Part shown: in pieces, positions 1-64,000 of the stretch
Numbering within the stretch: position 1 is the first letter of the stretch
Layout: every line of letters starts with the position of its first letter
NCBI RefSeq assembly: GCF_002871345.2
Contig: NZ_CP136964.1
Location: 434,001-498,000 of the forward strand
Reading direction: 5' to 3'
DNA: 64,000 nucleotides
From: Nosocomiicoccus massiliensis
GTDB taxonomy: Bacteria; Bacillota; Bacilli; Staphylococcales; Salinicoccaceae
Position numbers and translations under genes: made by a program
Notes under the pieces: model-generated
Databases searched by the model: none
What the model was told of the DNA's origin: nothing
What the model saw: the letters and a program-made list of their open reading frames with translations, nothing else

Positions 1-333
1 CGTTAAAAATGATGTCTCTGTTGAAAATATAGTAGACGTCGTACCGACAACGCTAGAAAGTTTTTGTGCTTCAGCATCGCTTTGGTCACTCGATAGTTTT
101 AAACTCGAATATGTACTAACAACTACGAGTTGCTCTAGTAGTGAACGATACGCATCAATTGCATCGACTGCAGTGTCAACGTCATTTAAGTTGCCTTCAA
201 ACTTTGAATTAAATGCTTGAATTTCTTCTTTTAAAGCAACACATTTCTCTTTTGCTTCTTCGTCATTTTTACATAAATCCGTTAAGTTCCATGTGTAGTT
301 CACATCTACTTCGCTTCTTAAAGGTAATGCCAT
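1..333 (-). CDS. pepF: Oligoendopeptidase F, N-terminal part (runs off the window)
   Basis: The first 111 codons of a leftward gene are present; the rest lies beyond base 1. The start ATG at 333 follows a good ribosome binding site (AAAGGAAG). The protein begins MALPLRSEVDVNYTWNL, then a helical stretch typical of the N-terminal lobe of M3-family oligoendopeptidases, in which a short LPxRSEV..YTWxL motif opens the protein. The HExxH zinc site is not in the window. PepF is a cytoplasmic zinc metallopeptidase that degrades short peptides. Family assignment rests only on this N-terminal resemblance. It is divergent from the rarD remnant. Confidence 0.8.
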   Translation of the reverse strand, partial: MALPLRSEVDVNYTWNLTDLCKNDEEAKEKCVALKEEIQAFNSKFEGNLNDVDTAVDAIDAYRSLLEQLVVVSTYSSLKLSSDQSDAEAQKLSSVVGTTSTIFSTETSFLT

Positions 334-516
334 ATATTTTATCTTCCTTTCGGTTTTCGAATTATATTCTTATTATACATTGTATTTCTAAAAAATACAG
401 AAAATTTAATCTTCTATCATATTGCTTATTCATATTGTTTATATTAAAATTAAGTTCATGCAATTGAACATATAAATATTATATAAATAAAGCGAAAAAG
501 CTTTGCTATTTGTTGG

Positions 517-544
517 CCCTTTATATACCTATATAAGGGGTTTT
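517..544 (+). terminator. Terminator-like hairpin in the leader of the rarD remnant
   Basis: CCCTTTATATA and TATATAAGGG pair with a one-base bulge and are followed by TTTT. It lies between two divergent genes, so it cannot end either one; it sits about 35 bases before the rarD start and could be an attenuator or the end of a short RNA. A second short AAAGC/GCTTT hairpin precedes it at about 490-506. Confidence 0.35.
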
Positions 545-736
545 AAAATGTACAAATTTAATAATGGATGGTGAAGTGAATGACTGAAAGACATGGCATT
601 TTAACTGCGATTTTAGCATATACATTATGGGGGTTAACGCCTTTATATTGGGCATTATTAGAAGATATTCATCCAATTGAAGTCGTTTTAGTTCGAACGA
701 TTATGTCGTTTTTATTTATGATTTTAATCATACCAA

Positions 737-750
737 TTTTTAATCATACG
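737..750 (+). repeat. Left target-site duplication of the IS30-family element
   Basis: TTTTTAATCATACG is repeated exactly at 2136-2149. Removing the element plus one copy restores the rarD reading frame, so this is the target duplication. Fourteen bases is longer than the 2-3 bp usual for IS30-family members. Confidence 0.85.
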
Positions 751-2135
751 GGAAGATTTTATAATCAACCTAGCCACTTAAAATAAAAAAAGCCATGTGA
801 ATTTCATGTTATATTGAATGTACCACCAACCAATATAAGGAGAATTCACATGACCCATGTAGATAATAACACAGAATCACGCAAATCTAAACACCTTACA
901 TACGGTGAAATGAAGAAAATTGAAGCGTATAAAGCACTTGATTTATCCAATCGAAAGATTGCGTCTTTGCTTGGACGTAGTCCACAAACCATCAATAATG
1001 CCATCAATACAGCGTCTGTCACGCAGAAAAGCCAACAGAAACAGAATGGCAAGACGTATACCTACTATAAAAAGGTCTACTCCGCAGAGCTGCATCATGA
1101 CATTTATCTGCGAAATCGTGCGAACTGTGGCCGCCGTCCCAAATGGGTGGAAACGGAGCGATTCACTGAATGGGCGGATCGAAAAATGCTTGAAGACAAA
1201 TGGTCTCCAGATACAGTGGTTAATAAAGCCATGGACCTGTTTGATCCGGCGATCATTCCAAGTACTTCAACCCTCTACAATTGGATCGACAGTGGCATCA
1301 TGCGCACCAAGAATATCGACTTACTCGAAAAGGTTGGACGGAAACCGCGGTCTACCAAAGGTCGAGTGCGACGAAATGTAAAAGTTTTGGGTACCTCAAT
1401 CGAAGAACGGCCAAAATCCGTAGAGAATCGCCAAGAATTTGGTCATTGGGAAATTGATACCGTCATTGGAAAAATTGATGCCGATGAACCTGTTCTATTG
1501 ACGCTCGTAGAGCGAAAGACACGCTTTGAGAAAATTTTCAAAATTGCGGGTCAGAGAGCTGATGCGGTAGACCAAACTCTGCAGAGCTTTATACAGTCCT
1601 TAAAAGGATTGGACAGTCAGATTTTTAAAACAGTCACTTCGGATAACGGAAGTGAGTTCGCCAACCTATCCCATCTGTCTGAAGAAACCGATGTGTATTT
1701 TTGCCATCCTTTTGCTTCTTTTGAACGTGGAACGAGTGAGAATCAACATAAGATTATCCGGCGTTTCTTGCCGAAACATCAGTCTCTTAAAGAAGTAAGC
1801 GACCGCCAGGTCCAGCGGATTCAACAATGGATGAACGATTATCCAAGAAGAATTCTGGACTATAAAACACCCCACCAGGCTTTTGTGCAAGAGTTGAAGC
1901 AATTGGATTTAGAACTGGCTGCTTAATCTTTTGCTTGACCTGGGGCCCTTATGGGCATGACTTGCCCTGTGTGTTGTTTGAAGTTGAACGCAAACATCCA
2001 CCACACATCCCGCTTTGCGGATATCTTGCCCATACCCACGTCAAGCAAAAGACTGTAAGAAAGCGTACAATATAACTTTGTGAAATTTACTGAAATAACT
2101 ATTTTCAAGTGGCTAACTTAAACTTGAAATTTAAG
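751..2135 (+). mobile_element. IS30-family insertion sequence, 1385 bp, apparently intact
   Basis: The element is bounded by 14-bp direct repeats (TTTTTAATCATACG). Its ends form an imperfect inverted repeat: TAGCCACTT lies exactly 20 bases inside each end (771-779, and its complement at 2107-2115), and about 18 of the outer 29 positions match. It carries a single transposase gene followed by about 200 non-coding bases. Its GC content is visibly higher than that of the flanking genes, which points to transfer from another Gram-positive host. Insertion is in the middle of a transporter gene whose two halves are otherwise undecayed, so it is recent. Confidence 0.9.
850..1926 (+). CDS. IS30-family transposase
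   Basis: This 358-residue protein is the DDE transposase of the element. The ATG at 850 follows AAGGAG at a 7-8 base spacing; an upstream in-frame extension to 814 lacks a ribosome site. The N-terminus (SKHLTYGEMKKIEAYKAL, then NRKIASLLGRSPQTINNAI) is the helix-turn-helix region that binds the ends. The catalytic core shows the three expected acidic residues in GHWEIDTVIG, VTSDNGSEFA and ERGTSENQHK. Length and motif order are normal for IS30, with no frameshift or internal stop, so the element is potentially active. Confidence 0.95.
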   Translation: MTHVDNNTESRKSKHLTYGEMKKIEAYKALDLSNRKIASLLGRSPQTINNAINTASVTQKSQQKQNGKTYTYYKKVYSAELHHDIYLRNRANCGRRPKWVETERFTEWADRKMLEDKWSPDTVVNKAMDLFDPAIIPSTSTLYNWIDSGIMRTKNIDLLEKVGRKPRSTKGRVRRNVKVLGTSIEERPKSVENRQEFGHWEIDTVIGKIDADEPVLLTLVERKTRFEKIFKIAGQRADAVDQTLQSFIQSLKGLDSQIFKTVTSDNGSEFANLSHLSEETDVYFCHPFASFERGTSENQHKIIRRFLPKHQSLKEVSDRQVQRIQQWMNDYPRRILDYKTPHQAFVQELKQLDLELAA

Positions 2136-2149
2136 TTTTTAATCATACG
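2136..2149 (+). repeat. Right target-site duplication of the IS30-family element
   Basis: Exact second copy of TTTTTAATCATACG; the rarD frame continues directly after it with TCT CAA TTT. Confidence 0.85.
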
Positions 2150-2938
2150 TCTCAATTTAAGAAGGATTTAAAATATTTAAAAGAAAATAAAAGTAAGATT
2201 TTTACGGTAATACTTGCTGGCTTTGTTATTTCAATAAACTGGGGTATGTACGTATACGGAGTAAATTCTGGCCACGCAGTTGAAGTGAGTATCGGATTTT
2301 ACTTAACACCGTTAATTACGATAATATTAGCATTTTTATTTTTAAGAGATCGTTATAAGTTAGTAGAGTGGGTAGCCATTGGAATTACAGTGATTGGCAT
2401 TATGTATATGATCATAAAACTCGGTACTGTACCATATATTGCGTTTATTATTGGATTATCATTTTCATTTTATAGTTTAATTAAATCATCATTAAGTATA
2501 CACGCACTTAGCAGTATTACGCTAGAAACACTAGCATTATTACCATTTGCAATTGCCGGCTTAATCTATATGCATGTGAATTACGGCTTAACAATAGGTA
2601 TGAACCCGTCAACGTACTGGTTACTATTATCAGGAGCTGTGACAAGCGTGCCACTCGTATTATTCAGTGCGAGTGCAAAACAAGTGCCGTTATCATTAAT
2701 GGCATTTTTACTCTATATCGATCCAACGCTAATATTTATTCTAGGTATATTTATATTTAAAGAACCTTTTAGTATGGACGAATTTATCGGGTTCATATTT
2801 ATATGGATTGCGATGATACTGTACATTTACACGAAATACAATGAAGGTAAAATCGCACAACGTGCATATGATTCTGGTCAATATAAGCGTCGAAAAGAAG
2901 AACTATATGACTAACATGAGATATGTATCATATCATTT

Positions 2939-2982
2939 AAAAGATGAAGAGCTTCGGAAGCTCGAGGTTTTTCATCTTTTTT
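2939..2982 (+). terminator. Rho-independent terminator after the rarD remnant
   Basis: AAAAGATGAA pairs with TTCATCTTTT, enclosing a second stem GAGCTTCGGAAGCTC, and is followed by a T-run. Confidence 0.75.
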
Positions 2983-3039
2983 ATTGTTTAATATCGTAGT
3001 AAATGTCAGTAGTATTATTAATTTTACACAAATTGAAAT

Positions 3040-3200
3040 TGTGTAAACGACTGAGTTATTATGTGAACAATTAGATGATTTGCGTTAACGAAAAGATAAC
3101 TGTGTTTACACAAAAGAGCATTATATAAAATTAAATAATTTATATGAACGATAAAGCAATTTGCATAAACGAATTTTCGATACGTTAACGTAAAAAGGAT
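3040..3200. repeat. Degenerate tandem repeat with a 20-21 bp period
   Basis: Units beginning TGTGTAAACGA (3040), TATGTGAACAA (3060), TGCGTTAACGA (3081), TGTGTTTACAC (3101), a weak unit at 3121, TATATGAACGA (3141), TGCATAAACGA (3162) and TACGTTAACGT (3181) recur every 19-21 bases, which is two helical turns. An inverted copy (TTTTACACAA, 3022 onward) precedes them. The stretch 2983-3270 between two terminators has no plausible gene. No function is known to me. Confidence 0.55.
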
Positions 3201-3270
3201 AGTGAGTACTTGTTCGTATCCTACAATACATATAACTTCCTATAATATATGTTATGTAAACTTTATATGT

Positions 3271-3316
3271 AAAAACAAATACGTATCCAAATATAGCTTA
3301 TATAAGGATACGTATT
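3271..3316 (-). terminator. trpB terminator
   Basis: On the minus strand AATACGTATCC pairs with GGATACGTATT across a 17-base loop, then TGTTTTT follows. Confidence 0.7.
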
Positions 3317-3323
3317 GTCGTGT

Positions 3324-4517
3324 TCATTGATTTAAGTATTCCATGACTTGGTCCATATCTTTATCGCCGCGTCCGGATATTGTTACGACGAGTATTTCGT
3401 CTTGATTCATCGTTGGTGCTAGTTTTAATGCATGTGCGACGGCATGTGAGCTTTCTAAAGCAGGAATAATTCCTTCTGTTTTAGATAGTACTTGGAGTGC
3501 GTTTAATGCTTCTTCATCTGTTGCGTATTCGTATGAAACACGTCCAATGTCATGATAATAACAATGTTCAGGTCCAGCTCCTGGATAATCTAATCCAGCG
3601 GATATACTGTATGCATCATCATCAGTTAAATACATTTTAGTACCATGTAATATATTTACTTTTCCTTTATTTATGGCCATTGAGTGTTGATTCGTTTCAA
3701 ATCCCTTACCAGCAGCTTCTACACCATATAATTTTACCGTTTCATCTAGGATAAATGGATGCATCGTACCAATTGCGTTTGATCCGCCACCGATACATGC
3801 AACAATCGCATTTGGTAGTCGGTTTTCTTTTTCTAATATTTGAGTTTTAATTTCACGACCGATAACGCTTTGGAAGTCTCTGACAATTGTTGGGAATGGA
3901 TCTGGACCTAATGCACTTCCGAGTAAGTAATGTGTGTCATCGACGTTTTTTACGTAATATTCAAGTGCAGCGTCTACTGCTTCAGTTAACGTACGATTCC
4001 CCTCTTCAACAGCGACAACTTTTGCACCAAGAAGTTCCATTCTAAAGACGTTTAATCGTTGTCTACGCATATCTTCAGCACCCATAAAGATTACGATTTC
4101 CATATCGAACATCGCTGCGACAGTTGCACTTGCAACTCCGTGTTGTCCAGCACCTGTTTCAGCAACGAGTCGTTTTTTACCCATTCGTTGTGCAATTAAC
4201 GCTTGCCCAATCGCATTGTTAATTTTATGAGCACCTGTATGGTTTAAGTCTTCACGCTTTAAATAAATTTTAGCGCCGCCAAGTGTTCTCGTTAAATTTT
4301 CAGCGTATGTCAGTGGTGTTTCACGACTTGAGTATTCTTTTAAATAATAATTAAATTCCTCTTGGAATGATTCATCATGTTTTAATTCGTTGTACACTTC
4401 TTTTAATTCTGTCATAGCCGCTTTTAATTCTTCAGGTACAAATGCACCGCCATATTCTCCAAAAAATCCATTGTTATCTGCTTCAGTTTGAATTTTATTT
4501 ATTGTGTTAATATTCAT
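3324..4517 (-). CDS. trpB: Tryptophan synthase beta chain (orphan)
   Basis: This 397-residue protein joins indole to L-serine to give L-tryptophan, using pyridoxal phosphate. The PLP lysine lies in [10 protein letters not shown] (K98), the phosphate-binding loop is GGGSNAIG, and the catalytic glutamate is in [10 protein letters not shown]; length is normal for the TrpB1 class. The start at 4517 is fixed by AAGGAGA; an upstream in-frame extension overlaps the leader and has no ribosome site. It has no trpA or other trp gene on either side, so here it may act by salvaging free indole, or trpA is elsewhere. Expression is controlled by a Trp T-box leader directly upstream. Confidence 0.95.
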
Positions 4518-4631
4518 TATTATAATCTCCTTATTTTTAATATTATTTAGATTTATCACGATGACGCCATCGCTTAAATTTAAACTCACAATAATTATTT
4601 AATAACACTGTCATCACTCTCCTTATAAAAA

Positions 4632-4930
4632 AACGCGCAATTTGAATCCTAAAAAAGGACGCAAAATGCGCGGTGCCACCTATATTAACAGTAAAACTGT
4701 TCACTCATTCAATCAAAAAAGCACCACGTAATAATATTCGTAAGGACGATATTATTTCGCGGTGCCACCTTAATTGCTTTTCTTATCAATATTTAGTTAA
4801 ACATTATTCGCCCAATTCAAAATAGCATTGTACATGTTCGCATCTACCACATGTTTTCTGACTGCTACAACAACTACTTTTACTTTTACGAATAAGTAAT
4901 TATTATATTAAACGCTCTATTTTAAATTGT
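4632..4930 (-). promoter_or_regulatory. Tryptophan T-box leader with two successive antiterminator/terminator modules
   Basis: On the minus strand a Stem I region (about 4810-4930, with AGTA and an ACATGT/ACATGT hairpin) carries TGG in the sequence AATTGGGCG (4812-4814), a plausible Trp specifier. A first T-box AAGGTGGCACCGCG (4759-4772) is followed by a terminator stem GCACCGCG/CGTGGTGC with six Ts. Only about 34 bases later comes a second T-box, TAGGTGGCACCGCG (about 4668-4681), with its own terminator CGCGCAATTT-type stem and seven Ts. There is no room for a second Stem I, so one sensor appears to feed two terminators. Uncharged tRNA-Trp would allow trpB transcription. Confidence 0.85.
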
Positions 4931-5007
4931 CAATAATTTTTCATCTTTTTATATTTATAAGACAAAATGTAAAAAGTATAGTATACTTCGGTTGTAATCA
5001 AATATTA

Positions 5008-5155
5008 AGCACATGGGGAGCTTCGGCTGAGAAAGATAAGACCTGACCCACAACCTGATCTAGGTAATGCTAGCGTAGGTGTTGTGTATATGCATGCTTA
5101 TTTTGCATGTGTTTATTTCACAAGCCTCCTCTAACGGAGCTTTTTTTGTGCAAAT
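5008..5155 (+). promoter_or_regulatory. TPP (thi-box) riboswitch with terminator
   Basis: The aptamer (about 5008-5101) contains the diagnostic GGGGAGC..GGCTGAGA, GACCC and ACCTGATCT..AATGCTAGCG elements. A terminator, AGCCTCC-loop-GGAGCT plus seven Ts, follows at 5126-5152. Thiamine pyrophosphate binding would favour termination and repress tenA-thiW. Confidence 0.93.
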
Positions 5156-5172
5156 AAAAGGAGAATTATTTT

Positions 5173-5844
5173 ATGAAGTTTAGTGAGAAAGCTCGCGAAT
5201 TATCAAAGAAATTCTGGGATGGTAGCCACACGCATCCGTTCGTAACAGGGTTAGCTGACGGTACGTTAAGCGATGAATCATTTAGATATTATCTAATACA
5301 AGATGGCTATTACTTAATCCACTTCTCTCGCCTATTTGGTGAAATTGCAGATCGCGCAGAAGATAAAGAAATTAAAGATATTATGACGCGTAACAGAGAA
5401 GATTTAGAAGCAGGAGAAATCGCTGTTCGTGAAGATTTCTTTAAAGATCAAAATATTTCGGATGAAGAATTTGACAACACAGAAGTTGCGCCGACAGCTG
5501 ATCACTACATCGCTCATATGTATAGACAAATTGTAGAGTCTGAAGACTACATTGGCGTTGCGGTTGCGGGGATGTTACCTTGCCCTTGGTTATACCAAGA
5601 TATCGGTGCTGAATTAGTGAAACATAAGTCTCCAGTACCGATCTACCAAAGCTGGATCGATACGTACGTGACAGACGAGTTCAACAACTTAACAGAAAGA
5701 CATATCGATCTTTGCGACAAATTATACGATAAAGCAAACGACGACCAAAAAGAAAGAATGTTAAACGCATTTTATATGAGTGTCAGATTCGAGTACTTAT
5801 TCTTTGATATGTCATATAAACAAGAAGAATGGGTGCAACTTTAA
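5173..5844 (+). CDS. tenA: Thiaminase II / aminopyrimidine aminohydrolase
   Basis: This 223-residue cytoplasmic enzyme hydrolyses aminopyrimidine products of thiamine breakdown to the pyrimidine HMP for salvage. D44 (in LIQDGYY), C137 (in MLPCPWLYQ) and E207 (in VRFEYLF) match the family's substrate-binding aspartate, catalytic cysteine and C-terminal glutamate. Length is normal. The ATG follows AAGGAGAATTATTTT. It lies directly behind the TPP riboswitch and abuts thiW, so the operon is a thiamine salvage unit. No other thi genes are in the window. Confidence 0.95.
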   Translation: MKFSEKARELSKKFWDGSHTHPFVTGLADGTLSDESFRYYLIQDGYYLIHFSRLFGEIADRAEDKEIKDIMTRNREDLEAGEIAVREDFFKDQNISDEEFDNTEVAPTADHYIAHMYRQIVESEDYIGVAVAGMLPCPWLYQDIGAELVKHKSPVPIYQSWIDTYVTDEFNNLTERHIDLCDKLYDKANDDQKERMLNAFYMSVRFEYLFFDMSYKQEEWVQL

Positions 5845-6357
5845 TTGTCGACAAAGAAACTGACAATCATTTCAATATGTATAGCATTAAACACTGTATT
5901 ATCTTCAGTGATTAGAATCGAAGGTATGGCACCTATGTCAACAGTATTTAACATTATATTTGCCACATTTGGTACATTTTATGTCACTCTAATCGCACTC
6001 GTCACAGCAATTTTAAGAATGTTTATCTTTAACATTCCGCCACTTGCTATAACAGGCGCTTTATTTGGTGCGATTTTAGCCGGATTATGTTACAAATTCA
6101 CAAAATCCATATTTGGAGCATGGTTCGGGGAATTCGTTGGAACAGGAATCATCGGATCGATTGTATCCGTACCTATTATGCAATTCTTTATGGACCTAGA
6201 CTCAAATGCAGTTTGGTTCTTATATACGCCGAGATTCGTCGGCGCGACAATCATTGGTGGAATTATCGCAGTACTGATCTACTCTAGACTTAAACACTCA
6301 AGAGTATTTAAGGACATACAAAATTTATTCGATAAAGAATCAACCACATCGAAATGA
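5845..6357 (+). CDS. thiW: ThiW-type S component of an ECF transporter
   Basis: This 170-residue membrane protein starts with TTG immediately after the tenA stop, with GGGTG inside tenA as ribosome site. It has about five hydrophobic segments and the small-integral-membrane layout of ECF substrate-binding components; the sequence MAPMSTVFNIIFATFGTFYVTL and the following segments resemble ThiW, the proposed importer of the thiazole precursor of thiamine. Such components work with a shared EcfA1A2T module encoded elsewhere. Pairing with tenA under a TPP riboswitch supports a thiamine-precursor substrate; the exact substrate is inferred. Confidence 0.85.
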   Translation: MSTKKLTIISICIALNTVLSSVIRIEGMAPMSTVFNIIFATFGTFYVTLIALVTAILRMFIFNIPPLAITGALFGAILAGLCYKFTKSIFGAWFGEFVGTGIIGSIVSVPIMQFFMDLDSNAVWFLYTPRFVGATIIGGIIAVLIYSRLKHSRVFKDIQNLFDKESTTSK

Positions 6358-6362
6358 ATATA

Positions 6363-6410
6363 AAAGAGAAGCACATCAGATTATTATTAACATCTGTGCT
6401 TCTCTTTTTC
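6363..6410. terminator. Bidirectional terminator between thiW and the third FemABX gene
   Basis: AGAGAAGCACA and TGTGCTTCTCT pair around a loop with A-run on one side and TTTTT on the other, serving convergent genes. Confidence 0.85.
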
Positions 6411-6411
6411 A

Positions 6412-7659
6412 TTATTTTCTAACTTTATCGATTAATTTTTGAGCATTTAAAACGATCGGTTTAAATACTTTTGTAAATGTACCAGGTAGTTCTTCGATAT
6501 AAGCATTGTAACCTTGTTTAAACTTAAATACACCGTAATCACTTGCGCCTTCATGGAAATTTCCTGTGATTCCGAACATATTAAAGCGCTCAAGTCCGAG
6601 TTCTTTTGCTTTTTTGATCATTTCCCACGTCACAAAGTTCGTGCCTAGATACTGTGAGTGCTCTGGATAACTACCACTATATAGATATACCATCTCATTA
6701 TTATTGTAGTAATACATACCGACAGATAAATCGATTAAACCACCATATTTATCACGATGTGTGATTGCTTCATTTAATCGTTTTTCTCTACTTTTCACTA
6801 GGTTTTTCTTTTCATTTAAGCGGCGTTTTTCACCATTTGATTTATTCTCTTTATTTTCTAATGCTTCAATTTCTTGAGATAATTCATCAAACTCTTTCTC
6901 TAGAGACTCTATATATTCGTTTAAATCAATTTGAGACATGACGATATATGATTTATCTTTTAAATTTCTCAACTGTGCTTTTATACGATGTTCTGGGATT
7001 GGATTGAATTGTAATCGTTCTTCAGTATCTTTATAGATTTCAATGAATCTATCATACTCTGATTCATCTAAATATTTTAGTTTCAGAGGGAGTTTTTCAC
7101 ACTGTCTCGTATTATATCGTGTAGACGAGCTCATATTTTTTAAAATATCTTTTAAACTACCACTGATATCTACTACAGATTGGAATCGTATATTTTCTTC
7201 AAAGATCATTTGTCTTGTAAAACCGTGATGTTTAAATCCATTTCTTTCAAAAAGATGAATGACTTCATGATTATTTCGCTCATCGTTTTCTATGACATTT
7301 CCTTCAGAATCTCTCACTTGATATATCATATAAGGTGAAAATGTTAGACTTGCTGCGCCTTTTTCTTTTGCAAATGAACTGATTTCTTGAATAAAATATT
7401 CTAGCTTATCGTTAGTATAATCGAGAATTAAAGGTCCAGAATGTGTAGTCATCGCTTTAAAGAATCTGACAAGCGGATATTCACTCAGCATTGATACCCC
7501 AATTACATTATCCATGTCATCTATTAAACCTAATAGGTAGACGGTTGTGTTATTTTTCATGTAGTCATAATATAGTTCATCGTGCATAAAATGATACATA
7601 TCTTTATATGTTTTCATAAACGTATAAAATTGTTGTTCTGAAATCTCTTCAACTTTCAT
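6412..7659 (-). CDS. FemABX-family peptidoglycan bridge transferase, third paralog
   Basis: This 415-residue protein follows femB by 17 bases and is clearly of the FemABX family: two GNAT-like subdomains (about 1-150 and 151-400) split by a charged coiled-coil arm at roughly 245-310 (EKEFDELSQEIEALENKENK), and the C-terminal FNMFGITGNF..YGVFKFKQGYNAYIEELPG motif. It differs from FemA and FemB at many positions, for example SSSTRYNTRQ where they have the LRKRNIKKA motif, so acceptor or donor use may differ. FemABX proteins add amino acids from aminoacyl-tRNA to the lysine side chain of lipid II. A third residue (such as alanine) in the bridge, or a resistance-type homolog (like FmhA/Lif), are possible roles. 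The start ATG at 7659 is the only one near the beginning of the conserved region. Confidence 0.85.
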   Translation of the reverse strand: MKVEEISEQQFYTFMKTYKDMYHFMHDELYYDYMKNNTTVYLLGLIDDMDNVIGVSMLSEYPLVRFFKAMTTHSGPLILDYTNDKLEYFIQEISSFAKEKGAASLTFSPYMIYQVRDSEGNVIENDERNNHEVIHLFERNGFKHHGFTRQMIFEENIRFQSVVDISGSLKDILKNMSSSTRYNTRQCEKLPLKLKYLDESEYDRFIEIYKDTEERLQFNPIPEHRIKAQLRNLKDKSYIVMSQIDLNEYIESLEKEFDELSQEIEALENKENKSNGEKRRLNEKKNLVKSREKRLNEAITHRDKYGGLIDLSVGMYYYNNNEMVYLYSGSYPEHSQYLGTNFVTWEMIKKAKELGLERFNMFGITGNFHEGASDYGVFKFKQGYNAYIEELPGTFTKVFKPIVLNAQKLIDKVRK

Positions 7660-7676
7660 TTACAATGCATCCTTTA

Positions 7677-8954
7677 CTATCTTTTTCCGAGCTTTTGTTT
7701 TAACTTTGCTTTAACCTTGTTTACATTATTTGCAAGTGGATGAATGACTTTCACAAAATCTCCGACTAATTCTTCGATTTGAGCATTAAATCCTCTCTTA
7801 AAGCGATATACTCCGTAGTCTTCACCGTCTTCGCTAAAGTCCCCAGATACGCCGTAGAAATTATAACGTGCAATTCCGTGATCCATCGCATACTTCATCA
7901 TCTCTAAGTGCATCATGTATGGACCAACAAACATGTTAAATTCATCGCTTGAAGCACCTGCGTTATATACGAGTTCGTAAGGTGTTACAAAGTATACCCC
8001 ACTACCGAGATTTAATACGTTGCCGTATTTTTCTCTAAACTCTTTCGCTTTTTCAAGGTCATTTAAATGTCCTTCGATATTTCTCTCTAATTCGTTAATT
8101 CTATTTAACGTCTTTTGATTTTGATTTTCTTTTTTCTCTTGCTTTTCTTTTTGTTTTTGAAGTTTGTTGACTTCTTTTTCTGTTTGTTCGATAAAAGGAT
8201 CGAGCTCGATATATGCTAAAGGTACGAGCACTTTGTCTTTGTAAGTTTCTTTGAATTGTTTAAAGTAAGTTCTAGGATCTTCGTTGACAAAAAAGTCTTG
8301 GCGCTCTGCAGTATCGAGATACATATCGACAAAAATGTCCATCTCATCTACTTCTAAAAAGCGAACCTTTACCCCGTAACGCTTGGCTTTACGCATATTT
8401 CTTCTGCGTAAGTTATCAAACGACTTTACAAGCTCATCTTCATTTTTAAATTGACTCACGTCTAACACACTCATCCAACGTGCTTGTGATGTATTAGAGT
8501 AGCCTCGTGTAAATCCTTGGTGAACATACCCCATACTCTCTAATAGTTGAATGACTTCGTCACGGTTTTCATAATCATCATAAGGTTTTACATCTTTATC
8601 GTATTTTTTATAAATCCAGTTTGGATCCACTTTAACGAGTGATGCATCGTTTTGCTTTAAGTACTCAGTTAATCCAGCAAAGTAAGCACGAACGATATTT
8701 AAATTATCATAATCTAAGACAGGTCCTCTATTTGAATAGTAAAAGTATTTGCCTAATACACTCGGTTCTTTTGTAAATAGTCCTGCTGCAATGACTTTGT
8801 CCTCTTTGTCTTTAAGACCGAGCAGTTCTACTTCCCATCGTCCATCGACTAAACGATTTGCTTTATTTTCAATCATTTGGAAAAAGGCACTTTCACGCCC
8901 ATCGTTTTCAATGAAATTTTTATATTCTTCATCAGTTAATTGTACAAACTTCAT
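7677..8954 (-). CDS. femB: Peptidoglycan bridge glycyltransferase FemB
   Basis: This 425-residue protein aligns by eye along its length with staphylococcal FemB: FFQMIENKANRLVDGRWEVELLGLKD, YYSNRGPVLDY, SQARWMSVLDV, RRRNMRKAKRYGVKVRFLE and YNFYGVSGDFSEDGEDYGVYRFKRGFNAQIEEL. FemB adds the last glycines of the interpeptide bridge on the cytoplasmic face of the membrane using glycyl-tRNA. A coiled-coil arm rich in Lys, Glu and Gln spans about 255-310. It lies between femA (16 bases upstream) and the third paralog, forming one leftward operon. The ATG at 8954 follows GGAAAGAGAG. Confidence 0.93.
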   Translation of the reverse strand: MKFVQLTDEEYKNFIENDGRESAFFQMIENKANRLVDGRWEVELLGLKDKEDKVIAAGLFTKEPSVLGKYFYYSNRGPVLDYDNLNIVRAYFAGLTEYLKQNDASLVKVDPNWIYKKYDKDVKPYDDYENRDEVIQLLESMGYVHQGFTRGYSNTSQARWMSVLDVSQFKNEDELVKSFDNLRRRNMRKAKRYGVKVRFLEVDEMDIFVDMYLDTAERQDFFVNEDPRTYFKQFKETYKDKVLVPLAYIELDPFIEQTEKEVNKLQKQKEKQEKKENQNQKTLNRINELERNIEGHLNDLEKAKEFREKYGNVLNLGSGVYFVTPYELVYNAGASSDEFNMFVGPYMMHLEMMKYAMDHGIARYNFYGVSGDFSEDGEDYGVYRFKRGFNAQIEELVGDFVKVIHPLANNVNKVKAKLKQKLGKR

Positions 8955-8970
8955 ACTTTTCTCTCTTTCC

Positions 8971-10209
8971 TTATCTTTTTAACAGGTGATATAACTTATC
9001 TAATGTTTTATTGATTGGCTTTACAAAATCTCCAATATATTCATTGACCGTTGCATTAAACCCTTTTTTAAATTGAATAACACCATAGTCTTCAGCATCT
9101 TCTGTAAACTTCCCACTAATTCCGTAGAAATTATATATATCTACGCCATGTTCTATAGCGTATTTAATCATTTCCCATTGGATACTATAGCTTCCTGCAA
9201 AATGTCTAAATTCATTTGCAGTACCTCCAGCTAAATATGCAACTTCATGTGGTGTATTGATATAATAACTCGCTGCAACCGGCAACTCTTCACCGTGAGT
9301 TTCACGAAGTTTTAGACCTTCCTCTAATTTCTTTTCAATGTTAGCAAGTTGTTCTTTAAAGTTCTTTACTTTGTTTTGTGCTTTCTTATTATCTGGATGA
9401 CGTTCTAACTGTTTTTCTGCTTTGTTTAAATCTCTTTGCATTTTTTGGACGTCAGACTGTAACGTATCCACATACTCGTTTAAATCAACATACGCGAGTG
9501 GAATCATAACGTTGTCACCGAAATATTGTTTACGTGACTTGTAAAACTTCGGTCCACGGTCAAAGAATTCTTTCATCTCACTTGTATCTTCCATAAAGTC
9601 AGTAAATATATCGATGTCATCTAAATCGAGATATTTAACTTTAATTCCATCTTTTTCAGCTTTTTTAATATTACGTTTACGTAGTTGATCAAAGTCATTA
9701 AATATTTCTTTTTCAGTCTTATCTTTTAAATCTAATGTTGAATGCCATCTAATTTGAGTGTCTGGGCTAAAGCCAACTGTAAATCCGTCATGGTCATACC
9801 CGAGATTTTTAAACGTATCAAATAATTGATGACTATCTTTTTCTTCTAGAATATTTCCGTCGTGATCACGTATATTTAGTACGACATATGGATCTACACG
9901 AAGATACACGACTTTTTTATTTTTTAAAAATGATTCTAGACCTCTAAAAAATGCTTTAACGATTTTTTCGTCACTGTAATCTAACACTGGACCACGGTTC
10001 GTATAAGCAAAGTTAAAGAATTTCATTACACGACCGAGCGTAACTAAACACGCTGCTTTTACTTCACCATCATGTTTTAAACCGACGAGATAACTCTCTG
10101 TGCCTTCATCTTGCTTTAAACGATAGTTATCTAACGTCTGTGTAAAATGACTAAAGTTTTCTTTCGTATATTGTCCAAATTCTTCTTGTGTAAGTTCTAC
10201 AAACTCCAT
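8971..10209 (-). CDS. femA: Peptidoglycan bridge glycyltransferase FemA
   Basis: This 412-residue protein matches staphylococcal FemA closely: SHFTQTLDNYRL, YTNRGPVLDYSDEKIVKAFF, QIRWHSTLDLKDKTEKEI, LRKRNIKKAEKDGIKVKYL and FRHFAGSYSIQWEMIKYAIEHGVDIYNFYGISGKFTEDAEDYG (motifs read in pieces). FemA adds glycines 2 and 3 of the pentaglycine bridge in S. aureus and is needed for full beta-lactam resistance there. The start at 10209 follows AAAGGATTGAAACGC; the longer in-frame ATG at 10242 has no ribosome site. First gene of the fem operon. The coiled-coil arm is at about 240-305. Confidence 0.95.
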   Translation of the reverse strand: MEFVELTQEEFGQYTKENFSHFTQTLDNYRLKQDEGTESYLVGLKHDGEVKAACLVTLGRVMKFFNFAYTNRGPVLDYSDEKIVKAFFRGLESFLKNKKVVYLRVDPYVVLNIRDHDGNILEEKDSHQLFDTFKNLGYDHDGFTVGFSPDTQIRWHSTLDLKDKTEKEIFNDFDQLRKRNIKKAEKDGIKVKYLDLDDIDIFTDFMEDTSEMKEFFDRGPKFYKSRKQYFGDNVMIPLAYVDLNEYVDTLQSDVQKMQRDLNKAEKQLERHPDNKKAQNKVKNFKEQLANIEKKLEEGLKLRETHGEELPVAASYYINTPHEVAYLAGGTANEFRHFAGSYSIQWEMIKYAIEHGVDIYNFYGISGKFTEDAEDYGVIQFKKGFNATVNEYIGDFVKPINKTLDKLYHLLKR

Positions 10210-10343
10210 GCGTTTCAATCCTTTATCGTATACTCGTTTCATCGGTTAAAGTATAGCATTTTTTTACTATAGTATTCTATTCATACCATTTTCTGCATAA
10301 CTTAATATCAATCTATCATTATAGCATAATTTATATAGCTTTT

Positions 10344-11606
10344 TTAGCGTTTATGACCCGCAATTAACCCTTCTCTTAGTTTTAACGTCGAGGCTTCTGT
10401 CATACTTAACGCACGCATCACACTAAGTGTTCCGTATTTCACTTTTAATTCGTCGATTGTCTTTAACAGTTGATCTCGTTTATACTCTTTTTCATTATCT
10501 TTAAATAAATTACCTTGTATATAATCATTACGAATTAAATTCGTTAAGCTAACACTAATCGTACGATACAGTGCGTCTGTATCAGCAATTTTTGTCAGTC
10601 GCATCCAAATACCAAACATCACTTCGTTTTCGTCATGTGTCCCTTCATCAATTGTAAATTGTTTCCCGTACGATTTCCCGAATTTTGTCGACACTTGAAA
10701 ATGTATCGTTCGTGCGCGCTTATTCATTAAACGAAGTCGATGGATGACCTCATCCACGTGCTCGAGTAAGACGACATATAATTCGTGAAATTGATAATCT
10801 CTCATTAGTATTTGACTTTTTGCGATTGTCGGGCTTTTCGCATTGTATTTTTCACTTAATTTACTAAAATCAATACCGTTTGCGTGCATATGCCAGTCGA
10901 TTCCAATCACGCCAAAATCTCTTTTTAAATATTCTACCGGATAAAGTGCTAAGTCTTTAACAGTAAATATACCCCGCTGATTCAATTTCTTTTCTGAACG
11001 TTTATTAATACCAAAAAAATCTCTTAACGGTGTAATCGGCCACAGTTTTGCAGGAATGTCATGATAGCGCCACTCTGTAATACCGCTCGGCATTTTCTTT
11101 GCTTCAATATCTAAAGATACTTTACTTAACAACACGTTATCTCCAATCCCAATCGCACAGTCAATTTTCGTTTCTCTATAAATATGTGCTTTTAACATTT
11201 CAGCTAACGCATACGGTGTTTCAGCAAATAAATGATAACTATCTGTCACATCCATAAAAAATTCGTCAATCGAATATTGATGAAAATCTTCAGGTGCAAC
11301 GTATTGTAAAGCAATTTCTGTAATACGCTTTGAATACGTTAAATAGGTTTTCATCGAAGGATTAATAACTTTAATATGTTCGCCTTTTGGTATTTCAAAA
11401 TGTCTCGATCCTGTTTTAATACCGAGTTCTTTCATCTTTGGTGTTGCTGCTAATACGACAGACCCCATCGAATCAACATCACCAACGACCGCGAGGTACG
11501 TCGTATTCGGATCCCATCCATTCATAATACAAGATACACTCGCAAAGAAACTTTTCTGATCGATACAAAATATATCTCTCTTTGGACATAAATGATAATT
11601 GTACAT
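10344..11606 (-). CDS. Y-family (UmuC/UvrX-like) error-prone DNA polymerase
   Basis: This 420-residue protein carries the Y-family catalytic motifs: FCIDQKSFFASV near the N-terminus (first metal-binding aspartate) and YSIDEFFMDVT (second acidic pair), then a helix-hairpin-helix region (LRDFFGINKRSEKKLNQRGI) and a little-finger domain. It resembles the UvrX/UmuC-like class of Gram-positive bacteria rather than DinB, and lacks a clear C-terminal clamp motif that I can identify. It would carry out translesion synthesis after DNA damage. The ATG follows TAGGAGGTAGC, a strong ribosome site. A LexA box lies just upstream, so it is likely SOS-induced. It stands alone, with no partner ORF (YolD-like) next to it. 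Confidence 0.9.
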   Translation of the reverse strand: MYNYHLCPKRDIFCIDQKSFFASVSCIMNGWDPNTTYLAVVGDVDSMGSVVLAATPKMKELGIKTGSRHFEIPKGEHIKVINPSMKTYLTYSKRITEIALQYVAPEDFHQYSIDEFFMDVTDSYHLFAETPYALAEMLKAHIYRETKIDCAIGIGDNVLLSKVSLDIEAKKMPSGITEWRYHDIPAKLWPITPLRDFFGINKRSEKKLNQRGIFTVKDLALYPVEYLKRDFGVIGIDWHMHANGIDFSKLSEKYNAKSPTIAKSQILMRDYQFHELYVVLLEHVDEVIHRLRLMNKRARTIHFQVSTKFGKSYGKQFTIDEGTHDENEVMFGIWMRLTKIADTDALYRTISVSLTNLIRNDYIQGNLFKDNEKEYKRDQLLKTIDELKVKYGTLSVMRALSMTEASTLKLREGLIAGHKR

Positions 11607-11623
11607 ACGCTACCTCCTAATAC

Positions 11624-11635
11624 GAACATATGTTC
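11624..11635. promoter_or_regulatory. LexA (SOS) operator
   Basis: GAACATATGTTC is a perfect palindrome matching the Gram-positive SOS box GAAC-N4-GTTC (flanks CGAAC..GTTCT). It is 18 bases upstream of the Y-family polymerase start. Confidence 0.85.
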
Positions 11636-11746
11636 TATATTAGAATAACATATTTTTACGAAGCGTAAATACCTTATCTTTTGTATAACGACAATGAATA
11701 TAGTATCCTTAAAACAAATTTAGAAGTAAGAGAGGTATGTTTATAT

Positions 11747-12718
11747 ATGAAAAAGTGGATAGCAGTAATCGCATCGCTTTTATTAACGATTACACTCGCA
11801 ACACCAGCTCTCGCTGCAAGCGCATGGAAAGAAAGCGTCACAATTTATGGTGCTGGTCTTAAAGATTCACCTCAACAAGAGCAAATAGCAAAATTATTAG
11901 GAACTAAAGATGATGACATCGTCGATTACGTATATGGTAACGACACTGAAAAATATATTAACTATCGATATGACGACAGTATTTTATTCTCTAGTATTCG
12001 CATTATGGAGAAGAATTCTGGCGGACTAAAAATTGATATCGACGAAACGTACGGTAAAATCACTCAAATTAGTCCACAAACTTATCAAAACGCATTGATT
12101 ACAGCAGGTGTGACTAATGCAGATGTCGTAATCGCTGCACCACACGACGTTACAGGAGAATCAGCGTTAACAGGAATTTATAAAGCGTATGAAGTCCAAG
12201 GGGATAGTTTAAATCCTGAATATACGAAAAACGCTCAAGATGAATTAAACACAATCTCAGACATCACGTCTGAAAACGAAGGTAAAGACGGCTTTAGTGA
12301 AGCACAATTAAACAAAGCAATTACCGAAATCAAAATTACAATCATTAACCAAATTAACAACGGTGCAAACCTCACAGAAGACGACATCCGTCAAATTGTC
12401 GATGAAAAAATTAAAGACAACGGACTCGATGGCATCGTGACTGAAGAACAAAAAACTCAAATCATTAACATTATTATCCAAATTAAAAACTCAGGATTTT
12501 TCAATGAAGAATCTGCAACAAAAATCTTAGAAAGTTCTAAAAACTTACTTAACCAAATTAAAGATAGTGATGCTTTTAAAGACGCAAAAGATAAAGCGAA
12601 AAACTTAGGTAACGATATTAAAGACTTCGCTGAAAGTGAAGAAGGACAAGGGCTCATCGAGTCTATTAAATCATTCTTTAGATCACTATTTGAATCCATT
12701 AAAAACTTATTTAACTAA
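11747..12718 (+). CDS. Secreted DUF1002 protein
   Basis: This 323-residue protein starts with a typical signal peptide (MKKWIAVIASLLLTITLATPALAA, likely cleaved after ALA). The body contains the DUF1002 hallmarks TIYGAGLKDSPQQ, a ThrGlu/Lys-Tyr stretch, and ALITAGVTNADVVIAAPHDVTGESALTG near residues 115-150. The C-terminal third is a long charged amphipathic helix region (KNLLNQIKDSDAFKDAKDKA). DUF1002 proteins are extracytoplasmic and of unknown function. The start follows AGAGAGGT with about 10 bases spacing; an in-frame extension to 11681 would bury the signal peptide and was rejected. It is divergent from the SOS polymerase and may share its regulatory region. Confidence 0.88.
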   Translation: MKKWIAVIASLLLTITLATPALAASAWKESVTIYGAGLKDSPQQEQIAKLLGTKDDDIVDYVYGNDTEKYINYRYDDSILFSSIRIMEKNSGGLKIDIDETYGKITQISPQTYQNALITAGVTNADVVIAAPHDVTGESALTGIYKAYEVQGDSLNPEYTKNAQDELNTISDITSENEGKDGFSEAQLNKAITEIKITIINQINNGANLTEDDIRQIVDEKIKDNGLDGIVTEEQKTQIINIIIQIKNSGFFNEESATKILESSKNLLNQIKDSDAFKDAKDKAKNLGNDIKDFAESEEGQGLIESIKSFFRSLFESIKNLFN

Positions 12719-12719
12719 G

Positions 12720-12757
12720 TAAAATGCCGATGGGATATCCCATCGGCATTTATTTTA
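12720..12757. terminator. Bidirectional terminator after the DUF1002 gene
   Basis: AAATGCCGATGGGATATCCCATCGGCATTT type perfect stem (arms ATGCCGATGGG / CCCATCGGCAT) with A-run and T-run; convergent genes meet here. Confidence 0.9.
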
Positions 12758-13963
12758 CATATTTTTCAATTTTTTAATCGATTTTAACATATTAGAATCA
12801 TTCATTAACACGTTTCGCTTGTACACTGTCGTCGTTAAGAACAGCAATAATATGATTGAAATAGCGAGAATTGCGATACCGATATATATTACACTCATCG
12901 GTGTATCTAAGTTAAGAAGTCGTACTGGCATTGTATACGGTGTAAAGAATGGGACATAACTACTTATCTTGAGTAAAGTTCCATCACTATTCATGATGTT
13001 AAATAGACCGATATAAAATCCACCGATTGAAATAAATGTGAGTGGCATGAGTCCTTGCTGTAAGTCTTCCATACGCGATATAAACGATCCAAGTAATGCT
13101 GCAAATATTAAATATAGTAATAATCCGAGCACTAAAAATACAACAGAGTAAACAATAATTGGTACAGTGTGTTCATTTGAAACTAATTCAAATTCTGATA
13201 ACGTCTCTTGTAAAGAAGACGTTTTAAATGCAATTAGCCCTAGACCAATCACAATCAATATCTGTGTGAAAGATACGAGTATAATCGCACTTACTTTCGC
13301 TAATACGTGCTGCGTTGGAGATATACTTGATACGATCATTTCAATGACTCGTGATGATTTTTCTTGAGCAATTTCCGTTGCGATTTGACTCGCATATCCA
13401 ATGATGATAAAGAACATAAGCATAATGACGGCATAAATAATAACTAAATTCAGTAAGTTCTCACTTTCGAAAAATCCGCCTTCTTCTACTTCCCCTTCAC
13501 CGTCAGAGTCACTACTTTTGACAGTTAAATCTACACGTGAATCAAGTAACGCTAAATCCTCTTCAGAGATATCAATCGCATTTGTCACGTAGATTTTATT
13601 TAACTCATCAAGAGCAAACTCTATCGCTTGACGGTTATCGTTAGATAATTCGCCGTCAGAAGTTAGCGTTGCTTTGATTGGTAGCTCTTCAGAATCGATT
13701 TGTAATACGTTTTTAGCATCTGGCTCTATTAGAATCGTATCGTCGAACGACGTAATAACATCCGTAACGACTTTTTTATCTTCTTCTGTCGCTTCTATCG
13801 TTATTACTGTTTTTTCATCTTCACTATCAAATAGATTTAAAATTTTGTCGAAGTTCATACCTGCAAATACGAACAGAACGAGTAATAGCGTCGTAATTAT
13901 AAACGATTTCGCTTTAATTTTTTGTATATACGTCGACAATAACGTCGCTAAAAATTTATTCAT
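12755..13963 (-). CDS. ABC-2 type exporter permease (YhaP/NatB-like)
   Basis: This 402-residue membrane protein has one N-terminal segment (about 15-35), a large extracytoplasmic loop of about 150 acidic residues, and five or six segments in the C-terminal half, as in ABC-2 (ABC2_membrane_3) permeases such as YhaP and NatB. The EKSSRVIEMIVSSISPTQHVLAKV motif after the second membrane segment is the conserved coupling region. I chose the ATG at 13963, which sits behind GGGTGAG and overlaps the stop of the ATPase gene by 8 bases; a GTG at 13972 is also possible. Together with the ATPase it forms an exporter; the substrate (Na+, antibiotic or lipid) cannot be told from sequence. Confidence 0.88.
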   Translation of the reverse strand: MNKFLATLLSTYIQKIKAKSFIITTLLLVLFVFAGMNFDKILNLFDSEDEKTVITIEATEEDKKVVTDVITSFDDTILIEPDAKNVLQIDSEELPIKATLTSDGELSNDNRQAIEFALDELNKIYVTNAIDISEEDLALLDSRVDLTVKSSDSDGEGEVEEGGFFESENLLNLVIIYAVIMLMFFIIIGYASQIATEIAQEKSSRVIEMIVSSISPTQHVLAKVSAIILVSFTQILIVIGLGLIAFKTSSLQETLSEFELVSNEHTVPIIVYSVVFLVLGLLLYLIFAALLGSFISRMEDLQQGLMPLTFISIGGFYIGLFNIMNSDGTLLKISSYVPFFTPYTMPVRLLNLDTPMSVIYIGIAILAISIILLLFLTTTVYKRNVLMNDSNMLKSIKKLKNM

Positions 13964-14855
13964 CGTGCTCACCCACTTTACTTATAAATATTTCGTTTAA
14001 CGTCGGATCTTTTACGCTAAACTCACTAAAATAACCAAGTGGTGTTACGCGATCGTAAATCGGTTGAGCGAATGTTTCATCTTCAATTTTTAGTGTTACT
14101 AAATCATTCTTTTTGTTGTAAGATAAAACACCCGGATGATCTTTTAAGAACGATACGTCATGCGTTCCACGAATGAATATCGTTTTTTGCTTAAAGTCAT
14201 CATTAATAGACTGAATTGAACCTTCTGCGACTTGTGTACCACGTTTTAAAATACAAATCGATTCACATAGCTCTTCGACGTGTTCCATACGATGTGTACT
14301 AAAAATAATCGTCGCACCATTTTTGTTTAACTCTTTGACCGCTTCTTTTAATAATTCTACGTTAACAGGGTCTAATCCAGAAAACGGCTCGTCGAGTATG
14401 AGTAACTTTGGATTATGGATAATACTCGCAATGAGTTGAATCTTTTGCTGGTTCCCTTTAGATAACGCTCCAATTTTTTTCTTCATGTTTTCAGATACTT
14501 TAAAGCGCTCTAGCCAATATTCTAATTGCTTTTTTGCGTCTTGTTTAGACATATTTTTAAGTTGCGCAAGATACATCACTTGCTCTTCAACAGTTAGTTT
14601 TGGATGTAATCCACGCTCTTCAGGCAAATATCCAATGTAGTCTGTAAAGTTATAATCGATTTTTTTATCGTTAAACGTCACAGAACCACTCGTTGGTTTT
14701 AATATATTTAAGATCATACGAAACGTCGTCGTCTTACCTGCACCGTTTCCACCAAGTAAACCGTACATTTCACCGTCATGAACATTAAAATTTAAATCAT
14801 CTACAGCAGTAAAATCACCGAATTTTTTCGTCAAATGATTAATTTTCAGTCCCAT
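13956..14855 (-). CDS. ABC exporter ATP-binding protein (YhaQ/NatA-like)
   Basis: This 299-residue ATPase has all nucleotide-binding motifs: Walker A GGNGAGKTT, signature LSKGNQQKIQL (a KGNQQK variant usual in the NatA/YhaQ group), Walker B LLILDEPFSGLDP and the switch histidine in IIFSTHRMEH. A C-terminal extension of about 80 residues is typical of this subgroup. It powers the permease encoded immediately downstream. The start at about 14855 lies behind AGGATGG; the upstream ATG nine bases earlier overlaps that ribosome site. It is preceded by the LytTR/DUF3021 pair, 77 bases away, which may regulate it. Confidence 0.9.
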   Translation of the reverse strand: MGLKINHLTKKFGDFTAVDDLNFNVHDGEMYGLLGGNGAGKTTTFRMILNILKPTSGSVTFNDKKIDYNFTDYIGYLPEERGLHPKLTVEEQVMYLAQLKNMSKQDAKKQLEYWLERFKVSENMKKKIGALSKGNQQKIQLIASIIHNPKLLILDEPFSGLDPVNVELLKEAVKELNKNGATIIFSTHRMEHVEELCESICILKRGTQVAEGSIQSINDDFKQKTIFIRGTHDVSFLKDHPGVLSYNKKNDLVTLKIEDETFAQPIYDRVTPLGYFSEFSVKDPTLNEIFISKVGEHDE

Positions 14856-14932
14856 AAGCACCATCCTAGTTATATTTGTATAGTATTTAGTATAACGTGA
14901 AACACCTTCAATATAAAAGTTCTCTAGGCATA

Positions 14933-15307
14933 TTATTTATCATTTAATTTTTTGTTAATTTCTTTACTATCACGTATTGCCATAATAATAAATATACTTT
15001 GGACGATTAGAATAATGACAACGATTGAAGCGGCATAGAAAGATATATCAGTCAGAGTTGCTGAGATCCAGCCGTTCATGATCGCAACAGTAGTAAAAGC
15101 AACAGTACCAACAACAATTTGTATGAGTCCAGCAAGAGATGGTGGCATCTTAGTTAAATGTGCACACGTTGCGAGTCCGATAAGTGAAGAGGCAATCCAT
15201 ACTGACATAATCTCCTTAGAAGGTTCTAAAATCATAAGTGAAACTAAATAGATAAAGCTTCCGATTAGTACAGATTGAACCATAAACTTTAAAGCATTTC
15301 CTAACAT
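14933..15307 (-). CDS. DUF3021 four-helix membrane protein
   Basis: This 124-residue protein has four hydrophobic segments (about 10-30, 35-55, 62-85 and 88-112) and a charged tail, the DUF3021 pattern. Its ATG abuts the stop of the LytTR gene, so the two are translationally coupled. In streptococcal LytTR regulatory systems (HdrRM, BrsRM) a small membrane protein inhibits a LytTR activator; DUF3021-LytTR pairs are thought to work similarly. Role here is by analogy. The ABC exporter lies just downstream on the same strand. Confidence 0.85.
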   Translation of the reverse strand: MLGNALKFMVQSVLIGSFIYLVSLMILEPSKEIMSVWIASSLIGLATCAHLTKMPPSLAGLIQIVVGTVAFTTVAIMNGWISATLTDISFYAASIVVIILIVQSIFIIMAIRDSKEINKKLNDK

Positions 15308-15751
15308 TTAAATCCCCAACCTTTCTTTTAAAATTGATACAAATCGTCTTGAAATATTGACCTTTTGTCCGTTCGACATGACTGCAATTAAATTCCCAGA
15401 AAAAGACGGTTCGACTTTTTTAATCTTCTGTATGTTCAATAGCTCTGACTTAGATACTTGCATAAACGTATTCGAGTTCAATTCATCTAAAAACATCGTG
15501 AGACTTTTATACGTTTGTATAGATTCTTTACTCGTATAAATCGTCAGAATTTTGTTATGGACTTCCGCACAAACGATATCCATCTTTTTAATGACGGTAA
15601 ATTCATCATTAGATTTCACAGTGATATTTTCCTTGTCTTTCGTAAAATGGTCGACGTACGACAACACTCGTGCGCCAACAGTAGCATTTTGTGCGTGCAC
15701 TTGCACTTCACCTTCATCTAAACTACTATCGATAATAAGATTAACCTTCAC
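15308..15751 (-). CDS. LytTR-domain transcriptional regulator
   Basis: This 147-residue protein ends in a LytTR DNA-binding domain (about 45-147), seen in FMQVSKSELLNIQKIKKVEPSFSG, then VMSNGQKVNISRRFVSILKERLG. The first 45 residues are not a response-receiver domain, so it is not a phosphorylated regulator; control probably comes from the coupled DUF3021 membrane protein. The ATG follows GAGGGAGGGGTCG. Candidate direct repeats resembling a LytTR site (TACCGGTTG and TACCACTTA, 21 bases apart) lie about 70-100 bases upstream, suggesting autoregulation. Confidence 0.9.
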   Translation of the reverse strand: MKVNLIIDSSLDEGEVQVHAQNATVGARVLSYVDHFTKDKENITVKSNDEFTVIKKMDIVCAEVHNKILTIYTSKESIQTYKSLTMFLDELNSNTFMQVSKSELLNIQKIKKVEPSFSGNLIAVMSNGQKVNISRRFVSILKERLGI

Positions 15752-15819
15752 TTTCGACCCCTCCCTCTCTCGCTAAATTCAGTATACAATTATATTTAAA
15801 ATTACAGTTAAAAAATTCG

Positions 15820-15849
15820 TAAGTGGTAAAAATATCGGTACAACCGGTA
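15820..15849 (-). promoter_or_regulatory. Candidate LytTR-type direct repeat upstream of the LytTR gene
   Basis: On the minus strand TACCGGTTG (15841-15849) and TACCACTTA (15820-15828) are two 9-bp direct repeats separated by 12 bases, the spacing used by LytTR regulators. A third partial copy, TACCGATAT, lies between them. Sequence match to known LytTR sites is loose. Confidence 0.35.
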
Positions 15850-15880
15850 AAAAAACACTTCTCTATTAGTGAGAAGTGCT
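15849..15880 (-). terminator. Terminator downstream of the unknown 150-aa gene
   Basis: On the minus strand CACTTCTC..GAGAAGTG form a stem followed by seven Ts. Nearly identical to the terminator at 16639-16672. Confidence 0.7.
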
Positions 15881-15937
15881 TGATATTGTTCTATATTTTA
15901 TGATTTTAGTTTTGATGTACTGGATTAGTACCGTTAT

Positions 15938-16141
15938 TTAACACTTTTGTGCTGTTTCTATGAAATTTTGTTAGATAAAAAATTATATTTAACACTTTTT
16001 AGTTATTTCGACGCTTTTTTGTTAGATAAAATGATATATCTAACAAAAATCAGCTCGAACAATCAAAATATGTTCATTATCCTGAGATATCTAACATATT
16101 CCGAAAATTTTTGTTAAATATCCGGATTATCAGCTAGCTTT
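15938..16141. repeat. Array 1 of a 51-bp-period palindromic repeat
   Basis: TTAACAC, TTAACAC, CTAACAAA and CTAACAT recur at 15938, 15989, 16040 and 16091, exactly 51 bases apart. The core of each unit is a palindrome of the form TTTGTTAGATA-n-TATCTAACAAA (best at 16016-16049), with partly conserved linkers such as CAGCTCGAACAAT. The array ends at the stop codon of the 150-aa gene. Array 2 at 17087-17275 is built from the same unit. Confidence 0.75.
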
Positions 16142-16142
16142 C

Positions 16143-16595
16143 TTACCTAAACTTCTCCTGATGATGTTCAATAATGTCAGGATGACAAGTTAAAAGCTCT
16201 TCTCCTTTTGACGTCAACGTATTTTCATCTACATAACCATTTTTCTTCAGCCATTCGAATTCTTCTTTATAATTTAAACCATACTCTTGTGAGAAGAACT
16301 TCGGTGTACGTTTACGATTCACATTCTTAATCCACCAAAGCATGACGACGTGACCGAACACTAACTCGTTATCATTAATGAACGTCATATACGATTTATG
16401 CGGCAATAACGTGTTAGACAATTTAATTTGCTTTAACAGATCATGCGCATCACCTTCAGACGCAATATACGGAATCTTATCGTATCCATCTTCACGATAA
16501 TCCTGCTCGAGTTTTTCTCTCAGCGATAAAACACCATCACGGATTCTATCCTCACGGCTTCTCTTAGAAAAGAAAAAATCTAAAAACTTCCCCAT
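16143..16595 (-). CDS. Unknown 150-residue protein between repeat arrays
   Basis: I do not recognise this protein. It starts MGKFLDFFFSKRSREDRIRD behind AGAGGTGAG; a longer in-frame start at 16649 has no ribosome site. The sequence is charged and predicted soluble: a helical, basic N-terminus (1-45), a middle segment NTLLPHKSYMTFINDNELVFGHVVMLWWIKNV (about 70-100), and a C-terminal part with a winged-helix feel (YGLNYKEEFEWLKKNGYVDENTLTSKGEELL) that resembles the 'wHTH with x-x-LT-x-KG' endings seen in some regulators and phage-related proteins. Neighbours are a repeat array on one side and a truncated acetamidase gene on the other, so it belongs to the accessory stretch. Function cannot be assigned. 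Confidence 0.7.
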   Translation of the reverse strand: MGKFLDFFFSKRSREDRIRDGVLSLREKLEQDYREDGYDKIPYIASEGDAHDLLKQIKLSNTLLPHKSYMTFINDNELVFGHVVMLWWIKNVNRKRTPKFFSQEYGLNYKEEFEWLKKNGYVDENTLTSKGEELLTCHPDIIEHHQEKFR

Positions 16596-16638
16596 TCTAC
16601 TCACCTCTACTGAAACACTATTAATTATAATGATAGCA

Positions 16639-16672
16639 CAAAAAGACACTTCTCTTTATAGTGAGAAGTGCC
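16639..16672 (-). terminator. Terminator downstream of the acetamidase-like fragment
   Basis: On the minus strand CACTTCTCAC..GAGAAGTG forms a stem followed by TCTTTTTG. Its sequence nearly repeats the terminator at 15849-15880. Confidence 0.7.
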
Positions 16673-16686
16673 TTGAGTTCTTTATC

Positions 16687-17085
16687 TTAATAGAAATTTA
16701 AGTCATACGTATCTAATACAAATTGTGGGATTAAAAACCGTGTTGTCATGAGTGGATCGACGACTTGACTGATTTGTGCTTGACCGACTGCGCTTAGTAA
16801 CATCCCAGCTTCGTCTAATTCTAAGTCAGTATTTTTAGCTAAGTAATGAACCGCTTGTTTTGTCGCTTCTTTCATCGACTCATCGAGCGTATCTTTTGAA
16901 ACGATAAACGAAAGTCCTTCATCATATTTGACGATTGGATGTTCGATCTCATTATCTTTAATCACTTCAACTTTTAAAACGGCAGAACCAGCAATTTCAA
17001 CGCCTGTACCACAAATTTCACCATCTGCCATCGCACCGTGAAAATCACCTAAGCATAATAACGCACCTTCTGTACGAACTGGGAG
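16687..17085 (-). pseudogene. Acetamidase/formamidase-family gene, C-terminal fragment
   Basis: The readable frame begins at an in-frame stop at about 17086 and encodes PVRTEGALLCLGDFHGAMADGEICGTGVEIAG and on to NFY (about 130 residues). GDFHGAMADGE-CGT is the metal/active-site region shared by acetamidase/formamidase (FmdA_AmdA) proteins, whose GD-H-A-Q-GDGE-CGT motif it resembles; family members are about 300 residues. The N-terminal half is missing and the break coincides with the edge of repeat array 2. A start at 17031 exists but would give only a fragment lacking the first half of the active site. I read it as a decayed gene that once hydrolysed short-chain amides. Confidence 0.75.
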
Positions 17086-17086
17086 T

Positions 17087-17275
17087 TATTTAACAAAATA
17101 GCTCACAAAATGTTAGATATCTGGATATATCTAACAAAAAGGAGTTGAAAAAAACAAAATTTGTTAATTATCCTGATATATCTAACAAAAACCAGGTCGA
17201 AAAACTAAAATTTGTTAATTATCCGCAGATATCTAACAAAATCGCACTTTTTTTGTTAGATAAATACCTAAATCA
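17087..17275. repeat. Array 2 of the 51-bp-period palindromic repeat
   Basis: CTAACAAA occurs at 17131, 17182 and 17233 (exactly 51 apart), with a shortened first unit at 17091 and a half unit TTTGTTAGATAAA at 17251-17264. Each palindrome reads TTTGTTA-ATTATCC-x-GATATATCTAACAAA, and linkers (AGGAGTTGAAAAAAAC, ACCAGGTCGAAAAACT) are similar to each other and to array 1. It separates the acetamidase fragment from the abi gene. The remaining bases to 17341 hold no gene. Confidence 0.8.
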
Positions 17276-17341
17276 CTAAAAGCTCATAATTTTAAGCACC
17301 GTAATAAATAAATTTATTAAACCTAATTTAATTCGATACTT

Positions 17342-18214
17342 TTATATGGTTTCTAAAATATTTGTCCAGTTTTCAGGAAAACCTAATTGAGTAATATCCA
17401 CTTCTTCATACTCATTAAAAAGTTCTGAGATATTTGTTAATAGTATTTTCGTTAAAACTTTATCATTTAAAATTTTACAAATCACATAAATAGCTGCAAA
17501 AGTAGTATTGCCATATTTTATTTTCTTTCGATCCGCTTTTGATAGTTTAAAATGAATAGGTAAATGTCTCTTATATAGTCTACCAAAGTGCGCACAGATA
17601 TTTCTTAAAGTAGATAAAGCATATAACCAGTTTCTAATATAAAAACGGTTGTTGTTAAAAGTAATTGCAATTCCATCTTGATCATTATCATGTAAGTTCG
17701 AGTATATTTTTGAAAGTAAACTGAATGAAGTGACTTCAATTACAACCCAAATTGGAAATATGGATTTATATTTTTCTTTATGATGAATAATAAATAGTTC
17801 TTTACTTCTATGTACTTCATGATTAATTTGAGTTCTCATATCGTTGAAATAGTCTAAATTTTTAAAGTTAGATTCATCTAGATATGATGTTGAACCATAT
17901 TTATGGGCCAAATAGTAGGAGATTTTAGTACGAAAGGAAACTTCAATTTTCTCCAATAATGATAGTAATTCTAAACGTAACTTTCTATCAAATTCATACA
18001 ATTTATATATATGATTAAATGAAGCATCTTCATAAAATATATCATTACTCTTTAAAGTTAAAGTATAGGCGCTAAAACGATAATAATTAATTTTACTAAG
18101 TATATCTATAGCATATGATTCATCTTCTATAATAAGTCCACGTTTTTTTAATAAATCGATTTGTTCCTCATATGTTTTTGGTTGTTTAATATGCATATTA
18201 TCACCGTTTACCAT
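17342..18214 (-). CDS. Abi_2-family (AbiD/AbiF-type) HEPN protein, putative abortive-infection RNase
   Basis: This 290-residue protein has the Abi_2 layout: KQPKTYEEQIDLLKKRGL (about 10-27), SKINYYRFSAY (40-50), YEFDRKLRLELLSLLEKIEVSFR (73-95), WVVIEVTSFSLLSKIYSNL (156-174), and LRNICAHFGRLYKR (203-216). R204 and H209 in RNICAH form the R-x4-H signature of HEPN ribonucleases. AbiD/AbiF proteins abort phage infection in lactococci; AbiF-type proteins have been linked to non-coding RNA partners and to the ancestry of Cas13 (from memory). The start at 18214 is set by AAGGGGG at five to six bases; the longer frame to 18262 begins inside a terminator hairpin. A small RNA with its own promoter lies directly upstream. 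No other defence gene is adjacent; downstream is repeat array 2. Confidence 0.9.
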   Translation of the reverse strand: MVNGDNMHIKQPKTYEEQIDLLKKRGLIIEDESYAIDILSKINYYRFSAYTLTLKSNDIFYEDASFNHIYKLYEFDRKLRLELLSLLEKIEVSFRTKISYYLAHKYGSTSYLDESNFKNLDYFNDMRTQINHEVHRSKELFIIHHKEKYKSIFPIWVVIEVTSFSLLSKIYSNLHDNDQDGIAITFNNNRFYIRNWLYALSTLRNICAHFGRLYKRHLPIHFKLSKADRKKIKYGNTTFAAIYVICKILNDKVLTKILLTNISELFNEYEEVDITQLGFPENWTNILETI

Positions 18215-18236
18215 AAGGTCCCCCTTATCAAGATAT

Positions 18237-18289
18237 AAAAAAAGTCCCACCATGGTACGCATTGTTAAGAGGCGTGGTGGGTTCTGTTA
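18237..18289 (-). ncRNA. Small RNA upstream of the Abi protein (candidate antitoxin RNA)
   Basis: On the minus strand a transcript starting near 18288 would contain CCCACCA (18275-18281 complement) pairing with TGGTGGG (18246-18252 complement), an inner ACGC/GCGT stem with loop CTCTTAACAAT, and then a run of seven Ts (18237-18243). The unit has its own promoter and ends 22 bases before the abi ATG, which has a separate ribosome site. No ORF fits. The arrangement promoter - structured RNA - terminator - HEPN gene is that of RNA antitoxins, with some read-through giving the toxin message. Confidence 0.65.
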
Positions 18290-18294
18290 CTTAT

Positions 18295-18323
18295 ATAATA
18301 AGCTTTTTATTTCACTTTGTCTA
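18295..18323 (-). promoter_or_regulatory. Promoter of the small RNA / abi unit
   Basis: Minus strand -35 TAGACA (18318-18323), 17-bp spacer (18301-18317), -10 TATTAT (18295-18300). It lies after the terminator of the GMC gene, so the unit is independently transcribed. Confidence 0.7.
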
Positions 18324-18346
18324 TACAAATGATTTTTATTTAAGAA

Positions 18347-18390
18347 GAAAAACCCCCTAAAACTAGAATTTCATCTAACATTAGAGGGTG
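18347..18390 (-). terminator. Terminator of the GMC oxidoreductase operon
   Basis: On the minus strand ACCCTCTAA pairs with TTAGGGGGT around a 20-base loop and is followed by TTTTTC. Confidence 0.75.
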
Positions 18391-18408
18391 TGCGAATTAA
18401 ATTTTATA

Positions 18409-20163
18409 TTATGCGTTCGCCGCTTCTTTGTCTTTTACTAATTGTCCACCACCGTCGTCTAAGTATTTTAGAATACCTTCTGACGCACGGTATGCGAGTG
18501 CACCGATTGTTGGTGTTGGGTGGTGTCCTCCGAATTGAGGGAATGCTGATCCACCGACTACGAATAGGTTATCAACGTCCCACATTTGTAGGTAGTTGTT
18601 GACTGCTGAGTTCTCACTTGATTCACCCATGATTACTCCACCTGTGTAGTGTCCACCTTGATATTTGTGGTCAAATTCTTCTGGTACTTGGTCATCTTCG
18701 ATGTGGTCTGCACCCATCGCTTCTAAGATTTCATGACATCTTTCTACACCGAACTTCGCGATGTTACGTTCGTTGTCACCAAATTTATACGTTACACGTA
18801 ATAATGGGTCACCGAACTCATCTTTATATGTTGGATCTAAATCCGTGTAGTTGTGGTAGTAAGATAAAGTACACGCAGAATACCAAACATGTAGCATACT
18901 GTATGCATATTTTAGTGACTCTTCTTTAAACTCTTTACCCCAAGTTGGTGTATCGCCTTTAATGTTTTGTCCACTAGCGATCGCACCGAATCCGTATTGA
19001 CGTAATTCGATACATCCACCACCGATGAAGTCTAAATCAGTGTGGTCAAAGTTATCCGCTTGATAGTCGTTTAAGCATGCACCAAGTGCTCCTGCACCCA
19101 TGTATAAGTTAAACTTCTTATCGTCGAAGAATCCTCTTGCACCGTTAAATGAAGAGTTGTATTGACCGTTGAAGTTACGTCCAATTACACCTTTACGAGT
19201 TTTTGGATCGTACTGTTCACCGATATCTGAAAGCATAAGTAGACGGTTGTTAGAAATCGCAAATGCTGCAAGTACAACAACGTCTGCTGGTTGCTCATAT
19301 TCTTCACCAGTTACTAAGTCTGTATATAGAATACCTTCTGCTTTTTTAGAATCTTTGTTGTACAGTACTCTACGAGCAAGAGAGTTTGTACGTAATTCAA
19401 AGTTATCGTGTTTTAAAGCAGTTGGAATAACAGTTGCGAGTGGGTCAGATTTTGCACTGAAGTCACAGCCTGCACGTGTACAGAATGAACAGTACATACA
19501 AGCGTTCATTTTTTCTCCATCAGGGTTTTCATAGTTTTGAGACATGTTTCCTGATGCCATTTGGAACGGATGTAATCCGAGTTCTCTCGCTGCATCTTTA
19601 AATAATTTTAATGGAGGAGTTTCTTCCATCGGTGGGTTTGGCCATTCCATTTTACGTTCTGGAGCTAATGGATCTTGTTCTCCACCAATACCTGCTGTTT
19701 TCTCCCACATTTCATAATATGGCTCAAGCTCTTCGTAAGTAATTCCCCAGTCTTGAATCGACATTTCTTCAGGAATTTTATCTTTACCGTAGCGCTCTTC
19801 AGTCATACTACGAATTTCAAAGTCATATGGCCAGTAACGATATGTACTACCTGCCCAGTGCACACTTGCTCCTCCGACGTTAACTCCTAATTGGAAGTCT
19901 TTCATCGTACGAACAGGTAACGCTGTTTCGTCCAATTCGTTACGTGACGTTACTGTGTCACCTTTTAAGTTTTGCATGATTTGGAAACGATTATCAAAAC
20001 GAAGCTCGTCTTTTACACCGATATAGTCTTGTCGGTTTGCGTGTCCACCACGCTCTAGTGTAACTACTTTTTTACCAGCTTTCGCCATTTCAGCACTTAC
20101 TACTCCACCAGCCCAGCCGGTACCTACGACTACTACGTCGACTTTATCTAATTTCTTAGCCAT
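18409..20163 (-). CDS. GMC-family FAD-dependent oxidoreductase (gluconate/sugar dehydrogenase-like flavoprotein)
   Basis: This 584-residue protein has an N-terminal FAD Rossmann motif GTGWAGG (G14, G16, G19) and a C-terminal GGHHPTPTIGALAYRASEGI with the active-site histidine region of GMC enzymes. A cysteine cluster CMYCSFCTRAGC at about 220 resembles the iron-sulfur-binding segment near the FAD in multi-subunit sugar dehydrogenases. The gene overlaps the preceding subunit-3 gene by 8 bases. The protein lacks its own signal, so it is probably carried across the membrane with the Tat-signal partner. It should oxidise a sugar, polyol or sugar acid; substrate unknown. No cytochrome c subunit is encoded here. 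Confidence 0.88.
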   Translation of the reverse strand: MAKKLDKVDVVVVGTGWAGGVVSAEMAKAGKKVVTLERGGHANRQDYIGVKDELRFDNRFQIMQNLKGDTVTSRNELDETALPVRTMKDFQLGVNVGGASVHWAGSTYRYWPYDFEIRSMTEERYGKDKIPEEMSIQDWGITYEELEPYYEMWEKTAGIGGEQDPLAPERKMEWPNPPMEETPPLKLFKDAARELGLHPFQMASGNMSQNYENPDGEKMNACMYCSFCTRAGCDFSAKSDPLATVIPTALKHDNFELRTNSLARRVLYNKDSKKAEGILYTDLVTGEEYEQPADVVVLAAFAISNNRLLMLSDIGEQYDPKTRKGVIGRNFNGQYNSSFNGARGFFDDKKFNLYMGAGALGACLNDYQADNFDHTDLDFIGGGCIELRQYGFGAIASGQNIKGDTPTWGKEFKEESLKYAYSMLHVWYSACTLSYYHNYTDLDPTYKDEFGDPLLRVTYKFGDNERNIAKFGVERCHEILEAMGADHIEDDQVPEEFDHKYQGGHYTGGVIMGESSENSAVNNYLQMWDVDNLFVVGGSAFPQFGGHHPTPTIGALAYRASEGILKYLDDGGGQLVKDKEAANA

Positions 20164-20956
20164 AAGTTACGCCTCCTCCTTGATAATCTCTTAAACTTTC
20201 AGGTTCGAGTTCTAAGAACTCTTCAGACATAATATCGTGTTCCCATCCCATACGAGGTCCTGGGTAACCGATCATCTTCCAACCTGCCATATCTCTATTT
20301 CCGCCGTAAACCGGGTCAGAATACACACCTTCGATTACAAGGCTTCTTAATAATTCAAAGAATGCCTCTGAACGCATACCTGGCGTTTCAACTTCTCCCG
20401 CTTCAAATTGTTTTAAAATATCAATCATTTGTTTCTCTTCAAGTTCATGGAACTTTTTATCGTGTGCCTCTTGACTGACATCTGTTAATTTTCTTAAGCC
20501 GATAATCATCATCTCACCACGTGTAATTCTCTCTTGACGTCCGTGAGTGTCTGAACGCATCGGTTCAAATGGTCCAAAACGGTAGTCTGTTGCGTTGTGT
20601 CCGTAATGACCATACATTTGTCTATCGATGAAATATGGTACACCGAGTTCAGTTGCACCCGGTCCATTATCATCTTCTGGATAAATAATATCTGCAGCTG
20701 CAGCAAGATTTTTAAAGTCGTCTTGACGACTGAAGTATGTTCTCGCATCTTTAATTGGAAGTGATTCAGCCGATTGGCCGCCACCTTCACCAGAATCGCC
20801 TCCTCCGACAGTCGGTGCATCAGATTTACCGCCATCTAAGTTGAACCCAATGAGTCCACCAAGTAACGAACCACCGATAATACCACCAGTAGCAACACCT
20901 GTTGTCTTCAGGAAGTCACGTCTTGAAAACTGTTTTTCATTTTTGTTTTCAGCCAT
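20156..20956 (-). CDS. Gluconate 2-dehydrogenase subunit 3-like protein with Tat signal
   Basis: This 266-residue protein begins with a twin-arginine signal: SRRDFLKTTG (R12, R13), then a Gly-rich hydrophobic segment GGIIGGSLLGGLIG. The mature part (YFSRQDDFKNLAAAADIIYPEDDNGPGATELGVPYFIDRQ and later DPVYGGNRDMAGWKMIGYPG) is the subunit-3 fold that accompanies GMC flavoproteins. It would be exported folded, bringing the flavoprotein to the outer face of the membrane. ATG follows GGGGGAAAATTATC. A low-complexity Gly/Ser linker lies at 45-65. Next gene overlaps. Confidence 0.9.
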   Translation of the reverse strand: MAENKNEKQFSRRDFLKTTGVATGGIIGGSLLGGLIGFNLDGGKSDAPTVGGGDSGEGGGQSAESLPIKDARTYFSRQDDFKNLAAAADIIYPEDDNGPGATELGVPYFIDRQMYGHYGHNATDYRFGPFEPMRSDTHGRQERITRGEMMIIGLRKLTDVSQEAHDKKFHELEEKQMIDILKQFEAGEVETPGMRSEAFFELLRSLVIEGVYSDPVYGGNRDMAGWKMIGYPGPRMGWEHDIMSEEFLELEPESLRDYQGGGVTYG

Positions 20957-21022
20957 GATAATTTTCCCCCTTTACATTATCATATCTCTATTTTAACAAC
21001 TTACATCTAAAATACAATACGA

Positions 21023-23437
21023 TTAAGGTATTAAGTACTTAGAAAAGTTTACGGTTTCTATCTCCCCAAATTTGTCTTCGTCAATCACAAAGGATCCGTT
21101 TGAGTATTTGTCGGATAAACGAATATCCATTGCTTCAATATCTACATGCTCCTCATCATTAAATAAGAAAATCTTAAAGTTACCTTTGTAAAGTGTGGCA
21201 CGGACTACTTCATGCGGTTTTGACTTCACTGTTTTATATAACATTTTACCAACTTGACTACGTTTTCCGAGTTCGAATACGTCGATACTCGTACGTTTCA
21301 CGGCTCCTCTATTCGTCACAGATAACAAGTAATCATTGTCTTTTACGAGTTGTCCTAATACTACTTTGTCGTCTTCTTTTAACGAGATACCTTTAACACC
21401 TTTTGTTCGAAGACCAGTTTCTGATACTTCATCGATATTAAACATAAGTGAAATACCGTTTTTAGTTAATAACAATATGTTCGTATTGTCTGTGACAACA
21501 TCCACGCTAACGATCACGTCATCTTTACTTAAGTTGATTGCTGCAATCACACGATTGATACGTGTCATTTCGTGATCTTTTAACGTTGTTTTCTTCACTT
21601 GACCAAGTTTTGTCGTAATGACGATAGAAGCCGCTTCCTCAAACGACTCAATCGCATACGCAAACAGTGGATACTCATTACTTTCGATATTATATTTACT
21701 TGATAAATGTACGCCGTGGTCTTTCCAACGAATCTCTTCTAGTTCATGGACAGGGATTACCATATAATTTCCTCGGTTCGTAAATACGAGTAACGTTTCT
21801 AGCGTATGTCCTTCTTTAAAGAACAGTAACTCATCGTCATCTTTCATACCGAGTTCTTCAAATGGACTCGCTCCAAAACTTCTCGGACTTGTACGCTTAA
21901 TGTATCCGTCACGTGTCACAGTAATTACTGTATCCTCTTCTCGAATTAACATCTCACGATTGACTTCAAGTGATTGTATCTTGTCTTCGATGACTGTTAA
22001 GCGCTCTGATTTGAATTGTTGTCTCACGTCACGTAACTCTTTTTTAATCACTTTTTTAAGCGTGTTTTCATCATCTATTATTTCTTTTAACATATTGATT
22101 TCGAATTCTAAATCGACATGTTCGTTTTCTAAATCGACGATATCCGTATTAGTTAATCGATATAACTGAAGCATGACGATTGCTTCTGCTTGTCGTTCAG
22201 TAAAATCATACGCGCTCATCAAGTTTTCTTTCGCATTCTTTTTATTTTCTGATTCACGTATAATTCGAATAACTTCGTCGAGTATCGATAACGCACGCAT
22301 TAATCCTTCGATAATATGCATACGTTTTGACGCTGCATCGAGTAAATATTTAGAACGACGTAAAACGACGTCTTTTTGATGTGCGATATATGCTTCTAAT
22401 ATCTCTTTTAAACTTAGTAGTTTTGGTCGGCGATTATTAATTGCGACCATATTAAAGTTATACGACACTTGTAAATTCGTCTTTTTATATAAGTAATTGA
22501 GTATCGCATCGATATTTGAATCCTTACGTAATTCGATGATCACTCTTAAACCGTCACGGTCTGTTTCATCTCGCACTTCTAACATACCATCGACTTCTTT
22601 ATCTAATATAATCTCATCGATCTTTTTAACAAGTGCTGCTTTATTTACTTCAAACGGTAATTCTGTAATGACTAAATGTACTTTGTCTCCACGTTTAGTT
22701 TCAACGTCGACTTTTGCACGCACGACAATTCTACCTTGTCCTGTTTCATATGCTTTTTGAAGTTCTTTTTTACCTTGAATAATCCCACCTGTTGGGAAAT
22801 CAGGTCCCTGCATAATTTCAAGTAATTCACTTGTTTTTACAGTCGGTTTATCGATGACTTTTAGCGTGGCGTTAATGACTTCCTCTAAATTATGCGGTGG
22901 AATATCTGTTGCGTAACCCGCTGAAATACCAGTTGAACCATTCACTAATATATTTGGAAACTTTGACGGTAATACTGTCGGTTCTTTTGCCGTGTCGTCG
23001 AAGTTATCCATAAAGTCGACAGTATCTTTATCGATATCGTTTAATAACTCACCTGATAATTCAGACAGACGCGCTTCAGTATAGCGCATTGCTGCTGGTG
23101 GGTCTCCGTCGACTGAACCTTTGTTACCGTGGATTTGAACGAGCTCTTCACGCATCTTCCAGTCTTGACCTAAACGTACCATCGCGTCATATATACTCGA
23201 TTCACCGTGTGGGTGGTAGTTACCAATTACATTACCGACAGTTTTCGCAGATTTACGATATCCTTTGTTAAACGTATTTCCGTCTTTATACATCGCATAT
23301 AAAATACGGCGCTGTACGGGTTTTAATCCGTCACGTACATCTGGAATCGCACGGTCTTGTATAACGTATTTACTATATCGACCAAAGCGGTCACCAATTA
23401 CGTCTTCAAGTTTTAATTGTTGAATATGTTTATGCAT
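21023..23437 (-). CDS. parC: DNA topoisomerase IV subunit A
   Basis: This 804-residue protein is the DNA-cleaving subunit of topoisomerase IV, which decatenates daughter chromosomes. The catalytic tyrosine is in AAMRYTEARL; the N-terminal VRDGLKPVQRRILYAMY is typical. With the start at 23437 (GGTGAT ribosome site) residue numbering equals S. aureus ParC: quinolone-determining positions read E79 S80 and D84, where S. aureus has D79 S80 E84, so no classical resistance change at S80. The C-terminal domain is a six-blade DNA-wrapping region. The gene overlaps the 3' end of parE by 8 bases (ATGCATAA). Confidence 0.96.
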   Translation of the reverse strand: MHKHIQQLKLEDVIGDRFGRYSKYVIQDRAIPDVRDGLKPVQRRILYAMYKDGNTFNKGYRKSAKTVGNVIGNYHPHGESSIYDAMVRLGQDWKMREELVQIHGNKGSVDGDPPAAMRYTEARLSELSGELLNDIDKDTVDFMDNFDDTAKEPTVLPSKFPNILVNGSTGISAGYATDIPPHNLEEVINATLKVIDKPTVKTSELLEIMQGPDFPTGGIIQGKKELQKAYETGQGRIVVRAKVDVETKRGDKVHLVITELPFEVNKAALVKKIDEIILDKEVDGMLEVRDETDRDGLRVIIELRKDSNIDAILNYLYKKTNLQVSYNFNMVAINNRRPKLLSLKEILEAYIAHQKDVVLRRSKYLLDAASKRMHIIEGLMRALSILDEVIRIIRESENKKNAKENLMSAYDFTERQAEAIVMLQLYRLTNTDIVDLENEHVDLEFEINMLKEIIDDENTLKKVIKKELRDVRQQFKSERLTVIEDKIQSLEVNREMLIREEDTVITVTRDGYIKRTSPRSFGASPFEELGMKDDDELLFFKEGHTLETLLVFTNRGNYMVIPVHELEEIRWKDHGVHLSSKYNIESNEYPLFAYAIESFEEAASIVITTKLGQVKKTTLKDHEMTRINRVIAAINLSKDDVIVSVDVVTDNTNILLLTKNGISLMFNIDEVSETGLRTKGVKGISLKEDDKVVLGQLVKDNDYLLSVTNRGAVKRTSIDVFELGKRSQVGKMLYKTVKSKPHEVVRATLYKGNFKIFLFNDEEHVDIEAMDIRLSDKYSNGSFVIDEDKFGEIETVNFSKYLIP

Positions 23438-25403
23438 AACTATCACCGTCCTCTAAAATGTCAATACGATCACTATCGAGTATTGACGCGTCATCTTCTA
23501 ACGTAAAGCTGACGTTCTCTTCAATCCAGTCACGTCTAATTTCAACGTTATCACCCATTAAAGTTGATACTCGTTTTAACGAAAGTGCCTCATCATCAAT
23601 TAGAACTTGAATGAGTGTACGATTTTCTGGATCCATCGTCGTCTCCCAAAGCTGGTCTGCCATCATTTCCCCGAGACCTTTGTAGCGCTGAATTTCAACG
23701 TTATCACCAAGTTCTTCTTTCATTTCTTCAAGTTCCTCTTCTGTCCACACATATCGAGTCTCTTGTTTTTTACCACGTTTTTTCTCTAATTTAAATAACG
23801 GAGGTAACGCGATATACACTTTACCTGCATGTAAAAGTGGACGCATATAATTAAAGAAGAAAGTAAGAAGTAGCACTTGAATGTGTGCACCATCCGTATC
23901 TGCATCTGTCATAATGATTACTTTATCGTAGTTCACTTGATCGATATCAAACTCATTACCGACACCTGCTCCGATCGTATGGATAATCGTATTTATTTCT
24001 TCATTTTTAAAGATATCTTCAAAACGTGCGCGTTCTGTATTGATCACTTTACCTCTTAACGGTAAAATCGCTTGGAATTTTCTATCGCGTCCAAGTTTCG
24101 CCGAACCTCCTGCAGAGTCCCCCTCTACTAAAAAGAGTTCGTTTTTCTTTCTGTTTTTGCTTTGAGCTGGTGTTAACTTACCAGATAGTAAAACGTCACG
24201 ACGTTTCGATTTTTTACCGTTACGCATCTCTTCACGTGCTTTACGTGCAGCGACACGTACTTGTCTAGCTTTAATTGCTTTTTTAACGAGTTCAGCTGAT
24301 AAAACACCGTTCTCTTCTAAAATATATGGTAAATTCTCACTTAAAACGTGATCCATTAATTGTCTCGCTTCAGGTGTACCGAGCTTCCCTTTTGTTTGTC
24401 CTTCAAACTGAAGTAACTCTTCAGGAATTTTAACGGAAATGACAGCTGTTAGCCCTTCACGAATATCGTTACCTTCGAGGTTTTTGTCTTTATCTTTTAA
24501 TTCGCCAATTTTACGCGCGAAATCATTAAAAATACGTGTAAATGATGATTTAAAGCCAACCTCGTGCGTACCGCCGTCTTTCGTACGGACATTGTTTACA
24601 AAACTCATGACCGTTTCTGTGTACTGGTCATTATATTGAAATGCAACATCTGCTTGCATACCGTTTAGATTACCAGAAAACGCGATCGGTGAACCAAAGT
24701 TTTCTTTACCTTCATGTAAGAAATTAATAAAAGAAAGTAAGCCATCTTCGTAATGAAACAATTCATGTTTATCTGTATTTAAGTCAGTAATACTCACTTC
24801 TAGATTCTTTTCTAAAAATGCTGATTCTCTCATACGATCAACGATTGTCTCGAAATTAAATTGTGTACCCGTTTTAAAAATCGTACGATCTGGCTTAAAC
24901 GTAACACGCGTTCCGGTTTGATTCGTATTGCCAATTTCTTTTAACGGCTCGTCAACTTCTCCACCGTTTTTAAATGACATACTATATCGTTTACCGTCTC
25001 TACATATTTCAAGTTCTAGCCATTCTGATAATGCGTTTACGACGGACGCACCAACACCATGAAGTCCTCCAGACGTTTTATATCCACCAGAGCCAAACTT
25101 ACCTCCAGCGTGGAGGATAGTAAAAATAACTTCTGGCGTCGACTTACCACTTTGGTGCATGCCTGTCGGTAATCCACGTCCGTTATCACTCACAGTAATA
25201 CTTCCATTTTTATTGATTGTAATTTCTATTTTATTACCATAGCCGTTAATAATTTCATCTACTGCGTTATCTGTAATCTCATATACTAAATGATGAAGAC
25301 CTCTTGCGTCTGTATATCCAATATACATACCTGGACGTTTACGAACTGCATCTAGGCCTTCTAATATTTGAATTGAGTCATCTGAGTAATTTGAATGTGC
25401 CAA
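23430..25403 (-). CDS. parE: DNA topoisomerase IV subunit B
   Basis: This 657-residue ATPase subunit partners ParC. It has the GHKL ATP-binding motifs (ITDNAVDEIINGYG, DNGRGLPTGMH, GGLHGVGASVVNALS) and the TOPRIM domain (ELFLVEGDSAGGSAK, IMTDADTDGAHI). I chose the TTG at 25403 because AGGAGGT lies six bases before it; the ATG at 25424 would place the ribosome site inside the gene. The protein then begins AHSNYSDDSIQILEG, close to S. aureus ParE (NNYSDDSIQVLEG). Divergent plsY is on the other side, as in staphylococci. Confidence 0.96.
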   Translation of the reverse strand: MAHSNYSDDSIQILEGLDAVRKRPGMYIGYTDARGLHHLVYEITDNAVDEIINGYGNKIEITINKNGSITVSDNGRGLPTGMHQSGKSTPEVIFTILHAGGKFGSGGYKTSGGLHGVGASVVNALSEWLELEICRDGKRYSMSFKNGGEVDEPLKEIGNTNQTGTRVTFKPDRTIFKTGTQFNFETIVDRMRESAFLEKNLEVSITDLNTDKHELFHYEDGLLSFINFLHEGKENFGSPIAFSGNLNGMQADVAFQYNDQYTETVMSFVNNVRTKDGGTHEVGFKSSFTRIFNDFARKIGELKDKDKNLEGNDIREGLTAVISVKIPEELLQFEGQTKGKLGTPEARQLMDHVLSENLPYILEENGVLSAELVKKAIKARQVRVAARKAREEMRNGKKSKRRDVLLSGKLTPAQSKNRKKNELFLVEGDSAGGSAKLGRDRKFQAILPLRGKVINTERARFEDIFKNEEINTIIHTIGAGVGNEFDIDQVNYDKVIIMTDADTDGAHIQVLLLTFFFNYMRPLLHAGKVYIALPPLFKLEKKRGKKQETRYVWTEEELEEMKEELGDNVEIQRYKGLGEMMADQLWETTMDPENRTLIQVLIDDEALSLKRVSTLMGDNVEIRRDWIEENVSFTLEDDASILDSDRIDILEDGDSYA

Positions 25404-25598
25404 CCGCGTACCTCCTACAAACATACGTTCGAATTAAAATCTCTTCTTATATTTTATAGTACTTCCCTCAATTTGAAAACCTCTAACATATTTTATAAGT
25501 TTACATAACATTATTATAGACGCTTCATTAATAATTATATACACACGAGCGAGATGTGTTAAAATATTATTACCTACTATTAAAAATGAGGGTGTCAA

Positions 25599-26195
25599 AT
25601 GGAATTATCAACAATCGTTTTACTTATTGCTTCATATATTTTTGGCGCGATTCCGTTTGCTTACATTATCGGAAAAGTGTTTTATAACGTCGATATAAGA
25701 CAACACGGAAGCGGTAATATCGGTACGACGAATACGTTTAGAATTTTAGGTAAGAAATCAGGGATTATCGTCTTAATATTAGACTTTTTAAAAGGTGCAA
25801 TTCCAGTATATGTAGCGATGTGGGCGAACGTAGATATACCGGTCATTATATTTGGATTATGTGCAGCACTTGGCCATGTATATTCTATATTTTTAAAGTT
25901 TAAAGGTGGAAAAGCTGTCGCAACTGGTGCCGGTGTGATTATGGCCGTTGCGCCTCTCATCTTTTTAATTATTTTACTCTGTTTTTTAATCGTCTTAACT
26001 GTATTCCACTACGTATCACTTGCAAGTGTATCTGGCGTAACGATGCTCTTTATACTATCGTTGTTTACAAATAACTTAGCACTTAAAATCGTATCAGGAA
26101 TATTATTTATACTTATCGTCTTTAAACACATACCAAACATGAAGCGGATTAAAAACAAAACTGAACCAAAAGCATACTTATTTAAAAAGAAATAA
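25599..26195 (+). CDS. plsY: Acyl-phosphate:glycerol-3-phosphate acyltransferase
   Basis: This 198-residue polytopic membrane enzyme transfers an acyl group from acyl-phosphate to glycerol-3-phosphate, the first step of phospholipid synthesis in Gram-positives. Characteristic motifs are GSGNIGTTNTFR (about 36-47), KGAIPVYVA and GHVYSIFLKFKGGKAVATGAG (about 88-108). Five to seven membrane segments are visible. The ATG follows GAGGGTGTCAA. It is divergent from parE, the usual staphylococcal arrangement, and ends in a terminator shared with acnA. Confidence 0.95.
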   Translation: MELSTIVLLIASYIFGAIPFAYIIGKVFYNVDIRQHGSGNIGTTNTFRILGKKSGIIVLILDFLKGAIPVYVAMWANVDIPVIIFGLCAALGHVYSIFLKFKGGKAVATGAGVIMAVAPLIFLIILLCFLIVLTVFHYVSLASVSGVTMLFILSLFTNNLALKIVSGILFILIVFKHIPNMKRIKNKTEPKAYLFKKK

Positions 26196-26224
26196 AGGCC
26201 AAGACAAATGTCTTGGCCTTTTAT
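26194..26224. terminator. Bidirectional terminator between plsY and acnA
   Basis: AAAGGCCAAGACA..TGTCTTGGCCTTTT perfect stem between convergent genes. Confidence 0.9.
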
Positions 26225-26234
26225 ATTCGACAAA

Positions 26235-28928
26235 TTAGTTTTTAAGTTTGTCTCTAAGTACCATTTGTAAGATACCACCGTTACGGTAATAGTCTACTTC
26301 TACTTCAGAGTCAAATCTCACTTTAACATCGATATCTACAGTGCTTCCATCTTCTTTAGTCGCAGTGATTGTAATGATATCTCCTGGTTTAACATCTTCG
26401 TTTACAGGGATGTTAAACGTTTCGTTTCCTTCTAAACCGTAGTCTTCAGCGTGTTTACCTTCAACAAATTGAAGCGGTAATACACCCATCATAACTAAGT
26501 TAGAACGGTGAATTCTTTCGTATGATGCAGCAAGTACTGCTTTCACACCGAGTAAGTTTGTACCTTTAGCTGCCCAGTCACGGCTTGATCCCATTCCGTA
26601 GTCGTCACCAGCAAGTACAACTAAACCAGTGCCGTCTTCTTTATACTTCATAGCTGCGTCGTAAATACTCATTACTTCGCCAGTTGGCCAATAAGTTGTG
26701 TATCCACCTTCAGTTCCTGGTGCAACTTGGTTACGAATACGAATGTTCGCAAATGTCCCACGTACCATTACTTCATGGTTACCACGTCTAGAACCGTATG
26801 AGTTAAAGTCACGTGGTGATACACCTTGTTCAATTAACCATTTACCTGCTGGTGTATCTTTACCAATCGCACCTGCTGGAGAAATGTGGTCTGTCGTTAC
26901 AGAGTCACCGAACTTCGCAAGAACTTTAAGGTCATTTAATGCTTCAACTTTGCCCGCTTCTTCTGGTAAATCTTCGAAGAATGTTGGGTTTTGAATATAC
27001 GTTGAATCATCAGAGAAATCGTATAATGGTGCATCTGTTACTTTAATGTTGTTCCACGTTTCGTTTGAAGTAAACACTGTCTCGTATTCACGTTTGAATA
27101 ATTCTGGTGTTACTGTTTCATACACAGTATCTCTAACTTCTTGAATTGATGGCCAGATATCTTTCATAAATACGTCGTTACCGTCTTTATCTTGTCCAAT
27201 CGGATCGTTATAAAGGTCAATATCAACCGTACCTGCTAAAGCGTAAGCAACTACGAGCTGTGGTGACGCTAAGTAGTTCGCTTTAACTAGTGGGTGGATA
27301 CGCCCTTCAAAATTACGGTTACCAGATAATACTGATGACACGAGCATGTCGTTTTCAGTAATTGCTTCTGTTACTTCGTCACGTAATGGACCTGAGTTAC
27401 CGATACATGTCGTACAACCGTAACCAACAGTGTTAAACCCTAGCTTATCTAGATACTCTTGAAGACCTGAGTTTTCAAGGTAACCAGTAACTACTTTTGA
27501 ACCTGGTGCAAGTGAAGTTTTCACGTGCTTAGGAACTGATAATCCTTTTTCCATTGCTTTTTTAGCAACTAATCCTGCACCTAACATTACGTACGGGTTA
27601 GATGTGTTCGTACAAGATGTAATCGCAGCGATGACTAAGTCACCTGTTTTAAGAGTTTCTTTTCCACCGTCGTTATACTCAACGTCGACTTTTTGGTCGA
27701 AGATTTCTTTAGAATATCCGTGACCGTGGTTACCATTTTCTCTCGTTACAGAAGCTTCAAATTCTTCTTTCATTTTTGAAAGTAAGATTAAGTCTTGAGG
27801 ACGTTTTGGTCCTGATAATGAAGGCTCTACTGTAGATAAGTCTAATTCAAGCACTTCAGAATATGTCGGTTCTTTATCTGGATTAAAGAATAAGTCGTTT
27901 TCTTTTAAGTACTGTTCAACTAATTCAACATGATCTTCAGAACGACCAGTTAGTCTTAAGTAGTTTAATGTTTCCTCATCGACTGGGAATAATGCGTTCG
28001 TTGCACCGTATTCTGGCGCCATGTTTGAAATCGTTGCACGGTCAGCAAGTGGTAAGTTTGATACCCCTTCACCGAAGTACTCAACGAATTTACCAACAAC
28101 GCCGTGCTCACGTAACATTTGAGTGATACGTAATGCTAAGTCTGTTGCTGTTGCACCTTCTGGTAATTGGTTTTTTAATTTAACCCCAATAACTTCAGGT
28201 AATGGGAAGTAACTTGGTTGACCGAGCATTCCTGCTTCAGCTTCGATACCACCAACACCCCATCCAAGTACTCCTAAACCGTTGATCATTGTCGTATGTG
28301 AGTCTGTACCAACGAGTGAGTCAGGGAATACGACATCATCACGGTCATGTACGACGTTTGCTAAGTACTCTAAGTTTACTTGGTGAACGATACCTGTAGC
28401 TGGTGGCACTGCTTGATAGTTATCAAACGCTTCAGCTGCCCAGCGTAAAAATTCGTAACGCTCTTTATTTCTTTCAAATTCTAATTCCATGTTTTTAACG
28501 AGTGCACTATGTGTACCGTATGCATCAACTTGTACTGAGTGGTCGATGACTAAGTCCACTGGTACTTCAGGGTTAATTTTTTGAATGTCACCGTTTTTGT
28601 CATTCATCGCTTTACGTAATGACGCTAAGTCCACGACAGCTGGTACACCTGTAAAGTCTTGAAGAATTACACGTGATGGTTTAAACGGTACTTCTTTACC
28701 TTGTAAATCACCTTTGTCCCAGTTCGCAAGAGACTCGATATGTTTTTCTTGAATAGAATGTCCATCGTATTGACGTAACACAGATTCTAATAATACACGA
28801 ATAGAATATGGTAGCTGTTCAACATCACTATGCCCAGCATCTGTTAAAGATCTGAGTGAGTAGTATGTCTTCTCAACCCCATTTACATTCAATGTGCGCT
28901 TTGCATTTTCTTGTAAATTGTTTGCCAT
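26235..28928 (-). CDS. acnA: Aconitate hydratase A
   Basis: This 897-residue enzyme interconverts citrate and isocitrate in the TCA cycle. The three iron-sulfur cysteines are in [10 protein letters not shown] and [11 protein letters not shown], and the C-terminal swivel domain shows SSRDWAAKG. Size is normal for the AcnA/IRP class, which can also bind RNA when the cluster is lost. The ATG follows a strong GGGGGG ribosome site. Monocistronic; leftward. Confidence 0.97.
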
Positions 28929-29153
28929 AAAATTTCCCCCCAGAATATATACGTTAATTTAATTGTAACTGTTTACAGCTCATTTTGAAACATATAAACA
29001 TTATTTTTCAATACGAACTACCTATATCTAAGTATAAGATTTAGTTATGGAAAAGAATAAAACAATAACAATTCGTTTATTATGAATATTATGATATACT
29101 TTTCATCGTTTTAATGTATAATATATTAAGGTTTTAATTTAGGAGTGTATTTA

Positions 29154-29558
29154 ATGATTAAAGAATTTAAAGAATTTATGATGCGTGGGAACGTATTAGA
29201 TTTAGCAGTAGCAGTTGTAATTGGTGCAGCATTTGGTAAAATCGTCGATTCTCTTGTAGCGAATATTATCATGCCACTTATTGCATTAATATTTGGTAAC
29301 ACAGATTTCGCATCTGCATGGGAATGGAACGGTATTACTTACGGTGTATTCATTCAATCAATTATCGACTTCTTAATCATCGGTTTTGCTGTGTTTATGT
29401 TTGTTAAAATCGTAAACAAAGCTACATTCGGTGCCTTTGAAGAAAAAGAAGAAGAACCAGAAACTGCAGAAGAAGTATTATTATTACGTGAAATCTTAGA
29501 AGAACTTAAACTTCAAGATGCTAAAGAAGAACAAAAATATTTACGCGACGAACAATAA
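29154..29558 (+). CDS. mscL: Large-conductance mechanosensitive channel
   Basis: This 134-residue protein forms a homopentameric membrane pore that opens on hypo-osmotic shock. The N-terminal helix and first membrane segment ([35 protein letters not shown]) are the gate; a second segment ([19 protein letters not shown]) and an acidic cytoplasmic helix ([11 protein letters not shown]) follow. The ATG at 29154 has AGGAG eight bases upstream; an earlier GTG overlaps that site. Confidence 0.97.
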
Positions 29559-29564
29559 AAATTT

Positions 29565-29600
29565 ATCCCAAATTAGTAAATACTAATTTGGGATTTTTTT
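29565..29600. terminator. Terminator between mscL and folC
   Basis: ATCCCAAATTAGTA pairs with TACTAATTTGGGAT and is followed by seven Ts; it lies between convergent genes. Confidence 0.9.
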
Positions 29601-30864
29601 ATTTGTTAGAAAAGTGTTGTTTAATATAACTGATGAAATATAAACTACCTGTACAAAGTAACACATCACCATCAAACTGATCGACAAATTTTATATAGTC
29701 ATCGACTTGTTTTAAATTCGGATGATTCACTGCATTATAAATGTCTTGAACTGGTTTTTTACGATAAAAATCAAATTCAGTCACGACAAATTCATCTGCA
29801 ATCGATGCGAGTTCATCGACCATATATTGAATTGGTTTTCCGTCGACACATGAAAATAGAACTGTAATCTTTCTATCCGCATAGTTTTCTTTGATAGTTT
29901 TAATTAAAACATCAACCGCTTCTTTATTATGCGCTCCGTCTATAATAATCGTCGGATCTTCTTGTAATACTTCGATTCGCCCGACCCACGTCACGTTTTC
30001 TACACCGTGGACTGTTTTATTCATATCTAAATTTACAATGTCTAAATCATGCATTTCAAGAAGTGCTGCTAGTGCTAAGCTCGCGTTTTGCATTTGATGG
30101 TATCCGAGCATTTTTAACTGTATATCGTTAAAATCATAATCGTTATATTTAAACGAAAACTCCTGTTCATTATCTAGTAAAATAATATCTCTTCCGAGCT
30201 CTATACCTTTCGCATGATTTTCTTCTAATACTTTGTAAATGACTTGTTTTGATTCAGTATCGTCAACAAAATACACAAGCGGAGTATCTTCTTTAATGAC
30301 CCCAGCTTTGTCTTTCGTAATTTCAACGAGGGTCTCTCCTAATATATCTGTATGATCTTTACCGATACTCGTTAAAATAGTCATGACTGGTTTAAACACA
30401 TTTGTTGAGTCATGTGTTGCTCCTATTCCCGCTTCAACTACTACGATATTTACTGGATGGACATTACCGAAATACACAAACATCATCGCCGTAATAATTT
30501 CAAATTCTGTCGCTTGTCCAAGTTCAGTTTCTTCAGCCATTCGTTCACTCACAGGACGTACGATATTGGCAACGTGTGCGAGATCTTCGTTAGAAATCGG
30601 CGTACCGTCGATTGAAATGCGTTCATTGAACACTTCAATATAAGGCGAAGTGAATGTTCCAACTGAATAATCATTTTCATTTAACGCACTTCGTATATAC
30701 GATACGACAGAACCTTTACCGTTCGTACCGACGACATGTACGCCTGTAATATTGTCTTGTGGGTTATCTAGTTCATTCAGCATCCAAACCATGCGTTTAA
30801 CGCCTGGTTTGATGCCGAATTTTCCTCTATTGTGTATCCATTCTAACGTCTCATCATAATTCAT
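29599..30864 (-). CDS. folC: Folylpolyglutamate synthase / dihydrofolate synthase
   Basis: This 421-residue ligase adds glutamate to folates (and to dihydropteroate in bifunctional enzymes), a Mur-ligase relative. The P-loop GTNGKGSVVSYI (about 46-57), FTSPYIEVFNERI and the central IDGAHNKEAVDVL are diagnostic. It begins one base after valS ends, so the two are co-transcribed as in Staphylococcus. Confidence 0.95.
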   Translation of the reverse strand: MNYDETLEWIHNRGKFGIKPGVKRMVWMLNELDNPQDNITGVHVVGTNGKGSVVSYIRSALNENDYSVGTFTSPYIEVFNERISIDGTPISNEDLAHVANIVRPVSERMAEETELGQATEFEIITAMMFVYFGNVHPVNIVVVEAGIGATHDSTNVFKPVMTILTSIGKDHTDILGETLVEITKDKAGVIKEDTPLVYFVDDTESKQVIYKVLEENHAKGIELGRDIILLDNEQEFSFKYNDYDFNDIQLKMLGYHQMQNASLALAALLEMHDLDIVNLDMNKTVHGVENVTWVGRIEVLQEDPTIIIDGAHNKEAVDVLIKTIKENYADRKITVLFSCVDGKPIQYMVDELASIADEFVVTEFDFYRKKPVQDIYNAVNHPNLKQVDDYIKFVDQFDGDVLLCTGSLYFISYIKQHFSNK

Positions 30865-30865
30865 G

Positions 30866-33493
30866 TTACTTACCTCTTAACCCGTTTAGTCGAGCTTCTA
30901 CATCTTCATATTGCGCTTTGTATGAAGCTTCTTTTTCACGCTCTTCATTTACGATTTTTTCCGGTGCATTTTGCACAAATTTTTCATTGCTTAATTTACC
31001 TTTAACACGTTTTAATTCACCATCTAAACGCTCGAGTTCTTTTTCTAAACGTTCGATTTCTTCGTTTATATCGATTAAACCTTCAAGTGGTAAAACGACA
31101 GTCGCACCTTTAACGACTTGAGTTTTTGCATCGTCTTGAATGTTCACTTTTTCGCTGATTTCTAACGTTTCAGGATTTGTAAATCGTGTAATATAGTGTT
31201 TGTTTTCTTCAATAAGCGCTCGACTGTTTGCATCTTTAATCTCAATTTTAATATCGATTGGCTTAGATAGTGGTGTATTCACTTCATTTCTCGTTTGACG
31301 TACTGATTTAATAATGTCTACGAGTAAACTCATCGTCTTATTACTTTCTTCGTTAGATAGTGACGCATCAACCGTCGGCCACTCACTCACGACGATAGAT
31401 TGACTATTATCAATCGCTTGGTAAATTTCTTCAGTGACAAACGGCATAAACGGATGTAACATTTTTAGAATTTTATCAAGTGTGTAAAGTAATACTGAAC
31501 GCGTCATTTGTTTTTCTTCTTCAGTACCTTCGTTCATTGAGATTTTAGACATTTCAATGTACCAATCACAGAAATCATCCCAAATGAAGTGGTATAAAAT
31601 ACGACCAACTTCACCGAATTCGTATTTTTCAAATAGACGAGTCACTTCACGAATCGTATCGTTTAAGCGCGTTAAAATCCACTCGTCCGCAACTGTTTTT
31701 GCGCCCTCTAAATTTATGTCTGCATGTTTAAAATCTGGACCGATATTCATTAACGCAAATCGTGATGCATTCCAAATTTTGTTGATAAAGTTCCACACAG
31801 ATTCTACTTTTCCATCGCTATAACGTAAGTCTTGCCCTGGTGTAGAACCTGTTGATAAGAAGTATCTAAGTGCATCTGCACCGTACTTATCAATAACATC
31901 CATTGGATCTACACCGTTACCTAGAGATTTAGACATTTTACGATTTTGTTCGTCACGTACAAGTCCATGTAACAATACGTCGTTAAACGGACGCTGATCA
32001 GTTTGTTCAAGTCCTGAGAAGATCATACGCGATACCCAGAAGAATATAATGTCATATCCAGTGACGAGTACGTTTGTTGGATAATATTTTTTAAGTAAAT
32101 CTGTTTCTTCTGGCCAACCTAACGTTGAAAACGGCCATAATGCACTTGAGAACCACGTATCTAATACGTCTTTATCTTGCGTCCAGTTTTCAATATCTTC
32201 TGGTGCTTCTTCACCGACGTACATTTCTCCAGTTTCGTTATGGTACCATGCTGGAATTTGGTGCCCCCACCATAACTGTCTTGAAATTACCCAGTCATGA
32301 ACGTTTTCCATCCAGCGGTTAAACGTACCTTCAAAACGATTCGGTACGAAATGAACTCTATTGTCCGTCTCTTGGTTTTCGAGTGTTTCATCTCTAAGTG
32401 GTGCCATTTTAACGAACCACTGCGTCGATAAATACGGCTCGACAATTGCATTACTACGTTCTGAGTGTCCAACGCTATGCATATGTGATTCAACTTTAAT
32501 CAGTTGGTCTCTTTTTTCTAATTCTTTCACAATCGTTTTACGTGCTTCAAAGCGGTCCATTCCAACGAATTCCCCACCGAGTTCGTTAATCGTACCGTCT
32601 TCATTCATAACGTTAATACGTTCTAAATTGTGACGATTACCTAAGTCAAAGTCATTCGGGTCGTGCGCTGGTGTGACTTTCATTGCACCTGTACCAAATT
32701 CTATATCGACGTAATCGTCAGTAATCACAGGAATTTCACGTTCCATCAGTGGTAAAATTACTGTTTTACCAATAATATCTTGATATCTTTCATCGTCTGG
32801 ATGTACGACAACCGCAGTATCACCGAGCATCGTTTCTGGGCGTGTCGTTGCGATTTCTAAATAACCACTACCATCACTATATGGATACTTAATATGGTAA
32901 AATTTGCCTTCGATTTCTTTATGAATGACCTCAATATCACTTAACGCTGTACGTGTTTCTGGGTCCCAGTTAATGATGTATTCACCGCGGTAAATGAGTC
33001 CCTTGTTATACATATTAACGAACGTTTTACGTACTGCTTTAGAAAGCCCCTCATCTAACGTGAATCTTTCCTTTTTATAATCTAATCCAAGCCCTAATTT
33101 TTTCCATTGATCGCGGATGTGGCCTGCATATTCTTCTTTCCAGTTCCACGCGTGAGATAAAAATTCTTCACGTGTTAAATCGTGAATATCAATGCCTTCT
33201 TCTTTAAGTCGTTGTACTACACGTGCTTGCGTTGCGATACCGGCATGGTCCATACCTGGTAAGTACAACGTATCAAAACCTTGCATACGCTTTTGACGTG
33301 TAATAATGTCTTGTAGTGTCGTATCCCATGCGTGACCTAAATGTAACTTACCTGTTACGTTTGGCGGTGGGATAACGATTGTAAATGGTGGTTTATCTGA
33401 CGTTACATCTGATTCAAAATAACCTGCTTCCACCCATGTTTCATATTTTCCTTTTTCAACTTCTGTTGGATTATACTTCGTTGGCATATCCAT
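30866..33493 (-). CDS. valS: Valyl-tRNA synthetase
   Basis: This 875-residue class I synthetase charges tRNA-Val. The HIGH-type motif is [14 protein letters not shown] (about 42-55) and KMSKS is in [10 protein letters not shown] (about 520-530). The editing domain sits between them and the C-terminal coiled coil ([20 protein letters not shown]) clamps tRNA. The ATG at 33493 follows GAGGTTGATATAG. Controlled by a Val T-box leader. Confidence 0.97.
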
Positions 33494-33522
33494 CTATATC
33501 AACCTCTTTCTTTAAATGACAA

Positions 33523-33745
33523 AATCCCGCCCTACTAAATAGGACGGGATTACCGTGGTACCACCTAAATTTGGCATAAATATGCCACACTTAATTATGA
33601 TTAACGCTCACTAAACGTCTATCTTTACTATACATTCAAGATAAATTCTACACGTAGACTACTTCATATCACTATGACTATGCTCTCACCAACCGCATAT
33701 TCTCTGAAGACATTGATGACATTACTACTTCTACTTTTCATATTT
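33523..33745 (-). promoter_or_regulatory. Valine T-box leader of valS
   Basis: On the minus strand the T-box AGGTGGTACCACGG (33553-33566) precedes the terminator AATCCCGTCCTATT..AGGGCGGGATTTT. Upstream Stem I contains GGTTGGTGAGAGC and, near GATATGAAGTAGTC, valine codons GTA/GTC in the specifier position. Uncharged tRNA-Val should favour read-through into valS-folC. Confidence 0.9.
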
Positions 33746-33780
33746 AACTACGTTAATTTTATTGTATTCACGCGTTTAAG

Positions 33781-34833
33781 TCAACTTTTCTGAGCACGTG
33801 GTCTCATTAAAAGATAATGAACGATCGGTACGACAATTAGGATGATAAAGAATATTCTAAACAAGTGATAACTTGAAATCATCGCAATATCTCCACCACT
33901 CTCCATCGCAACGACGATAATTTGAGCGAGACCTCCTGGAGCTGCTGATAAAAATAGACTCGTAAACTCATGAGACGTAAACATCGTATAAATGATGACA
34001 AGTAACATACTTCCGACAATTAAACCGATGTTTTGTATGACAATTGCACATATGTCACGTAGTGAAAGTTGACTAAATAACGTCGTGATCTGCATTCCGA
34101 TTCGAATACCGAATAAAATTTGTGCAAATGCAATGAGCACAAAATCTAGCGTAAATGGTGCTTCCGTTATTAAATTCCATACGATTGTTGGGACCATTGG
34201 ACCGAGCAAGATTGCTGCTGGGAATTTTATCCTACGTAATAAACGATACATCACATATCCTGCTATTGGTATGAATAACATATATACTGAAAACACTTCA
34301 GATAAGTTTGGCACTTCAGTAATTTTACTGACAGAAGTACTTTGAGAAAAATGTGTAATCATCGGCACTAATATGACGATAAAAACGATTCTTGAAGTCT
34401 GTGTCAATGAAACGAGCATTAGATCGGCATTTTTATTTTCTTCTGCCATTATAATCATCTGACTTAAAGCACCTGGAACACTCGCTAACACTGCGGTTTC
34501 AACCGTTGAATTCGTTAAATAGCGAAACGGGATCGATAAAAGTAAAGCGAGCAGAAGCGTTAAAATTGTAATAATAACGATATTGTACCAGTCATCTGTC
34601 ATTTTAATAATCGCGGGTAATGTAAATGATGTACCAATTTGAATCCCCATTACAAATACACCGGAATTCGCAAATGGTTTTGGAAAATATATATCATTAT
34701 CGATAATACGTATAAATAATAGCGTTCCGATAATTGACGCAAACAAGTATGCGAGTGGTATTGAGAAAAACTTAAATACAGCACCTATTAATACGATAAA
34801 CACAAGAAGACATAATAATTTTAAAAATCTCAA
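33781..34833 (-). CDS. AbrB-family integral membrane protein
   Basis: This 350-residue protein has about ten membrane segments arranged as two repeats, each with a GxP/A-G-L/I-S-Q motif (VLASVPGALSQMIIMAEE near 115-130 and SAAPGGLAQIIVVAMESGGD near 300-318). This is the AbrB (putative ammonia monooxygenase-like) membrane family, which is unrelated to the AbrB DNA-binding regulator. Function is unknown; a transporter is suspected. The start is TTG at 34833 behind AGGTGAT. It follows the terminator at the end of the hem cluster. Confidence 0.8.
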   Translation of the reverse strand: MRFLKLLCLLVFIVLIGAVFKFFSIPLAYLFASIIGTLLFIRIIDNDIYFPKPFANSGVFVMGIQIGTSFTLPAIIKMTDDWYNIVIITILTLLLALLLSIPFRYLTNSTVETAVLASVPGALSQMIIMAEENKNADLMLVSLTQTSRIVFIVILVPMITHFSQSTSVSKITEVPNLSEVFSVYMLFIPIAGYVMYRLLRRIKFPAAILLGPMVPTIVWNLITEAPFTLDFVLIAFAQILFGIRIGMQITTLFSQLSLRDICAIVIQNIGLIVGSMLLVIIYTMFTSHEFTSLFLSAAPGGLAQIIVVAMESGGDIAMISSYHLFRIFFIILIVVPIVHYLLMRPRAQKS

Positions 34834-34851
34834 ACACCATCACCTCAATAT

Positions 34852-34880
34852 AAAAATACCTCGAGAAATCTCGAGGTATT
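34852..34880 (-). terminator. Terminator after the hem operon and small ORF
   Basis: On the minus strand AATACCTCGAGA pairs with TCTCGAGGTATT and is followed by a T-run. Confidence 0.85.
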
Positions 34881-34885
34881 GTCTC

Positions 34886-34999
34886 TTATAGATGATAAAT
34901 AAGTACTGGTAACAGTAAAAGAAACGCTACTACAGGCATTAACCAATATACTAATCGTTCTGAAGCAGGTTGTCTTTTATCTTTCTTTTGAATTGGCAT
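34886..34999 (-). CDS. Small single-pass membrane protein after hemL
   Basis: A 37-residue frame encodes MPIQKKDKRQPASERLVYWL and then a hydrophobic segment MPVVAFLLLLPVLIYHL. An ATG six bases earlier would give 39 residues. AGG lies six bases before the chosen ATG. It follows hemL by 66 bases and ends at the terminator, so it would be the last gene of the hem transcript. The positive N-terminus suggests the tail faces outward and the head stays in the cytoplasm. Too short for family assignment, but a basic head, one membrane helix and a ribosome site argue it is real. Confidence 0.6.
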   Translation of the reverse strand: MPIQKKDKRQPASERLVYWLMPVVAFLLLLPVLIYHL

Positions 35000-35065
35000 A
35001 GTCATCCTACTCTCTTACATATTTATATATTAAATTATGCACATTTTTTCTAACGAAAGCAATAC

Positions 35066-36349
35066 CTATTTCATAATACGTGAAAGTGCGTTTCTAAACG
35101 CCTCAATTGTAAACTTAATATCTTCCTCAGTATGTTTTGTTGAAAGGAACATTCCCTCGAATTGTGATGGAGGTAAATATACCCCTTCTTTAATCATTTC
35201 AGGATATAGTTTAGCAAATAATTTTAAGTCTGATCCATTTGCATCTTCAAAGTTTTCAACTGGACCACCTGTTAAGAAGAATCCAATCATAGAACCTGCA
35301 CGGTTAATTGTAAATGGTACGTTAAACTCTTTAAAGACTTCTGTTAGTCCTTCTTCAATCATATCTCCTAAATGATTAAAGTGGTCATAACTCTCTTTAT
35401 TGAGTTGTTTTAACGTGTGTAACCCTGCTGTCATCGCAAGTGGGTTCCCTGATAACGTACCTGCTTGGTAAATATCTCCAGCCGGTGCGATACGTTCGAT
35501 AATTTCTTTTTTACCACCGAACGCACCGACAGGTAGTCCACCACCGATGACCTTACCTAAACAAGTAATATCTGGATCGATACCAAAGTATCCTTGTGCA
35601 CAGTTATACCCGACTCTAAAACCTGTCATTACTTCATCGAAAATTAATAGTGAACCATATTCATTCGTAATGTCTCTCACATATTGTAAGAAATCATTTA
35701 CTGGAGGAACAACTCCCATGTTACCTGCGACTGGTTCCATAATCACTGCTGCAATGTCGTCACCGTAATGTTCAAATGCGACTTTTAAGCTTTCTTTATC
35801 GTTATATGGAACAGTAATCGTATTTTTAGCTGTACCTTCAGGAACTCCTGGTGAATCTGGTAAACCAAGTGTCGCAACACCACTACCTGCTTTGATTAAC
35901 AGTGAGTCACTATGCCCGTGGTAGCATCCTTCAAATTTTAAGATTTTATTGCGGTTTGTATAACCTCTAGCAAGTCTAAGTGCTGCAAGTGTTGCTTCAG
36001 TACCTGAAGATACAAAACGAATCATTTCAACTGACGGTACACGGTCGATGACGAGTTTTGCGAGTTCGTTTTCTACCGCTGTAGGTGCACCGAATGAAGA
36101 CCCTTTTTCAGCTTGTTGTTTAATCGCTTCAACAACCTCTTCATCAGTGTGACCTAAAATTAACGGACCCCAGCTTAATACGTAGTCAATATACTCGTTA
36201 CCATCAACGTCTTTCACTTTCGCACCTTTTGCGCTGTCGATAAATAACGGATCCATATTTACCGATTTAAACGCACGAACTGGAGAGTTAACTCCACCTG
36301 GCATTAAATGAACTGCTTCATCAAATAATTGTTTCGATTTTTGGTACAT
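35066..36349 (-). CDS. hemL: Glutamate-1-semialdehyde 2,1-aminomutase
   Basis: This 427-residue PLP enzyme converts glutamate-1-semialdehyde into 5-aminolevulinate, the second step of the C5 haem pathway. The PLP lysine is in [18 protein letters not shown] and the N-terminal [11 protein letters not shown] motif is diagnostic. It begins two bases after the hemB stop, last canonical gene of the leftward hemA-C-D-B-L operon. Confidence 0.96.
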
Positions 36350-36351
36350 CG

Positions 36352-37332
36352 TTAAATTGCTCCTTCGTTAATTTTTTTACATAAGTCTTTTGCAAAGTAC
36401 GTAATAATCATATCCGCACCTGCACGCTTAATAGATAACATTTGTTCTACGATAACTTCTTCATCTAGTAAACCTTGTTCGATCGCATTAACAGTCATCG
36501 AGTATTCACCACTGACGTTATATGCAATGATTGGTAAATTCGAATTGTTTCTAACGTCACGGATAATATCAAGATATGAGAGTGCAGGTTTTACAATCAT
36601 CATATCTGCACCTTCACGTGTATCACTCTCTAACTCTCGTAGTGCTTCTAAACGGTTTGCCGGGTCCATTTGATATGTTCTTCTGTCACCAAATGATGGT
36701 GTAGATTCTGCTGCATCTCTAAATGGACCATAAAACTTAGATGCGTATTTAATACCGTAACTCATAATCGGAACATGATAAAACCCTGCATCATCTAATC
36801 CTTTACGAATCTCTGTAACAAAACCATCCATCATGTTTGATGGTGCAATAATGTCTGCACCAGCTTTTGCTTGTGAAACAGCTGTTTCAATTAAGAGAGG
36901 TAATGTTTTGTCATTATCAACGTCTTTCGTGTTTGGATCGATGACACCACAATGTCCATGATCTGTGTATTCACATAGACAAGTATCTAAAATAACAATT
37001 AAATCAGGATATAATTTTTTAGATAGTTTACATGCCTCTTGAACAATCCCATTTTCATCATATGCACCACTACCAACGTCGTCTTTATGGTTTGGCACAC
37101 CGAAGAAAATAACCGATTTAATACCGAGTTCATAAACTTCTTTTAGTTCTTCTTCAAGTAAATTTAACGAGATTTGGTAAACACCTTTCATCGATGGAAT
37201 TTCTTTTTTTACGTTATCACGTTCCACGACGAAAATCGGATAAATTAAATCGTCTTTACGTAATGATGTTTCTCTCACTAAATCTCTCATAAATTCTGAT
37301 TTTCTTAATCTGCGATGTCTATCAAATTTCAT
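36352..37332 (-). CDS. hemB: Delta-aminolevulinic acid dehydratase (porphobilinogen synthase)
   Basis: This 326-residue enzyme condenses two 5-aminolevulinates to porphobilinogen. The two Schiff-base lysines lie in [15 protein letters not shown] and [12 protein letters not shown]. The cysteine-rich metal site [14 protein letters not shown] indicates a zinc-type enzyme. It overlaps hemD by 11 bases. Confidence 0.96.
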
Positions 37333-38023
37333 TTTGAAACTCCTTTTCCATTTCGTTAATCATACTTTCTAATGTCGCTTCTTTTGGTATCTTCGTTTTT
37401 ACACCGTAAGATAATAAAGCACTTTGAGTGACGTGCCCAATAGAAATTACTTTTAAGTCTGTTAAATCTTCTTTTTTAAATTGTGCCATAAAAGCGTGAA
37501 CGCCAGACGGACTAGAAAATGTGATACCGTCAATATCACTTAGTATACGTTTTAACTCTCTTATCGTAATATCATTCGATGCGGGTGCGTATAACGGTAA
37601 ATCCGTTAGTTCTGCACCTTCACTTATAAAGTAATCTCGCATAATTGAACGCTTATCTTTACTTGCAGGATAAAGTACACGCATTCCCTTTTCCACTTTA
37701 AACTCTTCTTTAAACCCTTCTTGCGTATAATCGCTCGGCTCAAAGTCAACATGGAATCCCGCTTCAACGAGTGCTTCAGACGTTGTTTTGCCAATTGATG
37801 CAATATGTTTTACATCGAGCACATTTAACTCGTCTTTAAAGAAACGGACGGTGTTTTTACTCGTAATTACGGCGTAATCATATTGTTTATTTAATATCGA
37901 TTTTTCATACGGTAATTTTTTAAACGTAATAATCGGTAGATGAATTAAATCTAAAGATGTTTCGACATCTCTAAAATGACTTTGAGTAACGACGACTCTT
38001 TTATTTATTTTTGTTGATTTCAT
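37322..38023 (-). CDS. hemD: Uroporphyrinogen-III synthase
   Basis: This about 233-residue enzyme closes hydroxymethylbilane to uroporphyrinogen III. The sequence is poorly conserved as usual in the family; [10 protein letters not shown] at the start, [10 protein letters not shown], and the C-terminal [13 protein letters not shown] and [12 protein letters not shown] motifs support it. The start at 38023 overlaps the end of hemC by 23 bases; no strong ribosome site is visible, so translation is probably coupled to hemC. Confidence 0.88.
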
Positions 38024-38924
38024 CAATAATTTCTTTTGCACCGATTTTTTCCATTTCGTCAGCAACTAAATTACCGAGTACAACCGGATCGTCTCCAGAT
38101 TTTTTAACGAGAAACTTCTCATTACCATCTTCACTCATAATGAGACCAGTTAAATATAATTCACCATCTACAAATTGTGCATTTGCTCCGATTGGCACTT
38201 GGCAACTACCGTCCATTCGTTTTAAGAATGTACGCTCTGCTGTCGTTTCAGTCGCTGTTTCATCGTGGTGAATCGTCTGTAAAATTTCGTGCATTTCTTT
38301 ATCGTCTTCACGAATTTCTACACCTAATGCGCCTTGCGCAACTGCTGGTATAAATTCTTCAGGATCAAAGTATTCAGTGACGACATCATCACTCCAACCC
38401 ATACGTTTTAAACCAGCTGCAGCGAGGATAATCGCGTCATACTCACCGTCACGCATCTTTTGAATACGCGTGTCGATGTTTCCACGTACCCAGTTCACCG
38501 TAATGTCATCACGCATTTGTTGCAGTTGAGCTGCACGACGTAAACTTGACGTTCCGATAATTGAACCTGGTTTTAAGTCTTTAAATGACACATTTCCATT
38601 CGATAAAAATGCGTCTCGTCTATCTTCACGAACAGGTACAGCTGAAAGTTTAAATCCTTCTGGTAATTCACTCGGTACGTCTTTTAACGAGTGTACGGCC
38701 ATGTCAATATCTCCAACTTTTAGTGCGTGTTCGATTTCTTTAACGAATAGACCTTTACCACCGACTTTACTTAATTGGCGGTCGACAATTCTATCTCCTC
38801 TAGTTACGATTTCTTTTACTTCAAAGTTTACTTCTGGATTCTTTTCTTTTAACGATTTAATTAATTGCATCGTTTGAGTTTTTGCAAGACCACTACGTCT
38901 CGTCCCGACTACAACTGTTTTCAT
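38001..38924 (-). CDS. hemC: Porphobilinogen deaminase (hydroxymethylbilane synthase)
   Basis: This 307-residue enzyme polymerises four porphobilinogens on a dipyrromethane cofactor attached to the cysteine in DGSCQVPIGA (about residue 240). The N-terminus VVVGTRRSGLAKTQT and HSLKDVPSELP are family motifs. Its ATG lies seven bases after the hemA stop; in S. aureus hemX would occupy this junction. Confidence 0.96.
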   Translation of the reverse strand: MKTVVVGTRRSGLAKTQTMQLIKSLKEKNPEVNFEVKEIVTRGDRIVDRQLSKVGGKGLFVKEIEHALKVGDIDMAVHSLKDVPSELPEGFKLSAVPVREDRRDAFLSNGNVSFKDLKPGSIIGTSSLRRAAQLQQMRDDITVNWVRGNIDTRIQKMRDGEYDAIILAAAGLKRMGWSDDVVTEYFDPEEFIPAVAQGALGVEIREDDKEMHEILQTIHHDETATETTAERTFLKRMDGSCQVPIGANAQFVDGELYLTGLIMSEDGNEKFLVKKSGDDPVVLGNLVADEMEKIGAKEIIDEINKNK

Positions 38925-38931
38925 GATTGGC

Positions 38932-40281
38932 CTACTTTCTCACATTTTGTTTTTCTTTTCTTAGTTTATCAATCGCTTGTAACGATTCATGTTGTCTTTT
39001 ATGAATATCTTCAACGATAGATTCAATACCAAAAATATGTTCAAGTTCTGTTAACTGAACTGCGCCTTTACGTTCATCCGCGAGTTCTTTCGTGTACGTA
39101 ATAGGGTCACGTAACATTTGGTTAATAATACTTTTCATATGTTTAGATATAATCGTCTTTTCACGTTTAGTTAAATCTGGTAACTTATTTGTGATGCTTT
39201 CAAACGTCGTTTCATGTATGTTTAATGCTTTCGTACGCATTGCTTCGATTACAGGACGTACACCTTGCATTTCAACCCAATTTAAAAATTCTTGAATTGA
39301 TGTGTCTATCATCGCTTCAATTTTTTTAGCTTCTTCTTTTCTCTTTTTTAAATTATCATCGACAATTCCACTTAAATCATCGACGTTATAATGATGGACG
39401 TTATTTACATTATTAACATTTGGATCGATATCACGCGGTACAGCGATATCAATAAGTATGAGCGAACGTTCATCATCTAGGTTACGGACTCTTTTAATCA
39501 TTTCTTCAGTAATGATAAAGTTCGGTGCACCTGTACTTGAGATGACGATATCTGTATCTTTCAGTGCATCTTCTAATTCATCCATCGGTCTAAATTGACC
39601 TAAATAACGTTCTGCGAGTTGTTTGCCGTTATCTCTGTTACGGTTTACAACTGTCACATCACTCACACCATTAGACGTTAAGTTTAATAACGTTTCTTCT
39701 GACATTTCTCCCGCACCGAGTACGAGAACTTTAACATCTTGAATATTTGTAAAAATCTTCTTAGCGAGTTCTACCGCTGCATATGACATAGATACAGCAT
39801 TTTTAGAAATATCTGTTTCACTATGTCCGCGTTTTGCGATTGTGATAACTTCTTTGAATAATCGATTAAAAATTTTCCCTGTCGTATGTTCTTCTTGTGC
39901 GAGTATAAACGCATCTCTAATTTGACCTAAAATTTGCGTTTCACCGAGCACCATTGAATCTAACCCTGCAGCAACTCGGTATAAGTGATGAATTGCTTCA
40001 TCATTCACTTTTAACTCTGTCACGTTTTTAACGGTTTCTAGTGGTATGTTGAAATACTCACTTAAAAAGTTTCTCGTGTAATAAGATCCCGTATGCACTT
40101 GATCTGTCACGACATATAATTCTGTTCGGTTACACGTTGAAAAAATTACCGCTTCTAATATGCTTTTTTGATCACGTAACGTATGAAGTGCTGGTACGAT
40201 ATCATGATCACTAAAATTAAGTTGTTCGCGTTCATCTACGCTTGCTTTCCTATAGTTTATACTAAGTGCAATGACATGCAT
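38932..40281 (-). CDS. hemA: Glutamyl-tRNA reductase
   Basis: This 449-residue enzyme reduces glutamyl-tRNA to glutamate-1-semialdehyde, the committed step of haem synthesis. The catalytic cysteine is in ISTCNRTELYVV-type sequence (IFSTCNRTELYV, about 50), NADPH-binding GAGEMSEETL and the C-terminal dimerisation helices follow. First gene of the hem operon, preceded by about 100 AT-rich bases. In S. aureus HemA level is lowered by HemX, which is absent here. Confidence 0.96.
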   Translation of the reverse strand: MHVIALSINYRKASVDEREQLNFSDHDIVPALHTLRDQKSILEAVIFSTCNRTELYVVTDQVHTGSYYTRNFLSEYFNIPLETVKNVTELKVNDEAIHHLYRVAAGLDSMVLGETQILGQIRDAFILAQEEHTTGKIFNRLFKEVITIAKRGHSETDISKNAVSMSYAAVELAKKIFTNIQDVKVLVLGAGEMSEETLLNLTSNGVSDVTVVNRNRDNGKQLAERYLGQFRPMDELEDALKDTDIVISSTGAPNFIITEEMIKRVRNLDDERSLILIDIAVPRDIDPNVNNVNNVHHYNVDDLSGIVDDNLKKRKEEAKKIEAMIDTSIQEFLNWVEMQGVRPVIEAMRTKALNIHETTFESITNKLPDLTKREKTIISKHMKSIINQMLRDPITYTKELADERKGAVQLTELEHIFGIESIVEDIHKRQHESLQAIDKLRKEKQNVRK

Positions 40282-40383
40282 TTAGATTGCCCCTTACTTA
40301 CCGATTAAATATTTGTTTACTTATATAATAGTATCAAATATAGGACGTTCTTTGAGTTTTTTGGCTCAATGTTCAATAATTTG

Positions 40384-40971
40384 TTAGATTCTCTCCTCAA
40401 TTGCATCGAGTACTTTATCTACATTGTACTTCTCAGTTGAAGAAAATGGGATAATGACGTCTTCAGGTTCTAATTCTAATTCTTTTTTGATAATTGATAC
40501 GTGTTTTTGTAATTTACTTTTAGGTAATTTGTCTGATTTAGTTGCTACGACAATTGTTGGTATATCGAGTTGCTTTAAAAAGTCATACATTAAAACGTCA
40601 TCGTTTGTCGGCGGATGACGTAAATCGATAATTTGAACACACGCATGCAACATCTCTCTATGAATAAAATAATTCTCTATCATCGATGCCCATTTTTCAC
40701 GTTCTTTTTTAGATTGCTTTGCGTAACCATAGCCTGGAACATCGACAAATACGAATTGATTATCCGCATTATAAAAGTTTAACGTCACCGTTTTACCTGG
40801 TTTACTTGAAATTCTCGCGATATTTTTACGTCCACATATCGCATTGATAAAACTCGATTTACCGACGTTTGAACGCCCTGCCATCGCTATTTCTGGTAAA
40901 TTTGTTTCAGGATATTGCTCTTTTGCTACTGCCGATATTAAAAATTCAATTTTGTTTGGATTTAATTCCAT
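40384..40971 (-). CDS. engB: Ribosome biogenesis GTPase EngB (YsxC)
   Basis: This 195-residue essential GTPase assists 50S subunit assembly. G1 [12 protein letters not shown]3 [11 protein letters not shown]4 [11 protein letters not shown] and G5 FSSTEKYN are all present. It lies between clpX (terminator in between) and hemA, as in Staphylococcus. Confidence 0.95.
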
Positions 40972-40984
40972 TTACTCCACCTCT

Positions 40985-41016
40985 AAAAAAAGGCCGTCTT
41001 ATAAAAGACAGCCTAA
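40985..41016 (-). terminator. clpX terminator
   Basis: On the minus strand AGGCTGTCTT pairs with AAGACGGCCT (one G-T pair) and seven Ts follow. Confidence 0.85.
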
Positions 41017-41020
41017 TAAA

Positions 41021-42277
41021 TTATGCACTCTGTTCATTTAAGTGAATTTCGTTACCCTCAGCATCATATACTAAAGGATCTGTTTCATTCACAATCGTAT
41101 CTTTCGTAATTTTAACTTTAGAAATATTATCATTTGACGGTACGTCAAACATAATATCTACCATACGCTCTTCGATAATTGAACGTAATCCTCGTGCACC
41201 TGTTTTTCTTTCAATCGCAAGTTTCGCGACCGCAACGAGTGCATCATCATCAAATTCTAACTCAACATCGTCAAGTTCAAGCATACGTTTATATTGTTTC
41301 ACTAAAGCATTTTTTGGTTCTGTTAAAATTGAAGTCAGTGCGTCTGTATCGAGCTCTTCTAAATTCGCTATAATCGGCACACGACCAATAAACTCAGGAA
41401 TTAACCCGTAGCTTTGTAGGTCGTCCGGACGAACTAATGCCATTAACTCTTCATTCGTATCGACATTTTCTTCGCCGCTACCAAATCCAATTACTTTCGC
41501 ACCAATACGGCGTTTAATAATCTCTTCAATACCATCAAAAGCTCCACCGAGGATGAACAGAATATCTTTCGTATCGATTTGAATCGATTCTTGGTTTGGA
41601 TGTTTACGGCCACCTTGTGGTGGTACACTCGCAACTGTTCCTTCTAAAATTTTAAGTAATGCTTGTTGTACCCCTTCACCGGAAACATCGCGTGTTATTG
41701 ACGTATTTTCACTTTTACGAGCAATCTTATCGATTTCATCGACGTAAATAATTCCTTTTTCAGCACGCTCAATATCATAATCCGCTGCTTGAATTAAACG
41801 GAGCAAAATATTTTCAACGTCATCTCCAACGTAACCCGCTTCAGTTAAACTTGTCGCATCTGCAATCGCAAACGGCACTTCTAATGTGCGTGCAAGTGTT
41901 TGTGCGAGTAATGTTTTACCTGAACCTGTTGGTCCAATTAAAGCGATGTTACTTTTAGAAATTTCTACATCGTCATCACTTTCATGGTTAATACGTTTAT
42001 AGTGGTTATACACCGCAACACTAAGTGCACGCTTTGCTTTTTCTTGTCCGATGACATACTCATCAAGCGCTGCCTGAATTTCACCTGGTTTTGGAATCTC
42101 AGTTAAAAATTCTTGTGGTGCGTCTTTTAATTCTTCTTCAATTATTTCGTGGCATAATTCAATACACTCATTACAAATGTAAACGCCACTTCCTGCGATC
42201 AGTTTTTGAACTTGATCTTGGTTTTTACCACAGAAACTACATGTTAGATCTTGATCATCTTCGTTAAATTTAAACAT
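41021..42277 (-). CDS. clpX: ClpX, ATP-dependent unfoldase of ClpXP protease
   Basis: This 418-residue AAA+ unfoldase feeds ClpP. The N-terminal zinc domain [18 protein letters not shown] (C4 type), Walker [12 protein letters not shown], Walker [12 protein letters not shown], and the ClpP-binding loop IGF (KVIGFGSG) are seen. Adjacent tig upstream is the standard order. Confidence 0.97.
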
Positions 42278-42348
42278 GTATACACCGACCTTTCGCTCTT
42301 ACGTATATTACTATACTATACCGACTCTTTCAAATAAATTGTATTGAT

Positions 42349-42385
42349 AAAAAAACTCTATACACATCCATGTATAGAGCTTTTC
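42349..42385 (-). terminator. tig terminator
   Basis: On the minus strand GCTCTATACA pairs with TGTATAGAGT and is followed by TTTTTT. Confidence 0.85.
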
Positions 42386-42391
42386 TTGATT

Positions 42392-43684
42392 TTATTGTTT
42401 TCTGTTATCTACTAAGAACTCAATTGCTTTTTGGTTTTTAATATCATTTTCAATGACAGATAAATCACCGAGTACTTTTTTGATATCGTCTTTTGCCATT
42501 TGGAATTGGTCTGCTAACTTTTGTAATTCGTTATCGACATCTTCTTCAGTCGCTTCAATGTTTTCAGCTTGTGCAATTGCTTGTAAAGTTAAACCAGTAC
42601 GTACACGTTTAAACGCGTCGTCTTTCATTTGCTCGAGTAAGTCTTCTTTCGTTTGACCAGAGATTTGCTCGAACAACTCTAAGTTTAACCCTTGTTGAGC
42701 AAGACGTTGTTCGTATTCTTGAAGCATTCTTTGTTGTTCACTTTCAACCATTGCTTCAGGAATTTCCATTTTCGCATTTTCAGCTGCTTGAACAACGAGA
42801 GATTCTCTTAATTCATAATCTCTTTCTTGTTCTTTAAAGTTCTTTAAGTCTTCTTCGATTTGTTTTTTAACTTCGTCAGCTGTTTCAACGCCTTCAAAGC
42901 CTTCTAATTCTTCTTTAACAAATTCGTCAGTGAGTTCTTTTGCTTCTTTTTCTTTTACTTCGTTTAATTTTACTTTAAACGTTGCGTCTTTACCTTGAAG
43001 TTCTTCTGCTTGATACTCTTCTGGGAAAGTAACTTCTACGTCTTTTTCTTCTCCAGCTTTAAGACCGATTAACTGATCTTCAAATCCAGGAATGAATGTA
43101 CCACTACCGATTTCAAGGTCGTGTCCTTCCATTTCTCCGCCTTCGAATGCTTCTCCATCAACGAAGCCTTTGAAGTCGATGTTTGCAACGTCACCTTCAG
43201 CAACTTCGCCTTCTTTAACGACAAGCTCAGCATATTGACCGAGTAACGCTTCGATTTGTTCGTTTACATCGTCTTCAGATACTTCGGCATCGATTTCTTT
43301 ACCTTCAAGTCCTTTGTATTCACCAAGCTCTACTTCTGGCTCTACAGTCACTTCTAATTCAAGAACTAAATCTTTGCCTTTTTCAATTTCTTTAACATCA
43401 ACGCTCGGTTGATCGACTGGTTTAATACCTGTTTCATCAATCGCTTTGCTATAAGCGCCTGGTAAAACGATATCTAAAGCGTCTTGATATAATGATTCAA
43501 CGCCAAAGCGTTTTTCGAACATTTGACGAGGAATTTTACCTTTTCTAAATCCAGGTACTTGAATATCTTTTTTTACTTTGTTGAATGCTTGGTCTAAAGC
43601 TTTGTCAAAATCTTCAGCAGGTACTGTAATTGTTAATGTACCTACGTTTCCTTCTTTCTTTTCCCAAGTTTGTGTTTGAGACAT
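42392..43684 (-). CDS. tig: Trigger factor
   Basis: This 430-residue ribosome-bound chaperone has the ribosome-docking signature GFRKGKIPRQMFEKRFG (about 43-59), a PPIase domain (GDVANIDFKGFVDGEAFEGGEMEGHDLEIGSGTFIPGFEDQLIG read in pieces, about 160-205) and a long acidic helical C-terminal domain. The ATG at 43684 is eight bases after GGAGG; the ATG two codons earlier overlaps that site. Confidence 0.96.
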   Translation of the reverse strand: MSQTQTWEKKEGNVGTLTITVPAEDFDKALDQAFNKVKKDIQVPGFRKGKIPRQMFEKRFGVESLYQDALDIVLPGAYSKAIDETGIKPVDQPSVDVKEIEKGKDLVLELEVTVEPEVELGEYKGLEGKEIDAEVSEDDVNEQIEALLGQYAELVVKEGEVAEGDVANIDFKGFVDGEAFEGGEMEGHDLEIGSGTFIPGFEDQLIGLKAGEEKDVEVTFPEEYQAEELQGKDATFKVKLNEVKEKEAKELTDEFVKEELEGFEGVETADEVKKQIEEDLKNFKEQERDYELRESLVVQAAENAKMEIPEAMVESEQQRMLQEYEQRLAQQGLNLELFEQISGQTKEDLLEQMKDDAFKRVRTGLTLQAIAQAENIEATEEDVDNELQKLADQFQMAKDDIKKVLGDLSVIENDIKNQKAIEFLVDNRKQ

Positions 43685-43761
43685 AATCATTTCCTCCGTT
43701 ATTTTACATTTTAATTAACCTATTCATTGTAACATAATCGATTTTTCAATAAAAGTATCGA

Positions 43762-44757
43762 CTACTTATGAATTTCTTTTTCAATTTTTAGTATCCAATC
43801 CGCCACAAAACCATTAAACGAATGCATGGGTAATTCGTTATTTAACATTTTTGTATACGATATAAACCCTTTTGCTAGTTCTTTAGGTGTGAACGGCACT
43901 TTAAGAGGATACCATAGTAAGCTAATGTTTAAAAATATTTCAATCGCTTGTTGTATGCGTTCCTCGTGGTCAAAGCGAAGCTGACCCTCTTCGACAATCC
44001 AACGAATCGTCGGTTCAACTTTTGCAGATTTCTCAAATTGTTTAAATTCACTCGTATGTGCATCAAACGTTTCACCAAATTTTTCTAGATGAATGACACC
44101 GTCATACTCTATTTCTTTTAAATAAATGACCATCAGTGATGCTACACTCATATCTCTTTCCGATTGAAGTAATTTATAAACATCATCACCATATGTCTCA
44201 TCTTTTAAATCGATTAAATGCTCAACCGCAGCGATGACAAGTGTCGGATTTTCGGCGTTTAAATACTCATCTATATCAATATCTACCGTATTAAACACTT
44301 CATCATTATTTTCATTTGGTTGCGTCATCGTATTTCTTTTCTTTAACTCTTCTGTCGCATAATGTTTGCAATGTGTCGCAAATTGTATAAGTGAGGCTGC
44401 CATCCCACTCTCTTTACCTGTCACAGTAACGATATTTGACCATTCGAGTAATTCTTCATATAACTTTAAATTGAATAACGCTTGAAGGATCATGTTCAGA
44501 TGAACTTCTGCTTCATCGCGTGACACTTCTTTCGTTTGAAAACAAAGCTGTGCGTATTTATACATTTTTTCATATTCGTTTTTTTGAATTAACACATCAT
44601 AATACATTTCGACTAAAGTGATATTTGTATGTTCTATTAACGTGTTATATTCAGCAAATCTATCTATAAAAAAATCAAAATCATTATCATGATAGAGTGC
44701 TTTTAAATCACGTTCGATTTTTTTAATAAACCGTGGGTGTGATGTTAAATTATTCAT
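43762..44757 (-). CDS. Helical repeat (TPR-like) protein of unknown function
   Basis: This 331-residue soluble protein is nearly all alpha-helical, with repeats such as DVLIQKNEYEKMYKYAQLCFQ and LQALFNLKLYEELLEWSNIV that look like TPR units, then an acidic linker (NENNDEVFNTVDIDIDEYLN) and DUF3196-like tail ending in WILKIEKEIHK. A comparable gene sits upstream of tig in staphylococci; no function is known to me. The ATG at 44757 overlaps the stop of the NUDIX gene by 8 bases; a longer in-frame version to 44781 lies inside that gene. Confidence 0.8.
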   Translation of the reverse strand: MNNLTSHPRFIKKIERDLKALYHDNDFDFFIDRFAEYNTLIEHTNITLVEMYYDVLIQKNEYEKMYKYAQLCFQTKEVSRDEAEVHLNMILQALFNLKLYEELLEWSNIVTVTGKESGMAASLIQFATHCKHYATEELKKRNTMTQPNENNDEVFNTVDIDIDEYLNAENPTLVIAAVEHLIDLKDETYGDDVYKLLQSERDMSVASLMVIYLKEIEYDGVIHLEKFGETFDAHTSEFKQFEKSAKVEPTIRWIVEEGQLRFDHEERIQQAIEIFLNISLLWYPLKVPFTPKELAKGFISYTKMLNNELPMHSFNGFVADWILKIEKEIHK

Positions 44758-45361
44758 ATAAATCACGAATGATGAGTTCACTCCACGTTTCGTAGTTTCC
44801 TAACTCTTTTAACTCTTCTCTTTTTGACCATATAAGTTGTAGCGTGTCTTCTTCATTCGTAAATACTTTTTCTTTGTCGACATTTACTTTAAATACGAGT
44901 CCAATATGGACACGTCCGACTTCGTTTGTATCATCGTTAATTAAACCGATTAGTTCAAAGGCGTTTAAGTCTTTCTTTTCTAAGCCAATTTCTTCTTGTA
45001 GTTCACGCGCTGCGTTTTCAAACATTTTTTCTTTAATGTTTTCTTCAGATTCAATATCGTTCATATGTCCACCGACACCGATTGAATGAAGTCCATGTAG
45101 ACGAGATTCACCGCCACCTGTTAAACGTTTATAAACGAGCGTTTCATCTTCACTTTCAACAATCGTATATGATACGAGTTGTTTATACGACTCGTCTTCT
45201 TCCATATCTCCACGGCGTTTAATTTCATAGTCATCTAACGTCTTCGTGATTTCATTAAAACGTGCATCAGATTGACTTAAAAAACCGTTAAACGCATGTG
45301 CTTCATCATTAAATAAATCTTTTCTATTTACTACTAAAATCATTTCATCAAATTTACTCAT
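44750..45361 (-). CDS. NUDIX-family hydrolase
   Basis: This 203-residue protein contains AARELQEEIGL, the core REx2EExGL of the Nudix box (about 117-127), preceded by GVGGHMNDIE. The spacing from GG to RE is longer than canonical. Nudix enzymes cleave nucleoside diphosphates linked to another moiety; the substrate cannot be told. It forms a two-gene unit with the TPR-like gene. Divergent queT. Confidence 0.85.
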   Translation of the reverse strand: MSKFDEMILVVNRKDLFNDEAHAFNGFLSQSDARFNEITKTLDDYEIKRRGDMEEDESYKQLVSYTIVESEDETLVYKRLTGGGESRLHGLHSIGVGGHMNDIESEENIKEKMFENAARELQEEIGLEKKDLNAFELIGLINDDTNEVGRVHIGLVFKVNVDKEKVFTNEEDTLQLIWSKREELKELGNYETWSELIIRDLYE

Positions 45362-45420
45362 CTATATACTCCTAATCTTTTACTGTCTTCATTATACTAT
45401 AGTAATTTTTAATGTGTTTT

Positions 45421-45430
45421 GCTATAATTT
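45421..45430 (+). promoter_or_regulatory. Extended -10 promoter of queT
   Basis: TGCTATAAT (a TGn extended -10, TATAAT at 45423-45428) lies about 12 bases before the riboswitch; no good -35 is seen. Confidence 0.5.
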
Positions 45431-45437
45431 CACATTG

Positions 45438-45476
45438 AAACAGGTTCGAAAACTTCCCTGTATAAAAAACTAAGGA
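45438..45476 (+). promoter_or_regulatory. preQ1-I riboswitch controlling queT
   Basis: ACAGGTTCGAAAACTTCCCTGT forms the short stem and is followed by ATAAAAAACTAAGGAG. The A-rich tail ending in CTAAGG is diagnostic of class I preQ1 aptamers. The Shine-Dalgarno AAGGAG is part of the pseudoknot, so binding should block translation of queT. (Sequence quoted in two pieces.). Confidence 0.9.
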
Positions 45477-45484
45477 GAATTACA

Positions 45485-45943
45485 ATGAAATTTACTTCAA
45501 AGGATCTTGCAATTAATGCATGTATCGCCGCTTTGTATGTCGTCTTAACGACAATTAACCCCATCGGTCACGGAATGATACAAGTCCGCGTGTCAGAAAT
45601 GCTCGCTATCCTTCCGTTTATAAACCGAAAATTGATACCTGGAATGATCGTAGGTGTAACAGTTGCAAACTTCTTTTCACCACTCGGGTATATCGACGTT
45701 CTTGTCGGAGTAGGATGTGCGGTCGTTTCGTATACAATTAGTTACTTCATTAAAAACTTATGGATAAACGTCGTACAATACGCAGTTGTATGTGGGCTTA
45801 TCGTATCACTCATGCTGAAATCTGTATTAGGGATACCATATTGGCCATCAGTCATCGCAATATTTATATCGACACTCATCGTTGGTATGATCGGTGCTGT
45901 CATATTTAATGCACTAAAAGAAAGACTGAAATTAGTAGATTAA
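45485..45943 (+). CDS. queT: QueT, ECF S component for a queuosine precursor
   Basis: This 152-residue protein has five or six membrane segments and the QueT signature LAINACIAALYVVLTTINP and QVRVSEMLAILPFINRKLIPGM. It imports preQ1/preQ0 or queuine with the general ECF module. The preQ1 riboswitch directly upstream supports the substrate. ATG follows AAGGAGAATTACA. Confidence 0.93.
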   Translation: MKFTSKDLAINACIAALYVVLTTINPIGHGMIQVRVSEMLAILPFINRKLIPGMIVGVTVANFFSPLGYIDVLVGVGCAVVSYTISYFIKNLWINVVQYAVVCGLIVSLMLKSVLGIPYWPSVIAIFISTLIVGMIGAVIFNALKERLKLVD

Positions 45944-45953
45944 TATAAGCAGT

Positions 45954-45984
45954 AAAGCACCCAATATTATGGGTGCTTTTTAAA
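45954..45984. terminator. Terminator after queT
   Basis: AAAGCACCCA..TGGGTGCTTT stem with T-run; convergent with the small gene to the right. Confidence 0.85.
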
Positions 45985-46189
45985 TATACCAATTCACAAC
46001 TTCTTGATTTTCAATTTTAGCAATTATATACGCCTCTTTATCGTAACCGTCGTATTCCATACCACTTACAGACATATAAATTTGCCCTTCATTCGGTTGA
46101 TAATAAATGTCATAAGGTTCATCTCTAAATTCTTCATCCATACTGACTAAATCTTCGTTAATCAATAAAATAATATGATTTTTATCCAT
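45980..46189 (-). CDS. Unknown 69-residue acidic protein
   Basis: I do not recognise this gene. The ATG at 46189 follows AAAGGAGTTTAACGT, a good ribosome site. The protein (MDKNHIILLINEDLVSMDEE) is acidic, rich in Tyr, Asp and Glu, soluble and probably beta-rich (IYMSVSGMEYDGYDKEAYIIAKIENQEVVNW). It lies between queT and a gene-poor stretch. Confidence 0.7.
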   Translation of the reverse strand: MDKNHIILLINEDLVSMDEEFRDEPYDIYYQPNEGQIYMSVSGMEYDGYDKEAYIIAKIENQEVVNWYI

Positions 46190-46689
46190 ACGTTAAACTC
46201 CTTTATATACTTTTTTAATACGTGTATATCGTATACCCAACATAATCAGTAAAGTAATCTTTCATGAAGTATAAATAAACACTTAACATTTGCATAAAAT
46301 AGATATACTGATTGTGCTGAGTATCAATCAAATGTTTATGATTTATAAAATACAATATTCAATATCTTTTTTAATTTTATATTGTATAATAACAATGAGA
46401 AAGGAGAGAGAATTTAATATTAGGATGACAATTATTGGTTAATGATTGCACTTTAATATAAAATCATTACCCCTACATAACGTACTCAAGTATATAATAA
46501 AACTACTTCTAGCCGTAAAACTAAAAGTTCTTTGAGTAAACAATTTAAAAAGGGATTAATTTAAAAATTAAATATGTATCTATTTAGTGCATTTTAAAAT
46601 TAACAAAATTTTGAGTTCAAAAACATCCATTAAAAATTACGAATAGATAATTTAATTAACTGAAAGACATTAAAAGGAGAAATAAACAG
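46190..46689. other. Gene-poor, very AT-rich 500-bp stretch
   Basis: No gene is visible. A TATAAT at 46385-46390 is followed at once by a strong AAAGGAGAG (46400-46408) that has no usable ORF behind it (only a five-codon ATG..TAA), and then by a hairpin TAATGATT/AATCATTA at about 46440-46470. This could be a short RNA, a leader, or the 5' remnant of a lost gene. The 3' half ends in the promoter/ribosome site region of the lipoprotein gene. Confidence 0.5.
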
Positions 46690-47256
46690 TTGAACAAGAA
46701 ATTATTATTATCACTCACTAGCTCAGCACTTTTGTTATTACTTACTGCATGTGGTGAATCTTCTACGGAAGAGGTCGCATCAGAACTCAGAAAAGATGCT
46801 GAATCTGAACAAGTTGAGGCAGAAAAGAAAAAAGATGAAGTGATTGAGGAAACAGGAGAAGAAGAAGCTACAACTGAAACAGAAGATGTTAATAAGAACA
46901 TCGCAGATGATGATTTTGTAAAAATCGACTTGAAAAATGTTGAGAGAACTAAAGATGAAATATTTGGAGACAGTATAAAAGTTAACTTTGAAATCGAAAA
47001 CAAAACAGATAGAAAAATTATAGTTCAGTCACGTGATGTTTCTGCTGATGGTTATATGGTGGATGACATCGCAGTGTTTAGTGCTGAAATCGTTGGTGGT
47101 AAGAAGATTAAAGATGCACTAGTATTAGAAGAAATGTTTTTACCTGAAGGTGAAGAATTACCTGAATTAAACGAGAATCTTGAAATGACATTAATTGTTT
47201 TCGATGATGAAACATTTGATGATATTGGAAGTTATGAAGTAAACATCGATTTTTAA
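46690..47256 (+). CDS. Lipoprotein of unknown function
   Basis: This 188-residue protein starts with TTG behind AAAAGGAGAAATAAACAG. The signal MNKKLLLSLTSSALLLLLTAC ends in a lipobox (LTAC), so the cysteine at 21 would be lipid-anchored outside the membrane. A highly acidic, repetitive linker (EEVASELRKDAESEQVEAEK and following to about 75) leads to a beta-rich C-terminal domain (KVNFEIENKTDRKIIVQSRDV..) of the DUF4352/DUF5067 style, typical of small secreted immunoglobulin-like domains. Base composition is more AT-rich than the neighbours. Family unsure. Confidence 0.8.
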   Translation: MNKKLLLSLTSSALLLLLTACGESSTEEVASELRKDAESEQVEAEKKKDEVIEETGEEEATTETEDVNKNIADDDFVKIDLKNVERTKDEIFGDSIKVNFEIENKTDRKIIVQSRDVSADGYMVDDIAVFSAEIVGGKKIKDALVLEEMFLPEGEELPELNENLEMTLIVFDDETFDDIGSYEVNIDF

Positions 47257-47293
47257 TTATTTAAAAATTGCTTCTTTTTATAAATGACAATAA

Positions 47294-47330
47294 AAAATCC
47301 TTGTAATCAAAGTGATTACAAGGATTTTAT
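47294..47330. terminator. Terminator between the lipoprotein gene and tRNA-Arg
   Basis: AAAATCCTTGTAATC pairs with GATTACAAGGATTTT and T-rich sequence follows on either strand. Confidence 0.85.
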
Positions 47331-47332
47331 TA

Positions 47333-47406
47333 CGTCCCGGGAGGGATTCGAACCCCCGACCGATGGCTTAGAAGGCCATTGCTCTATCCAGCTGAGCTAC
47401 CGGGAC
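47333..47406 (-). tRNA. tRNA-Arg (anticodon UCU)
   Basis: The 74-base cloverleaf has acceptor GTCCCGG/CCGGGAC, D arm GCTCAGCTGGATAGAGC, anticodon stem GGCC/GGCC-type with loop CTTCTAA (anticodon TCT, reads AGA), and T arm GGGGGTTCGAACCCC. CCA is not encoded. It lies alone, transcribed leftward. Confidence 0.96.
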
Positions 47407-47491
47407 CTATCAATGAACACAATAACCATTATAATAAATGGCACGTCTAAATGTCAACATGTTTTTTTATAATTATACGTGTTTCATTGAT

Positions 47492-47971
47492 TCACTCGAG
47501 TTCGACTTGTTTTAACACTTCTCCGTCTCTTTTATAAAACGTTACGATTTTCTCTTCAGTGTCTAATACTGCATATGTTTCTGGCTCAGAACTTCTAGAA
47601 GCGGATATTGATCCTGGGTTTATACAGTAAACGTCATTAATTTTTTCTACTTTAGCGATATGCGTATGACCATATAACGCATAAATTGCACCGAGTGCTT
47701 TCGCTTTTGAAGCGAGTAAATTTCGATCACGATTTACGTGGTATAAATGACCGTGTGTAAAATAAATAAGTCCGTCATATAATTGTTCAGTTCTAAAACT
47801 CGTATCATAATCCGTATTTCCTTTAACATACTCATACGGTTCGAGTAGAGCATCTTCTGATGATAGTTCGCTATCACCGAGATGGATGTATAGATCAGCA
47901 TCTATTTCTTTAGGCAATTTTTCAATCATTGTCTTTTCTCTATGGTTATCACTGACGATTAATACTTTCAT
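47492..47971 (-). CDS. YfcE/YsnB-type metallophosphoesterase
   Basis: This 159-residue enzyme shows the calcineurin-like metal motifs VSDNH (about 7-11), HLGDSE, GNTDYD, THGHLYHV and YGHTH. Family members hydrolyse phosphodiesters in vitro; the physiological substrate is unknown. It ends the leftward marR-murI-rdgB cluster, as in staphylococci and bacilli (ysnB). Confidence 0.92.
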   Translation of the reverse strand: MKVLIVSDNHREKTMIEKLPKEIDADLYIHLGDSELSSEDALLEPYEYVKGNTDYDTSFRTEQLYDGLIYFTHGHLYHVNRDRNLLASKAKALGAIYALYGHTHIAKVEKINDVYCINPGSISASRSSEPETYAVLDTEEKIVTFYKRDGEVLKQVELE

Positions 47972-47979
47972 TATTTCAC

Positions 47980-48570
47980 CTAACTTTGAAGTCTATTAAA
48001 TAAGTTTTCATCTTCTAATAACTTGTCGATGGCACGTTTTCGATGGGAAATCTCAGATTTTTCATCTGTCGATAACTCGCCAAACTTTTTACCATCTAAC
48101 GTTTGAAAGAGCGGGTCGTATCCAAATCCATTAGTGCCAACTGGTGCTTCTAATATTTCACCGAATACAACGCCCTCATACGTATACGCTGTTCCATCCG
48201 GAAATGCGACCGCAATAACAGAAGTAAAGTATGCGGATCTGTTTTCTTCACCTTTCATTAATTGTAATAACTTTTTGTTATTTTCTTGATCAGTCGCGTC
48301 ATCTCCAGCAAAACGTGCAGATCTTACTCCTGGAGCACCTTCTAACGCTTCTACTGATAATCCTGAATCGTCACTGATTACAGGTAGATTCGTACGTTTT
48401 GCACCTTCTAATGCTTTTATTAAAGCATTATCTTTAAACGTTTCACCATCTTCTACAGGATCAAAATCTTCTAAAATAGATTGAATCCCAACGACTTCGA
48501 ACTGTTTAAAAATTGATTTGAAATCATTAATTTTACCTTTATTACCACTTGCAATTACTATTTTGCTCAT
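47980..48570 (-). CDS. rdgB: XTP/dITP pyrophosphatase (RdgB/HAM1)
   Basis: This 196-residue enzyme removes deaminated purine triphosphates from the nucleotide pool. ASGNKGKINDF at the start, VISDDSGLSVEALEGAPGVRSARFAG and GTNGFGYDPLF are family motifs. It sits between murI and the phosphoesterase gene with 8-9 base gaps, so one operon. Confidence 0.95.
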   Translation of the reverse strand: MSKIVIASGNKGKINDFKSIFKQFEVVGIQSILEDFDPVEDGETFKDNALIKALEGAKRTNLPVISDDSGLSVEALEGAPGVRSARFAGDDATDQENNKKLLQLMKGEENRSAYFTSVIAVAFPDGTAYTYEGVVFGEILEAPVGTNGFGYDPLFQTLDGKKFGELSTDEKSEISHRKRAIDKLLEDENLFNRLQS

Positions 48571-48579
48571 AAAATACTC

Positions 48580-49380
48580 CTATAATTGTACTGATTGAAT
48601 CGTATATTTAAAATTCGGCATCCATTCGTTTAAAATCTTTTCGAATTGTTGATGGTCTCCGTGAACGTAAATCTCGTGTATGATCTCATCGTCGTTTGAG
48701 CTGAGTAACTCTTTAAACTCTAGTAACGTACTGACGTCTCTTGCTGTCTCTAAACCAGAATCGACAATATTTTTTTCATTTGAAAAATAATCATCAATCG
48801 CTTGTTTAATTAACGGATAATGGGTACAACCGAGAATCACTGTGTCTGCATTTGTGTCTTTAACGCTCTGTAACGTTTCGGAAATTACATTATTTCGTAT
48901 ATCATCATTTTTATAATTAAATGCTTCGATAAGTGGTACAAAATCCGGACACGCATGCTCTGTGACGATTGCTGATTTATTAATCTTTTGTATCGTCGAC
49001 TTATATTTATGTGAAAGCATCGTACCTCGCGTAGATAAGACGAGAATATTGTCATTGTCTGAAATTTGTAATGCACGTCTTGATCCTGGTTTAATAACAC
49101 CGATGACTGGGATATCTATCATCTTTCTAATTTCAGAAATAGCGAGAGCAGTCGCTGTGTTACAAGCAATGATAAACAGCTTTATATCTTTACGACTTAA
49201 AAAATTATATATTTCTTTCGTGAACGATAACACTTCTTCTTTCGATCGTTGGCCGTACGGGCATCTTAAACTATCCCCAAAATATACGATCTTTTCTCTC
49301 GGTAGTTGTCGTACGAGTTCTTTTACAACTGTTAATCCACCAACTCCAGAATCCATAACGCCTATCGCCTTATTATTCAT
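48580..49380 (-). CDS. murI: Glutamate racemase
   Basis: This 266-residue enzyme makes D-glutamate for peptidoglycan. The two catalytic cysteines are in IIACNTATA (about 71-79) and LGCTHYPL (about 180-187); VMDSGVGGLTVV and YFGDSLRCPYG are diagnostic. The start at 49380 overlaps the marR stop by 8 bases; a longer frame to 49395 lies within marR. Confidence 0.95.
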   Translation of the reverse strand: MNNKAIGVMDSGVGGLTVVKELVRQLPREKIVYFGDSLRCPYGQRSKEEVLSFTKEIYNFLSRKDIKLFIIACNTATALAISEIRKMIDIPVIGVIKPGSRRALQISDNDNILVLSTRGTMLSHKYKSTIQKINKSAIVTEHACPDFVPLIEAFNYKNDDIRNNVISETLQSVKDTNADTVILGCTHYPLIKQAIDDYFSNEKNIVDSGLETARDVSTLLEFKELLSSNDDEIIHEIYVHGDHQQFEKILNEWMPNFKYTIQSVQL

Positions 49381-49816
49381 ATGACATCGACTCACTTTTT
49401 TTAATCATTCGTTTAAGCAAAGTGGATAACATTTCTTTCTCATCTTCTGTAAAATCACACGTAATTTCATCGATGAACTGTACGCGCTTTTTAATAACTT
49501 GAGACAATAGTTCCGTACCTTTTTGTTCAATTTTTACGAGAACGACACGTTTATCTTTATGACCACGCTCTCTACGCACAAAACCACTACATTCGAGTTT
49601 GTCTATAATATCTGTCGTTGTCGAATACGCAAGATTTAACTTTTTAGCGACCTCTCCGATCGTTTGACCGTTCGAATCACTCACCCATTGTAGTGTGATA
49701 AATTGAATTTTTGATAATTTATATTCTTTTAATATTTCACGACCATACAGTCTTACTTGCACCGATAAATACCTCAATGACTTTTCAATCGATGCACTAT
49801 TCATGTTCAAAGACAT
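49373..49816 (-). CDS. MarR-family transcriptional regulator
   Basis: This 147-residue winged-helix regulator shows TIGEVAKKLNLAYSTTTDIIDKLECSGFVRRERGHKDKRVVLVKIE (read in pieces, about 52-100), the MarR recognition helix and wing. The ATG at 49816 has AAGGTGGGG six bases upstream. It heads the murI-rdgB-ysnB operon, and a partial palindrome TATAGCCATATA lies just upstream at about 49840-49850, perhaps an operator for autoregulation. Ligand and targets unknown. Confidence 0.9.
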   Translation of the reverse strand: MSLNMNSASIEKSLRYLSVQVRLYGREILKEYKLSKIQFITLQWVSDSNGQTIGEVAKKLNLAYSTTTDIIDKLECSGFVRRERGHKDKRVVLVKIEQKGTELLSQVIKKRVQFIDEITCDFTEDEKEMLSTLLKRMIKKSESMSYE

Positions 49817-49872
49817 ATTTATCCCCACCTTAACCTATATGGCTATATTATACATGAATTAAAAATTGAAAT

Positions 49873-49903
49873 AAAAAAAGATGTGTCGAAACACATCTTT
49901 TTG
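49873..49903 (-). terminator. Terminator of the sdhCAB operon
   Basis: AAAGATGTGT..ACACATCTTT stem with T-run in the minus direction. Confidence 0.9.
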
Positions 49904-49907
49904 TATA

Positions 49908-50669
49908 TTATTCTACTTCATGGTCACTACCAAAGAATGATTTAAACATATGGAATGTCGTTTCTCTTTGCATAGATGCGATAGAAGTTGTTAATGGAAT
50001 ACCTTTTGGACATGCTTTAACACAGTTTTGTGCCATACCACATTCAGATACTCCACCTTTGCCCATTAACGCATCTAATCTTTCGTCTTTGTTCATACGT
50101 CCTGTTGGATGTAAGTTAAATAGACGCACTTGTGAAATCGGTGCTGCACCGATAAAGTCAGATTTGTCGTTTACGTTTGGACACACTTCTAAACATACAC
50201 CACATGTCATACATTTAGAAAGTTCATATGCAACTTGACGTTGCTTTTCAGGCATACGAGGACCTGCACCAAGATCGTATGTACCATCGATTGGTACCCA
50301 AGCTTTCACACGTTTTAAGCTATCGAACATACGTGAGCGGTCAATTTGTAAGTCTCTAACGACTGGGAATGTGCTCATCGGTTCTAACGTGATTGGTTGC
50401 GTGTACTGGTCAATTAGCGCAGTACATGATTGGCGTGCATTTCCGTTAATAACCATTGAACACGCACCACAAACTTCTTCTAAACAACTCATGTCCCAAG
50501 TGACTGGTGTTGTTTTTTCTCCTTTAGCGTTCACAGGGTTTCTTTGAATCTCCATAAGCGCACTGATGACGTTCATATTTGGTCTGTAAGGAATTTCAAA
50601 GTCTTCCCAGTAGCTTTGTGATTCTGGGTTTTCTTGGCGTTTGATTTTTAATTTAATAGTTTCTGCCAT
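49908..50669 (-). CDS. sdhB: Succinate dehydrogenase iron-sulfur subunit
   Basis: This 253-residue protein carries electrons from SdhA flavin to SdhC haem. The [2Fe-2S] cysteines lie around DMSCLEEVCGACSM, the [4Fe-4S] in CMTCGVCLEVCPN, and the [3Fe-4S] in CGMAQNCVKACPKG. It follows sdhA by 18 bases. Confidence 0.96.
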   Translation of the reverse strand: MAETIKLKIKRQENPESQSYWEDFEIPYRPNMNVISALMEIQRNPVNAKGEKTTPVTWDMSCLEEVCGACSMVINGNARQSCTALIDQYTQPITLEPMSTFPVVRDLQIDRSRMFDSLKRVKAWVPIDGTYDLGAGPRMPEKQRQVAYELSKCMTCGVCLEVCPNVNDKSDFIGAAPISQVRLFNLHPTGRMNKDERLDALMGKGGVSECGMAQNCVKACPKGIPLTTSIASMQRETTFHMFKSFFGSDHEVE

Positions 50670-50687
50670 TTTAATACTCCTCTCAGA

Positions 50688-52433
50688 TTACTTAGTATAG
50701 TCACGTACGCGTGGTGGGATTAGGCTTACATCAACGTCTTCATATTCAAAACGTGGTGCTTCCGTTGGCCCTTCGTAATACGCTTTTGTAGTTTTAAGCC
50801 ATTCTTCATCGTTACGGTCAGGGAATTCTGGTTTGTAATGTGCACCACGAGATTCGTTACGGTTTAATGCACCGATTGTAATTACACGTGCTAACACTAA
50901 CATGTTCCATAATTGTCTTGTGAAGAATGCAGCTTGGTTACTCCACTGCTTTGTATCGTCCATATTAATGTTTTGATATCTTTCCATTAATTTAACGATT
51001 TCTTTATCTGTTTCAACTAATTTTGCGTTTTCTCTAACAACTGTTACGTTGTTTGTCATTAACTCACCAAGTTCACGGTGTAATTGATATGCGTTTTCTT
51101 CACCCTTCATGTTAAGGATGTTTTCCCAGCGATCTTCTTCGACTTTTACTGCTTCATCGAAAATTGCACTATCTAACTCTTCGTAAGTCGTTTCTAAAGA
51201 GTTCACATAGTCGATCGCATTAGGTCCAGCAACCATACCACCGTAAATTGCTGATAATAATGAGTTTGCACCAAGTCGGTTTGCACCGTGTTGTGAATAA
51301 TCACACTCACCTGCTGCGAATAGACCAGGGATGTTTGTCATTTGATCGTAATCTACATATAATCCACCCATTGAGTAGTGTACTGCTGGGAAGATTTTCA
51401 TCGGAACTTTACGCGGATCGTCTCCAGTAAATTTCTCATAGATTTCGATAATTCCACCGAGTTTAACATCTAACTCGTGTGGATCTTTATGCGAAAGGTC
51501 TAAGTAAACCATGTTTTCTCCGTTAATACCTAACTTTTGATTTACACATACATCAAAGATTTCACGCGTCGCGATATCTCTTGGTACAAGGTTTCCATAG
51601 TTTGGATATTTCTCTTCTAAGAAATACCAAGGCTTACCATCTTTGTATGTCCAAACACGTCCACCTTCACCACGCGCTGACTCACTCATAAGACGTAATT
51701 TGTCGTCACCAGGAATTGCGGTTGGGTGAATCTGGATGAACTCACCGTTTGCGTATACTGCACCTTGTTGGTACACGATTGACGCTGCTGATCCAGTGTT
51801 AATCATTGAGTTTGTCGATTTACCAAAGATAATACCAGGTCCACCTGTAGCCATAATAACCGCGTCAGCACCGAACGAACGAATTTCACCCGTTTTGATG
51901 TCTTGCGCTGTAATACCACGTGCACGACCTTCAGCATCTTTAACGATGCCTAAAAATTCAAAACCTTCGTATTTTGTTACTAAACCTTCAACTTCATATT
52001 TTCTTACTTGCTCATCAAGTGCGTATAATAACTGTTGACCAGTCGTTGCACCTGCGAATGCCGTACGGTGATATAACGTTCCACCGAAACGACGGAAGTC
52101 GAGTAAACCTTCTGGCGTACGACTAAACATAACGCCCATACGGTCGAGTAAGTGAATAATTTTTGGTGCTGCTTCAGTCATTGCCTTAACCGGTGGTTGG
52201 TTGGCTAAAAAGTCTCCACCGTACACCGTATCATCAAAGTGTTTATAAGGTGAATCTCCCTCACCTTTTGTATTTACGGCACCGTTAATTCCACCTTGTG
52301 CACATACAGAGTGTGAACGTTTAACTGGAACAATTGAAAATAGATCAATTTGTGCGCCGCTTTCTGCTGCTTTTATCGTTGCCATTAGACCTGCAAGTCC
52401 ACCCCCGACAACGATAACTTTATTATTTGCCAT
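50688..52433 (-). CDS. sdhA: Succinate dehydrogenase flavoprotein subunit
   Basis: This 581-residue subunit oxidises succinate to fumarate with covalently bound FAD. The dinucleotide motif VVGGGLAGLMATI, the FAD-attachment HSVCAQGGING (His) and the active-site HPTAIPGDDKLRLMSESARGEGG are present. The ATG at 52433 follows AAAGGAGTGTCACTA; an upstream in-frame extension overlaps sdhC and is not used. Confidence 0.96.
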   Translation of the reverse strand: MANNKVIVVGGGLAGLMATIKAAESGAQIDLFSIVPVKRSHSVCAQGGINGAVNTKGEGDSPYKHFDDTVYGGDFLANQPPVKAMTEAAPKIIHLLDRMGVMFSRTPEGLLDFRRFGGTLYHRTAFAGATTGQQLLYALDEQVRKYEVEGLVTKYEGFEFLGIVKDAEGRARGITAQDIKTGEIRSFGADAVIMATGGPGIIFGKSTNSMINTGSAASIVYQQGAVYANGEFIQIHPTAIPGDDKLRLMSESARGEGGRVWTYKDGKPWYFLEEKYPNYGNLVPRDIATREIFDVCVNQKLGINGENMVYLDLSHKDPHELDVKLGGIIEIYEKFTGDDPRKVPMKIFPAVHYSMGGLYVDYDQMTNIPGLFAAGECDYSQHGANRLGANSLLSAIYGGMVAGPNAIDYVNSLETTYEELDSAIFDEAVKVEEDRWENILNMKGEENAYQLHRELGELMTNNVTVVRENAKLVETDKEIVKLMERYQNINMDDTKQWSNQAAFFTRQLWNMLVLARVITIGALNRNESRGAHYKPEFPDRNDEEWLKTTKAYYEGPTEAPRFEYEDVDVSLIPPRVRDYTK

Positions 52434-52446
52434 TAGTGACACTCCT

Positions 52447-53058
52447 TTAAATAAATGCGAATAATGTTTGAACGCCGATGAATCCAACAATTACAAAAAC
52501 GATAATCGCAACATAGCTCATTATTTGCTGAGATTTTGGTGATTGTGTAATTCCCCATGTAATCATGAATGACCATAATCCGTTTGCAAAGTGGAATACG
52601 ACCGCAAGAACACCGACTACATAGAATACAAACCAAAATGGACTACCGAGAATATCTGCCATCATATCAAAGTTTACTTCAGCACCTAGTAGTACTTGGA
52701 AACGTGTTTGATAGACGTGAATCGCAATAAATACGAATGCAATAATTCCCGTAATTCTCTGAATAAGGAACATCCAGTTTCTGTATGTACCGTATCGACC
52801 TACGTTGTTTTTTGCAGTAAATGCAATATACACACCGTAAATACCATGGAATAAAATCGGTAAGTAAATGACAAATGTTTCAAGAACTAAAACAAAAGGC
52901 AAGTTACCCATGAATCCAGCAGCCGTGTTAAACGCTTCTGGTCCACGTGTTGCGAAGTTGTTGATGATCAGGTGTTGAACTAAGAACACACCGAGTGGCA
53001 CAACTCCAAGCAATGAATGCAATCTTCTCACAAAAAAGCTCGAATCTTGTTTAGACAC
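52447..53058 (-). CDS. sdhC: Succinate dehydrogenase cytochrome b558 subunit
   Basis: This 203-residue membrane anchor has five hydrophobic segments and conserved histidines in RRLHSLLGVVPLGVFLVQHLIINN, ILFHGIYG, FIAIHVYQT and VFHFANGLW, which bind two haems and transfer electrons to menaquinone. The start is GTG at 53058 behind AGGGGGG; it heads the sdhCAB operon with a good promoter. Confidence 0.94.
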   Translation of the reverse strand: MSKQDSSFFVRRLHSLLGVVPLGVFLVQHLIINNFATRGPEAFNTAAGFMGNLPFVLVLETFVIYLPILFHGIYGVYIAFTAKNNVGRYGTYRNWMFLIQRITGIIAFVFIAIHVYQTRFQVLLGAEVNFDMMADILGSPFWFVFYVVGVLAVVFHFANGLWSFMITWGITQSPKSQQIMSYVAIIVFVIVGFIGVQTLFAFI

Positions 53059-53104
53059 TATTGTCCCCCCTAACCAAATTAACAAATCATAGTGTTTGCT
53101 TTAT

Positions 53105-53133
53105 ATTTTACGACTCATTATCAGTTAAATCAA
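53105..53133 (-). promoter_or_regulatory. sdhCAB promoter
   Basis: Minus strand -35 TTGATT (53128-53133), 17-bp spacer, -10 TAAAAT (53105-53110), about 45 bases before the sdhC start. Confidence 0.6.
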
Positions 53134-53150
53134 GACACTATAAAGCCTTT

Positions 53151-54935
53151 TCAGCTATTATTGTTAAGTTTTTCAACAATTGCCTCTGAAATGTTTTGTG
53201 GAATCCCAATTCTTTGAAAATCTTCAACGGATTTTGTTTTCATATTTTCTACTGATCCAAAGGCACGTAACATCGCTTGTTTACGCTTTGGACCAAGTCC
53301 TTTAATATCGTCTAACGCAGAACGAAATGCTGTTTTTTTACGCGTATTTCGATGGAATGATATCGCAAAACGGTGGACTTCATCTTGTATACGTTGTAGT
53401 AAATAAAACGTTTGTGAAGTTTTCTTTAAAGGGACGATTGCTGCAGTTTCTCCGTATAACAACTCTGCCGTATTATGTTTGTCGTCTTTTTTTACACCAG
53501 CGACAGGAATAAATACGCCGAGCTCATCTTTTAAAATACTTTTCGCAGCGTTCATTTGTCCGATACCACCGTCTACGATAATGAGATCCGGAAGCGGTAA
53601 ACCTTCACGTAATACACGGCTATAACGTCTGCGAATCACTTCTCTCATCGATTCGTAATCATCTGGTCCTTCTACCGTACGAATTTTATATTTTCTATAT
53701 GACTTTTTATCTGGCTTTCCGTCAATAAAAGTGACCATCGCACTAACAGGATCTGCGCCTTGAATGTTTGAGTTATCAAACGCTTCGATATGCCTTGGAG
53801 TTTCAATATTCAGTACGTCTCCAAGTGTTTCTATTGCTTCAGTCGTCCGTCTTTCATCTCGCGCGATAATTTCAAAGCGACTTTTAATTGCAACTTCGGC
53901 ATTTTTACACGCTAGATCAACCATTTCACGTTTACTACCACGTTTTGGGGTGATTGTTTTCATCGGTAATGCTTTATTTAAAATCGCTGGGTCAATTGAT
54001 ACTGGTAAATGAACTTCTTTTGGTTTTAAGTTCGAATCTAGCTCATAGAACTGAAAGACGAAACGGTTAAATTCTTCGTCGACTGTATCATTCATTGCAA
54101 ACATTTCTGCTTTTTTCTCAATCAGTTTACCGTTACGAATCAGCAAGACACTAATTGCCATCCAACCTTTATACGTGTAAAATCCGAACACATCTCTCGC
54201 TGTCATATCGCTCGTTAACATGTTTTGTTTTTCCATCGTCGCATTTATATGATGAATTAAATCACGATATTCTTTGGCACGTTCAAATTCTAATGCTTCT
54301 GATGCTTTTTGCATTTTATTTTCAAGATCTGTTATGACTGAATCGGTATCACCGTTTAAAAAGTTTGTGATTCCTTGAATCATTTTGTTATTTTCTGTTT
54401 TTGTTACTTCATACACACATGGTCCAAGACACTGCCCAATGTGGTAATACAAACATAATCTATCCGGCATCGTATCGCATTTTCGTAACGGATAAATACG
54501 ATCAAGTAATCGTTTTGTTTCATGTGCACTATAAGCGTTTGGATACGGCCCAAAATATTTGCCTGTTCGTTTATTTACCGTACGTGTAACGAGTAGACGT
54601 GGATGTCGTTCATTCGTAATTTTTATAAACGGATAACTTTTATCGTCTTTTAATAAAATGTTATAACGTGGTTGATGCTTTTTTATTAAAGTGTTTTCTA
54701 GTAATAATGACTCAACTTCAGAATCTGTGATGACAAAGTCAAAGTCGACGATATCACTCACAAGTCGCATCGTTTTTTCATCGTGTGCACCGGTAAAATA
54801 TGATCGTACACGATTCCTTAAATTTTTAGCTTTACCGACGTAAATAATTTCATCGCGTTTGTTTTTCATTAAATAACAGCCAGGTTCTTTTGGTAACACC
54901 GAAAGTTTTAACTTTAACTGTGAATCTTTTTCCAT
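53151..54935 (-). CDS. uvrC: UvrABC excinuclease subunit C
   Basis: This 594-residue nuclease makes both incisions in nucleotide excision repair. The GIY-YIG domain is at the N-terminus ([24 protein letters not shown]), UVR motif near 200, the RNase H-like domain in the middle ([33 protein letters not shown]) and helix-hairpin-helix motifs at the end ([20 protein letters not shown]). Confidence 0.97.
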
Positions 54936-54956
54936 AAGTGATCCCTCAATTGATAT

Positions 54957-54981
54957 AAAAAAAGCCGCTTATCGCGGCTCA
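54957..54981 (-). terminator. trxA terminator
   Basis: AGCCGCGATAAGCGGCT stem on the minus strand followed by seven Ts. Confidence 0.9.
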
Positions 54982-54989
54982 GTCGTATA

Positions 54990-55304
54990 TTATAAGTGTT
55001 TTTCGATTAATGAAACGAGTTGCTCTTTTGGTTGGAAGCCAACAACTTTGTCTACTTCTTCTCCATCTTTCATAAGAATTAAAGTAGGAATAGACATAAC
55101 TCCGTAATCAGCTGCAGTAGCTTGGTTGTCATCCACGTTTACTTTAAGGATGTCCGCTTTACCTTCAACTTCTGTTGCTACTTCTTCTAGTACTGGTGCA
55201 ATCATCTTACATGGTCCACACCAAGGTGCCCAAAAGTCTACAAGTTTTACACCTTCGCTAATTTTTTCTTTAAAATCTGAATCATTTACATCATAAATTG
55301 CCAT
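54990..55304 (-). CDS. trxA: Thioredoxin
   Basis: This 104-residue protein has the active site WAPWCGPCKMIAP (Cys29 and Cys32 region) and the cis-proline loop SIPTLILMK. General cytoplasmic disulfide reductant. Own ribosome site GGAGGCATAATACT before the ATG and own terminator. Confidence 0.97.
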   Translation of the reverse strand: MAIYDVNDSDFKEKISEGVKLVDFWAPWCGPCKMIAPVLEEVATEVEGKADILKVNVDDNQATAADYGVMSIPTLILMKDGEEVDKVVGFQPKEQLVSLIEKHL

Positions 55305-55373
55305 AGTATTATGCCTCCAAATTGTATTGTAAATATATTATAACAGTTTTTTTTATATAGAAAAATATTATGC

Positions 55374-55472
55374 TTATTGAAATACAGTTAAATATAATAT
55401 CCCTGCAATAAACATGATCACTGCAAATGTGATCAGTACTTTTGCGAGCTTATACATATCAAAATTATCCAT
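55374..55472 (-). CDS. Small single-pass membrane protein between mutS2 and trxA
   Basis: A 32-residue frame reads MDNFDMYKLAKVLITFAVIM and FIAGILYLTVFQ: a polar head and one membrane helix. AGGTG lies seven bases before the ATG, and the gene begins ten bases after the mutS2 stop, so it would be translated from the mutS2 transcript. It is too short for family assignment. Confidence 0.6.
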   Translation of the reverse strand: MDNFDMYKLAKVLITFAVIMFIAGILYLTVFQ

Positions 55473-55481
55473 ATTTAGCAC

Positions 55482-57803
55482 CTACTTCATCGTCACAATC
55501 GTTACGCCAAATCCACCTTCTGACGGTAAACCTTGTCTAAACGATTTTACTTTACTATGTCTTCTAAGTGTTTTTTCAACTGCCTCTTTTAAAGCACCTG
55601 TCCCTTTACCGTGGATGATTTCAACTTCATTTAAATTCGATAACACGACTTGATCTATATAACGGTCAAGTCGAATGACCGCATCTTCATATCGCTCTCC
55701 GCGTAAATCCAGTTTATTCGGAACACTTTGTCGACTTACTTTTCTAGAAATGACCGGTTTTACTTTTTTCTCTTTACGCTTTTTAAGCTCGTTACGTGGG
55801 ATTTTCATCTTAATTATACCCATTTGAACAGTGACCTCGTCACCATCAACTTCGATGACATCACCTTTTTGTCCGTACGATAAAACATCGACAGAATCAC
55901 CGACATGAAGTTCTGTATTATCTTCTGAAGTAACCTCTTTTTTAATATCTTTTTCATAATAGCTATCTGTTAATGCCTTTTTAGCTTCGATAAGTTTATG
56001 TGATTCGATATTATCAACACCGAGAGACTTCATGAGCTCTAGCTCTTCGATAATTTCAGATGCTTTTCTTTCTGCATCTTTAATAATGGTATTCGCTTTA
56101 TCTTCAGCCACTTCAATGAGTCGAGTTTTCTGATATTCGTAGTCTGCCATAAATCCGTTTAACGTTTTATGAATATCTTTAGTTTCTTTTAATAATTGAT
56201 ACGTTTCTTCTTCATGGATTCTCGCAGATTTTGTATGTCGTTCTAACGACTCGATCATTTCGTTGATTTCAAAGTTATCTCTTCCGGACAATTCTTCAGC
56301 ACGACGTATGACTGAGGAATTTAACTTTAGTTTTTCTGAGATTTTAAATGCGTTTGATTTACCTGGAATACCGATCATTAAACGGTACGTTGGTGACAAT
56401 GTGTCGACATCAAATTCCATCGACGCATTGATTACGTCTTCACGGCTATATGAAAACGACTTTAACTCTTTATAGTGTGTCGTTGCTATCGTTTTAATAT
56501 TTTTATCGAGTAAAAATTCTAATATGCTGATCGCGAGCGCTGCCCCTTCTTCTGGGTCCGTTCCTGCACCGAGCTCGTCTAAAATAACTAAACTGTCTTT
56601 TGTCGCAACGTCTAATATATGACTAATATTCGTTAAATGACTTGAAAACGTCGATAACGATTGCTCGATAGACTGCTCGTCACCAATATCCGCATAAATA
56701 CTATCAAATACTGGGAGTCTTGAGCCGTCTAACGCTGGAATTGGAATCCCACTTTGAGCGAGCGCTGCACATAAACCAATTGTTTTAATCGTAACAGTTT
56801 TACCACCAGTGTTTGGTCCTGTAATAATGACCGACAAATCACCGATATGAATATCGTTTTTTACAACCTCATCGATATCAATCAGTGGATGATACGCCTT
56901 TGTTAAATGAAGTTCTTCATCTTCACTTATAATTGGAATTGTTCCGTTTATAGCATTACCGTATTTCGCTTTCGCGTGCACGAGATCTAAATGATGAAGT
57001 ATATCATCGATAAGAATTAACGATTCTGCTTCTAATACAACTCTCTCTGTAAGTTCAACTAATATCTTTTCTACTTCAACATTTTCTTGTTCACGTAGTC
57101 TCGCAATTTTATTTGATAATTCGACGATGGCCATCGGTTCAATGTATACCGTTTGACCTGTCGCACTTACGTCGTGGACGATACCACGCACTGAACTTTG
57201 AGAGTCTGCTTTAACTGGAAGTACAAACCTATTATTTCTCATCGTAATAATTGAGTCACTTAAATGCTTGCTAGATTTTCTTAAAATGTCGTTTAAGCGC
57301 GTACGAATTGAACTTTCTTCACGTGTAATTTGTCGACGTATTTTTAATAATTCGTTTGACGCGTGATCTAATACGCCACTTTCATCGATTGTACTCGTAA
57401 TTTCTTTATAGAGTGATTTATCTTCAGGGAGTTGTGACGTGTAGCGTTCAATTGACTGAAGTTCTATTTCGTTTTCTTTAAATGATTCGATCACACGATT
57501 CAACGTATCTTTACGATATAAGTTACTTTTAATTTTTAAAAACTCATCGACCGTTAACACACTACCAATTTGAGCACGTTTTACATAGACTTTCATGTCT
57601 GAAATGCCTGCCATCTCTAAGTTTTGATGGCGTAAAATCGTTAAAATATCATCTGTTTCAGCAAGGTTTTCTTTTACTTCTATTACAGACGTTGCAAATA
57701 ATTTAGGAGATATTTTACTTTTCGTTTTTTCACTCATTGCATACGATTTTACTCGCTCTAAAATTTTGTTAAATTCTAGAGCGCGTATTGTACGTTCATT
57801 CAT
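55482..57803 (-). CDS. mutS2: Endonuclease MutS2 (RqcU)
   Basis: This 773-residue protein combines a MutS-like ATPase (Walker A GPNTGGKTVTIK, Walker B VILDELGAGTDP) with coiled coils (about 510-620) and a C-terminal Smr nuclease domain (LDLRGERYEDAVIRLDRYID, IIHGKGTGALKEAV). MutS2 senses stalled or collided ribosomes and suppresses recombination in Gram-positives. It follows polX by 6 bases. Confidence 0.95.
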   Translation of the reverse strand: MNERTIRALEFNKILERVKSYAMSEKTKSKISPKLFATSVIEVKENLAETDDILTILRHQNLEMAGISDMKVYVKRAQIGSVLTVDEFLKIKSNLYRKDTLNRVIESFKENEIELQSIERYTSQLPEDKSLYKEITSTIDESGVLDHASNELLKIRRQITREESSIRTRLNDILRKSSKHLSDSIITMRNNRFVLPVKADSQSSVRGIVHDVSATGQTVYIEPMAIVELSNKIARLREQENVEVEKILVELTERVVLEAESLILIDDILHHLDLVHAKAKYGNAINGTIPIISEDEELHLTKAYHPLIDIDEVVKNDIHIGDLSVIITGPNTGGKTVTIKTIGLCAALAQSGIPIPALDGSRLPVFDSIYADIGDEQSIEQSLSTFSSHLTNISHILDVATKDSLVILDELGAGTDPEEGAALAISILEFLLDKNIKTIATTHYKELKSFSYSREDVINASMEFDVDTLSPTYRLMIGIPGKSNAFKISEKLKLNSSVIRRAEELSGRDNFEINEMIESLERHTKSARIHEEETYQLLKETKDIHKTLNGFMADYEYQKTRLIEVAEDKANTIIKDAERKASEIIEELELMKSLGVDNIESHKLIEAKKALTDSYYEKDIKKEVTSEDNTELHVGDSVDVLSYGQKGDVIEVDGDEVTVQMGIIKMKIPRNELKKRKEKKVKPVISRKVSRQSVPNKLDLRGERYEDAVIRLDRYIDQVVLSNLNEVEIIHGKGTGALKEAVEKTLRRHSKVKSFRQGLPSEGGFGVTIVTMK

Positions 57804-57809
57804 TTCTTA

Positions 57810-59501
57810 TCACTTACCATCTTCTATAAATTGTTTAAATGCTTGTCTAGATAACGTATTGATTACGTTTTTCTTATTAACCTGTCCTTTTTGAAGCGTT
57901 GCGATACCGTATTCCATAAACGCTAAATGATCGATATGATGCGCGTCTGTATTTACTGTTAACATGATATCTTTTCCATAAATAGCGTCACTCGATAAAT
58001 CTAAACGATTCGGATTCGCATTCACTTCTAAAATAGTACGCGTATCTTTTGCGATTTGTAACAACTCTTCCATATTAACATTATAGCCGTCACGTCGACC
58101 AATTAACCGCCCTGTTGGATGCGCGATATGTCTGACATATGGATTATGCATTGCACATTTTAGTCGGTGCATAATTTCCTCTTCAGTCTGATTGAAGTTA
58201 GAGTGAATGCTCGCAATGACGTAGTCGAGCGATTTTAATATATCATCTGAATAATCGAGTGTTCCGTCACTTAGAATATCCATTTCAGTACCTGCATAGA
58301 CGTCAATTTCATCATATTCATCGTTAATTTTACGTATTTCTTCGATTTGTTTTAGTAAACGCTCTTCACTTAACCCATTTGCAACGGGTAAACTTTTAGA
58401 GTGATCTGTAATGACGATATACTCGTAACCACGCTCTATACATGCTTCGACCATCTCACGTATACTATATGCACCATCACTATACGTCGTATGCATATGA
58501 ATATCTCCCTTAATATCATCGAGCGTAATAATCTCACTCATATTAACGTCTACTTCAGAACCAGTTTCACGCATCGCTGGCGGGATATATGGTAAATCAA
58601 AGTGTTTATAAAATTGCGCTTCACTATCAAACGTTATAATTTTACCGTCACTTTCGACGCCGTATTCATTAATTTTTTCGTTACGTGATTTTGCGATTTG
58701 TCGCATTCTCACGTTATGATCTTTACTCCCTGTAAAGTGCTGTAACGTAGAGTAATATTCGTCACCTTGAACGAGCCTAAAATCTACTTGTATATTGACT
58801 AAACCTTCCGTATATTGAATCGAAACCTTTTTATCCCCTTTAGTGATAAACGACTTAAAAAAGGATGCGTCTTCAATGTCTTTTATGAATTCGTGACTGT
58901 CACTTAACTGAACGATAAAATCAATATCTCCACTCGTTTCTTTGAACCTTCTTGCACTCCCTGCGATATCAAAGCGTTCGACATAATTTAATGACGATAA
59001 AAAACTTTCGATATTTTTTCGTATCGTCATGACTGTAGATATTGGATGACGCTTTACTTCGCTTAACGAAATCAGACCATTTAGTATATTTTCTTCGGTC
59101 TTTTTACCAAACCCAGGGAGTTGTTGAAGTTTGCCGTCCCGTAAAAACCGTTCGAAGTCATCTAAATTGTCGATACCTGTCTCTTCATAAATCTTTGCGA
59201 CTCGTTTTGCACCGAGCCCTGGAATTTTTGTCATATATGTTAACCCGACAGGTGTACGTTCTTTTAATTCGTTTAACACTGTACTTTGATTCTTCTCTAA
59301 ATATTCTTCGATTACTTCTTTTGTCGATTTACCGATACCTTTTATCCCGTCGAATGATTCAATTTCAGAAAGTGCGCGCGGATCTTTTTCGAGCGCTGCT
59401 GCTGCTTTTCTATATGCAGAAACTTTAAATGAGTTTTCTAAATTTAATTCTAAATACGTTGCGATTTCTTCGAGCATACGTATAATATCTCTTTTTGTCA
59501 T
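57810..59501 (-). CDS. polX: DNA polymerase/3'-5' exonuclease PolX
   Basis: This 563-residue repair enzyme has helix-hairpin-helix motifs (FDGIKGIGKSTKE, IPGLGAKRVAKIYEE, LPGFGKKTEENIL), a pol-beta-like palm with FDIAGSARRFKETSGDIDFIVQ, and a C-terminal PHP exonuclease domain (DIHMHTTYSDGAYS, YIVITDHSKSL, EVNANPNRLDLS). The ATG follows GGAGGTATACAG. The order cvpA-polX-mutS2 is standard. Confidence 0.95.
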   Translation of the reverse strand: MTKRDIIRMLEEIATYLELNLENSFKVSAYRKAAAALEKDPRALSEIESFDGIKGIGKSTKEVIEEYLEKNQSTVLNELKERTPVGLTYMTKIPGLGAKRVAKIYEETGIDNLDDFERFLRDGKLQQLPGFGKKTEENILNGLISLSEVKRHPISTVMTIRKNIESFLSSLNYVERFDIAGSARRFKETSGDIDFIVQLSDSHEFIKDIEDASFFKSFITKGDKKVSIQYTEGLVNIQVDFRLVQGDEYYSTLQHFTGSKDHNVRMRQIAKSRNEKINEYGVESDGKIITFDSEAQFYKHFDLPYIPPAMRETGSEVDVNMSEIITLDDIKGDIHMHTTYSDGAYSIREMVEACIERGYEYIVITDHSKSLPVANGLSEERLLKQIEEIRKINDEYDEIDVYAGTEMDILSDGTLDYSDDILKSLDYVIASIHSNFNQTEEEIMHRLKCAMHNPYVRHIAHPTGRLIGRRDGYNVNMEELLQIAKDTRTILEVNANPNRLDLSSDAIYGKDIMLTVNTDAHHIDHLAFMEYGIATLQKGQVNKKNVINTLSRQAFKQFIEDGK

Positions 59502-59515
59502 CTGTATACCTCCAT

Positions 59516-59541
59516 AAAAAATAGGGCCACTCTGGCCCTAC
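59516..59541 (-). terminator. Terminator between cvpA and polX
   Basis: TAGGGCCAGAGTGGCCCTA stem on the minus strand followed by TTTTTT. Confidence 0.85.
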
Positions 59542-59547
59542 TATAAG

Positions 59548-60075
59548 CTATATTTGTGACCAGTCTTTTAACTTGCCAGAAATAAATAACGTATGGTCGA
59601 TTATAAACGTCGCTAAGCTTGAGTTACCGACCATCTGTTGTAGTGTTGTTGATGGAACTGTCCCAATGAAAAATAAAACGATCGCTAAAATGTACAGACA
59701 TTCAATAATTCCTAACACTGTTCCAACAATTTTACTCGTTTTTCTATCAAAAATAATTTGATTGATGTAGTCAAATACACTAATCACAATCTGAATTATA
59801 ATTTTTGACACGATAAAAATAATTAAAAACGCAGAAATATAATAATATGCTTGTTCTAAATTCGCAATATCATCAAAGACGATATTGTTTACTTCAGAAA
59901 GGCTAGATGGGTACGGCATAATTAGATCGAGTCGGTCTCCGAGCTGTTTATAATTGAGTCGCGCAATAATAATGGCTGATAACGTACCGAAGAAATGTAA
60001 AAACTGAAGGATGCCTCCACGTCTATAGCCTACAATTCCACCAATTACGATGAGTATAATAATTAAAATTGTCAT
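59548..60075 (-). CDS. CvpA-family membrane protein
   Basis: This 175-residue protein has four membrane segments with the opening MTILIIILIVIGGIVGYRRGGILQFLHFFGTLSAIIIARLNYKQL (in pieces) of CvpA/YshB-type proteins. CvpA is linked to colicin V production and cell-envelope processes; the Gram-positive role is unclear. It follows zapA by three bases. Confidence 0.85.
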   Translation of the reverse strand: MTILIIILIVIGGIVGYRRGGILQFLHFFGTLSAIIIARLNYKQLGDRLDLIMPYPSSLSEVNNIVFDDIANLEQAYYYISAFLIIFIVSKIIIQIVISVFDYINQIIFDRKTSKIVGTVLGIIECLYILAIVLFFIGTVPSTTLQQMVGNSSLATFIIDHTLFISGKLKDWSQI

Positions 60076-60078
60076 AGA

Positions 60079-60336
60079 CTATTCCTTTGACTCTTTTAAT
60101 TGCTTTAAGACATCTTCATACTTTTCTTCGAGTTGTAAGTAATCATCCATTAAGTTTACACACGTTAACACTGCTTTACGATGTAAATCTAAACCAGCAT
60201 TCATACGTGCAACTTCACTTATTTTTTCATCGACCGCTTCAGCAACTCGCTCTAAGTATTCTCTATCATTTGCACCGACTAACGTATATTCATTATTGTA
60301 AATTTTAACAGATACTCTATTCTTTTTATTTTCCAT
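60079..60336 (-). CDS. zapA: Cell division protein ZapA
   Basis: This 85-residue protein (RVSKIYNNEYTLVGANDREYLERVAEAVDEKI in slightly different order at the start: KNRVSVKIYNNEYTLVGAND) plus a C-terminal coiled coil (YLQLEEKYEDVLKQLKE) matches ZapA/YshA, which bundles FtsZ filaments at the Z-ring. It has its own promoter. Confidence 0.92.
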   Translation of the reverse strand: MENKKNRVSVKIYNNEYTLVGANDREYLERVAEAVDEKISEVARMNAGLDLHRKAVLTCVNLMDDYLQLEEKYEDVLKQLKESKE

Positions 60337-60380
60337 AGTACTCTCTCTTTTTCATCAATAATTCATTTAAATTTATTTTA

Positions 60381-60409
60381 ATTATACTGAAGGATGTGCG
60401 TATTCACAA
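60381..60409 (-). promoter_or_regulatory. zapA-cvpA promoter
   Basis: Minus strand -35 TTGTGA (60404-60409), 17-bp spacer, perfect -10 TATAAT (60381-60386). Confidence 0.75.
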
Positions 60410-60429
60410 CAAATCTAATTAAATCATTG

Positions 60430-60455
60430 AAAAAAGAGGCAAATATGCCTCTTTA
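60430..60455 (-). terminator. pheST terminator
   Basis: AAAGAGGCATATTTGCCTCTTT stem on the minus strand with T-run. Confidence 0.85.
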
Positions 60456-62855
60456 TTATTCACGAATTGTAAATCCTTCTGCTTCTAACTTTTCAATAAT
60501 TGGATCATGTGCTTCTTTTACATCACTGTCTTTTAAAGTGTCTTCTTTATTGAGAAAAATTAAATGTAATCCGATCGACTTTTTATCGTCGTCAATATGT
60601 TCGCCTTCGTACACATCAAATGGATATACATCGACTAAATAATTCGGACGTAACGACCAGATTAAATCGATAATCGATTGAGACGTAATCTCTCTCGGCA
60701 CTTCTAGAGCGATATCTCGAGAAATCGAAGGGAATTTAACGATTGGTTCGTACTCAATTGATGCACTATTGTCTAAAATATATGCGAGATCAATTTCAGC
60801 AACTGTCGTTTGTCCTAAGTCATGTGTTTTACGATACGTCGGATGAAGCTCACCAATGACTCCAACATTAACGTCATCTAAGAAAATGTGAGCACTACGA
60901 CCTGGATGTAGTTCCTCGTAGTCTTGCGTCGCTTCAAATCGTACAGAACTTAATAAATTAAACTCTGTAAAAATTGCTTCGACAATTCCTTTAACGTGAT
61001 AGAAGTCCGGTTCGTGTGTTGTTTTTAACCATTTCGTGTCATTTACTTTACCTGTCGATAAAATTGCTAACTTTTGAATCTCATCTGGTAACTCTGTTTG
61101 ACCATTTGATTTAAATACATTTCCAATTTCAAAAATTTCAACACGCTCTTGCATACGGTTCATATTATATGTCGCGTTATCAACGAGGTGTGGAATAAGA
61201 CTCGTTCTTAACACTGAATGCATTTCACTCATCGGCATGCTAAGTTTTAACCCTTCTTTTAACGGTGTAAATAAACCGATATTTTCTTCACTCGTTAATG
61301 CGTAGTTAATCGTCTGACTATAGCCATTTGACATTAACAATTCACGCATACTTCTCGTTTTCACTTGCGAATCTGTTAATTGACCCGGCGTGATTTTACT
61401 ATATTTCGGTAATGTTGAAGGGATATTATCATAACCATAAATACGTGCGACTTCTTCAGAAATATCTTCTTTAATTTTTAAATCGTCTCTTCTAGACGGG
61501 ATATAACACGTTAACTCATTCTCACCTTCGACTTTAATGCCAAGTCGGTTTAAAATTTCTTTAACCTCATCAGAACTTAGAGATAATCCAAGTCGTTGAT
61601 TTAAAAAGTCGACTGAAGTCTTAATTGTCGTATCCTCTAAATCTAACTGTCCATCACATATAATTTTTTCCTCTACCGTTCCGCCTGCGTACTTTTCAAG
61701 TAAATGTGCCGCACGGTTTAATGCTTTTAATACAAACACGTGCGATACGCCTTTTTCAAAACGTTGTGATGCCTCACTACGTAGGTTTAAGCGAGATGAC
61801 GTTTTACGGACATTGACCGGATCAAATAGCGCAGATTCAATAACAACATTTTTCGTGTCATCTTTAACTTCAGAAAAGTCTCCACCCATTACTCCTGCGA
61901 GGGCGACTGGCTCTTTACCGTTCGTAATGACGATATCTGACTCTAACAGTTCACGTTCTTTTCCGTCAAGAGTCGTCATCGTCTCGCCATCTTTAGCATA
62001 ACGCGTTACAATTTCTGCACTACCAATTTTATCGTAATCAAACATATGAATCGGTTGACCAAATTCTAATAATACGTAGTTAGAAATATCAACAACGTTA
62101 TTAATTGGGCGAATTCCAGACTTAATTAAACGCATCTGCATCCATAACGGACTCGGTTGAATCATTACGTCTCTAACGACACGCGCACCGTAATAAGGAA
62201 CGCTTTCTTTATCTTCAATCGTTACAGATAATTTTGAAGCTGACTCGTGTTCTTTAAATGTCTGCTCTGGTTCTGTCACTTCTCCACCAAATAGTGCGCG
62301 CGCTTCATACGCACTACCTATCATTGATAACGCATCTTTACGGTTTGGTGTGAGATCATACTCTAAGACGTAGTCATTTAAGTAAAGTGCTTCTAACGCA
62401 TCTTGTCCGACTGTCACATCTTCATTCTCACTAAAGATGAAAATACCATCTTCATATTTTTTAGGTGTTAAATCTTTCTCTATACCGAGCTCTTCTAAAC
62501 TACAAATCATACCGTGAGACTCTACCCCACGTAATTTTGCTTTACGGAGTTTAAGTCCTGGAATTGTGCCGCCAACTTTTGCGACGATGACGTAAACCCC
62601 TGCTTTAATATTTGGTGCACCACATACAATTTGTACCGTTTCGTTCCCAATATTTACTTTCGTGACGTTTAATCGGTCGGCATCTGGATGCTGCACGCAT
62701 TCTTCAACGTAACCGACAACTACGTCTTTTACTTCTTCTCTATAATCGATAATGTTATCGACTTCAATACCGCTTCTAGTAATCTTTTCACTTAACTCGT
62801 GTTTTGAAACTTCTAGCGGGATAAACTGATCTAACCATTCTTTAGATACTCTCAT
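60456..62855 (-). CDS. pheT: Phenylalanyl-tRNA synthetase beta subunit
   Basis: This 799-residue subunit pairs with PheS (alpha2beta2). Domains in order: N-terminal tRNA-binding OB fold ([26 protein letters not shown]), B3/B4 editing region, B5, and a C-terminal ferredoxin-like anticodon-binding domain ([15 protein letters not shown]). The ATG at 62855 follows AGAGGGGTTAAAC and overlaps pheS by 14 bases. Confidence 0.96.
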
Positions 62856-63915
62856 GTTTAACCCCTCTTTCTTCAATATATTTAAACTGTTCTAAGAATC
62901 GTAAGTCGTTTGTATATAAATGACGGATATCTTCCACACCGTAATATAACATCGCCATACGGTCTGGTCCCATACCAAAAGCAAATCCGCTATATTCACT
63001 ACTATCAAATCCGGCCATTTCTAATACGTTCGGGTGCACCATACCAGCACCTAAAATTTCAATCCATCCGGATTGTTTACAAACGTTACATCCTTTTCCG
63101 CCACATTTAAAGCACGATACGTCAACTTCAACACTCGGCTCAGTAAATGGGAAGTAACTTGGACGTAATCGAATTTCACGGTCTTGACCAAAAATTTCTT
63201 TTAAGAATAATTCGAGTGTCCCTTTTAAATCTGCAAGAGAAATATTTTTGTCGACAACAAGTCCTTCAATTTGAGTAAATTGATGAGAATGAGTCGCGTC
63301 ATCACTATCTCGGCGATACACTTTACCAGGACAGATAATTTTAATAGGTCCTTTACCTTTAGCTGCATTTAATACGCGTGCTTGTACTGGTGACGTATGT
63401 GTACGCAGTAGTGTTTCGTTAGAAATATAAAACGAATCTTGCATATCACGTGCTGGGTGAGATTTAGGTAAGTTTAAAGCTTCAAAGTTATAGTAATCAC
63501 TTTCAACTTCATAACCTTCATACACTTCATAACCGAGACCGACAAAAATATCTTCGATACCGTCGATAATATGTTGAAGCGGATGTTTTCCACCGATTGG
63601 ACGTTGTCTTCCTGGTAACGTAACATCAATCGTTTCATTTTCTAATTTTTTCTTTAGTAAACGTGCTTCAACTTCTTCAATACCTTGCTCTAATTTTTGT
63701 TGAATTGATTGACGTAGCGCATTGACGCTTTGTCCGAATTCCTTTTTCTCTTCATTTGGAATGTCTTTCATATGTTGCATTAACGTCGTGACAGTTCCTT
63801 TTTTACCTAAAAATTTAACGCGTAAATCGTCGAGTTGTTTACGATCCGCGGCATCTTCAAATAGCGATTCAAATTTTTCTTTAATCGCTTGCATATCGAT
63901 GTCTTTATAACTCAA
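62842..63915 (-). CDS. pheS: Phenylalanyl-tRNA synthetase alpha subunit
   Basis: This 357-residue catalytic subunit has class II motifs: [21 protein letters not shown], motif 2 [21 protein letters not shown] and motif 3 [14 protein letters not shown]. The start is TTG at 63915, six bases after GAGGTG (giving [15 protein letters not shown]); an upstream GTG overlaps that site. Led by a T-box. Confidence 0.95.
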
Positions 63916-63943
63916 TACTTTCACCTCATTTATTTTTTCGCAT

Positions 63944-64000
63944 AAAAAAACTCCATCCTATAACAATAGGACGGAGTTCCGTGGTACCACCTAAATTCCT
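63944..64000 (-). promoter_or_regulatory. Phenylalanine T-box leader of pheST, 3' part
   Basis: On the minus strand the T-box AGGTGGTACCACGG (63979-63992) is followed by a terminator ACTCCGTCCTATTG..AGGATGGAGT and seven Ts. Stem I and the specifier lie beyond the window; the Phe specificity is inferred from the genes. Confidence 0.9.

Follow-up and report, generated by a model that had tools for sequence, protein, structure and literature searches.

The locus considered here raises two questions: whether an abi gene of Nosocomiicoccus massiliensis and the small structured RNA encoded just upstream of it form a toxin-antitoxin unit, and what the same RNA is doing in phages that carry it in the absence of the toxin gene. 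The stretch of DNA analysed, called the window below, is 64,000 nucleotides long (contig NZ_CP136964.1, positions 434,001 to 498,000). The locus is, in our judgement, very probably a chromosomal AbiF toxin-antitoxin unit with a type III-like way of working, and the toxin-less phage RNAs would most simply be antitoxin mimics.

Protein and RNA encoded at the locus

The unit has the following features, given with window coordinates, strand and source of evidence.

17342..18214, minus strand: abi coding sequence, AbiD/F (Abi_2) HEPN ribonuclease-type toxin, 290 aa (Pfam, PADLOC, phmmer, AlphaFold2, Foldseek)
17588..17605, minus strand: RNICAH, the R204-x4-H209 HEPN motif (alignment of 32 proteins)
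18220..18226, minus strand: ribosome site AAGGGGG (sequence)
18237..18288, minus strand: predicted small RNA of 52 nt with AACAGA leader, hairpin and seven-U tract, antitoxin and its own terminator (R1 covariance model; ends predicted)
18245..18281, minus strand: abiF RNA motif, Rfam RF03085 (Rfam covariance model)
18295..18300, minus strand: -10 box TATTAT, six bases 5' of the first A of AACAGA (promoter scan; spacing kept in relatives)
18318..18323, minus strand: -35 box TAGACA (consensus match only)

The initial annotation, made from the letters alone, had described a 290-aa Abi_2 protein with an RNICAH HEPN signature and a ribosome site of its own, and both descriptions hold. The protein matches Pfam PF07751 (Abi_2) at 164.1 bits against a cut-off of 25.6 and the PADLOC AbiD profile at 310.8 bits; a search of NCBIfam profiles gave no match. 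By phmmer the closest solved chain is 8vz6 (E 5.9e-31), and an AlphaFold2 model built with 32 sequences (mean pLDDT 93.2, pTM 0.88) found the same entry in Foldseek, 'PbAbiF dimer bound to ncRNA', as the sole PDB match at E<=0.001 (TM 0.84), with shared HEPN residues but only 27% identity in the structural alignment. R204, N205, C207, A208 and H209 are invariant across 32 aligned AbiF proteins, and the R-x4-H motif occurs once in the 290 residues. Profile score, motif and fold all place the protein within AbiD/F. The start codon is the ATG at 18214, and the longest open reading frame, of 306 aa, begins at an ATG within the hairpin. Gene calls of 306 aa that start inside the abiF RNA (18214-18262) are probably wrong, and overlong database copies with an upstream start were seen for P0001, P0004 and P0007.

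The RNA upstream of abi is a member of a known family, Rfam RF03085 'abiF RNA' (44.4 bits, where the gathering threshold is 37; E 1.6e-6 in a search of 1.5 kb), and so is not new; the RNA and protein families are both already catalogued. The abiF RNA was reportedly discovered by Weinberg in 2017. All structural elements that had been read from the letters are present, namely the CCCACC/GGTGGG stem, the inner CGC/GCG pairs and seven Ts (18237-18243) ending 22 bases 5' of the abi ATG. The fold itself has -13.0 kcal/mol (z -2.27, with 10 of 200 shuffles equally good), and the hairpin is taken to be beyond chance because of the Rfam match, the score of our covariance model R1 (81.3 bits at 18235-18288, the window being one of its 24 training rows) and the 216 of 216 intact pair cells described below. 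Likewise, the TAGACA-17-TATTAT promoter at 18323-18295 matches the consensus at 10 of 12 positions, yet a scan of 17300-18450 gave 9 promoter-like sites where shuffles predict 8.2. The scan alone therefore proves nothing, and the promoter is supported because relatives have a -10 box at an equal distance.

Conservation of the RNA among bacterial abi loci

The bacterial comparison set consists of the best 80 of at least 590 stretches (572 confirmed), and represents the nearest relatives rather than a census. R1 was built from an alignment of the window and 23 of these 80 loci, that is 24 of 29 rows; L026, L031, L042, L055 and L067, a subgroup one base out of register, were excluded. All 216 pair cells of this alignment are standard, none is unpaired, and 19 two-sided changes are present, and when partners are shifted by one to three columns pairing drops to 24-44%. 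Covariation is seen on three of the nine pairs; the inner three are invariant and hence uninformative. Compensatory change in the stem among relatives, as expected of RF03085, was thus found.

R1 was scanned over the window and loci L001-L098 (755,846 bases) and gave 77 matches at E<=1, covering 71 of the 80 best-listed bacterial loci (64 at E<=0.01). The initial annotation had let its proposal depend on conservation of the hairpin upstream of homologous genes, and these 71 loci uphold it. All 67 matches at E<=0.01, the window included, lie just 5' of an abi on the same strand, and two weaker ones (E 0.15 and 0.57) are located elsewhere. R1 gave no match in 9 of the 80 best-listed loci; in three of these nine, L036, L081 and L093, the motif is present by eye, with two copies plus a separate terminator in L036 and L093. 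Two abiF RNA matches, each followed to some degree by T-rich sequence, also precede the bacterial abi of L037, L039 and L057. A further 18 loci, L001-L018, came from a protein search of 100 related genomes, 15 of which had a match. R1 matched none of these loci; L002 is only a contig-end piece of the same abi. RF03085 was found in 0 of the 100 related genomes by a scan that scored 59 candidates per genome and detected 0 of 14 controls, a result taken as uninformative.

Transcription signals were surveyed in 74 of the 77 R1 matches, after two misplaced matches and one cut by a contig end had been dropped. Behind the stem, 73 of the 74 have a U tract (at least 5 of 8 T), compared with 13% at control positions, a count that leans upward because R1 includes the tail columns. 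The -10 box lies outside R1; 50 of the 74 have one (at least 5 of 6 matches) at a distance of 4-9 bases 5' of the leader, compared with 7% of control, and in 41 of these 50 it stands exactly six bases before the leader. In these loci, which were picked by protein, conservation covers not just the stem pairing but also the sequence of leader and loop. What was observed directly is the family and fold of the protein, the structure of the RNA, and the order promoter, leader, hairpin, U tract that is conserved across loci. Among the best 80 loci the usual unit thus appears to have a promoter, an AACAGA-like leader, a hairpin and a U tract, and would make a self-terminating antitoxin of about 50 nt. 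Since this arrangement prevails there, the two-motif design of RCd22 from Clostridioides difficile, described below, is not typical of these loci and should not be taken as the type form.

abiF RNAs without a toxin gene in viral contigs

IMG/VR was scanned with two forms of the conserved core of the RNA, which gave at least 120 and 27 stretches, or at least 147 matches. Among those listed, 14 have an abi downstream, 15 are too short (<900 bases downstream) and 118 are orphans. Linkage had first been judged by an HMM for an Abi_2 open reading frame just downstream (13 linked, 15 short, 119 neither). L248, whose open frame begins slightly before the motif, was classed as linked, and L206, with a match of 15.8 bits and with Pfam Abi_2 absent from its record, as orphan. 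Apart from antitoxin mimicry, such orphans could be leftovers of a lost abi or could serve phage gene control, and the counts bear on this choice.

A translated search with 198 AbiF proteins over the 900 bases 3' of the motif detected abi-like coding in 14 of 14 linked matches listed, but in only 2 of 118 listed orphans (a surviving tail in L206, a broken start in L231) and in 0 of 118 shuffled sequences, which argues against leftovers as the general source. In L241 the abi start has been kept, as judged by eye. Because L206, L231 and L241 retain pieces of abi, toxin loss from a complete unit does occur, in keeping with the leftover account, while 115 of the 118 listed orphans show no trace. 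Survival of the RNA beside a deleted or broken abi, as in these three contigs, is a route to a toxin-less RNA. Pfam Abi_2 was absent from the whole records of 31 of the 118 orphans, which may be fragments, and from 16 of 16 whole annotated phage records with the RNA (47 of 47 combined); as a control, 14 of the 15 records initially taken to be linked gave a match to it, 13 of them above cut-off.

The class A core occurs at 13 places in 398 bacterial genomes of the phylum, and 9 of these have an Abi_2 open reading frame downstream; the other four would suit the leftover account. Viral contigs differ markedly, with 8 linked and 101 orphan class A matches among the 109 decidable ones listed (Fisher p 1e-6 for orphans against bacteria), or, when identical contexts are merged, 7 linked and 73 orphan of 80 (p 6e-6). 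This excess also counts against leftovers. The four bacterial cores that lack a downstream Abi_2 frame (L265, L269, L270, L274) may be prophage copies or decayed units.

Annotated carriers of a toxin-less abiF RNA include Bacillus phage SBSphiJ and T7-like Aeromonas phages, so that a host-type antitoxin RNA is found in phages lacking the toxin. Few of the 93 records listed by one phage search were used; most are Salmonella phages with a match of some 20 bases, no better than chance.

Structure, placement and host match of the orphan RNAs

The loop of the orphan RNAs is no evidence, its core being fixed by the scan pattern, and structure was judged from the stems. Among the matches listed, 89 of 110 distinct contexts (linked ones included) have at least six outer pairs, although the class A pattern itself fixes one of the 5' bases counted here and that of class B fixes three; with shuffled partners the number was 10.5 on average and 22 at most. 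The 100 listed class A orphan loci gave 78 distinct R1 matches, in which 99.4% of cells are paired through 129 two-sided changes, with a covariation of 0.486 against 0.126 when shuffled; this alignment leans to the model because it was fitted to R1. Stems kept paired through so many changes are not what leftovers would be expected to show. Of 13 orphan contigs tested, 10 score at or above the Rfam gathering cut-off, as do 6 of 16 annotated phages. The others were recognised by R1 only, at 57.9 down to 28.6 bits and for annotated phages down to 14.3, the latter being the weak case of Stenotrophomonas phage Stm18 (E 0.061).

A same-strand tRNA lies within 100 bases of 19 of 86 distinct listed orphans, compared with 4.8% of positions drawn at random from those loci, and within 100 bases of 0 of the 15 matches then counted as linked. 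In Bacillus phage P59 the orphan RNA sits between tRNA-Asp and tRNA-Pro in an array of 15 tRNAs, in phage phiNIT1 between tRNA-Asn and tRNA-Gln (about 500 and 1,000 bases away), and in Rhizobium phage RHEph21 76 bases 5' of tRNA-Asn. The T7-like Aeromonas phages PT2, T7-Ah and PZL-Ah8 carry it between the connector and capsid-assembly genes. These phage groups are presumably virulent. Skipping-rope RNAs (RF02924) were also seen beside tRNAs in phiNIT1 (L255, 3505-3575) and P59 (L260, 2429-2498); in P59 this RNA directly precedes the orphan abiF RNA. It is possibly a further decoy made by the phages.

A -10 box at the abi-linked position is present in 9 of the 78 orphan matches (2% of control) and a strong U tract in 36 of 78. 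Given so few boxes and tracts, most orphan RNAs are probably expressed from phage operons. The 36 with a U tract could terminate transcription, which would suit gene control. Nine loci among the matches listed contain two RNA copies, and in five of these (L113, L145, L168, L242, L254) one copy has the GCCUCU/AUGCG form and the other the ACCUCU/GUG form. Two sequence classes within one phage, like sites inside or beside tRNA genes, fit poorly with either leftovers or gene control.

The base 5' of the ACC segment seems to follow the host. With groups assigned by record title, all 40 readable RNAs of Bacillota have T, G or A there (3 unread) and all 5 readable RNAs of Proteobacteria have C (3 unread), while those of Bacteroidota are mixed, with T in four, G in one and C in one (3 unread); other groups were left out. 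Among phages read by eye, the base is G or A in four lineages that infect Bacillota and C in six that infect Proteobacteria or Campylobacterota (p 0.005), in a test that is post hoc and small, includes the weak Stm18 and leaves out the host-less L263. The orphan RNAs of SBSphiJ7 and SBSphiJ3 (L256 and L257, about 2501-2543) are 93% identical over 43 bases, with differences confined to the ACC segment and just after it, a part that may face the protein.

Proposed role of the phage RNAs

The phage copies are well supported as RNAs and as orphans, and their blocking of host AbiF is putative. That phages possess conserved abiF RNAs of host type but no toxin would be explained most simply by antitoxin mimicry. 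We consider it likely that phages of several families carry them as inhibitors of host AbiF ribonucleases, which would constitute a widespread RNA counter-defence, often beside or inside tRNA genes and sometimes as two-class sets, and would provide indirect evidence of natural AbiF pressure on phages. Mimicry draws on precedent. In the accessible part of PMC3475682, pseudo-ToxI of phage PhiTE is a proven phage RNA mimic of a type III antitoxin, and in that of PMC10651486 Racrs are phage RNA mimics versus CRISPR-Cas; both are, like the orphan abiF RNAs would be, phage-borne mimics of a host defence RNA. Their targets differ, being ToxIN and CRISPR-Cas respectively, and the accessible text of neither paper states AbiF mimicry. 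Leftovers of abi or phage gene control, given the evidence above, seem an unlikely explanation for the orphans as a whole.

A phage-borne abiF RNA has been noted before, as the accessible portion of PMC9964418 gives an abiF sRNA at 51.6 bits in cyanophage S-CREM1, described as lytic; its authors thought it functional during infection and proposed no role there, and the available text of a review (PMC12197685) repeats this. Within the open literature, as far as its accessible text goes, these were the only two accounts of phage abiF RNA found among the papers listed and neither proposes a role, although the discovery and PbAbiF papers may mention phage orphans.

The phage side matters more than the window alone. 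If mimicry is correct, some small RNAs of phage tRNA regions would gain a function and phages would be under natural pressure from AbiF units. Laboratory hosts such as B. subtilis BEST7003 are listed for phages with a toxin-less abiF RNA, which makes both the role of chromosomal AbiF and the phage answer testable.

Comparison with known systems and mode of action

The nearest experimental counterpart is AbiFCd-RCd22 of C. difficile R20291, located on prophage phi027, which like the window combines an Abi_2 HEPN protein with an upstream RF03085 RNA, a SigA-type promoter, read-through and a ribosome binding site before abi (PMC12373285). RCd22 starts at this promoter and most transcripts stop before abiF; cells from which RCd22 has been deleted show a 17-fold rise of abiF and slower growth; the RNA can neutralise AbiFCd both in cis and in trans, and the two co-purify; and changes at R202/H207, the residues matching R204/H209, abolish toxicity (PMC12373285). 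Antiphage activity of AbiFCd is undemonstrated, and the same paper describes lactococcal plasmid-borne AbiF as a phage-resistance system and calls the role of chromosomal copies unknown (PMC12373285). The RNAs differ in design: RCd22 has two motifs and a separate terminator, with a main form of 98 nt and a full length of 132 nt, whereas the window has one self-terminating motif of about 50 nt. For PbAbiF, the accessible part of a review states that AbiFr binds the protein and blocks its single-strand RNase (PMC12737573).

Because the window has parts matching AbiFCd-RCd22, we infer that it works in the same manner. RNA-protein binding, toxicity and neutralisation would be as in the C. difficile and PbAbiF relatives, with direct neutralisation of the window's AbiF by its RNA, as for AbiFCd (PMC12373285). 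One promoter would make the 50-nt RNA in excess, and its hairpin would fold and end transcription. The released RNA would bind the AbiF HEPN dimer and hold the ribonuclease quiet, and occasional read-through would yield the toxin mRNA. Disturbed RNA supply, through phage takeover of transcription or RNA decay, would free the toxin, which would then cut RNA and stop growth; the phage as trigger is inferred only. The study of PbAbiF is said to be that of Zilberzwige-Tal.

Like ToxIN and classical type III systems, the window has an RNA antitoxin candidate 5' of a ribonuclease-type toxin gene, a terminator before that gene (here the antitoxin hairpin itself) and presumably ratio control by read-through. 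It differs in that tandem antitoxin repeats were not found (one R1 match in the window) and that the fold is HEPN and not ToxN, 8vz6 being the only PDB match at the threshold used. The unit adds one more lineage to those with AbiF and abiF RNA.

The hairpin could instead be solely a cis attenuator of abi, with no action in trans, and its terminator-like form directly 5' of the gene would agree with that. We consider this highly unlikely: an attenuator would not explain why leader, loop and stem pairing are conserved in loci selected by protein, RCd22 works in trans with abiF expression unchanged (PMC12373285), and phages have the RNA without abi.

Chromosomal setting of the unit

The abi unit sits between an FmdA-like open reading frame (16687-17031; 26.7 bits, narrowly missing the 27 that Pfam requires) and a GMC oxidoreductase gene whose nearest named relatives, in Lentibacillus, Salinicoccus and Jeotgalicoccus, are 77-78% identical. 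The FmdA-like acetamidase gene is truncated, with about 600 bases of the copy in G001, the nearest genome compared, missing at 17084/17086. Two sister genomes, G002 and G003, have neither FmdA nor abi at this place, their flanking genes being joined over about 280 bases, so the unit is patchy within the genus.

The truncated neighbour and the two sister genomes without the unit would suit a decaying remnant. That reading is very improbable for abi itself, as no invariant residue, RNA pair or signal has been lost, and abi differs from G001 at 1 of 142 shared coding bases, against only 90-94% identity in the surrounding aligned stretches. We therefore take the unit to be an ordinary and apparently intact one of the known AbiF kind. 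A 46-residue abi match in G001 was considered as a remnant and rejected, since the contig ends inside abi. On L099 of G001 (1-1142) a pair of IS3-type transposase-like open reading frames, recognised by eye, adjoins the GMC gene at the place that abi takes in the window. Another G001 contig ends in abi, so an insertion or deletion may have occurred there. Intergenic repeats with TTTTGTTAGATATATC occur at 15935-16120 and 17084-17268 (5 matches against 0.13 expected), and similar repeats lie near the abi-less site of G002 and G003.

Relation to guide RNAs and other RNAs of the window

The RNA had been proposed as antitoxin or guide, with expression of abi by read-through; antitoxin and read-through agree with the family and with what was found in C. 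difficile (PMC12373285), and a guide with which AbiF would find target RNAs as Cas13 does is extremely improbable, as 33 of 54 positions hold at least 1.5 bits and no two adjacent ones among the first 46 fall below 1 bit (longest run 1), leaving no variable, spacer-like segment, the protein has a single R-x4-H motif in place of the two HEPN motifs per chain of Cas13-like nucleases, the RNA is predicted to stop at its own U tract, and RNAs of relatives work as antitoxins. Elsewhere in the window an ordinary T-box leader (33537-33747), PreQ1 (45435-45479) and TPP (5004-5099) riboswitches and a tRNA (47333-47406) were recognised.
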